Virus record (IMG/VR): IMGVR_UViG_3300023240_000066 | Location: 1-32,860 of that record | Direction: 5' to 3' (one strand) | From: a virus | DNA: 32,860 nt | In this document: in pieces, positions 1 to 32,860 of the stretch | How the letters are laid out: each line of letters opens with the position of its first letter | Numbering within the stretch: the stretch's first letter is position 1 | Made by a program: the position numbers and the translations under genes | The notes under the pieces: generated by a model | Told to the model about the DNA's origin: nothing | Seen by the model: the letters and a program-made list of their open reading frames with translations, nothing else | The model's database searches: none

Positions 1-127
1 TCAAGGCGGGAACCGCCTGAAGTAAAAAGCCTGTGGACATGATATTAGACTTGTATCCTTAATTGGAAATAAAGCAATTGTGAGTGAAGCAGGAAGCCCC
101 TACCTCTTTAGGGTCGGGGTAGTTCAC
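1..127 (+). mobile_element. Right-end fragment of an IS605-type element (tnpB tail / guide-RNA scaffold region)
   Basis: This stretch is a perfect inverted copy of 19860-19986. It ends in TAGTTCAC, the same last bases as the right end of the intact IS605 element at 22107. Read in the frame of its last part it gives a TnpB-like tail (ACGHDIRLVSLIGNK then EAGSPYLFRVGVVH), with a stop or frameshift further upstream, so it is a relic and not a gene. The first bases form a GGCGG-GAA-CCGCC hairpin. Its left end lies outside the window, so its full length is unknown. The neighbouring exonuclease gene takes its stop codon from the last bases of the element. Confidence 0.75.
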
Positions 128-672
128 AGAAGTTTATGTCTGATTAATCGAACTACTTGCATTGCATCTTCTACTGCATGATGTGTCACCACACTAGGTA
201 ATCCTGCTCTTTCTAAACATGTCGACAGATTAGGAACATCTTTATCATCTTTAGTAACATACATGGAACCAACGTCTAATGCTCTATGAGAAGCATTAAT
301 ATCTTTCCAATCATAAATCATATCTAGAAATTTAGAGTCGAACATACCAAAGTTTTTACCTGCAAATACTACTTTTTCTATATTATTCTCATCAAGCCAT
401 TTCCCGAAACTTTCAGCTAACTCTTTAGGAGAGATAACCATATCAGTACCTATAGCATCTCTCATCGCTAAAATAGTGTCTGTATTCATCGATAATGCAA
501 ATATTTCACCTTTGATCCTATTATCTTCTTCAAGTAGATATTTGTGATAAGTAGGGAGTGTGTCAAGAGGACGAGAATCTTGTAGATCATCGATAATTGC
601 CCCAATTTCAAGTATTTGACCTATCCAGGGATTAAGAGAAGTAGTTTCTAAGTCTAAAGAACAATAATGCAT
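124..672 (-). CDS. DnaQ-like DEDDh 3'-5' exonuclease
   Basis: This 182-residue protein has the full DEDDh exonuclease set: D7 and E9 in the DLET motif, D112 in the MFD segment, then H164 and D169 in an HxAxxD motif near the C-terminus. The family removes nucleotides from 3' ends of DNA or RNA using two metal ions. The length fits a stand-alone DnaQ/oligoribonuclease-type domain. The gene is divergent from the tagged gene at 708. Its stop codon lies inside the IS605-type right end at 1-127, so the original C-terminus may have been replaced or trimmed by that insertion. Whether it proofreads, trims RNA or degrades host DNA cannot be told. Confidence 0.85.
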   Translation of the reverse strand: MHYCSLDLETTSLNPWIGQILEIGAIIDDLQDSRPLDTLPTYHKYLLEEDNRIKGEIFALSMNTDTILAMRDAIGTDMVISPKELAESFGKWLDENNIEKVVFAGKNFGMFDSKFLDMIYDWKDINASHRALDVGSMYVTKDDKDVPNLSTCLERAGLPSVVTHHAVEDAMQVVRLIRHKLL

Positions 673-683
673 AGGGGAACCTA

Positions 684-691
684 TATAAATA
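684..691 (+). promoter_or_regulatory. Possible T4-type late promoter (TATAAATA)
   Basis: An exact TATAAATA lies in the short divergent gap upstream of the tagged gene at 708, followed by a purine-rich AGAGAGA ribosome-binding region. T4-type late promoters are defined by this octamer, and a sigma-like protein is encoded at 27964. In DNA this AT-rich several chance hits per window are expected, so only the intergenic placement supports it. Confidence 0.35.
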
Positions 692-707
692 AAAGTAGAG
701 AGATAAA

Positions 708-2222
708 ATGAATTTTTCCAAATGGCTATTTTACATAATTGAAGGGCAACTTCAAGATCAGACCTTGAAAATGGTTAATGGTGATCAAAATATATTCCAA
801 CAAATACAAAGTATCTCTCCCGAACCGAAATTCATGCCAATTATTGCTTATTTTCATATATATGAAAAAATAGCATTAAGCCAAATCCGAACAGAAATAG
901 GGCGATATATTGAATATGTAAAAAACAAAAAAATACCAATGGTTCAAATAACAAAGCGAGGAGCCTTTTTAGAAAACAAGCCTATTAACTGGATTGGTTT
1001 AACCGAAAAAATACATGCAATTGAAGAAAGAGAAAATTTTATTAACAGAGATGCTAATAAAGATGTCAATGACGGAGTTCCAGTAAAAGGTAAACCTATT
1101 TTCAGTAAGAATAATATTGATGTTTATGAAGCTCACGGTAGAGATAAATGCATTCAATATGGAACAGGATACAGCTTTTGTATTAGTAAACCAGGGAATA
1201 CAATGTGGCAAAGCTATCGAGATATACAAGCTAGTACATTCTATTTTGTGTTTGATAGAAATAGAAGTAAACAAGATCCATTACATGTTGTAGTTGTAGA
1301 TAGTACCGAAAATGGATGGAGTTTAACTGATAGTAATAATGATACAGGTAATATTGCTCAGTTCGGGTCCGATTCAGAAGCTTACATTTCACATCTAGTA
1401 TCAAAAGGAATTCCGAAAGAAATATTTAAGCATATAGAACATGATGAACAAGAAAAACTAGATAAAGAAAAATTAGGTGAACACATAGAAGATCTTGAGT
1501 ATTTTGTGAAAGAATTGAGTTATGAAGAAAAAAGCAAATATATTGGACGAGGTCATGATTTAACAGATTCTCAATTTAAATACTTAATCGATAATAATTT
1601 TGATGATCTAATTAATCAATATATAACAAACGGAGAGCCTTTAAATAAAAAAGAGCTTGTTCTGTTAAAAAACAAGCTCCTGAAATCTTACTTTAGAACC
1701 AGAATAAAAACAGCTACAAAAACTGGTTTTTATAAAATTTCCAAGGATGAATTAGAGTATTTTGACAAAAAAATGTTCTTAAGTAATTTACAAATATTTA
1801 ATCTTAATCATTTGATGGATGTTTTTGCAGGAACATACCCTAACCTCATTTTAACCGATTCTGATATAGCTGATACTGCAAATAAAATTTATGAAATCGC
1901 ATCGAAAAATCCTTTTAATGCTAAAAATATGAATTATTTCTTTGAAGATCCAAGAGTAATAAAAGCTCTAGTGAGAACCGGGGAAGATGATGTTCTATTT
2001 GTTGGTGATCGATTTATTCGTGGAGCAATGTTCACAGGAATAAGTAAGTTTATGACAAGAGCAGCTTTAGGTAAAATTAACGATATTGATCCTGATATTG
2101 TCGAGAAATTTGTAGTAAAACTTTACAAGAAATATCTCCCTAACAAGAAAAAATTTCTAATGGAAGATTTTGAAGATTATTTTAAACTAATAGGCAAAGA
2201 ACATTTATTGGACACACTATGA
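708..2222 (+). CDS. Unknown 504-residue protein with N-terminal head-targeting-like tag
   Basis: I do not recognise the family. The protein starts MNFSKWLFYIIEGQ, matching the shared tag seen on seven other proteins here, and IIE at residues 12-14 fits an L/I-x-E prohead-protease site. A central region around residues 145-235 (CIQYGTGYSFCISKPGN, then YRDIQASTFYFVFD) looks like a compact folded domain of the kind found in large phages. The C-terminal half is charged and probably helical. The start is supported by an AGAGAGA stretch just upstream. The gene overlaps the next by ATGA, so it is co-translated with the tagged acetyltransferase. An internal head protein is the best guess. Confidence 0.8.
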   Translation: MNFSKWLFYIIEGQLQDQTLKMVNGDQNIFQQIQSISPEPKFMPIIAYFHIYEKIALSQIRTEIGRYIEYVKNKKIPMVQITKRGAFLENKPINWIGLTEKIHAIEERENFINRDANKDVNDGVPVKGKPIFSKNNIDVYEAHGRDKCIQYGTGYSFCISKPGNTMWQSYRDIQASTFYFVFDRNRSKQDPLHVVVVDSTENGWSLTDSNNDTGNIAQFGSDSEAYISHLVSKGIPKEIFKHIEHDEQEKLDKEKLGEHIEDLEYFVKELSYEEKSKYIGRGHDLTDSQFKYLIDNNFDDLINQYITNGEPLNKKELVLLKNKLLKSYFRTRIKTATKTGFYKISKDELEYFDKKMFLSNLQIFNLNHLMDVFAGTYPNLILTDSDIADTANKIYEIASKNPFNAKNMNYFFEDPRVIKALVRTGEDDVLFVGDRFIRGAMFTGISKFMTRAALGKINDIDPDIVEKFVVKLYKKYLPNKKKFLMEDFEDYFKLIGKEHLLDTL

Positions 2223-2614
2223 ATTTTAATCAATGGATGCTAGTAGAAAATAACACTGATGTACAGATATCAACACCTATAAGAAAGCATTCTAGTTTTT
2301 CTGAAGAATATGAATATACCACAAATGGCGGTATTTTAAGGATAGTAAATCCTAATTCTCAATGGTGGAAATACAGTGTTGTCGAGACTCACGTTCAAGA
2401 GGATTATCGAAGACAAGGAATCGCTTCTATTCTTATAGATAAAGCTCTTGAACACCTCAAAGGAAAAGGAGATATTGCTGCTCAAACTTCGACTGATGCA
2501 AGCATAATGTTGTTTTGGAATAAAGGTTTTCGTAATCAAAGCAATAATTTAGAAGAAGCTTTAAACACTAGAAAAGAAAATTCTTCTGTTTTGTTGATTT
2601 ATAAAAATAGTTAA
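2219..2614 (+). CDS. GNAT-family N-acetyltransferase with head-targeting-like tag
   Basis: This 131-residue protein has the acetyl-CoA binding signature of GNAT enzymes at residues 64-69 (RRQGIA), inside the usual context of a strand (VVETHVQEDY) followed by a helix (SILIDKALEHL). A second conserved part is FWNKGFR near the C-terminus. GNATs move an acetyl group from acetyl-CoA to an amine; the substrate is unknown. The first residues MNFNQWMLVEN form the shared tag, ending in an LVE site. It overlaps the upstream tagged gene by ATGA. If the tag is a packaging signal, this enzyme would be delivered into the host with the genome. Confidence 0.8.
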   Translation: MNFNQWMLVENNTDVQISTPIRKHSSFSEEYEYTTNGGILRIVNPNSQWWKYSVVETHVQEDYRRQGIASILIDKALEHLKGKGDIAAQTSTDASIMLFWNKGFRNQSNNLEEALNTRKENSSVLLIYKNS

Positions 2615-2636
2615 AACTAAGAGATAGGTGCTTTAT

Positions 2637-2732
2637 CCATCGGCGGCTCTCATCCCACTACCCTAAAGAGGTTTGGGTCGGAGTACCGACCCAAACTTTC
2701 TACGAAAGTAGGGGTTTTCTCGCCGCCGATGG
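2637..2732 (-). mobile_element. Left-end fragment of an IS605-type element, bounded by TTTAT/ATAAA
   Basis: This 96-bp piece lies between two convergent genes. It is almost identical to the left-end part of the 338-bp element at 20107-20197 and to most of the 86-bp element at 17588. Read on the plus strand it encodes a TnpA-like tail (LSSHYPKEVWVG to FLAADG, then stop). Unlike the other copies it is flanked by a perfect 16-bp inverted repeat (2632-2647 and 2722-2737), so it has TTTAT before one end and ATAAA after the other. Inside are a GGGTCGG-AGTA-CCGACCC hairpin and a CTAC-GAAA-GTAG hairpin. No right end is present, so it is probably a solo left end. Confidence 0.7.
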
Positions 2733-2762
2733 ATAAAAACAAAAATATGTAATTTTACAAAA

Positions 2763-3260
2763 TTACATAACTAATTCTCTAAACACAAAATCCCCTTTAT
2801 CTACTTCATTAGCCAATAGTAGATCATCAAAAGCACTAATGTCAATTGAAGTATCACCAGTATATTCTCCAAGAACAACAGAATGATATACTTTGTCATA
2901 TAACCTAGTTTCCAAAATGTATTCATATATCTGTTTACCACCAATAATAAAACATTCCTGGCAACCTAACTTTTCTGCAAAATCTAAACCATGTTCTATA
3001 GCAGAAAAAAGATAACACTCTCTTTCAGGATGTGTCAAAGATTCAGGGAAATCAGAATAATCCCTAGATATAACAATATTACATCTATCTTTTAATGGTC
3101 TTACAGGTAATGATTGCCATGTCTTCCTACCCATCAAAACAGTATTGTTCAACGTCAAAGATTTAAATATCTTTAAATCTTCAGGTAGATTCCAAGGTAA
3201 TGCATTATCTTTACCTATAAGCCCATTCTTGTCAGTTGCAAGAATTAATGATCTAAGCAT
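2763..3260 (-). CDS. folA: Dihydrofolate reductase
   Basis: This 165-residue protein matches DHFR throughout: an N-terminal SLILATDKNGLIGKDNALPW segment, the LPEDLKIFKSLT helix, the VLMGRKTWQSLP NADPH-binding motif, and the CFIIGGKQIYEYIL motif. It reduces dihydrofolate to tetrahydrofolate with NADPH, regenerating the cofactor oxidised by thymidylate synthase, whose gene lies just upstream on the same strand. The length is usual for the family. Phages carry this pair to keep dTMP supply high during replication. Confidence 0.95.
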   Translation of the reverse strand: MLRSLILATDKNGLIGKDNALPWNLPEDLKIFKSLTLNNTVLMGRKTWQSLPVRPLKDRCNIVISRDYSDFPESLTHPERECYLFSAIEHGLDFAEKLGCQECFIIGGKQIYEYILETRLYDKVYHSVVLGEYTGDTSIDISAFDDLLLANEVDKGDFVFRELVM

Positions 3261-3282
3261 TTATGTTTTTGTATTGTTTAAA

Positions 3283-3290
3283 TATTTATA
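3283..3290 (-). promoter_or_regulatory. Possible TATAAATA promoter upstream of folA
   Basis: On the minus strand an exact TATAAATA lies about 22 bases before the folA start, in the gap between folA and the next upstream gene. It fits the T4 late octamer, but folA is not a typical late gene and the sequence is very AT-rich, so a chance match is quite possible. Confidence 0.25.
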
Positions 3291-3309
3291 TTAATCTTCA
3301 AATAATTTT

Positions 3310-3516
3310 TCAATGATCTAAGCATTCATACGCCAATTGAATCAGTTCATCTAGTTCACTAGGTGTCATCTCAATACCAATATTCGCTATCTGATTTCGT
3401 AATTTCACTTTTTCTACAGGAGAATATGATGCATATGCTTCAAAAATTTCTCTATTCTCTTTACAATGCTTGATCAATGTTTCAAGATTATTCTGCTTGT
3501 TCTTTACTCTCGACAT
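3310..3516 (-). CDS. Small unknown protein in the thyA-folA operon
   Basis: I do not recognise this 68-residue protein. It is charged and predicted helical, with an MTPSELDELIQLAYECL C-terminal helix. It starts with ATG and overlaps the end of the preceding gene by 13 bases, so translation is probably coupled. It lies between the 117-residue gene and folA on the same strand, which makes it part of the nucleotide-metabolism transcript. A remote resemblance in the TPEEL/TPSEL region to the 75-residue protein at 5500 is too weak to call homology. Confidence 0.6.
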   Translation of the reverse strand: MSRVKNKQNNLETLIKHCKENREIFEAYASYSPVEKVKLRNQIANIGIEMTPSELDELIQLAYECLDH

Positions 3517-3857
3517 ATTATTTTCATACTATTTGGGTTTAATATTGCTAATCGAGCCTCATATACAGGCTCAAGACTTGATTTAAAATAAAAATAATCA
3601 AATCTATAAGGATTATAGCTTACATCATGAGCTATATCCAGACTTTTATTAAAGTCGTTTTCAGTAGAAATTAAACATCCTCGAACGAAGGCATGAACGT
3701 TCTTAACTTTTTTCTCTAAAACACGTTTTCTTCCTGCTGGCTGAACAACAAATCTGCAATTTTCTAAAATCAAATATCGAGAATAAAGAATAACTTTGCC
3801 TTTCTGTCTTACAGAATAGCAGTTCTTGTTTAAATTCTTATAGCATTCAACATTCAT
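3504..3857 (-). CDS. Conserved phage protein of unknown function
   Basis: This 117-residue protein contains the segment FVVQPAGRKRVLEKKVKNVH followed by AFVRGC, which I associate with small conserved phage proteins of unknown role. It is basic in the middle and ends in a hydrophobic, proline-containing tail. The start codon overlaps the thyA stop as TAATG, so it is translated by re-initiation after ThyA, and its own end overlaps the next small gene. A structural or nucleic-acid-binding role is possible, but nothing in the sequence decides it. Confidence 0.7.
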   Translation of the reverse strand: MNVECYKNLNKNCYSVRQKGKVILYSRYLILENCRFVVQPAGRKRVLEKKVKNVHAFVRGCLISTENDFNKSLDIAHDVSYNPYRFDYFYFKSSLEPVYEARLAILNPNSMKIICRE

Positions 3858-4729
3858 TAAACCGATATAGGAACCTTCATTCTTGGCAAGGGATTATAAT
3901 CTTCTAAAGTAAAGTCATCTGCGACGTAATCATAAATCGATTCTCTTTTATTTAATTTGAGAATAGGAGAATTCGGTTTATCTCGATCAAGGTATTCTTT
4001 AACTAAATCAATATGATTTAGATAGATGTGAGCATTACCAGAAGTGTGATATAGTTTTTCTGGCTTCATATCAAATAATTGAGCGAACATATAAGTATAA
4101 AATGCTGCACCTTGAAGGTTGGTCGAGAGATTTCCCACAAACATATCACTACTACGCTGAAAAACACAACACGATAATTTATTCAATTCCCCTGATTCAT
4201 CTGGCACAGGCACAAATTGATAAACTAAATGGCACGGCGGCAATTTACAATGTTTTGAATCAACAACGTCTGGTCTCCAAAAAGAAAATAATATCCTTCT
4301 AGATTCTCGATTATTTTTTAATAGATCTAAAACATAATCAATTTGATTAAATCCTTTTTCTGGGTCAATGACTTTTTCGATAGTTCCATTAAAATTAATT
4401 AAATTAGGACCATAGCCATAACCAATAGAAGATTTCTTGAAATTTGGTTCAGAAAATGAGTCATCTTCCCAGAAATCCCAAACATTTGATCCCATTTCTC
4501 GCAAATCAGAGATTAGATCTGAACCTGTTAAAAACCATAAATATTCTTTTAACATGCTTTTCCAAGATGTTTTTCTCCTAGTAGGTATTGGAACTCTTTC
4601 AGAAATGTCAATTTCTGTGTGAACTCCAGGAAGATAAAGGGTTCCTGTGCCAGTTCTGTCATTTGACCGATAACCCTCATCCAAAACTTTTTGGAGATTG
4701 ACATCGAAATTATCAAGAATGTAAGTCAT
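3857..4729 (-). CDS. thyA: Thymidylate synthase
   Basis: This 290-residue protein is a ThyA-type synthase, making dTMP from dUMP with methylenetetrahydrofolate. Visible signatures are YRSNDRTGTGT near residue 20, the catalytic cysteine C166 in LPPCHLVYQF, the dUMP-binding QRSSDMFVG segment near 191, HIYLNH near 234, and the C-terminal RMKVPISV. The usual VYGxQWR region is altered here (SIGYGYGP around residue 101), which is a divergence from cellular enzymes. It heads an operon with two small genes and folA. Confidence 0.95.
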   Translation of the reverse strand: MTYILDNFDVNLQKVLDEGYRSNDRTGTGTLYLPGVHTEIDISERVPIPTRRKTSWKSMLKEYLWFLTGSDLISDLREMGSNVWDFWEDDSFSEPNFKKSSIGYGYGPNLINFNGTIEKVIDPEKGFNQIDYVLDLLKNNRESRRILFSFWRPDVVDSKHCKLPPCHLVYQFVPVPDESGELNKLSCCVFQRSSDMFVGNLSTNLQGAAFYTYMFAQLFDMKPEKLYHTSGNAHIYLNHIDLVKEYLDRDKPNSPILKLNKRESIYDYVADDFTLEDYNPLPRMKVPISV

Positions 4730-4798
4730 ATATACTTTTTATGTAGAAGTATCAATTTTCTACATTTTAGCAAGTCAAAGAATCTATGGCAATGAATT

Positions 4799-5503
4799 AT
4801 GTTAAATTTTAAAGAATGGCTCAAAGAAATTTTATTAGAAAATATCCAAGGAGAATATTGGATTATGGATGGATTTGCTATGGGGGCTGATGGGGGTTTA
4901 AACGACTTCAATCACGAAGGCTATGCAATAGAAAACGCAAGGCAAATTATCATTTCAGATGCTGAAGATTATGTAGACTCTTATTCTTACGGTGAATATA
5001 TTGACTGGGACCAATTCCTAAAAGATTTACTAAATGGTTATGTAGAAGAAAATCCAAAATATGAAGAGTTAGTGGATGATGATCCAAACCAACTTCTTTC
5101 TATTATATGGAAGGAATTACAAATTGACCCAGAAATTTTAAGTATTGCTTATGATCAAGGAGATGTAAGAAATTTAGCAATGAAGAAGTGGGGCTGGAAA
5201 GCTGCAAGAGGTAATCACGTTCAAACATGGACTCTTACTAGAGAAGATTCACTAAGTATAATATCAGGTTTACATGAAGTTCTTCCTTATGACAATAAGC
5301 AAGACTTTGAAATAGAATTAGAAGTAATGTCAACCAGGAAATTGTACCAGATACCACTTTCTATTTTGAATACTGGCAATCCAATGAAAATAATGAATTA
5401 CGATAGAGAAAAGCAAAATTCAGAAAAAGAAAAATCATATTCCAATGCATTTAACCAAATAAACAAACCTTCTAATCCTTTTTATAGTAGGTTTGGTGAT
5501 TAG
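4799..5503 (+). CDS. Unknown 234-residue protein with head-targeting-like tag
   Basis: The family is not recognised. The first fifteen residues MLNFKEWLKEILLEN give the clearest version of the shared tag, with both LKE and LLE as possible prohead-protease sites. After the tag come an acidic region and then a more folded part with several tryptophans (KKWGWKAARGNHVQTWTL, around 129-146). The C-terminus is hydrophilic and probably disordered. The gene stands alone on the plus strand between two minus-strand operons, as expected for a separately expressed late gene. Confidence 0.75.
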   Translation: MLNFKEWLKEILLENIQGEYWIMDGFAMGADGGLNDFNHEGYAIENARQIIISDAEDYVDSYSYGEYIDWDQFLKDLLNGYVEENPKYEELVDDDPNQLLSIIWKELQIDPEILSIAYDQGDVRNLAMKKWGWKAARGNHVQTWTLTREDSLSIISGLHEVLPYDNKQDFEIELEVMSTRKLYQIPLSILNTGNPMKIMNYDREKQNSEKEKSYSNAFNQINKPSNPFYSRFGD

Positions 5504-5727
5504 GTTGTCTTGCTCTCCAGAATTATTTCTTTTACCATCATCTCAAACCATCTATTTTCCAGTTCGTTACCTCTACCTACCATCTCACAAATACCTTTTT
5601 CATTTGTAAGATCTAATATACCAACCTGTCCACTTAATTTCATCATGAGTTCTTCAGGTGTTAATTCAAGACCTTTCTCAGCTAGAAGCTCTCTTAGTCT
5701 ATAAAAATCAGTCTTTGCTATGTTCAT
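5500..5727 (-). CDS. Small unknown protein
   Basis: I chose the ATG at 5727 (MNIAKTDFYRLRELLAEKG, 75 residues) over the GTG at 5769 because it is preceded by an AAGAAGAAG purine stretch and because the region upstream is the coding end of a separate 49-residue gene in another frame. The protein is helical and charged, with a TPEELMMKLSG motif. No function can be assigned. Its end overlaps the convergent gene by four bases. Confidence 0.55.
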   Translation of the reverse strand: MNIAKTDFYRLRELLAEKGLELTPEELMMKLSGQVGILDLTNEKGICEMVGRGNELENRWFEMMVKEIILESKTT

Positions 5728-5857
5728 TTTTTTTCTTCTTCTTTTTAGGTTTTTTATTATAATTAGCACCTAAAGGTAGTGCAAGACCTGCAACATCTGC
5801 TGATGATGTTGCATTTTCTTTTAGTTTTTCTTTTAAGAATTCTTTGAACTTTTTCAT
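5708..5857 (-). CDS. 49-residue tagged small protein with lysine-rich tail
   Basis: This short gene is easily missed. It encodes MKKFKEFLKEKLKEN, then a neutral stretch (ATSSADVAGLALPLG), then a tail with six lysines in a row. The first part is a variant of the shared tag with LKE cleavage-type sites. Start and stop overlap those of its neighbours: TAATG with the 124-residue gene upstream, and its last twenty bases overlap the next gene. A small basic protein with a capsid-targeting signal resembles T4 internal or scaffold-core proteins, which neutralise DNA or fill the prohead. Confidence 0.6.
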   Translation of the reverse strand: MKKFKEFLKEKLKENATSSADVAGLALPLGANYNKKPKKKKKKNEHSKD

Positions 5858-6231
5858 TACATCCCCATTGGACTTTGTGGTTGATTTAATCCTTGACTCA
5901 TAAGTTGATTGAATTGATCAATATTTAATGTAATTCTTTGACCACCCATCGATGAAGCCAATTGTGTTCCATCATCATCTTTAGAGTAGGTTCTAGTATT
6001 TAGGCTCTTATCTGGTGATATTTTTATTGTCACATGAGTCACTTCTTCGCCAGATTTCTGAAAATCTTCTATAGTAAAATGAATTTTATTCATTAACTTA
6101 TCACCTATTTTCACATTAGATGCTACGTAAGAATTACCCTTTAGGTGTTCTGCTCCTATTGATAATTCTCTATCTAAACCAGATAAGTACCCTTGTTCTG
6201 CTAAATTAATATAAGATTTAAAATTTTCCAT
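5857..6231 (-). CDS. Unknown 124-residue protein with a variant of the shared tag
   Basis: I prefer the ATG at 6231 (MENFKSYINLAEQ) over the one at 6261, because the shorter start gives a tag-like N-terminus ending in an LAE site and avoids overlap with the divergent plus-strand gene. The middle of the protein is rich in beta-strand patterns (VTHVTIKISP, QRITLNIDQF) and the C-terminus is rich in Q, P and M. The function is unknown. It is translationally coupled (TAATG) to the small basic tagged protein that follows. Confidence 0.6.
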   Translation of the reverse strand: MENFKSYINLAEQGYLSGLDRELSIGAEHLKGNSYVASNVKIGDKLMNKIHFTIEDFQKSGEEVTHVTIKISPDKSLNTRTYSKDDDGTQLASSMGGQRITLNIDQFNQLMSQGLNQPQSPMGM

Positions 6232-6248
6232 AATATCTATATAGTAAT

Positions 6249-6899
6249 ATGACACTTCCATTTAATAATAAATCAAGACAAAGAAAATTTAATTGTTTTG
6301 TTTGTGGTACAGAACTTCCTTCTTTAGAAGATTTCAAAGAACATGTAGTTAAAGAGCATGAAGAACTGAAGGATTATATTATATGTCCTGTACCACACTG
6401 TAAAACGCCCGTTAGGGACCTCAAAATGCATGTTAAGTGCAATCACCCAGGATTAGATACTAAACGTCTTAAAGGTCCTCTCAGGGCTATTGTGTGGCGT
6501 GATTTCAAGAATGGTAAGACTAAAAAGAAAGTAAACTTCAAAAAAGGTGTCCATGAATCAACTAAAATGAAAAAAGGCTTTATTTTTAGAAGTGGAATGG
6601 AAGAAAGTGTCTTTAAAGCCTTAGATGATCATAAAGACATATTAGCTTATGAAGTAGAACCTTTTGTAATTGAGTATTTCTTTGAGGGAGCTAATCATAA
6701 ATACACTCCTGATGTATTTGTTACATTTCAAGATGGGAAGGAAGAGATCTGGGAAATTAAGCCAGAGAATCAAACAGAAATGGCTATTAATAAAGCTAAA
6801 TGGGAAGCTGCCAGACAAGCAGGTAAAATGCGAGGATGGGAGTTTAAAGTAATTACAGAGAAATCCGTAAAAAACCTTATTAATGAAGCTAAAAAATGA
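6249..6899 (+). CDS. C2H2 zinc-finger protein with TnsA-like PD-(D/E)XK nuclease domain
   Basis: Two zinc-finger-like motifs open the protein: C16/C19/H32/H37 and C46/C51/H61/H66. The C-terminal half (about 112-205) carries a PD-(D/E)XK nuclease pattern: E118 or E119 in the first helix, D155 in YTPDVFV, then E169-x-K171 in EIWEIKP. This strand-and-WEIKP arrangement is typical of TnsA-type endonucleases and related phage nucleases. The fingers suggest DNA binding. It overlaps the ADP-ribosyltransferase-like gene by ATGA and is probably co-expressed with it. A head-completion or DNA-processing role is possible, as phage nucleases of this fold act during packaging. Confidence 0.75.
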   Translation: MTLPFNNKSRQRKFNCFVCGTELPSLEDFKEHVVKEHEELKDYIICPVPHCKTPVRDLKMHVKCNHPGLDTKRLKGPLRAIVWRDFKNGKTKKKVNFKKGVHESTKMKKGFIFRSGMEESVFKALDDHKDILAYEVEPFVIEYFFEGANHKYTPDVFVTFQDGKEEIWEIKPENQTEMAINKAKWEAARQAGKMRGWEFKVITEKSVKNLINEAKK

Positions 6900-7495
6900 A
6901 TTTTATAGAATGGTTATTAACTGAAAAGACTTTGTACCATGGAACAGTGGTAGATAATTTGAATGATATTAAAAGATTTGGTTTAGTCGCTGGATGGCAT
7001 AATGATGATGGTCCTGGAGATTTCGTACAGCATTATTACGGCGATTATGCTCCTGAAGATATGAGTCAGGTTCGTCAAGGAATATTTATGGCTGACAAAA
7101 AATCATTACATAAAGCTGTTACCGCTATGGAATTTCATGTCGCTAAAAAAATGAATAAAGACACAGGTGATGTTTCAGATATTGATATTAGAAATCACGG
7201 ACTTATAGTAATAATCAAAGATGAAGACGATTACCACAAACCGTATGATCCTAATAATTACGAAGATGAAAATCATGACATGTTCGGCATTGAAGATGGT
7301 GATTATGCTGCTGAGAATGAATCTGGCGATTTATATTTAAGAGGTTCGAAATTACTCAAATTCCTTCAAATGAATGGATATGCAGATTTCGGGAAAAACA
7401 ATTCAGAAAAATGGAAGAACAAATTACAAGGAAATAAAGATTCAATTGAAATGAGCAAGTATCCGTTACTTAGATGGGCAAATAAACAAAACTAG
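6896..7495 (+). CDS. ADP-ribosyltransferase-fold protein with head-targeting-like tag
   Basis: After the tag MNFIEWLLTEK the sequence begins LYHGTVVDNLNDIKRFGL, the usual opening of the ADP-ribosyltransferase / RNA 2'-phosphotransferase fold, where the first strand and H-G pair help hold NAD. Later segments fit the fold: GIFMADKKSLHKAV (second strand and helix) and NESGDLYLRGSKLL near the C-terminus. I cannot identify the catalytic glutamate with certainty. T4 packages the ART Alt in its head with a similar leader and injects it to modify host RNA polymerase, so a tagged ART-like protein here is a strong parallel. The LTE at 8-10 fits the protease site. Confidence 0.65.
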   Translation: MNFIEWLLTEKTLYHGTVVDNLNDIKRFGLVAGWHNDDGPGDFVQHYYGDYAPEDMSQVRQGIFMADKKSLHKAVTAMEFHVAKKMNKDTGDVSDIDIRNHGLIVIIKDEDDYHKPYDPNNYEDENHDMFGIEDGDYAAENESGDLYLRGSKLLKFLQMNGYADFGKNNSEKWKNKLQGNKDSIEMSKYPLLRWANKQN

Positions 7496-7525
7496 ATTCA
7501 ACTTAGCGATTTTGCTAAATTGAAT
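7496..7525 (+). promoter_or_regulatory. Hairpin just before the 7528 start codon
   Basis: A 12-bp stem with one mismatch (7496-7507 against 7514-7525, six-base loop) fills the gap between the ART-like gene and the start at 7528. No T-run follows, so it is a poor terminator. It covers the place where a ribosome-binding site would lie, and none is obvious, so it may limit translation of the next gene. Confidence 0.4.
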
Positions 7526-7527
7526 TC

Positions 7528-8208
7528 ATGAGCATAGAATCTTTTACAAAACATTATATTTTACCTCAAACGATAAAGTTCGTAAATGAAACCTATTCCC
7601 CACAAAGACTCATAAGAAGATTTGATGAACCTATACCAGAAAAGTACACTGGAAAATCCTCATACAGAAGTAGAATTGGTATCATCATGGAAGGTGTTCT
7701 TGGAGATAAAATAAATGAAATTTTATCACAAAGCTTTTCTAATCAATTTACATTAACCAATAATCTAGTCAACGAATTCCCTGATTTCTACATAAGGGAT
7801 CAATCTTTTAATATTAAAATGGGTTTAGATATTAAATGCGTTCACAGGAAATCAGAAGAGAAGTCCGCAAGATTTGATACTTTGATTAAAGATTTGAAAG
7901 AAGATGACTTCTTGTTATTGATATCTTGGGATTGGAAGTCAATTGGAGATGCTTCATTCCCTTACATACTTGACCACGCTCTTATTAAAGCTATTCCTAT
8001 TGCCAAAGAAAGGGATAAACGTTTGAGAATAACAGGAGGTTGTATCCAAGATGGCAAAGTTTATATCAAGTCCAAAAAAGATAACAAAATGATTAAAGAT
8101 AATCATAATTTTGGAAAGCTAAATAGATTAATACATGAATCTAGAATAAATCAACTTTTTTGTAAAGATGTGGAAGAGTATATAAAATTTACAAAGAAGT
8201 TAGATTAA
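7528..8208 (+). CDS. Probable PD-(D/E)XK restriction-type endonuclease
   Basis: This 226-residue protein has a restriction-enzyme-like core: E55 in a helix (IIMEGVLGDKI), D86 in NEFPDFYI, then D101-x-K103 in GLDIKCVH, followed by a helix and a strand FLLLISWDW. Spacing between these is right for a PD-(D/E)XK site. The later part is basic. No methyltransferase gene lies next to it, so it is not a standard restriction-modification pair. It could act on host DNA, in recombination, or as a homing-type nuclease. No close family is recognised. Confidence 0.6.
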   Translation: MSIESFTKHYILPQTIKFVNETYSPQRLIRRFDEPIPEKYTGKSSYRSRIGIIMEGVLGDKINEILSQSFSNQFTLTNNLVNEFPDFYIRDQSFNIKMGLDIKCVHRKSEEKSARFDTLIKDLKEDDFLLLISWDWKSIGDASFPYILDHALIKAIPIAKERDKRLRITGGCIQDGKVYIKSKKDNKMIKDNHNFGKLNRLIHESRINQLFCKDVEEYIKFTKKLD

Positions 8209-8564
8209 TCACCTTTTACAATTCTATAAGAATCTTCTTCAAAATGTTCAGTAGAGGTTTCAAATAAGCGAGAATCTTCTTCTAAGGCTTCCATTTGGTG
8301 TCTTAATCCTCTAGGAACATAAAACGTATCATCTTCTTCTAATATTACTGATTCAGCTAAGGATAAATCATCTCCAAAGCTATATCTAATAATAAAAGAA
8401 TTTTTAATTACGTGAAAATGTTCAGTCTTTCTTTTATGGTAGTGAAAGCTGCAAAGTTTTCCTTTATTGAAATGTAATACTTTAGCACAATAATCAGGAG
8501 AGTTTGCTAACCAGTGCTCAAACCCCCAACCTTTAGGAACTATGATTCTGTCTAAATTTTTCAT
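8205..8564 (-). CDS. Cupin-fold protein
   Basis: The 119-residue sequence has the first cupin motif G35 to H41-x-H43-x4-E48 and a second motif with a histidine in VPRGLRHQMEA. The fold resembles the C-terminal domain of type II mannose-6-phosphate isomerases, which bind a metal through these residues. Stand-alone cupins of this size occur in phages without a proven role; sugar binding or isomerisation is possible. The start overlaps the end of the kinase fusion gene by 32 bases, so the two are co-transcribed. Confidence 0.8.
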   Translation of the reverse strand: MKNLDRIIVPKGWGFEHWLANSPDYCAKVLHFNKGKLCSFHYHKRKTEHFHVIKNSFIIRYSFGDDLSLAESVILEEDDTFYVPRGLRHQMEALEEDSRLFETSTEHFEEDSYRIVKGD

Positions 8565-9690
8565 AAAAACTCTCTTCTAAATATTTTTCTCTAAAATTTT
8601 CATCAGTTATATGTAATCTGTATTCATCATTACGAATATCAATCAAATCATATTTGTAATTTTTAGAATCTAAATAGTTACAAACATTATTCGATATTGG
8701 TAATTCTACATCAATAATTAAATCCTCTCCGTTTTTAGCAGCGGATACTAATCCCATAATCCACATTTCGAACAATTTTTCATCATTTAATATACATTTT
8801 GGAATGGTTTGTTCTCCCCCTTTGTATACATCTAGTTCTTTAAATTCTTCTACTAAATCTGAATTAATATTCACACCAAAATAAACATGTTTTAAATATT
8901 TCTCTTCCCTTATTTTATTTTTACTTATTTCTTTGGTTAAGAACAAAGCTTTTTCTTTATTTTTGGCTTCAAAAATATTCACACAAGTATTTGTTACATC
9001 AATTTCCCCTGAAAAAAGAAAACCTGCAATGTATGCTTCTTTTTCAGATAAATTTCGACAATCAAACTCTGTAGGATGGTTTCTAGGAATTAACTTAAAC
9101 CATGATAGGAAGTCAAAAACAAATTTACCTAATCCTTCTCTTCCTTCGGTTTTATTGACTAAAACAAAATTAAAGTCTCTTCTATTGAGATCTATTTCGC
9201 TTTCATGGTTTGAATAATCTAAATTATTAGGACGTATAATAAATAACGATATAGCTCCTAAAGAATCTAACTTGGCTTTTTCATCTTTAAACCTTGAATC
9301 ATCAATAACATAATTCTTGTTCGGAACTATTTTTTCTACTAAAGATTCAACATGAAAATTTGGTTTATGTTTTCTTAAAACTTCTGTGCCAATATACTGT
9401 AAGGCTTGGCGGCGAGAAAGAAAAACTCTGTTTCCTGTATGGGGAAGAGATGGGTCACCAATTAGTTCTGCTAATTTTTTAGATTCTTCTTCTCCGTAAA
9501 AGGCACCTTCTTTTAAAATCTCTTCTTTGTAGTTGATGTCTGATATTTTCTGACGATCCCAACCATACAATTCACAAACTAAGTCTTTTAATTTGTCCGC
9601 AAAGGATATCTTTTCGAAACCAACTTTGATAAGTTCATTAGCAAGAGTAGTTTTACCAGACCCTTTTCGACCAGTTATGCTTATTATCAT
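8533..9690 (-). CDS. P-loop dNMP kinase-like protein fused to a degenerate LAGLIDADG-type domain
   Basis: Residues 1-205 are a P-loop kinase with GRKGSGKT at 7-14 and GFEKISFADKLKDLV following, the pattern of T4 gp1-type deoxynucleoside monophosphate kinases. These convert dNMPs to dNDPs and would act downstream of ThyA. From about 215 onward the sequence changes: SEKEAYIAGFLFSGEI (217-230) and LFEMWIMGLVSAAKNGE (306-322) look like the two LAGLIDADG helices of a homing endonuclease, but the usual catalytic aspartates are missing. The kinase part alone is close to full family length, so the extra domain is an added C-terminal piece, perhaps a captured homing endonuclease now serving another role. 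Confidence 0.75.
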   Translation of the reverse strand: MIISITGRKGSGKTTLANELIKVGFEKISFADKLKDLVCELYGWDRQKISDINYKEEILKEGAFYGEEESKKLAELIGDPSLPHTGNRVFLSRRQALQYIGTEVLRKHKPNFHVESLVEKIVPNKNYVIDDSRFKDEKAKLDSLGAISLFIIRPNNLDYSNHESEIDLNRRDFNFVLVNKTEGREGLGKFVFDFLSWFKLIPRNHPTEFDCRNLSEKEAYIAGFLFSGEIDVTNTCVNIFEAKNKEKALFLTKEISKNKIREEKYLKHVYFGVNINSDLVEEFKELDVYKGGEQTIPKCILNDEKLFEMWIMGLVSAAKNGEDLIIDVELPISNNVCNYLDSKNYKYDLIDIRNDEYRLHITDENFREKYLEESFYEKFRQNHSS

Positions 9691-9725
9691 TTTGTTTTTA
9701 CTTATTTTACTTAAAGGAGAATGTT

Positions 9726-9983
9726 ATGAAAAAGTTTTGGAAAAAGAACAAAGAGAAGAAATGTAAAAACTGTCCTCTATTTGAAGCCAATAATAGAAGA
9801 TGTAGGGTTTTGGTTAGATTGGATGAAAACACAGTAGAGAAATTACCAGTTGATGCTGAAGATGATTGTTTTTGGTTATCTTTCAAAGAGGGAGAACTTT
9901 ACATTGATCAATTGATTTGGAGAATGAAAGAAGGACAAGACAATAAAGTAGAATTTGTACATCCTCCTGAGTTCTTTAAATAA
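9726..9983 (+). CDS. Small four-cysteine protein
   Basis: This 85-residue protein has C13-x2-C16, C26 and C48 in a basic N-terminal half, a spacing that could hold zinc or an iron-sulfur cluster. The C-terminal half is acidic and amphipathic. A strong ribosome-binding site (AAAGGAGA) precedes the start. The upstream 12 bases are identical to those before the gene at 15285, so the two may share control. Function unknown. Confidence 0.7.
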   Translation: MKKFWKKNKEKKCKNCPLFEANNRRCRVLVRLDENTVEKLPVDAEDDCFWLSFKEGELYIDQLIWRMKEGQDNKVEFVHPPEFFK

Positions 9984-9984
9984 C

Positions 9985-10524
9985 CTATCGGTGAGGTACA
10001 GGTAAAAGTACTGATGTAGCAACTGTAACTGCCTGTGCCAATGTTTTCACTCTAAAATCTGTCGCTTCTTTAATCATAGGATGATTATGAATATTTTCCT
10101 CTTCAGATATAACAATTAATGGTATCTTATAGGCATATGCCCAAGCAATTTCCATTACAGTCCCAATACTTACTTTAGGATAATCCAGGAAGTTTACTAT
10201 TATCAAATCACTTCTTTGACAATCATTATGGTCTCTACTAGTAATTCCTCTTGAAGAGGAAAGAACAGTAGCTATTTCTCCAAGATGATGAGAATTATCG
10301 TAACTTCCAGAAATGTCTTCCATACCTTCTAGGTACTTTTTTCCCCTCATAGGACTCATTCCTATAATTTCTTTCGGGAACATTTTCATAATTTCTTCCC
10401 TCCAACCTATACTATTATCAAAACTTAATCCTGATATAGGTCCTGCTAAATATACAATAAATCTCATTCCTGAATCTAATACAGACTTTTCATTTGATTT
10501 ATTTTTCTTGAAATTAAAATTCAC
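9985..10524 (-). CDS. Nucleoside 2-deoxyribosyltransferase-like protein
   Basis: The core starts at residue 20 with MRFIVYLAGPISGLSF, the nucleotide-binding opening of this superfamily, and continues to DLIIVNFLDY and then GTVMEIAWAYAYKIPLIVI, where the glutamate is the usual nucleophile position. Family members exchange or hydrolyse the base of deoxynucleosides or dNMPs, so a role in recycling host nucleotides is likely. The GTG start at 10524 forms a GTGA overlap with the helicase stop, which supports it; an ATG at 10467 is the alternative and would remove nineteen residues. Confidence 0.75.
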   Translation of the reverse strand: MNFNFKKNKSNEKSVLDSGMRFIVYLAGPISGLSFDNSIGWREEIMKMFPKEIIGMSPMRGKKYLEGMEDISGSYDNSHHLGEIATVLSSSRGITSRDHNDCQRSDLIIVNFLDYPKVSIGTVMEIAWAYAYKIPLIVISEEENIHNHPMIKEATDFRVKTLAQAVTVATSVLLPVPHR

Positions 10525-13500
10525 TGATTAAACTCCGATTGGAACATTGCTTTTCTAAATCTTTCTTCACTAAAACCCATAACTTTTCTAGCCTTTTCAG
10601 GATATTTCTTTACATCTTTAATTGATCTAAATCCTGCTGCGTATAATTTTTCTGCTCTTACCTTACCGACATCATTGATTTCACACAATGGTAATAAGGC
10701 GTCAGAGACACCATATCTGATTCTCATGGACATTTTCTTGAGAAAGTCCCTCTTATTCCATTTAGCACCCATAGAATCGATTGTATAGAGTACAGAGAGT
10801 GTTCTTTCAAAGTCTGATTGAATACCTCTACACATTGCAGCAAAAGGACCAGGATTAAGACCTTTTAGTAGCAAATAATAAGCATAAGCACCTTTCGCTG
10901 CCGAACCATTATCAAATTTGGTGCCAAAACGGTTTCTCAATTTAGCATCAAAAGCTCCCATGAATTCCTTTTCTGCTTTAGTGGTAAATCCTGCACGTAT
11001 TGAATCAATATTACCTAATGCTGCTGCAATAGCTACATCATCATTTTCCCAATCCAAACCAAATACAGTATTAAAGTTTTTAGACAGGTCTGAAGCATCG
11101 AAAGGAGAGTAATAGAACATACTAGAAACTTTTCCAATAGGAGTCACTATATATTCATCATTCTCAACTTTAACAGCTTTACACTTCAATAATAATTCAA
11201 TTGTATTTTCAACAATATCGTCATGAAGATCATTAGCTTGAAATTTAGCCAAACTCTTTTCATACCAAGAATAAAGATCCTCTTTAGTCTTAATCACACC
11301 TTGAAAAATTTCACTAACTATATGAAAAGCTAGAGTTTTGTAGTGAGGATTATCTTCATTTCCCACATAATCTAAAAGGCGACTTTCAATGTCTCTAGGA
11401 GTTGACAGTCTTTCATGATGATGTTCAAAGTTATTGTCTGGGAGTAGAACATAAGCATCGCCTTTTGGATCTAACCCAACACGACCTGATCTACCTATCT
11501 CTTGGAATATATCATAGGATTCAACTTCGGTCATCCCACGATGAACACCTGCTATAATAACTCTTCGGGCAGGCATATTAATACCCCAGGCGAGTCCAGA
11601 TGTAGCAATCAGAACTCTCAACTTCTTTGTTCTAAAATTTAGTTCTATTTTTTCTCTTTTTTCTCTTGTAAGATCTGCACTATGAAATTCACATGGTACT
11701 CCATTCTCTTCAAAATGTTTTTTCATTTTTAAACCTGTTGTTTTCGTATGGGCAAACACCAGGAAGTGATCTTCATCATGTTCTTCAATAATTTCTAAAC
11801 ATTTCTTTATTTTAGAATCTTCATTATAATTGTAATATTTTTTGTGTTCATAAGTCTCCCAATGAATATCCAAAGGACAAGGTCGGTATTCTGATTGTAA
11901 AAGATAAGTATCTCTACCAGTCAGACTATAACTAACCCATTCTGCTATTTCTGCGACATTGGGCATTGTTGCAGATAAAAAAACCATTCTGCACTCAGGT
12001 GATATTTCTGAGAATTTCATTAAACCCACTTCTAAGTGATCGCCACGTCCACCTACTGTCAAGAGGTGGCAATTCGATACTAGTACATCGTCAGCAAAAT
12101 AATTGTGATAATCCTCTATTTCTAGATCATAAACATAATCTATACCACCTCTGCCCCATTTTTTTACTTCGATAATTTTAGAAGAATGATTATTTAGAAA
12201 ATATGATATTTTTTCATCAACATGAGCAACGCCTTTTTCAACATCCTTATTTGTTAAATACAAACACTCATAGCCTATTTCGGCGTACCTCTCTACAGTT
12301 TCAAGTATTTCTTCTTCTGTATGCCAATACTCTACATCACCTACTTCAATAACTTTTCTTTTACCATTTACTTTGAAATCAGGGTTTTTTCTTTTGCTAT
12401 TTTTGAAAGTTAACCAAAATTTACCATTAGACGTTTTTCTGATACCTTTTTCACAAGCTATTTCGTCAACAAATAACTCCAAGGAAGTGTCATAAGTTTT
12501 ATTCTTAGGAGTATTAATAAATCTCTGTATTTGTAACTCTTTTTCTTCTTCGGATAGATTATTCCATCTATCCCTACCAGTTTGTTTTAATTTTTCTACC
12601 GCACCTTCTACATTATAAATAGGATTATTTTTTCCTAATCTATTTCTGCCCATTGCTTTCATCGAAGCTTTAAATTTAGGACTATCCATTTTCGCTTTAT
12701 TGATTTTATCATAATGATCTTGAGTATAATGATGATGACTTTCATGAATTCCTCGTGAATGCGCATTTTCGAACTCTTTACCACAAACCTTACAAATGTT
12801 TGTTTTAGGAATGTATTTAGGTTTTTCTGAACCACAATGATTTAAATGGTTTTTATAACCATACACTGATATTTCTTTGTCACACTTTTCGCATTTTTTG
12901 ACACTATCTGAATGATTCGTGTTTTTACCTTTAGATAGATGTCCGTAAACGTAATGCGAATTTAAAGCTGATTTACTTTTAAATTCTTTATCACATAAAA
13001 CACATGACAAAGAGTCATCCTCTGGGATGTATTTGATTTCATCAGAAGATGTTAAATCACTAGCCTTTTTATAACCTTTGGAAGTCCAGATTTTGTGATC
13101 TTCAGTACAGATCAAAGAGCCATATTCATGTTTGACCCTAACCAAGCCCTTAGTTCTTGGTTTTTTTATTTTTCTAAGAATCTTCTTTTTGACTAATGAA
13201 TTCGTACAATGATCATATGCTAAAACTTCGTTGATATCATCAGATTCTACAATATTTTTAATAGGCAATTCCAAGTTTCTTTCTATCTTTATTTTGGTTT
13301 TACCAGGAAAACATTCATCGACTATAATGGTTTTAACATCTTGAAGAAAGTTATTCTTTTCTGATTTAAAATTTCGACAACGACTTGATAACATTTCAGA
13401 TGTCATCAATATAATATCAGCATCATCTAATTCTTTTTTCCTTGCTTCAGTGATTCTATAATCACCAGTCATTATAGAAATTTTAAGATCAGAAAAATGA

Positions 13501-13817
13501 TGATTTTCGGACAACCAATCATCTGTCTTTTCTTTGGCTAATGCTTTGAGTGGAGCTAAATATATAGCCTTGCCCTTAGTTCTATCATCAGGGCGTTTTC
13601 TTGCATTAGGACGAACTTCAGAACTAATGAATTGTTCTGCTACGATTGTTTTGCCACTCGATGTTTGAGCAGCAACTATACAATTACAATCTTGATCATA
13701 GAATTCAAAGGTTCTGCTTTGTACTGGGTTGAATTCGTCGAAAGGGAACTTAGCTGATTTAAACGAAGAGGTAGGGACCAAAACGTGTTGGTCCCCCACT
13801 TTTTTCACTGGTGGCAT
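10521..13817 (-). CDS. Ski2/Hel308-type DECH-box helicase precursor containing an intein
   Basis: The 1098-residue precursor reads as a superfamily 2 helicase of about 684 residues split by an intein at 169-582. Before the intein are a Q-like motif (FNPVQ), Walker A AAQTSSGKT near 49-57 and YLAPLKALAKEK. Motif II is DECH, with the intein between DE and CH. After it come LSATMPN, FAHTKTTG, HSADLTREKREKIE, VLIATSGLAWGINMP and QEIGRSGRVG. The C-terminus ends with a helix-hairpin-helix (INDVGKVRAEKLYAAGFRS), as in Hel308. These enzymes unwind DNA at stalled forks or recombination intermediates. Splicing is needed to form the ATPase site. Confidence 0.9.
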   Translation of the reverse strand: MPPVKKVGDQHVLVPTSSFKSAKFPFDEFNPVQSRTFEFYDQDCNCIVAAQTSSGKTIVAEQFISSEVRPNARKRPDDRTKGKAIYLAPLKALAKEKTDDWLSENHHFSDLKISIMTGDYRITEARKKELDDADIILMTSEMLSSRCRNFKSEKNNFLQDVKTIIVDECFPGKTKIKIERNLELPIKNIVESDDINEVLAYDHCTNSLVKKKILRKIKKPRTKGLVRVKHEYGSLICTEDHKIWTSKGYKKASDLTSSDEIKYIPEDDSLSCVLCDKEFKSKSALNSHYVYGHLSKGKNTNHSDSVKKCEKCDKEISVYGYKNHLNHCGSEKPKYIPKTNICKVCGKEFENAHSRGIHESHHHYTQDHYDKINKAKMDSPKFKASMKAMGRNRLGKNNPIYNVEGAVEKLKQTGRDRWNNLSEEEKELQIQRFINTPKNKTYDTSLELFVDEIACEKGIRKTSNGKFWLTFKNSKRKNPDFKVNGKRKVIEVGDVEYWHTEEEILETVERYAEIGYECLYLTNKDVEKGVAHVDEKISYFLNNHSSKIIEVKKWGRGGIDYVYDLEIEDYHNYFADDVLVSNCHLLTVGGRGDHLEVGLMKFSEISPECRMVFLSATMPNVAEIAEWVSYSLTGRDTYLLQSEYRPCPLDIHWETYEHKKYYNYNEDSKIKKCLEIIEEHDEDHFLVFAHTKTTGLKMKKHFEENGVPCEFHSADLTREKREKIELNFRTKKLRVLIATSGLAWGINMPARRVIIAGVHRGMTEVESYDIFQEIGRSGRVGLDPKGDAYVLLPDNNFEHHHERLSTPRDIESRLLDYVGNEDNPHYKTLAFHIVSEIFQGVIKTKEDLYSWYEKSLAKFQANDLHDDIVENTIELLLKCKAVKVENDEYIVTPIGKVSSMFYYSPFDASDLSKNFNTVFGLDWENDDVAIAAALGNIDSIRAGFTTKAEKEFMGAFDAKLRNRFGTKFDNGSAAKGAYAYYLLLKGLNPGPFAAMCRGIQSDFERTLSVLYTIDSMGAKWNKRDFLKKMSMRIRYGVSDALLPLCEINDVGKVRAEKLYAAGFRSIKDVKKYPEKARKVMGFSEERFRKAMFQSEFNQ
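12072..13313 (-). other. Intein (C169-N582) with C2H2 fingers, NUMOD3-like segment and Vsr-like nuclease
   Basis: The intein begins CFPGKTKI and ends DDVLVSN, with cysteine as the first residue of the C-extein. Block B has T238-x-x-H241 (CTEDHKIW); block F/G is VYDLEIEDYHNYFADD and VLVSN. The penultimate residue is Ser, where His is usual. The central insert has three zinc-finger-like motifs (C272/C275, C309/C312, C342/C345 with downstream histidines or cysteine), a NUMOD3-like stretch (GRNRLGKNNPIYN, about 390-402) and a Vsr/EDxHD-type nuclease with NPDFKV, then VIEVGDVEYWH at 489-499. Inteins usually carry LAGLIDADG or HNH nucleases, so this is a less common type. Confidence 0.85.
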
Positions 13818-13822
13818 ATGAA

Positions 13823-14086
13823 CTACTTTTTACTTAGTTGCTTTAAAGATTCTAATTTCGAAGATGCTTTTCGAGTAACAGAATCTACCATACTATACCA
13901 TTCATTTCTAGTCTCAGCACTTCTTAACCATCGGTCTAATTCAAAAGATTTTTCAAACTTTTGAGTCAACCTAACGTCATCTCCATAGAATTTTTGAGAA
14001 GAGAAATTGACAATTTCTTCTAAATCTTCCTTACCCAACTTATTTAAATAGTTGTTGATTATTTCACTACTGTTAAAATTACTCAT
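13823..14086 (-). CDS. Small unknown helical protein upstream of the helicase
   Basis: An 87-residue charged, mostly helical protein with no recognised family. A good ribosome-binding site (GGTGGA) precedes its ATG. It ends five bases before the helicase start, so the two are co-transcribed and it may be a small partner or simply an operon neighbour. It is divergent from the gene at 14104 with only a short gap. Confidence 0.65.
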   Translation of the reverse strand: MSNFNSSEIINNYLNKLGKEDLEEIVNFSSQKFYGDDVRLTQKFEKSFELDRWLRSAETRNEWYSMVDSVTRKASSKLESLKQLSKK

Positions 14087-14103
14087 ATTCCACCTTTATC
14101 AAA

Positions 14104-14364
14104 ATGTTGCAAACAAATAAAATACACGATTACCTTGTTAAAAATTGGGCTGAATTCATTGAGCCACGAGGATTGATCAGATTTCTAAAAGAAGAAACTG
14201 ATTCAAACAATTTAAATAAAATAACAGTATCCCGTTTTGAAATCAATAGTATCGGATATTTTATTTGGGCGGATTTCGATATTAACCAAAAGAACTTAAC
14301 GGCTGAACTTCAATTTGATCTAAAAGGAAACCTTCTATCTAAAAAGATTCATTATCTAGATTAG
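14104..14364 (+). CDS. Small unknown protein
   Basis: An 86-residue protein with no recognised family. The C-terminal half alternates polar and hydrophobic residues (NSIGYFIWADFDI, TAELQFDLKG), suggesting a small beta-sheet domain after an N-terminal helix. The ribosome-binding site is weak. It overlaps the next, convergent gene by nine bases. Codon pattern and length are plausible for a phage accessory gene. Confidence 0.55.
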   Translation: MLQTNKIHDYLVKNWAEFIEPRGLIRFLKEETDSNNLNKITVSRFEINSIGYFIWADFDINQKNLTAELQFDLKGNLLSKKIHYLD

Positions 14365-14661
14365 ATCGTAAGTAGTAAATTCTCCTATATCATTAGATAT
14401 TTCATCTTCCCATAAGAATGTACCTTTGTCAGAATCTTGATTCTTGCATTTAATCATAGTATTATAAGAATCTATAGAAATTGTTTTATCTTGTCTAGAA
14501 GCTTCCACCCAACAGTAGTTGTCAGCTTTAATTTTACCTTTTTTGCTATCTTGGGTTATTCCTACATCTAGAATAATACCGTCTGGGAGGGTTAGTGTAA
14601 TAGATCCTTCTTCGATAAGATGTTTTATAAGAAGGCATTGGATTTTATCAACTCTATTCAT
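14356..14661 (-). CDS. Small unknown protein
   Basis: I use the ATG at 14661 (MNRVDKIQCLLIKHLIEEG, 101 residues) because a GGAG lies ten bases upstream; a longer reading from a TTG at 14694 is less likely. After an N-terminal helix the protein is beta-rich (SITLTLPDGIILDVGI) and acidic. No family recognised. A perfect palindrome lies just upstream. Confidence 0.6.
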   Translation of the reverse strand: MNRVDKIQCLLIKHLIEEGSITLTLPDGIILDVGITQDSKKGKIKADNYCWVEASRQDKTISIDSYNTMIKCKNQDSDKGTFLWEDEISNDIGEFTTYDLI

Positions 14662-14685
14662 AGCTAGAATTCTCCATTCTTTAAG

Positions 14686-14708
14686 ATATGACAATTAAAT
14701 TGTCATAT
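14686..14708. promoter_or_regulatory. Perfect 10-bp palindrome upstream of the 14661 start
   Basis: ATATGACAAT and its complement are separated by three bases (14686-14695 and 14699-14708). On the minus strand no T-run follows, so it is more likely an operator or mRNA hairpin near the gene at 14661 than a terminator. On the plus strand a TTATTT follows, giving only a weak terminator pattern. Confidence 0.4.
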
Positions 14709-14747
14709 TATTTATGTTTATGAATCTAACCAATTGATAAAAAAAGA

Positions 14748-15254
14748 TTAATAAAAGTCAAAATCAGAGGCTTCTACGTAATTATATTTGAAATTACCGT
14801 ACTCTCTCTCTTCATATTCATCTAAATATGGACTCTCAATAGCAATATTGTCGAAGTTTTCATATACTGACCAACAGTATACCTTTTTCTCTTTGTCTAT
14901 TAATTCCATTAAAACTAAATGAGAATCACCCAATAGTTTTTTACCAATCTTCACTACCATGTTTATTGGAAGGAAGAAACAATTATCACTATAAATTTGT
15001 GCTGATTTTAAATAATAATTTTCAAATTTAGATTTATTATAATAAATACCAATTTCATAACCATCTATAACCATAAAGTCTCTTTTAATATAACTTAAAT
15101 CGTCTTCTATTTCTTTTGGTCCGACTGGATAATTAAAAGTCGAAAGATAATCTCCTAAAGAAAACATATTATTGATAGAATTGTCAATTTTGTCATTATA
15201 CAAATACTGATCAGCCCAATTCATATTAGTACCTATTGATTTCGGTTTTAACAT
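14748..15254 (-). CDS. Unknown 168-residue acidic protein
   Basis: No family is recognised. The protein is rich in aromatic and acidic residues, with alternating strand patterns (YEIGIYYNKSKFENYYLK, HLVLMELIDKEKKVYCWSVY) and an acidic tail (LDEYEEREYG). The start is the ATG at 15254, directly facing the divergent gene at 15285 across a short promoter region. Some small acidic phage proteins mimic DNA or block host enzymes, but nothing here proves that. Confidence 0.65.
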   Translation of the reverse strand: MLKPKSIGTNMNWADQYLYNDKIDNSINNMFSLGDYLSTFNYPVGPKEIEDDLSYIKRDFMVIDGYEIGIYYNKSKFENYYLKSAQIYSDNCFFLPINMVVKIGKKLLGDSHLVLMELIDKEKKVYCWSVYENFDNIAIESPYLDEYEEREYGNFKYNYVEASDFDFY

Positions 15255-15284
15255 TTATTATTATTAACTTAAAGGAGACAATTA

Positions 15285-15722
15285 ATGTTAAAAAAATGTA
15301 TAAAAATTAAAACAAACAACGCTGAATTCTACACTAAAAAAGATAATTTAGAGGCTTTGAAAAGATTTGTAGAATTAAGTAAGTATCAAGTTTCTACAAC
15401 AATGGCTGACGAGAAATTCATTTTAGGAATTGATGACTTGTCTAGAATCATATGTGAAGAAAAATACAACCAAAAATCAAATTCATTTCATTGTAATAAA
15501 TCTAACCTAGTTAACAATAAAAAAATGACTCAAAAACATATCGAAAGATTGTTATTAACAGGAGAGGTTGTTTCTTTAAATGATATTAGATCAGTAGATG
15601 ATCTATCTAAGTTGACCTCTGCTTACTTGTGTAACAATTTTAAGTTGGTTAGAAAGAAAATGACGGATAATGGAAAAACCATTATCCGTCACAGTAGAGG
15701 TGTTTATCAGATGATCGACTAA
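15285..15722 (+). CDS. Unknown 145-residue protein
   Basis: The protein starts after a strong AAAGGAGA site whose 12-base context is repeated before the gene at 9726. It appears to have two parts: an N-terminal domain with ISR-like beta segments and a C-terminal winged-helix-like region (SVDDLSKLTSAYLCNNFKL, then VRKKM, then a short hairpin and GVYQM). The C-terminal pattern could bind nucleic acid. It ends four bases into the convergent uvsX stop. No family name can be given. Confidence 0.65.
   Translation: MLKKCIKIKTNNAEFYTKKDNLEALKRFVELSKYQVSTTMADEKFILGIDDLSRIICEEKYNQKSNSFHCNKSNLVNNKKMTQKHIERLLLTGEVVSLNDIRSVDDLSKLTSAYLCNNFKLVRKKMTDNGKTIIRHSRGVYQMID
15661..15691 (+). promoter_or_regulatory. 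Perfect 13-bp hairpin inside the 3' end of the 15285 gene
   Basis: TGACGGATAATGG is followed by five A residues and its exact complement. It is coding sequence (TDNGKTIIRH), lies about 30 bases before the stop, and is not followed by a T-run, so it is not a classical terminator in this direction. On the other strand it lies just past the uvsX stop, where it could protect the 3' end or stop transcription. Confidence 0.5.
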
Positions 15723-16924
15723 TCTTGTTTATTACCAAACATAGCTGAGAGATCTTCTTCTTCGGAACTTTCAGCTATTACTGAATCTTGATTAGATAAA
15801 GCAATAGCATTTTCCCACTCTTGTATGTAAGCTTTAACTTCTTCTTCAGATTCTGCATCAATACATTTATAGTTCTTGATGATTAATTCTGGGTCGAGAG
15901 GTTTATCAAGAGATGATCTGAAAGAACCTTCTCCATATCCTTCAACAAACTCATAAACACCTTTACCAGATGAACTTTTCACACGTCCCGCTTTAACAAG
16001 TATATCAAGTAAACCACCAGTAGGGTGTATACCACTATCAAAGAATAAAGGTATTTTCTCAGCAACTAACCCTGGAACATTATGTCTATTCTTTTTATTA
16101 GTAATCTTCATATTAACACCTAATGGCATTTTAGTATCTTTGTCAGTGAATCTTTGTGGAGCACCTGTTCTAAACCTCATTGAAGCATAAAACTTCAAAG
16201 CTTCTCCACCACCAGCAGTAGTATCAGGATCACCAAACATAACACCAATCTTCTTTCTAACTTGATTAATAATATAAAGAGTAGCGTTATTTTCATTAAG
16301 AAAAGGATTCAGTTTTCTCAAAACATCACCAGCAGCTTTTGCTCTTTCCCCAGGACGAGCATTACCACCAGCATCTGATATTTGTTTAGCTGTAGGATTT
16401 TCAGGCAATTCTGTTTCGTTCCATTCCCTATCAGTAGTATTAACACCAATTGAGTCCCAAACTATACCAATAGGTTTATCTGGGAATTTTGCTCTGATAG
16501 TATTTACAACAGATATTACTTTCTTCTCAACTTGCTGAAAAGTAATAGGACTGTATGTTAGTAGTCTATCAGAATCGACATGACCACAACGTTCTGCGAA
16601 TTCAGCACCTGATGATCGTTCGCAATCCAATAGAACTGCAAATCCATCCATTCGTTGAACTGCACCTAGGAAACAATAACCTAAAAGAGACTTCCCACTT
16701 GCCTCAGCACCAAAAGCTTCGATTATTCTTCCACCAGGAAATCCACCAGTTATAAACTTTCCTGAACAACAGAAGTTTATTGAAAGATTCCCTGTATCAA
16801 CGAAATAGGGCACTTTACCAGCGTCTCGTAGCGTTTGTCCGTCTGTATCAGCCAAGATACTGGTGATGTCATCATTGATACCAGTAAGCTCAGTATCTTC
16901 TTTTTTAGTTCTCTTTTTTGCCAT
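15719..16924 (-). CDS. uvsX: UvsX/RecA-like recombinase
   Basis: The 401-residue protein has Walker A GAEASGKS at 72-79, Walker B IGIVWDSIG at 152-160, and an LYIINQVRKKIGVMFG segment followed by a TAGGGEALKFYASMRFR motif that matches the RecA/UvsX core. Length is close to T4 UvsX. It forms filaments on single-stranded DNA and drives strand exchange for recombination-dependent replication. The C-terminus is acidic, as in many recombinases. Neighbours fit: SSB lies upstream on the same strand, with a homing endonuclease gene between them. Confidence 0.93.
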   Translation of the reverse strand: MAKKRTKKEDTELTGINDDITSILADTDGQTLRDAGKVPYFVDTGNLSINFCCSGKFITGGFPGGRIIEAFGAEASGKSLLGYCFLGAVQRMDGFAVLLDCERSSGAEFAERCGHVDSDRLLTYSPITFQQVEKKVISVVNTIRAKFPDKPIGIVWDSIGVNTTDREWNETELPENPTAKQISDAGGNARPGERAKAAGDVLRKLNPFLNENNATLYIINQVRKKIGVMFGDPDTTAGGGEALKFYASMRFRTGAPQRFTDKDTKMPLGVNMKITNKKNRHNVPGLVAEKIPLFFDSGIHPTGGLLDILVKAGRVKSSSGKGVYEFVEGYGEGSFRSSLDKPLDPELIIKNYKCIDAESEEEVKAYIQEWENAIALSNQDSVIAESSEEEDLSAMFGNKQD

Positions 16925-16980
16925 TTTAATATACCTAATTATTTGTTCTTAATTACACTGATTATTTAATTGTTGCAGTT

Positions 16981-17912
16981 TTAGTTAGTTATTTTGTTCT
17001 GTTTTTCATATGAATAAAATTTTTCTTTCTTACATTCCATAAAAACGGTTGCTCCATTATACATCCAGTCTCTTATTTTCAAAGCAGGTTTTCCTTCATA
17101 AGATAAAGAATACGAATGGTTTCTACGTTTAGATTTATAGATTTTATTGTTATTTAAATCCAATTCTTCAACGAAAAGTTTTCTAATATCTGTAAGAAAA
17201 CTCTCAACTCCAGATGCAATACTAAATGATGGATAAGAATAAATTATTTCTTTAAATTTGTGTAACAAATAAAAAATAGACCCATCTCCATCAAATAATC
17301 CTCTCATAAAATGTCTGTTTAAATCTTCATTTATTTTAGGAAATTTAACAGTTAAAGTTTTATTAGGAATAACTCCCAAACTATTTAAAGAGCTATACAT
17401 AATATCACTGCATAACCTTATTGAATATGAAGGATTGCCATTTTTTCTAATGAGAGGTCCATGAACTGGACTATCCGCTTTTATTGAATTTTTGAATTTA
17501 TTCAAATGTTTTTCAGCTTCTAGAACTAGCTCGATTCTTAATTCACCTTGTACATTTTTTCGTTTTGTTACAGATCCATCAGCATATGTGAACTACCCCG
17601 ACCCTAAAGAGGTTTGGGTCGGAGTACCGACCCAAACTTTCTACGAAAGTAGGGGTTTTCTCGCCGCCGATGGATAAAACCTAACCAATAAGCTTTTGAT
17701 TCAGTATTTATTTCATCAAAGTAGTTATAATCAAAAGAATACTTACTGTAACCTATTTTCCTTTTTCTAATACCTATTCTTTTCGCTCTTTGTTTAACTC
17801 CAAGCCAAGGTCTAGAAAGAAGATTTAATAAAATTTCTTCTTTTTTTGCCACTAAGTAATTATTTTTGAGATGATCATCTTCTTCTTTAGACCATTTAGG
17901 ATTCTTTGTCAT
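16981..17912 (-). pseudogene. LAGLIDADG homing endonuclease gene split by an 86-bp element
   Basis: Two coding pieces flank the insertion at 17588-17673. Removing exactly those 86 bases gives one 281-residue reading frame. Its N-terminus has a Myb/HTH-like region (KWSKEEDDHLKNNYLV), then the first LAGLIDADG helix AYWLGFIYADGSV, a core, and the second helix HFMRGLFDGDGSIF. Two motifs in one chain make a single-chain endonuclease. The element sits within the codons for the first catalytic motif (between GFI and YADG), so the enzyme is inactive unless the element leaves. It is free-standing, placed between a 59-residue gene and uvsX. Confidence 0.9.
17588..17673 (-). mobile_element. 86-bp non-autonomous IS605-type element
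   Basis: On the minus strand the element follows a TTTAT (17674-17678), begins CCATCGGCGGCGAG, and ends TAGTTCAC, with no target duplication, as expected for single-strand transposition by IS200/IS605 enzymes. The left portion equals the left end of the 338-bp element at 20107-20197; the right portion equals the right end at 19860. The two are joined at a shared ACCCTAAAGAGGT sequence. Hairpins GGGTCGG-AGTA-CCGACCC and CTAC-GAAA-GTAG remain. It encodes no protein, so a transposase must act from elsewhere, possibly the TnpA at 23424. Confidence 0.85.
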
Positions 17913-17916
17913 TAAG

Positions 17917-18096
17917 TTATTCTGTGATTTCTACGGGTTCAACTTTTATATCTATTGTCAGTGCAGAATTGACTATAAAAGGCTCTAGGACTCTTACAAT
18001 TTTTATTTCTTTACTATCTCTTTCTCGGAACTGGAGAGTTGATCCAGGAAGAATCTTAATCAAATTTGTTCCCCAGTCTGATTTATTTTCCATCAT
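17917..18096 (-). CDS. 59-residue small unknown protein
   Basis: The gene starts with tandem ATG codons (MMENKSDWGTN) and encodes a short beta-rich protein (LIKILPGSTLQFR, IKIVRVLEPFIVN, LTIDIKVEPVEITE). It lies after the SSB terminator and before the homing endonuclease gene, whose start is four bases beyond its stop. It reads as a small conserved phage domain; no function is recognised. Confidence 0.6.
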   Translation of the reverse strand: MMENKSDWGTNLIKILPGSTLQFRERDSKEIKIVRVLEPFIVNSALTIDIKVEPVEITE

Positions 18097-18141
18097 TAGA
18101 TTGTATCTTTTTTAAGTTTTTATTACTATAACTAAACAAAA

Positions 18142-18170
18142 AAAACTCCCATAAAAAATATGGGAGTTTT
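18142..18170 (-). terminator. Rho-independent terminator after SSB
   Basis: A 12-bp stem (18142-18153 against 18159-18170) with a five-base loop stands 25 bases past the SSB stop. On the minus strand the stem runs into eight consecutive T residues, the classic terminator form. It would separate the abundant SSB message from the downstream uvsX transcript. Confidence 0.85.
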
Positions 18171-18194
18171 ATATATTATCAAATTGATATTGGT

Positions 18195-19166
18195 TTATTC
18201 AGAATCAGAGAGTCCACGCAAGGTATTAAAGAATTCTTCATCAACCATGCTTTCTGTTTCGTCTACGTTGAAAGGTGACTCTTCTTGTACAGAAGAAGTA
18301 CTTGCTTGTGCAACAGGCTGAGTCTCTTGAACAACAGCCTTAGTTTCTTGAATAACTGCTTTAGTTTCAGGTGAATCTTGATTATTGGAAGGTTCGTACT
18401 GGGAAGCATCAAACTCAGTATTTTCTTGGATAACACCAAGATGAACTTTTAACTCATGATCAATTTCTTCAGCACTCTTTAGAATCCTTAAAGTACTTAG
18501 ATCATGTAATTCTTCCATCCATTGCTTGCATTGATCTGGGTCACCAGCAGGTAATTCATCTTTGAACATTGAACTATCATAGTTAGGAAAAGCATCTTCT
18601 CCTGATTGCTTAACGTTTTTGATAATCATAAAATCACGACCTGTCTTTAGATCAGTAATATCACCATAACCTTTAATACCCATTTCTTTATCCCCACAGG
18701 CTCCTCTAAGGATTAACTCAAGTAGAGTTTGTCCAACGGAGAGAATCTTAGGACCAACATTTTTAGAAACTACACCATTTTCATCAGTTTCTTCTCTGAC
18801 AATAACATTGAAGTAAAATCTAGGAATAGGCTTGATTTGACGATAAAGATCTCTCATAGCCTTTTGTTCTTGTGGTGGAGCTTGTTCTGACTTTTTCCAC
18901 AAGTACCGTAAGTAATCTCTAATAGGATTCTTACCTACCCACTTTCCATCTACCTTATCACATGGATCATGTAGATTCTTACCATTGACTTTAGAAATCC
19001 TTGTTTCTTGATACAAGGACGCTCCAGGAGCAGGTGGTAGAATTCGAACTACAACAGTTCCTTTTCCTCGTGGCATTCTAACGAAATTCTTGAGGTATGA
19101 ATCATCTGGACCACCAGTTGATTTGATACTGTTGTAGGCACTTTGAAGTTGGTTAATAGCGTTCAT
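18195..19166 (-). CDS. Single-stranded DNA-binding protein (gp32-like)
   Basis: The 323-residue protein has the T4 gp32-type layout: a basic N-terminal cooperativity segment, a core with RPRF-like FYFNVIVREE and QTLLELILRGACGDKEMG, and a long flexible Q/T/A-rich linker ending in an acidic tail (DETESMVDEEFF). It coats single-stranded DNA and recruits recombinase and helicase loaders through the acidic tail. I see no zinc-binding cysteine cluster, unlike T4 gp32. A strong GGAGG site precedes the start, and a terminator follows, as expected for a highly expressed gene. Confidence 0.85.
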   Translation of the reverse strand: MNAINQLQSAYNSIKSTGGPDDSYLKNFVRMPRGKGTVVVRILPPAPGASLYQETRISKVNGKNLHDPCDKVDGKWVGKNPIRDYLRYLWKKSEQAPPQEQKAMRDLYRQIKPIPRFYFNVIVREETDENGVVSKNVGPKILSVGQTLLELILRGACGDKEMGIKGYGDITDLKTGRDFMIIKNVKQSGEDAFPNYDSSMFKDELPAGDPDQCKQWMEELHDLSTLRILKSAEEIDHELKVHLGVIQENTEFDASQYEPSNNQDSPETKAVIQETKAVVQETQPVAQASTSSVQEESPFNVDETESMVDEEFFNTLRGLSDSE

Positions 19167-19262
19167 TTTTGTCCTCCGTAGGTTTCCCTACAAGTATGTT
19201 GAAATTGTTTCAGTGTTATAGTAATTATCGTAAGTGGTTTCAATATCGTTCAATCTTTTTTT

Positions 19263-19673
19263 TTATTCTTTTTCAGAATCATTATTTTTATTAAGAATTT
19301 CTCGTGTTCCTTCAGGCTCAACCGACTTAGCCATCACATCTAATTTCTCTTTAAATGTAGAACAACCTTCTGATTCAAGTTTTTCATTGATTTCTTTTCT
19401 TGAATTATCTTCAGTTTTTTGTTGTTCTTGTAAAGTTTTGAGCATTTCAAGATTTTTTTCTATTTGCTTCTTTATATCTTCTTGAGATTGTTCAAAAGAC
19501 AAGTTTGGATCTTTCCTATATGGTCTTGGTTTTTCAGAAAGTTTTCGTTCAAGATTATCACAGTATTTCTTTTCTTTAGCATTCTTACGAAGACTCTCCC
19601 GAATTTTTAAAACTTTAGCTTTCTTATCTTTTTCTTTAGCTTTTTGCTTCTTGATTTTCTTGTTTGTATTCAT
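19263..19673 (-). CDS. Lysine/glutamate-rich coiled-coil protein
   Basis: This 136-residue protein begins with an extreme lysine-rich stretch (KKIKKQKAKEKDKKAKVLKI) and continues as a long charged helix with heptad-like spacing, so it is probably a coiled coil. It starts a few bases after the end of the interrupted gene and precedes SSB. No family is recognised. A DNA- or SSB-associated role is only suggested by position. Confidence 0.7.
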   Translation of the reverse strand: MNTNKKIKKQKAKEKDKKAKVLKIRESLRKNAKEKKYCDNLERKLSEKPRPYRKDPNLSFEQSQEDIKKQIEKNLEMLKTLQEQQKTEDNSRKEINEKLESEGCSTFKEKLDVMAKSVEPEGTREILNKNNDSEKE

Positions 19674-19676
19674 AAA

Positions 19677-20419
19677 TCACCTTATTTCTATTCTTGAATC
19701 TGTTGAAATGACTTCGGGGAAAAAGCATATTAATTGTTTTTCTGAATTAACAACATTACCTGTATTTTGTAGGTACTGGGACAGAGAAAGTATAAACTCA
19801 AAAAGATTTTCTTTGTTTAATTCTCGCCCTCTTGTCGTATTTATATTGAGGTTATCAAAGTGAACTACCCCGACCCTAAAGAGGTAGGGGCTTCCTGCTT
19901 CACTCACAATTGCTTTATTTCCAATTAAGGATACAAGTCTAATATCATGTCCACAGGCTTTTTACTTCAGGCGGTTCCCGCCTTGAAGATTTGATCCTAA
20001 CTAAAGGATCGTTTTTGTGTTTGCCATTTGGTTATCATAGCAAATATATTATAGTAATATATTATAGTAACATATTGTTAAAAAACAAGTTTAATTATGT
20101 CTAATTGGCGGCTCTCATCCCACTACCCTAAAGAGGTTTGGGTCGGAGTACCGACCCAAACTTTCTACGAAAGTAGGGGTTTTCTCGCCGCCGATGGATA
20201 AACAACACTGTGAATACCTGTGATTGGGTTGCTTATTGTTATATTTCTAGCTTCTTCTGCACCTAATCGTATTTTTTTTATATAATATTCATCAAGGTGA
20301 GGATTTTTATCTGGTCCTATGCCATCTCGTAATTTTGGAAGGCAATATTCATCACAACAAGGATCAACATTCTTCTTTTCTGATTCTACTTTGTTTTTGC
20401 GTTTAAAAAAACCAATTAT
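19677..20419 (-). pseudogene. Conserved phage gene interrupted by a 338-bp element
   Basis: Taking out 19860-20197 joins two pieces into one 134-residue frame with no stop: an N-terminal part with DPCCDEYCLPKLRDG, DKNPHLDEYYIKKIRLGAEE and ITISNPITGIHSVVY, and a C-terminal part from FDNLNINTTRGREL to STDSRIEIR. The cysteines in DPCCDEYC may bind metal. The start is odd: the frame opens at ATA (20419) in AAGATAAAATAATTGG, with no ATG, so either a rare start is used or an ATG has mutated. As it stands the gene is broken. The family is not named. Confidence 0.75.
19860..20197 (-). mobile_element. 338-bp non-autonomous IS605-type element
   Basis: On the minus strand it follows TTTAT (20198-20202), starts CCATCGGCGGCGAG and ends TAGTTCAC. 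The left 91 bp (20107-20197) is a left end that also encodes a TnpA-like tail; the right 127 bp (19860-19986) is a right end with a TnpB tail, identical to 1-127. Between lie about 120 bp with a duplicated ATATTATAGTA-type repeat and a GATCCT-AGGATC hairpin followed by TTTTT on the plus strand, probably the remains of the deleted interior. No target duplication is seen. Precise loss restores the host gene frame. Confidence 0.85.
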
Positions 20420-20420
20420 T

Positions 20421-21200
20421 TTATCTTCTTAGTTTTGAAATATCTAAAGTATCTTCTGTATTCAGACCATCCCACAAATCAATGGAGTCATTACTTTCTG
20501 TCAAACCATCGTCCATAGGTTGTAAGTTAGGAGTTTTAGTAGCAACAAACCACATTGCATCAGCTTTGATCTTTTTATTATTATCGTCTAAAACATAATA
20601 TCTTTGTAAAGCACCAGACCCTTCTACACCTACTATTTTATACTGATTTCCTTTGGTCAGTTTCAAGCCCATTGATTTAGCTTTATGTTCTTCTAGTAAT
20701 TCAGGATCAAAATATTCTTTTTTCAAAACAGTAAGGCTAGCAACGTTCCCGTTTTCAGTGTTTTGAGGCGGAGGCGGTGGGAGATTAGAAGGTTTTTCAG
20801 GTTTATTAGGATGTAAATAATCTTTAGAATATAAAGATTGAGGTTGAGAATTAATTTTTTTAGCTAATATATTTTCTATCAAGGCTTCCAAGTTAGGTTC
20901 TTCAGTAACATTATCTTCATGACAAACAGGACCATCATCAAATCTATATTTCTTATTTTTTATAATAATACTTTCATCATTTTGCTTAAACGATAGTTGT
21001 TTTTTAGTGTATTCAAATATCTCGACATCTTCTATTAAAATATTACGTCTTGCCATTTGGGACATTATTTTTGCAGCAACTGATTCTAAAGATGTGTCTT
21101 CGTGATACTTTCCTACTCTAATCGTTTTATTTTTGATCTCTGAAGAGTAATTACCTGGAGATTCTTCTTCTCTAAAATGATAAATTAGTTCAAAACCCAT
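20421..21200 (-). CDS. Conserved phage protein of unknown function
   Basis: The 259-residue protein has an N-terminal domain (about 1-100) with VGKYHEDTSLESVAAKIMSQ and MARRNILIEDVEIFEYT, resembling a domain common in large phages without known role. A proline-rich linker (PSNLPPPPPQ) joins it to a C-terminal domain with LKLTKGNQYKIVGVEG and RYYVLDDNNKKIKADAMWF, which looks like a small beta-barrel. Its stop is two bases upstream of the interrupted gene, and its start touches the preceding gene, so it belongs to the SSB operon. Confidence 0.75.
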   Translation of the reverse strand: MGFELIYHFREEESPGNYSSEIKNKTIRVGKYHEDTSLESVAAKIMSQMARRNILIEDVEIFEYTKKQLSFKQNDESIIIKNKKYRFDDGPVCHEDNVTEEPNLEALIENILAKKINSQPQSLYSKDYLHPNKPEKPSNLPPPPPQNTENGNVASLTVLKKEYFDPELLEEHKAKSMGLKLTKGNQYKIVGVEGSGALQRYYVLDDNNKKIKADAMWFVATKTPNLQPMDDGLTESNDSIDLWDGLNTEDTLDISKLRR

Positions 21201-21781
21201 TATTTCACCAAAATTGCAGTACCATACCTCGTATTAAAATAAATGAGTTCTCTATTTATATTTTTAGATAAAGTGATGACTACTTCTTTAGATTCTTTTT
21301 TCTTTTCTACAGCTTCGACAACTAAACAGCCACCAGAGTAAACTTTCTTCCATAAAGTTTCTAATACATAGCGATTTTGTTCTTGATCTTCCGTAGCTTC
21401 ATGAAAAATGACATCAAAAGATAAATTTAAGTTTTCGATACTGTCTATAATCGTAATATTATTTTTATAAAAATGTTTCAAATTACGATTGAAGAATCTT
21501 GGAGAGTAGTTTTCATCTGTAGGATTATACAAGAATACATCTTTAACAGTATTACATGAAGAAAAAAATGAATATGGTACCAATCCTATATTTAAACCAT
21601 AAAAAAAAGCTTTCTTAGGTTTGATTTCTTTTCCTAAATAATAAAAGAAGGGAGCGTATTTTGGATCATCCAAAATATATTCATATTCCCTGGCATTACC
21701 TGGAAATCTAAAATTAGATAATAATGCTGTCGGGTCGACAAGTGGTCGCTTCAGCATTTTGTTTAGTATTTCAATATTCAT
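21200..21781 (-). CDS. Rossmann-fold protein resembling a SAM-dependent methyltransferase
   Basis: Residues about 55-160 follow a methyltransferase-like order: strand plus glycine loop (KAFFYGLNIGLVPYSFF), an acidic end of the second strand (VFLYNPTDE), then LSFDVIFHEAT and a terminal strand SGGCLVVEAVEK. The glycine-rich loop is degenerate and the acidic residue is not clear, so it may bind a ligand without methylating. It leads the operon that contains the SSB gene, and a strong hairpin stands just upstream of its start. Confidence 0.5.
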   Translation of the reverse strand: MNIEILNKMLKRPLVDPTALLSNFRFPGNAREYEYILDDPKYAPFFYYLGKEIKPKKAFFYGLNIGLVPYSFFSSCNTVKDVFLYNPTDENYSPRFFNRNLKHFYKNNITIIDSIENLNLSFDVIFHEATEDQEQNRYVLETLWKKVYSGGCLVVEAVEKKKESKEVVITLSKNINRELIYFNTRYGTAILVK

Positions 21782-21791
21782 ATTTTAATTA

Positions 21792-21832
21792 ATAAAGGGG
21801 AAACGTTACTTACATTCACGTTTCCCCTTTAT
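21792..21832. terminator. 15-bp perfect hairpin upstream of the SSB operon
   Basis: The stem (21792-21806 against 21818-21832) contains a GGGG/CCCC core and an 11-base loop. It is followed by only a short T-rich stretch on either strand, so it may work as a bidirectional terminator for transcripts entering the operon, or as a 5' leader structure for the gene starting at 21781. Confidence 0.5.
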
Positions 21833-22058
21833 CAAGTATTGATTGTTAAATCATTTTAAACATTACTGGTCATGACTAGCAGTAACCCCCATATAGTAAC
21901 TTATTTAATCAAAATCATCTGATATTATTTCAATATGGTTGTAAATACTCAGTTTCTAGATTTCGAGAAGACTCATACCTGACATACTATATATTAGTAA
22001 TTGTTTGCAAATTAAATATATCTTTTTCATTTTTGCTGCTGTAACTTTTCCATATGAG

Positions 22059-22092
22059 TAAATCGAAGTCAGCTAATGACAGATTCGATTTA
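22059..22092. other. Stem-loop next to the IS605 right end
   Basis: A 9-bp outer stem (TAAATCGAA with its complement) and a 4-bp inner GTCA/TGAC stem close a small loop, with a three-base bulge on one side. It is 15 bases from the IS605 right end at 22107. IS200/IS605 elements move as single-stranded DNA, and folded DNA nearby may matter for insertion, or this may be an unrelated RNA structure. Confidence 0.4.
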
Positions 22093-22106
22093 TCAACTAA
22101 GTCAAG

Positions 22107-22240
22107 GTGAACTACCCACCCACGGCAGAGCCGATGGGTTGGGCTTCGGGTTTCACAGAGTGTGCGTTATTGCTAACGTCTGATTTCCTCTCCACCTTCG
22201 TAATCGCCAGTTCCTGACGATATATTTTTAATCCTTCATT
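22107..22240 (-). ncRNA. Probable TnpB guide RNA scaffold (omega RNA / reRNA); 5' end approximate
   Basis: In studied IS605 elements the RNA guide for TnpB comes from the 3' end of tnpB through the right end, with its guide copied from the flanking DNA. The corresponding region here has a right-end hairpin (CCCATCGG...CCGTGGG) and ends TAGTTCAC, so the guide would start with CTTGACTTAG, reading on the minus strand beyond 22107. The RNA itself is inferred from the family, and its 5' boundary is a rough estimate. Confidence 0.4.
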
Positions 22241-23308
22241 TAAAATGTTCTTTGCTGCGTTTAAATCACGGTCTAATTTATGACCATTTTTGCAAGTCCA
22301 TTCTCTAATTGAAAGATTTAAGTCTTGGTTTATCCAACCACATTCACAACACGTTTTTGATGATGGATACCAGCGATTGATTTTAACGACTTCTTTGTCG
22401 TTCCAATCCGCTTTGTATTCAAGTAACCGAACAAATGTTCCCCAACTTGCATCAGATATATGTTTGGCAAGTTTATGGTTCTTTACCATACCCTTTACGT
22501 TAAGGTCTTCCAAAAAAATCACATCATAATCTGATACTAATTGATGAGATACTTTGTGCAAGTTATCCATTCGTGAATTGGCTATCTTTTCGTGAATCAA
22601 GGCTGTTTTTCGTCTTTGTTTTTCAAACGAACCACTACCTTTTGTTTTACGAGAAAGATGTTTTTGTGCTTTCGCTAACTTTCTTTCATATTGTTTTGTG
22701 TATCTATTATTCTTAAATTTTATTCCATCCGATGTAATAGCAAAGTCTTTTAATCCTAAATCTATTCCACATACTGCACCAGTCTTTTCTTTTGGAATAT
22801 ATTGTTCTTCTGATAGAATTGATACAAAATATTTTCCAGTAGGTGTTTTAATTAAAGTGCATTTACCTATTTCACCTTTTACTTCACGATGAACATTTAC
22901 CTTTATTCCCTCTTTGAATTTTGGAGCGTAAAATCTGCCATCATTTAATTTGGCAAACTGCGGAACAGTAAATGTATTTTTCTTTTTTCTTGACTTAAAT
23001 CTTGGAAACTTTGCATTGCCTCGAAAAAAGTTTACATAAGCAGTGTCTAAACACCTTAAAGCAAATTGTAATGATTGACTATTAACTTCTTTAAGCCAGG
23101 CGGTTTCTTCTTTTTTCTTTAATCCAGTAAGAGTTGCTGCTTGTGCGTAGTAGTTATCTGATTTCTTATCTACTTGATATTGTTCCTTGCGTTCATTTAA
23201 AAAATGATTGTAAACATAGCGGATACATCCAAAATGCTTATCCAACAGCGTTTTCTGCTCTTGAGTAGGCATTAATTCAAATTGATATGTCCGAAATATT
23301 GTTTTCAT
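22112..23308 (-). CDS. tnpB: TnpB RNA-guided endonuclease
   Basis: The 398-residue protein is a full-length TnpB: an N-terminal HTH-like region (YQFELMPTQEQKTLLDKHFG), the FPRFKSRKKKNTFTV segment, and a RuvC-like nuclease with D183 (GIDLGLKDFA), E267 (FLEDLNVKGM) and the final aspartate D348 (LDRDLNAAKNIL). A zinc ribbon near 317-343 has CCECG paired with CKNGH, so one usual cysteine is replaced. TnpB cuts DNA chosen by its guide RNA and helps keep the element after excision. The reading ends in the right end itself. All catalytic residues are present. Confidence 0.95.
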   Translation of the reverse strand: MKTIFRTYQFELMPTQEQKTLLDKHFGCIRYVYNHFLNERKEQYQVDKKSDNYYAQAATLTGLKKKEETAWLKEVNSQSLQFALRCLDTAYVNFFRGNAKFPRFKSRKKKNTFTVPQFAKLNDGRFYAPKFKEGIKVNVHREVKGEIGKCTLIKTPTGKYFVSILSEEQYIPKEKTGAVCGIDLGLKDFAITSDGIKFKNNRYTKQYERKLAKAQKHLSRKTKGSGSFEKQRRKTALIHEKIANSRMDNLHKVSHQLVSDYDVIFLEDLNVKGMVKNHKLAKHISDASWGTFVRLLEYKADWNDKEVVKINRWYPSSKTCCECGWINQDLNLSIREWTCKNGHKLDRDLNAAKNILNEGLKIYRQELAITKVERKSDVSNNAHSVKPEAQPIGSAVGG

Positions 23309-23423
23309 CTACTATTAAATAGTCTAATATTTTGTAAAGATACAATTTATTTATACAATTACGCAATTTTTTTGTAAATATTTCCATTTTGATTGAGAAA
23401 CATTCACGAAAAACTTCGCTACC

Positions 23424-23891
23424 ATGTCTAAAAAAAGTAATTACATCAGCACAAATCGGTCTAAACATTACCTTAAATGTCATTTAATCTTTGTTTGTAA
23501 ATATCGTAAACCAATGTTGGTTGGTCAGTTAAATTATGACATTAAGCAAATCTTCTTATCTATTGCCAGTGAGTCAGATTTTGATATTGAAGTGATGGAA
23601 ACAGACCAAAATCACGTACATTTTCTAATTCGTTACATTCCACGTTGGTCTATTGCTCAAATTGTCCGTAGGTTAAAACAAGAATCTACTCGTCAAATAT
23701 GGTTATTACATCCAACTACTTTACGTAAACAATATTGGTATCAGAAACTACTTTGGTCGGATGGGTATTTCGTTTGTTCAATAGGTGAAGCATCACCTGA
23801 TACTATTCGTGAGTATATCCTTAATCAGGGTTATTCGCTTACATCCCACCCACGTAAAAACGATGTGTGGGTTTTACGCTCCGTTTTATAA
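23424..23891 (+). CDS. tnpA: TnpA, Y1 HUH transposase of the IS200/IS605 family
   Basis: The 155-residue protein has the HUH motif HVH (H64, H66) and the catalytic tyrosine Y131 with Q135 in EYILNQ, as in IS608 TnpA. These dimers cut and rejoin single-stranded DNA next to a short target chosen by base pairing, without duplicating it. Its stop codon TAA (23889-23891) lies outside the element, within ATAAA, the complement of the TTTAT target. It may also mobilise the short related elements here. It is divergent from tnpB, with a 115-bp AT-rich region between. Confidence 0.95.
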   Translation: MSKKSNYISTNRSKHYLKCHLIFVCKYRKPMLVGQLNYDIKQIFLSIASESDFDIEVMETDQNHVHFLIRYIPRWSIAQIVRRLKQESTRQIWLLHPTTLRKQYWYQKLLWSDGYFVCSIGEASPDTIREYILNQGYSLTSHPRKNDVWVLRSVL

Positions 23892-24067
23892 AGAAGCAAA
23901 ACAACTAGTTAAGTTAAATTACATAACAATCATACAATAGTTCCCGTACATAATGGTAGAAAACATGTAGTTATTATTATAATATAATTTCGGTACATAG
24001 TAAATATGATTAAGGTAACAAAAATAAATGTCGTCTTTTCTAATATTCACTTATTCTGAGAATAACA

Positions 24068-24586
24068 ATGAAAACAAATTCAATGGTTATACTTTTTTTG
24101 ACACTAATGATAAACCAAGTTGATGCAGGATATCCAGATGGAACAGTTGTTTTTTCATATAAAAACGGGCTGGTAGGACGAATAGCTAAAAGAATTACTG
24201 GTGGAGATCAGTATACTCATGTTGGAGTAGTGATAAATAATAAAGTTTATGAATCTGATTGGCCTAGGACAAAAGCTACTCCAGTCAATCAGTATGGCAA
24301 ACGAAGAACAACAAATGATTATTACGTTCCATTAACACCATATTCAGGTCAAGAAGTACAAAACATGAGAGCATATGCTGATTCTCAAATAGGAACACCT
24401 TATAGGCTACGTAATTATTTTCATCCTAATACAAAGAAAACCAATGGTACTTGGTGTAGTCCTTTTGTAGGGAGGATTTTGAATCGTTCAGGTAGATTTA
24501 ATCTCAGTGAACAAAATTATCATGAACCTCAAAACATAAAAAACAACTTACACGGTTATGGTTTTTCTAGGCGTGTTGTGAAATGA
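24068..24586 (+). CDS. Secreted YiiX-type papain-like hydrolase
   Basis: The first 20 residues (MKTNSMVILFLTLMINQVDA) form a signal peptide with a hydrophobic core and an A-x-A-like end. The mature part has DGTVVFSYKNG, then TGGDQYTHVGVVINNKVYES with the histidine of the permuted NlpC/P60 (YiiX/LRAT-like) fold, and GTWCSPFVGRIL with the likely nucleophile cysteine. Such enzymes cut peptides or lipid-linked amides in the envelope. In a phage it could help lysis or alter the infected cell surface. It overlaps the following tagged acetyltransferase by ATGA. Confidence 0.75.
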   Translation: MKTNSMVILFLTLMINQVDAGYPDGTVVFSYKNGLVGRIAKRITGGDQYTHVGVVINNKVYESDWPRTKATPVNQYGKRRTTNDYYVPLTPYSGQEVQNMRAYADSQIGTPYRLRNYFHPNTKKTNGTWCSPFVGRILNRSGRFNLSEQNYHEPQNIKNNLHGYGFSRRVVK

Positions 24587-25032
24587 ATTTTAAAGATTAT
24601 ATACAATTTGATGAAAACTCACCAGAATATTTATCTTCGGTCAATATGATCAAATCTTTGAATCAATTACCAAAAGAACAAAGCTGGAAAGGTTATCCAA
24701 CTTGGGATTTTGGGAATGGTGTGATGATTTCTTTATCTAACGAAGACAGAAATATTGACACAGATAATATCAGCCATATTCAAAGAGGTCATCCAGAAAA
24801 CATATGGTACATCGAGAATATACATTCCAGTAATCCTTCTATGGGATATGGTACTGAAGCACTTGAAAAACTCTTAAGTCTTGCCGATCAAAATAATATC
24901 ATTTTGAGATTATTGCCAAAAGCCACTTCTAAAGGCGATTCTTTACTAGACAATAATGAATTGAAAAGTTGGTATTCAAATTTTGGATTCCGTACTATTT
25001 CTTCTTTATATTATGAACGAAAGCCTAATTAG
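24583..25032 (+). CDS. GNAT-like acetyltransferase with head-targeting-like tag
   Basis: The 149-residue protein starts MNFKDYIQFDEN, a member of the shared tag set, though the L/I-x-E site is not exact (FDE). Residues 72-100 match the GNAT core: strand NIWYIENIHSSNP, acetyl-CoA loop MGYGTEAL (87-94) and helix EKLLSLAD. The last third (NELKSWYSNFGFRTI) has the usual WYxxFGF end. The substrate is unknown. It is co-translated with the secreted hydrolase through an ATGA overlap. Confidence 0.7.
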   Translation: MNFKDYIQFDENSPEYLSSVNMIKSLNQLPKEQSWKGYPTWDFGNGVMISLSNEDRNIDTDNISHIQRGHPENIWYIENIHSSNPSMGYGTEALEKLLSLADQNNIILRLLPKATSKGDSLLDNNELKSWYSNFGFRTISSLYYERKPN

Positions 25033-25199
25033 TAGTTGATAGTTATCTTAATTCTTCTGTTTTCTTTTAAAGCTAAATCCGCTTTTTCTTTTGTTTCTAA
25101 TGAAAAAGCTAAGAGGATTTGGTCAAGTGGGTCAGTGATTCCACTAATATCAAATGCATGTTGCCACTTTTCGACTAAATCAAAGATATCTTTATTCAT
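25029..25199 (-). CDS. 56-residue small unknown protein
   Basis: A short gene in the minus-strand operon, starting three bases after the stop of the 107-residue gene and ending in an overlap with the convergent acetyltransferase. It encodes an amphipathic, helical protein (KDIFDLVEKWQHAFDI, QILLAFSLETKEKADLALK). Its spacing in the operon is the main evidence that it is real. No function assigned. Confidence 0.5.
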   Translation of the reverse strand: MNKDIFDLVEKWQHAFDISGITDPLDQILLAFSLETKEKADLALKENRRIKITINY

Positions 25200-25202
25200 A
25201 TT

Positions 25203-25526
25203 TCAATAATAACAATAGCTTTTACTGTAAAAAGGATAATCTGCTGTAAATTCTACAACAATATCTAGATCGGTGAATTCCCTTAAAACAGATATTATCT
25301 CATGTGTAGTTTTAGGATATCCATAAATTTTAGCTAAAATAGTGTTTTTATTATTTGAATGAAAATCAAAATGTAATATCTTGTTAAAACTTTTCGATCT
25401 TCTTAAAAAACCTTTATTCAAGTAAATAGAGTCCCGATATACAGTCAAATCTAATTGATTTAGATAAGACTGTAATATTATATAATCTTTTTTACTTAAT
25501 ATTTTTTCTAGCTCTAAATTATTCAT
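25203..25526 (-). CDS. Small unknown protein, paralogue of the broken gene upstream
   Basis: The 107-residue protein has a helix (DYIILQSYLNQLDL), then beta segments (SIYLNKGFLRRSK, KILHFDFHSNNKN), an IYGYP motif and a final helix-strand pair (VLREFTDLDIVVEF). The same order is seen in the gene at 25534-25809, including GF and YGYP landmarks, so the two probably arose by tandem duplication. No function is known. Confidence 0.6.
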   Translation of the reverse strand: MNNLELEKILSKKDYIILQSYLNQLDLTVYRDSIYLNKGFLRRSKSFNKILHFDFHSNNKNTILAKIYGYPKTTHEIISVLREFTDLDIVVEFTADYPFYSKSYCYY

Positions 25527-25533
25527 TGGTTAT

Positions 25534-25809
25534 CTACTTTGATCTAGGGAAGTTTCTTATGTAACTAACTTTGACATCAACTGATGGAAGCAGAGAAATC
25601 AAAATATTTGCTATCACTTTCACAGTAACAGGGTATCCGTATCCATAAACAGATATTGTTTTATTATAAAAGTTGTATTCTATTTTAGCGATATATTTGT
25701 TATTTTTCTAAAATCCTTTCAAATATACACAACCATCATCATGATCATATTTAAAACCTAGTTCATTAATATTAAATATGAATATTAACAAATCTTTATC
25801 ATTTAACAT
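25534..25809 (-). pseudogene. Paralogue of the 25203 gene with an in-frame amber codon
   Basis: The frame starts at ATG 25809 in a TAATG overlap with the preceding gene, runs 33 codons to KGF, meets TAG at 25708-25710, then continues for 57 codons (KNNKYIAKIEYNFYNKTI, VYGYGYPVTVK, VDVKVSYIRNFPRSK) to a second stop. The second part aligns with the neighbouring paralogue, so the TAG is inside what was one gene. TAG also ends other genes here, so it is not reassigned. A point mutation, suppression, or readthrough are the options. Confidence 0.65.
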
Positions 25810-26309
25810 TACTTGTTATTTCCGAAATAATCATTTTGCATTGAAGCCATATCACTGAATGATTCAGATTTTATATCTCGATTAAGTTTATCCATTTCCT
25901 TACGAATCATATGACCTCGACTTGTAGCATTGTCATGTGCTTTATCCCATGCTTTCAAATGCTGTTTAATTTGAGTCACTTTATGTTTTGTACTAATAGA
26001 GCTTTTTTTACACTTATCAACTTCAGGATCTAATTTAACTTTAGCTTCACAAGCTTTATCTGATCCTCCTTGACTTTTATGATAATCAAATGATTTAGCA
26101 GATGCTTTGTCATACTCCCAATCACAATAAGAAAGAAGGGCTTCAGCTTCAGATAATTTCTGAGAAAAGTAATCGTACCATTGACCCAATGAATCCATAA
26201 AATCATTGAGCGTAGTTTCGTTAAACTTCATTCTCTCTGAATCTAAAACTATTTTTTCTTGTCCTAAGACAACGGTTCTTTTATTTTCTGGTGGTTGTTC
26301 CATTTTCAT
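25809..26309 (-). CDS. Helical protein, possibly a UvsY-like recombination mediator
   Basis: I start at ATG 26309 (MKMEQPPENK, 166 residues); a GTG just upstream is less likely. The protein is almost all charged helix: WYDYFSQKLSEAEALLS, then KVTQIKQHLKAWDKAHDNAT and SRGHMIRKEMDKLNRD. Size, helix content and the Tyr/Lys-rich middle recall UvsY of T4-type phages, which loads UvsX on SSB-coated DNA, but no diagnostic motif proves it. It directly follows the helicase gene. Another option is a helicase-associated factor. Confidence 0.5.
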   Translation of the reverse strand: MKMEQPPENKRTVVLGQEKIVLDSERMKFNETTLNDFMDSLGQWYDYFSQKLSEAEALLSYCDWEYDKASAKSFDYHKSQGGSDKACEAKVKLDPEVDKCKKSSISTKHKVTQIKQHLKAWDKAHDNATSRGHMIRKEMDKLNRDIKSESFSDMASMQNDYFGNNK

Positions 26310-26328
26310 CACTTCATATAAGAGTTAA

Positions 26329-27840
26329 TTAATCACCTGCAAATCCATTTTGTGCCTTTTCTATTTCTCCATCCATTTTTCGTTCTTCCTTATTAGACTC
26401 GTACTCTTGCATAATTTTATCATATTTATTTCTAGATATTTGATTTATACACAATGTCTCTCTATTAAATTCTACGTAAAGAACGTATCTGCTTTGTCCG
26501 TTTCTGTGTTTGATTACAAATATACGTCCTACATCAGCTTCAATTTCATCTTGAGTTCTATTTAAAGACCAACATCCATGAAGAGGTTTAATCTGGGCAT
26601 AGGAGTCTCCGATATTATCATCATCAATAACTCCTATACCACCAAACATATTACCATTTTTAATAACTTCTTTAGCTGTCTTATTAGGTTGCAATGCCGT
26701 ATACACAAGTATGTCTAAATCGACCGACAATGCCCCCAGATCTCTTACGATCTTATAACGTGACTCATGGACAGGCATATCAGGATAGTCCTTCATTTCG
26801 CCAATATAGTCCAAAACAAGAAGGTCTGGTTTAAACCCGTTTATTTCTAGTTGTTGCAAGTACGCCCTTAGATCGGGAAGTGATAATTGTCCTGGTGGGA
26901 ATCTTTTAATAATTAATAACCGACCGTCTTCTTGACCTTCAATTTCTTCTGCTAATGCTTGCTTAACCGCTTCCTTATTTTCAAGAATTTTATTGATATT
27001 GATATTTGAAATCTGTGCATCAAATCGTTCTGCTACTTCTAATTGAGACATTTCTAAAGAAACATACAAAACTTTCTTTTTCAATGATATGTTTCTTACA
27101 GCAGCATTAACCAATGCTAGAGATTTCCCTGATCCTGATAAACCTACCCAAGCAAAAACCTGTCCTCTTTTACAACCACCACCGCTTAGTTTTTCATTAA
27201 TACCTTCAAAACCAGATGTGAATATTTCTCCCTTTTCTTCATCTTCTTGCATTTGAAGAAACCGTTCTTCGATTTCTTCAAAATAATTCAAACCTATATC
27301 AAAGTTTCGATCAACACTTAAAGCTTTTTGTAAAATATCTTGTATTTTAATCCAAGTAGATTCATTAGCAGAATCTTTCTTTAACTTTTGCATACATATA
27401 CTGAATGCATCTTTTATAGATTGTAGTTTAGCAAATTGAACTATCTTTTCAAGTATTGCTTCCCTGGAATCTGAAGAAGGAATATAATTTTCATAAACAT
27501 TATTCAGTTCTACTTTAAATCTCGAAACATCTTCTTCTGATTTTCCTGTTTTTTTAAGAAAGCAATATACGTTTTCTTCGACCATCACTCTTGATGGCAT
27601 CGCTTTATACTTTTCCATATATTCGAAAAGTATTTTACAAAGCTCAATATGAACATCTGAAACAAAGTGAGATGGTTCAATCAAACCTTCTGCTTGAGTA
27701 GCGAAGAACTGGTCACAAAGTAGGTTAGATATTACATATTGTTGAAAGCCTGGAGACCAATCGAATTTTTGTTCTTGGGTTTGTAAAGGATCTTGAAGAT
27801 GATTCACATCATCAATAAAGTCGTCTTCTAAATATTCCAT
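26329..27840 (-). CDS. DnaB/gp41-type replicative helicase
   Basis: The 503-residue protein has a helical N-terminal domain (about 1-190) and a RecA-like ATPase. Walker A is GLSGSGKS at 233-240, preceded by TSGFEGINEKLSGGG, the usual DnaB context; KVLYVSLEMSQLEVAERFDA follows; Walker B is LLVLDYIGEM at 340-349; and HRNGQSRYVLYVEFNRET gives the C-terminal arginine-finger region. It forms a hexamer that unwinds DNA at the fork. Partners such as DnaG/gp61 primase are not seen in the window, which makes the unusual polymerase at 30131 more interesting. Confidence 0.92.
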   Translation of the reverse strand: MEYLEDDFIDDVNHLQDPLQTQEQKFDWSPGFQQYVISNLLCDQFFATQAEGLIEPSHFVSDVHIELCKILFEYMEKYKAMPSRVMVEENVYCFLKKTGKSEEDVSRFKVELNNVYENYIPSSDSREAILEKIVQFAKLQSIKDAFSICMQKLKKDSANESTWIKIQDILQKALSVDRNFDIGLNYFEEIEERFLQMQEDEEKGEIFTSGFEGINEKLSGGGCKRGQVFAWVGLSGSGKSLALVNAAVRNISLKKKVLYVSLEMSQLEVAERFDAQISNININKILENKEAVKQALAEEIEGQEDGRLLIIKRFPPGQLSLPDLRAYLQQLEINGFKPDLLVLDYIGEMKDYPDMPVHESRYKIVRDLGALSVDLDILVYTALQPNKTAKEVIKNGNMFGGIGVIDDDNIGDSYAQIKPLHGCWSLNRTQDEIEADVGRIFVIKHRNGQSRYVLYVEFNRETLCINQISRNKYDKIMQEYESNKEERKMDGEIEKAQNGFAGD

Positions 27841-27963
27841 TGCTACCTAAATCTAAAACGTGCCCAAAAGCCAAAAACATATCTAGTGATAATTATTTTA
27901 TTTTAACGACCACAAAAAACCCAACCAGCTATTAAAAACTAATTCTCGATCCATAGCAAACAT

Positions 27964-28515
27964 TCAACAAAAATCATATTCTGACATAGAAACAAGACCT
28001 GTTCGTATACCTTTCTCTTTAGTGATTTTTTTACCTAAAGTTTTTTGTCTATTCCAGGTAACGGATTTTGCGTAATTCGAAAACTCCCCATTCATATCTA
28101 AAGGAGCGTTTACTTCTGGTTTTTCTGAATCGGGAACAAATTCATGTAATAAATTGTCCAGAACTTCTTCTTGATGTTGTCCAAACTTTTTTCTCTTTGA
28201 GCCATCTTTAGTTCTCTTGAACCACATGTCAGAAAGATGCTTTAACACTTTTCTACAAAAAACATCATCAACATATTTATCACATAATTCCAAACAGTTT
28301 TTTATATAAACTTGTCGTTTATGATAAGTGGCGGCTATAATTAAAGACATTCTCATTTCTTGAGCTACATCTTCTTGATCGTCAGTATGATTATTCTTCG
28401 AATTTCTTTTTATAAGTTGCCAACCTTGATATTGACACAATTCTCCAAATTCTCTATCTAAAATATCATAATCTTCACTTGTAACCGAAAATTTATCAGC
28501 AGTTATAGCAGACAT
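27964..28515 (-). CDS. Small sigma-70-like protein, possible late sigma factor
   Basis: The start at 28515 (MSAITADKFSV, 183 residues) fits a TAATG overlap and a GGAGA site; the ATG at 28557 is less likely. A region-2-like segment (NNHTDDQEDVAQEMRMSLII) contains the acidic and hydrophobic pattern of sigma factors, followed by YIKNCLELCDKYVDD and a basic region FKRTKDGSKRKKFGQHQ. The length resembles T4 gp55, which directs host polymerase to TATAAATA promoters. The DNA-binding region 4 is not clear. I treat the sigma role as likely but unproven. Confidence 0.5.
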   Translation of the reverse strand: MSAITADKFSVTSEDYDILDREFGELCQYQGWQLIKRNSKNNHTDDQEDVAQEMRMSLIIAATYHKRQVYIKNCLELCDKYVDDVFCRKVLKHLSDMWFKRTKDGSKRKKFGQHQEEVLDNLLHEFVPDSEKPEVNAPLDMNGEFSNYAKSVTWNRQKTLGKKITKEKGIRTGLVSMSEYDFC

Positions 28516-28865
28516 TATTTTCTCCAATAATTTATTGCAACACCTTTTTCGAAACATAAGTCTATTTCATACAATGAAAAGACATGTAATTGTTTCGTAT
28601 TAGAGTGTGATATTTTTTCTATCGTGCATTCACTTAATTTCAACACTTCGTCTAATTCTGAATCAATGTAAATAAAAACCTCTGCTTCAAACTTTGTTTT
28701 TCCATAAATTAAAAATTGAGAAGAATTCGAACCATTTAAAATTTTTAATTGTGATAACGTGATATGATTTTTATTTTCTTCTAAAGACTCTGGTAGTGTA
28801 TTCACGTAACCTTCGAAAATCATATCTTGGTCATCTGATATAAAACTAACATGACATTTTATCAC
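28515..28865 (-). CDS. Small unknown protein
   Basis: A 116-residue beta-rich protein (KCHVSFISDDQDMIFEGYV, EAEVFIYIDSELDEVLKL) starting with GTG inside the end of the polymerase gene. No family is recognised. It is embedded between the polymerase and sigma-like genes with overlapping ends, so it is expressed with them and may be a small replication or transcription accessory protein. Confidence 0.6.
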   Translation of the reverse strand: MIKCHVSFISDDQDMIFEGYVNTLPESLEENKNHITLSQLKILNGSNSSQFLIYGKTKFEAEVFIYIDSELDEVLKLSECTIEKISHSNTKQLHVFSLYEIDLCFEKGVAINYWRK

Positions 28866-30138
28866 GCTTGGTTAACTTCATCGTTTGTAAGTTGCCCAAA
28901 CATTCTCCAATTCTACAATCTACAAGCAATTGTAAACCATTAAACATAGTATTTCTTTCTAGGATTTCTTTAACCTCAAAAGCAATAGAAGACCAAAATC
29001 TTCTTTCACATAAAATTAAATAACTATCGTGAATATTCATGTTTAGTTTCGAATTATTTGGCAGGTTTTCATGCAATTCAATTAATTTACTTAAACAAAT
29101 ATGTGCGGCAGGTGATTGTACTTTAAAATTTCTGATCTTATATTTGTCTTTGACATCAAAAGATCTTATCTTCCCAAAACAATCTTTAACTTCATCAGAA
29201 TCTAAATCAGATTCTATCCAAGAGAATAGGGCAGGAAATAATTCTCTTATTCTATTTATCAATTGAGATGATATTTCTTCATTTAATTTCGGATTTAATC
29301 CAGATAATGATTTAGGACCCATTCCATACAGAACAGGTAGGAATATCTTTTTACACAAATCTCTTTGGCTTGCATTACACCCACCCTTTGTAATCCTTTT
29401 CCAAATAGCTTCGTAAATATCATCTTTACCTGATATTAGTTCTTTAAGGTTCTGATCCCCAGAGATCCAAGCAGCAGTACAAACTTCCATCCCTTTGTAG
29501 TCGAACTGCAAAAAATAACCTTGAGGCATACCCGCATGAATTCCTTTTTTATACTCTTGACTCATATTATGTGGTAAATAACAATCTTTTAACGTTTTTG
29601 TGGTTTTTAATCTACCATTAACTTGGTTCAATATTTCATAATGAGAATAAACCATTTTTTGTTGATTTCTATCAGTTACTGGTTGTATTTCCATATCGAC
29701 CAATACTCTACTAATCAACTTCCAATAAAACAACTTATACTCTTGTTGTACATTTTCGAATCCACATTTTTTTAAACAAACAAATGCTTCTTTGAATGAA
29801 ATAGGTTTTTTTATATTATTACCAACCATTTCAGAAACAATATTTAAATCAATCACTAAAATATTTGAATGAAAATTGTATTTAGAAATATGCCGAAGTA
29901 CGCAAAAAATTTCTTTAATATTCCAAGCCAAAACTAAAGGCTTATCTTCTTTGGGCAATGTTTTAAATAAAGAGTAAACTATTTTAGCGTTTTCCTCAAC
30001 TAATATATTCAACTTAACTTCATGTGTATCGCTTTTGATATTCAGTATCACTTCCTTGTTATCAGTAAAATCACAGTTAGATTCTAGGTAAACATATAGA
30101 TTACCTTTGAACATTTGCTTGATATGGTGATTATCCAT
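28846..30138 (-). CDS. Compact family A DNA polymerase
   Basis: I start at ATG 30138 (MDNHHIKQMF, 430 residues) because the longer reading begins with TTG. The C-terminal half carries the family A motifs: GRLKTTKTLKDCYLP, motif A FDYKGMEV (D213, E218), motif B R259-x3-K263 to Y271-G272, and motif C IHDSY (H370, D371). The position of Phe762 in E. coli Pol I is Leu267, and the Glu after the motif C Asp is Ser372. The N-terminal 150 residues keep an exonuclease-like layout (LVLAWNIKEIFCVLRHI) but no clear metal ligands. At this size it lacks much of the thumb/exonuclease region of normal Pol I. Confidence 0.8.
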   Translation of the reverse strand: MDNHHIKQMFKGNLYVYLESNCDFTDNKEVILNIKSDTHEVKLNILVEENAKIVYSLFKTLPKEDKPLVLAWNIKEIFCVLRHISKYNFHSNILVIDLNIVSEMVGNNIKKPISFKEAFVCLKKCGFENVQQEYKLFYWKLISRVLVDMEIQPVTDRNQQKMVYSHYEILNQVNGRLKTTKTLKDCYLPHNMSQEYKKGIHAGMPQGYFLQFDYKGMEVCTAAWISGDQNLKELISGKDDIYEAIWKRITKGGCNASQRDLCKKIFLPVLYGMGPKSLSGLNPKLNEEISSQLINRIRELFPALFSWIESDLDSDEVKDCFGKIRSFDVKDKYKIRNFKVQSPAAHICLSKLIELHENLPNNSKLNMNIHDSYLILCERRFWSSIAFEVKEILERNTMFNGLQLLVDCRIGECLGNLQTMKLTKRDKMSC

Positions 30139-31339
30139 GTTGCACAACCTTACAAGAAGGTTTGATTCCGTAAAAACTAAATTGAGTATTTATAATCTCT
30201 TGAAGGTTAGCAATATTGTGTTCGTGAATCAAGAAAGAATCATGAATTGTTGAAATAAATTCTTCTGGGTATTTTTTTATAAAAGTACCAACAATCTTCT
30301 CAAGAACAAAGTAACTCTCCACTCGCATTAAAAGCTTACTTAGAATGCGATAATCCTTTTCTTTGACTTTTTGAATTGTCTCCCAAACTTCAGGAAATTC
30401 TATTGAGAAACTTTCTGTAAGATCCGTTTTGTAATAATTCTTACCGAATAAGATCTCTTTGAATACTTTCTTCTTGAAATCACCTGCATAGTTTTCATTA
30501 CCACTTATTATTTTCAGATAACTGTAAAGCCTCCCATCTACAACTTTGGCTAGAAACCTACGATATACATTTGTTTTGCACATCGTGTTGGAGGAGGGGA
30601 GGGGGGATGTTTTAATAAAAAAAGAATTTACATTCTTAGAAGAATCTAAAGAATAAGAAAAATTATTTAATAAAAGAATTGCTAAAAAGAATGGTTGACT
30701 ATTCTGAATATCTAATTCAATAATTGTTTTATTATCAACTAATAGATGTTTTCTTAAACTTTTACTTAAATTAGAAATATTACTATGTACTCTCCCATGA
30801 ATATCAGATTTGAAGAAAAATTCTCTTTGAGAAATCTGATCTAAACACATTTGATCATATAAGTCATTATCCGTTTTTTCAAAAATATTATCTGGTAAGT
30901 AGATCTTATTTAGATTTTTTAACAGATGTTCTTCAGCAAGAGTTTTAGGTTTAACTCGTTTTTTGTGATCTTCAATAAATTTGTTGAGTTTTACACTCAC
31001 CCTTTTACCTAGAAGTTTCTTTTTTCCAATTTTCAAAAATTCTGGACCTAGTGCATAACTATAAGATTTTATCCCCTTAATATATCTTAAATCACAAACA
31101 ATTACCTGTTTTTCGATAAGTACATCACGAATCTTATGGTAGTTTCTCCAATTCATTACTTTTCGGAGTAATTCAGCCTTAAGCTCAACTTTTTCATTAT
31201 TTTTGAATTTATGGTAGTTCTGTCTTTTAACTATGAGATGAACTAGATAGGATGCATCATCCTTGTATTTAGCCAATGAGCTAGGCAATATAGCATCTAA
31301 ATCCAAATTAACAGGTAAATAAGCGTAGAATTTTTTCAT
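30131..31339 (-). CDS. Divergent single-subunit (right-hand) polymerase-like protein
   Basis: The 402-residue protein has a winged-helix-like N-terminus (NYHKIRDVLIEKQVIVCDL, 67-84). Then IHGRVHSNISNLSKSLRKHL (180-199) resembles the GRxSS...LxxxxR segment before motif A of family A polymerases. Motif A is ELDIQNSQPFFLA with D210; motif B is FKKKVFKEILFG (K290 region to G299); motif C is STIHDSFLI with H366 and D367. The HDS form of motif C is the one used by T7-type RNA polymerases. Q215 replaces the steric-gate Glu. It is coupled to the DNA polymerase gene. A primase or RNA polymerase role is plausible; no function is proven. Confidence 0.6.
   Translation of the reverse strand: MKKFYAYLPVNLDLDAILPSSLAKYKDDASYLVHLIVKRQNYHKFKNNEKVELKAELLRKVMNWRNYHKIRDVLIEKQVIVCDLRYIKGIKSYSYALGPEFLKIGKKKLLGKRVSVKLNKFIEDHKKRVKPKTLAEEHLLKNLNKIYLPDNIFEKTDNDLYDQMCLDQISQREFFFKSDIHGRVHSNISNLSKSLRKHLLVDNKTIIELDIQNSQPFFLAILLLNNFSYSLDSSKNVNSFFIKTSPLPSSNTMCKTNVYRRFLAKVVDGRLYSYLKIISGNENYAGDFKKKVFKEILFGKNYYKTDLTESFSIEFPEVWETIQKVKEKDYRILSKLLMRVESYFVLEKIVGTFIKKYPEEFISTIHDSFLIHEHNIANLQEIINTQFSFYGIKPSCKVVQHG
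30590..30606 (+). other. G-rich tract with G-quadruplex potential
   Basis: The run GGAGGAGGGGAGGGGGG stands out in a very AT-rich window. It has four G-runs of at least two bases on the plus strand. It lies inside the polymerase-like gene, which is read from the other strand (codons for SPLPSS), so the message is C-rich here. Whether it forms a quadruplex in the replicating DNA is unknown. Confidence 0.6.
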
Positions 31340-32036
31340 GGATAACCGATTAAAAAATATAATTGATCTAAAAATGGATGATTTAGAATCTAAAGCATTT
31401 AAAATATCTTTGATGTGGGAAGATTACTGTAAAAGAGAATTCCCAAATGAAAGATGTACATGCCTTCCTAAGAAAAAAGACCCAAGAAAATCTATATTGT
31501 TTAAATACTGTTATAAACTAGCAAAAGAAACACTAGGGATTATACCAGATAATGAATATAGATTATATGTTATAGCACAACTCCAAGTTCTAAAGTCATT
31601 AAAGAAAGATGGTGTTCACGGAATGATTGCACCACAAATACTTACTGGACCTCAAGCCTGGAAAAGATGGAAGTATTGGAAGTTCATTTACAACCAAAGA
31701 ATGGCTCAAGTCCCAGATGTGGAATCTACCAAATCCAATGTTAATCTACCAAAAATCAATAAGGATTTCAATACTACTAAAAACTTTTTAGCGGCAAAAA
31801 TAAAACCATTAACAATTAATGGTTTAGAAACAAAAATAGAAGATTTAAGTTTAATAAGGTGGGTATTAACGGAAAAAGTAACGCCCTTATATATTATATT
31901 ATCACCTTGGGTCAGATCAAAAGTAACATTAAAAATTATTGAAAATAACTTTAATATTGATTTGGCTATGCATAGACCGAAAATAACAAAAGAAGTCGAA
32001 GACCTTTTTGGAAAAGTGTTTGATTATGAATTTTAG
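31338..32036 (+). CDS. Unknown 232-residue protein divergent from the polymerase operon
   Basis: The family is not recognised. The protein is basic in the centre, with an N-terminal helix, a CTCLPKKKDPRK stretch, YCYKLAKETLGIIP and a tryptophan cluster AWKRWKYWKFIYNQR around 108-122 that suggests a nucleic-acid or protein binding surface. Its ATG shares bases with the ATG of the divergent polymerase-like gene (CATG at 31337-31340), so both genes begin at the same point. An internal ATG at 31374 is the alternative start. A replication accessory role is suggested only by position. Confidence 0.65.
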   Translation: MDNRLKNIIDLKMDDLESKAFKISLMWEDYCKREFPNERCTCLPKKKDPRKSILFKYCYKLAKETLGIIPDNEYRLYVIAQLQVLKSLKKDGVHGMIAPQILTGPQAWKRWKYWKFIYNQRMAQVPDVESTKSNVNLPKINKDFNTTKNFLAAKIKPLTINGLETKIEDLSLIRWVLTEKVTPLYIILSPWVRSKVTLKIIENNFNIDLAMHRPKITKEVEDLFGKVFDYEF

Positions 32037-32809
32037 TAGTAGTGCAATGTATTTGTTATTGCAGAAGCTATTTCTTCAGGTTCTTGATTAGGAGAAAAGA
32101 ATAAGTTAACATCTTGTTCTTTAGGAGCCCATTCTGAACCACCACCAGTACTAGATTCAACGTTATAATTAAAAATTCTTATAACACCAGTATCTTTATT
32201 ATAATGCATTTCTGTAAGATTTTCCATAACTCTTTGATGACCTTGTGCTTCTAACCCAAAACCTCTTAAATCTAATCTTATGATATAATGATGTTCATTA
32301 ACTTTTTTAGGTTGTTTAAATATAAAAATATTTTTCGAAGAAGATCTAATATGATTAGATACAGTTGAAACTAGATTTTCAAAATCAATAAAATCATTTC
32401 TACCTGTATTATACTCCATTTTATCTATTTTTTTTAATTGGTTTAGTATTTCTTGTGAAATAGCTTCTTCGTTACTACCATTACCATCTTGCTTTAATTG
32501 AAATATTTTTTTTGTAAACCAAACAGGATCACCATTCAAATCTAACCCTCTTCGTTCTATAAATACGTTTAATCCCGTACCAAAGTATATTCTCAATGCA
32601 CCAGGACCTCTACCCCAATGAACCTCATTCGAAAATTGTTGAAATCCAGGCTTTAAATTGATTTCATTTTCAGATAGAGAATTTGTAATTCTCTCAATAT
32701 CTATCTGTTTTATTGGTTTATCACCACCACCACCACGGGACTTTTCTGAATACTTTTTGTTTTCGAAACCAAAAATATCACTATTTTCTAACCAAATTTT
32801 AAAATTCAT
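32033..32809 (-). CDS. Unknown 258-residue protein with head-targeting-like tag
   Basis: It begins MNFKIWLENSD, a member of the shared tag set, then a glycine-rich spacer (SRGGGGDKP). The rest looks like two similar alpha/beta units: a segment with VHWGRGPGALRIYFGTGLNV and one with NEHHYIIRLDLRGFGLEAQG plus GVIRIFNYNVES. No known family is recognised. A GGAAA ribosome-binding site and a TATAAATA sequence lie upstream, as expected for a late virion protein. It overlaps the convergent gene by four bases. Confidence 0.75.
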   Translation of the reverse strand: MNFKIWLENSDIFGFENKKYSEKSRGGGGDKPIKQIDIERITNSLSENEINLKPGFQQFSNEVHWGRGPGALRIYFGTGLNVFIERRGLDLNGDPVWFTKKIFQLKQDGNGSNEEAISQEILNQLKKIDKMEYNTGRNDFIDFENLVSTVSNHIRSSSKNIFIFKQPKKVNEHHYIIRLDLRGFGLEAQGHQRVMENLTEMHYNKDTGVIRIFNYNVESSTGGGSEWAPKEQDVNLFFSPNQEPEEIASAITNTLHYY

Positions 32810-32845
32810 CAGAATTTCCTTGTTTTTACAAATAAATATATTATA

Positions 32846-32853
32846 TATTTATA
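32846..32853 (-). promoter_or_regulatory. Possible T4-type late promoter (TATAAATA)
   Basis: On the minus strand an exact TATAAATA lies 36 bases before the start of the tagged gene at 32809. This spacing leaves room for a start site and ribosome-binding site. Together with the one before 708 it links the octamer to tagged genes, though AT-rich chance matches are expected. Confidence 0.4.
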
Positions 32854-32860
32854 CTAATCA

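Follow-up and report, generated by a model that had tools for sequence, protein, structure and literature searches.

Two proteins with a palm of the DNA polymerase family A (PolA) type are encoded by overlapping genes in a 32,860-bp piece of a T4-like large phage, and we hypothesize, with a probability of about 0.6, that they are accessory, template-dependent family-A-fold DNA polymerases which are translationally coupled within a T4-like jumbo-phage replication cassette. The window, that is, the whole stretch of DNA analysed, is a linear IMG/VR virus sequence and a fragment of a phage genome. Its replication and recombination genes code for a UvsX-like recombinase, a gp32-like SSB and a DnaB-type helicase, and it also encodes a thymidylate synthase, a dNMP kinase and an intein-bearing DEAD-box helicase. 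An initial annotation of this DNA had described two adjacent right-hand polymerases of 430 and 402 residues, here called pol1 and p2. Both open reading frames were recovered with these lengths, and Pfam, AF2, Foldseek and alignments together point to a PolA fold with intact catalytic Asp residues in each. The locus is organized as follows.

30131..31339, minus strand: p2, divergent PolA-palm protein of 402 aa (ORF, AF2, Foldseek, family alignment)
28846..30138, minus strand: pol1, family-A DNA polymerase of 430 aa (Pfam, AF2, Foldseek, 43 loci)
30131..30138, minus strand: overlap of the p2 stop and the pol1 start, 8 bp, ATGGATAA
31338..32036, plus strand: 232-aa gene of unassigned function, divergent from p2 (homologue opposite to pol1 in 38 of 43 loci)
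27964..28515, minus strand: 183-aa conserved gene downstream of pol1 (same strand in 43 of 43 pol1 loci)
26329..27840, minus strand: DnaB-type replicative helicase (PHROG DnaB-like, 7e-57)
25809..26312, minus strand: possible UvsY-like recombination mediator, a weak match (phrog_231, E 0.04; position kept in 30 loci)

Conservation and coupling of the pair

The overlap between p2 and pol1, previously counted as nine bases, is eight bases long. The 430 residues of pol1 are counted from the ATG at 30138, and an alternative TTG at 30147 would give a protein of 433 aa. At the other end of p2, its ATG and that of the 232-aa divergent gene overlap in the palindrome CATG, and the p2 promoter must therefore sit within the divergent gene or farther upstream. 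When gene order was compared across 43 pol1 loci, the arrangement divergent gene, pol1, 183-aa gene, DnaB and UvsY-like gene was found to be kept; DnaB lies on the strand of pol1 in 31 of the 33 loci where it is present, and the 183-aa protein gave no significant family match.

Six of the 43 loci, representing five distinct phages, contain p2: the window, LR756511 (595 kb), a 341-kb IMG contig with a 103-kb near copy, and contigs of 187 and 39 kb. The slot is identical in all six, p2 being flanked directly by the divergent gene on one side and by pol1 on the other. The remaining 37 loci are without p2 at this place, which indicates that pol1 is independent of p2. In the four other phages (L004, L110, L114 and L115) the two genes overlap by a 4-bp ATGA, so that the coupling proposed for the window extends to five distinct phages. 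All five pair-associated p2 proteins cluster in the p2 tree (support 84/79); in the pol1 tree, the window sequence stands apart from the other four on a long branch, but a single clade is not rejected (p-AU 0.075). The p2-pol1 junction may thus have arisen once or twice. Both p2 and pol1 are under purifying selection, with dN of about 0.17–0.45 against saturated dS. The two proteins would be produced together off one message via translational coupling, perhaps as partners in a heterodimer, which we infer only from coupling and co-inheritance. In the open-access literature we found no report of coupled divergent PolAs, nor of the p2 family in huge phages, and within that literature this is the first case found of physical coupling between two divergent PolAs. 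By virtue of the coupling, co-expression offers a direct test of whether they function in DNA repair or as an RNA polymerase.

The polymerase pol1 and the palm protein p2

Profile and fold agree that pol1 is a genuine member of the family-A DNA polymerases, and its palm is intact. It matches Pfam DNA_pol_A (PF00476) at 3.2e-21 and 76.2 bits (curated cut-off 34.3), and its AF2 model (pLDDT 91.2) retrieves Bst, Klenow, Pol nu and the apicoplast polymerase in Foldseek at E ~1e-18 and TMq 0.70–0.79, the 430 residues aligning across chains of ~580. The PolA motifs noted in the initial annotation were borne out by an alignment of 32 non-redundant relatives, in which D213, E218, K263, G272 and D371 are invariant (32/32). 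A scan of viral contigs with the single pol1 protein had given no matches, and the scan with an alignment succeeded.

29485..29502, minus strand: pol1 motif A, D213...E218, with the Glu steric gate (D and E invariant, 32/32)
29323..29364, minus strand: pol1 motif B, R259-K263-Y271-G272 (K and G 32/32; R 31/32; Y or F 32/32)
29023..29031, minus strand: pol1 motif C, H370-D371-S372 (D 32/32; residue 372 is G in 27 and A in 4)

Ser372 is unique to the window within this alignment, 27 of the 32 sequences having HDG where the window protein has HDS. The overall fold of pol1 is Klenow-like, and its N-terminus is a degenerate exonuclease-like part. In the pol1 family, an acidic residue is often retained at the exo I place, and in all 32 sequences the place of the exonuclease II Asp (K75+2) is taken by a hydrophobic residue, by Tyr or by Thr; proofreading has probably been lost, judging from this position of the alignment. 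Fold, motifs and the steric-gate Glu are consistent with pol1 acting as an exonuclease-deficient compact PolA.

The second protein, p2, gave no match in Pfam or NCBIfam at E 1 and no informative PHROG (phrog_414 was reached at E 0.3 over 39 residues), and neither p2 nor its profile found a significant match in the PDB by sequence. Six huge-phage records were retrieved by tblastn of p2 against phage records. As with pol1, a scan of viral contigs with the single protein gave no matches; the family was found by the alignment scan, which returned 108 places, of which 80 were retained, and 51 proteins were left after removal of redundancy. Across these, 21 residues are invariant: D179, R183, H185, R196, D210, N213-P216, G269, Y272, K289, F298, F311, P316, K326, E341, T364 and H366-S368. 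The landmarks that had been read from the window protein alone (GRVHSN, D210, K/F and HDS) lie far above chance level, and their core residues are identical across the 51 relatives.

30779..30805, minus strand: p2 D179-xx-GRVHSN (N187) motif (D, R and H invariant, 51/51)
30692..30712, minus strand: p2 motif A, D210-IQNSQ-P216 (D, N, S, Q and P invariant, 51/51)
30443..30475, minus strand: p2 motif B (O-helix), K289...F298-G299 (K and F invariant, 51/51)
30236..30250, minus strand: p2 motif C, T364-I-H-D367-S368 (T, H, D and S invariant, 51/51)

The family signature of motif A is DIxNSQP. In motif B, the window protein has one residue more than the huge-phage clade, and column 294 is gapped in 46 of 51 sequences. 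The D179-xx-GRVHSN segment resembles the GRLHTxF segment of PolA enzymes and aligns with DPQGRLHTNF of the DNA polymerase I 7r0k at a sub-threshold E of 0.91. Relatives of p2 away from pol1 are found in huge phages of up to 735 kb that show family-B polymerase matches and none to PolA. One further relative lies on a Hymenobacter plasmid, which encodes a separate, annotated replication initiation protein; when scanned against genome contigs, this relative matched itself alone. The work thus adds an unannotated compact PolA-palm family with more than 50 non-redundant members, in phages to 735 kb, and with its own invariant signature.

A palm had been proposed for p2, with structure prediction as the suggested check, and the AF2 model (pLDDT 86.8, pTM 0.84) does contain one. 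The model consists of an N-terminal domain (~1-110), a helical linker and a palm/fingers part (~175-400), with motif A on a strand (204-211) followed by a helix (214-224). The N-terminal domain is neither thumb nor exonuclease. Residues 55-97 resemble a winged helix in the model, with two helices, a strand, a wing and a strand; this agrees with the winged-helix-like N-terminus of the initial annotation, although Foldseek returned no significant wHTH match for this part. Against the PDB, the best Foldseek matches of p2 are Pol theta (2.5e-4) and Taq (1.3e-3), with T7 RNA polymerase (RNAP; 3.7e-3) and POLRMT (2.6e-2) slightly behind; the TM-scores to PDB entries are low, probably because p2 has neither a thumb nor an exonuclease such as those enzymes possess. 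Matches in BFVD reach E-values of 1e-20 and include an unnamed 409-aa protein (TM 0.78), a marine-phage 'putative DNA polymerase I' of 403 aa (TM 0.76) and the 'DNA polymerase' of the barbavirus Barba31A (E 5.7e-8). Profiles were compared with hhalign in local mode, where unrelated and reversed controls for p2 gave P of at least 0.07 (0.07-0.74). The pol1 family was the sole significant relative of p2 (P 1.7e-4), and T7 RNAP fell within the control range (P 0.57). Hence, from the pol1-family profile match, the T7 RNAP result and the fold matches, p2 carries a PolA-type palm with intact catalytic residues, and the invariance of all these residues indicates that selection maintains catalysis by the palm.

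Candidate roles of p2 and the pair

The D+5 residue of motif A is Gly in T7 RNAP and the steric-gate Glu in PolA enzymes, and in T7 RNAP the substitution Y639F abolishes rNTP selection. Every p2 has Gln at D+5 (51/51), and the O-helix position equivalent to Klenow Tyr766 and T7 RNAP Tyr639 is an invariant Phe (51/51); as aligned, neither residue follows the T7 RNAP pattern. Together they provide sharp predictions for sugar selection. That p2 could be a small single-subunit RNAP of the T7 or mitochondrial type, serving phage transcription or making origin RNA, is suggested by the T7 RNAP and POLRMT fold matches, even though these come after those to PolA enzymes, by the HDS of its motif C and by the missing DNA-polymerase Glu gate, and the same option was kept for divPolA2 by its authors (PMC11348598). 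The HDS form had been taken as characteristic of T7-type RNAPs and is rejected here as proof of an RNAP, as it also occurs in pol1, a DNA polymerase encoded right beside p2. The sequence signal of T7 RNAP is likewise absent from p2, its profile scoring at control level where the pol1 family is significant; Phe occupies the Tyr639 position, and no promoter-binding or N-terminal domain like those of single-subunit RNAPs is apparent. We thus regard an RNAP as unlikely, although p2 may yet make RNA.

A replication initiator or DNA-binding regulator, whose palm is structural or used for limited synthesis, is an improbable reading of p2. It would fit the winged-helix-like predicted secondary structure of the N-terminal part and the plasmid location of one relative, but Foldseek gave no significant wHTH match and the invariant catalytic residues speak for a palm selected for catalysis. 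No positive evidence was obtained for the initiator role proposed initially, and a plasmid-type Rep was rejected in view of the initiation protein that the Hymenobacter plasmid already has.

The proposal that p2 is a primase, or a primase-like starter which hands primers to pol1, draws on its coupling to a DNA polymerase, the nearby DnaB helicase and the lack of a visible primase. The last observation holds for the 32,860-bp record, in which no Toprim primase was found and none was seen among the scanned ORFs; as the record is a linear fragment, this is uninformative about the whole phage. Neither p2 nor its relatives gave a Pfam match to a Toprim or AEP domain. Two phages with the pair, LR756511 and the 341-kb contig, encode elsewhere a 337-aa DnaG-like primase (Toprim match, with weaker matches to the DnaG zinc ribbon and the DnaG N-terminal domain, DnaG_N) and a DNA polymerase III (PolIII) alpha of 1180-1195 aa. 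Pol1 phages of 459 and 527 kb without p2 beside pol1 encode PolIII alpha as well, along with a Toprim ORF close to that primase in length, so p2 fills no gap. PolIII alpha is also present in the 187-kb pair contig, a partial record without a Toprim match; it was found in LR756511, G003, G017 and several further pol1 contigs. More generally, pol1 phages of at least 340 kb, two of which carry the pair, encode both PolIII alpha and a DnaG-like primase. The pair therefore supplements a replication set that is already complete, p2 is no stand-in for a primase and its candidacy as the missing primase was rejected; a primase-like starter is quite improbable.

The separate PolIII alpha and/or DnaG-like primase of the relatives supports the reading of p2 and pol1 as accessory DNA polymerases, as do the p2 relatives that occur without pol1 in phages with family-B polymerase matches and the precedent of divPolA1 and divPolA2 beside a regular polymerase (PMC11348598). 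Against it stands the Gln that replaces the Glu gate in every p2 and makes the choice of sugar uncertain. The T7 and mitochondrial RNAP fold matches of p2, the 37 pol1 loci that lack p2 at this place and the fragmentary state of the window's phage also weigh against it. In these jumbo phages, the main replicative enzyme would be PolIII alpha, working with the DnaG-like primase, and the pair would most likely act at phage forks, where it would repair DNA, fill gaps or bypass lesions. DNA synthesis by p2 may be expected from its palm fold, its catalytic residues and purifying selection, and its winged-helix-like domain probably grips duplex DNA in place of a thumb. A two-palm enzyme, in which p2 would start or condition a short RNA or mixed-sugar strand and hand it to pol1, is very improbable; if true, two family-A palms would make up a bacterial-virus counterpart of polymerase alpha-primase, and p2 would select the site through its winged-helix-like domain.

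Comparison with known polymerases

Compared with DNA polymerase I (Klenow, Taq, Pol theta and the apicoplast enzyme), pol1 shares the palm, fingers, motifs A, B and C and the Glu gate, but is ~150 residues shorter than Klenow-type chains and misses the exonuclease II Asp. In contrast, p2 retains palm and fingers alone and has Gln at the gate. With the T7 and mitochondrial single-subunit RNAPs, p2 has in common the right-hand fold and the HDS of motif C, and its D-xx-GRV segment presumably resembles their counterpart, which we take as a lead only. It differs from them in giving no profile match, in its half length, in its N-terminal part and in the Phe at the Tyr639 position.

The closest parallel in kind is provided by divPolA1 and divPolA2, two divergent PolAs that occur beside the regular polymerase of phages (Yutin et al. 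2024, PMC11348598). In divPolA1, carried by Flavobacterium phage immuto_3-5A and relatives, the palm is intact, the thumb is truncated and the exonuclease is dead, with all three Asp replaced, whereas divPolA2, carried by barbaviruses and Vibrio phage 1.063.O (protein AUR84708), is without an exonuclease, and the N-terminal domain that accompanies its palm resembles no thumb (PMC11348598). Structural matches of divPolA2 were to DNA polymerases and mitochondrial RNA polymerase, and the authors allowed for a role as either repair polymerase or RNA polymerase (PMC11348598).

At the level of sequence, these links are loose. The hhalign comparison of p2 with Vibrio divPolA2 gave a weak P of 0.01 (p2 controls 0.07-0.74), p2 did not match phrog_4756, the PHROG of AUR84708, and its profile found no match in MG592441 or in the whole immuto_3-5A genome. 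The motifs differ as well, with DIxNSQP and THDS in p2 and YDFKAFE and VFDEV in divPolA2, and divPolA2 lies in variable neighbourhoods, whereas p2 is here coupled to pol1. For pol1, the match to immuto divPolA1 (P 1.6e-4) is not specific, as T7 DNA polymerase is matched equally well (P 7e-5), and motif C reads IHDSY as against YTYDAF in divPolA1.

In architecture and setting, the correspondence is closer. Like pol1, divPolA1 (~440 aa) has an intact palm, and its reduced exonuclease and thumb may have their counterpart in the short pol1 chain; in immuto it opens a replication cassette with DnaB downstream, and it accompanies a regular polymerase, including PolC, as pol1 is additional to PolIII alpha in the contigs of its relatives. 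Similarly, p2 and divPolA2 share a length of ~400-430 aa, a PolA palm without an exonuclease, a thumb-unrelated N-terminal domain, a GR segment and motif A in similar order, structural matches to DNA polymerases and mitochondrial RNA polymerase, and the presence of a regular polymerase. By analogy, pol1 may thus function like divPolA1 and p2 like divPolA2, a likeness in kind.

Polymerase III alpha in two genes, family-B matches in two ORFs

In several phages that encode pol1, the family-A DNA polymerase that has 430 aa in the window, the main replicative polymerase, DNA polymerase III alpha, is specified by two genes about 5-16 kb apart (genomes G002, G019, G020, G021 and G023; loci L149, L150 and L151). 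The break site is identical throughout, falling at position 98/99 of Pfam PF07733 directly ahead of the PDIDxDY motif. A split-intein match was looked for at this junction and none was found; in two of the three cases examined, an intein with LAGLIDADG adjoins the PHP domain. In large relatives carrying p2, the 402-aa divergent PolA-palm protein, DNA polymerase III alpha is an undivided, single ORF. Huge p2 phages (the genomes or contigs W02, W03, W05, G013 and G014, among others) have family-B polymerase matches, which are spread over two ORFs of about 400-570 aa, separated by tens to hundreds of kb and each covering part of the Pfam model. This is the pattern of a split or duplicated family-B polymerase.

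Exonuclease, intein and mobile elements in the window

The following features were assigned in the window, the first two with their Pfam values:

124-672 (-), DnaQ-type RNase_T exonuclease (1.9e-7)
6249-6899 (+), TnsA-like endonuclease domain, located behind zinc-finger matches (6.6e-20)
22112-23308 (-), TnpB (OrfB_IS605) of an IS200/IS605-type element
23424-23891 (+), Y1 TnpA transposase of the same element
10521-13817 (-), DEAD-box/branch-migration helicase, 1098 aa, with an internal intein-splicing domain

The exonuclease is a candidate for a separate proofreading subunit of a polymerase III-type enzyme. TnpB and TnpA lie in opposite orientations and each is apparently full length. In the helicase, which also contains C2H2 zinc-finger matches, the intein-splicing domain occupies residues 182-582 (Pfam 2.4e-11).

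Surroundings of p2

In the window, p2 and the divergent gene 31338-32036 are arranged head to head with both starts held in one CATG palindrome (31337-31340), which leaves no intergenic promoter between them. The neighbours of p2 in huge phages are a conserved gene of 443 aa on the upstream side (L021:3861-5204 and homologues, about 58 loci) and one of 179 aa on the downstream side (L049:7347-7886 and homologues, about 62 loci), neither with a significant match among Pfam models. Immediately 5' of p2 in these huge phages lies an ORF of 69-70 aa (L052:5667-5879 (+), homologues in about 39 loci). Its Pfam match (2.5e-11) is to gp23, the major capsid protein of T4, and covers only a short stretch from the interior of that protein.
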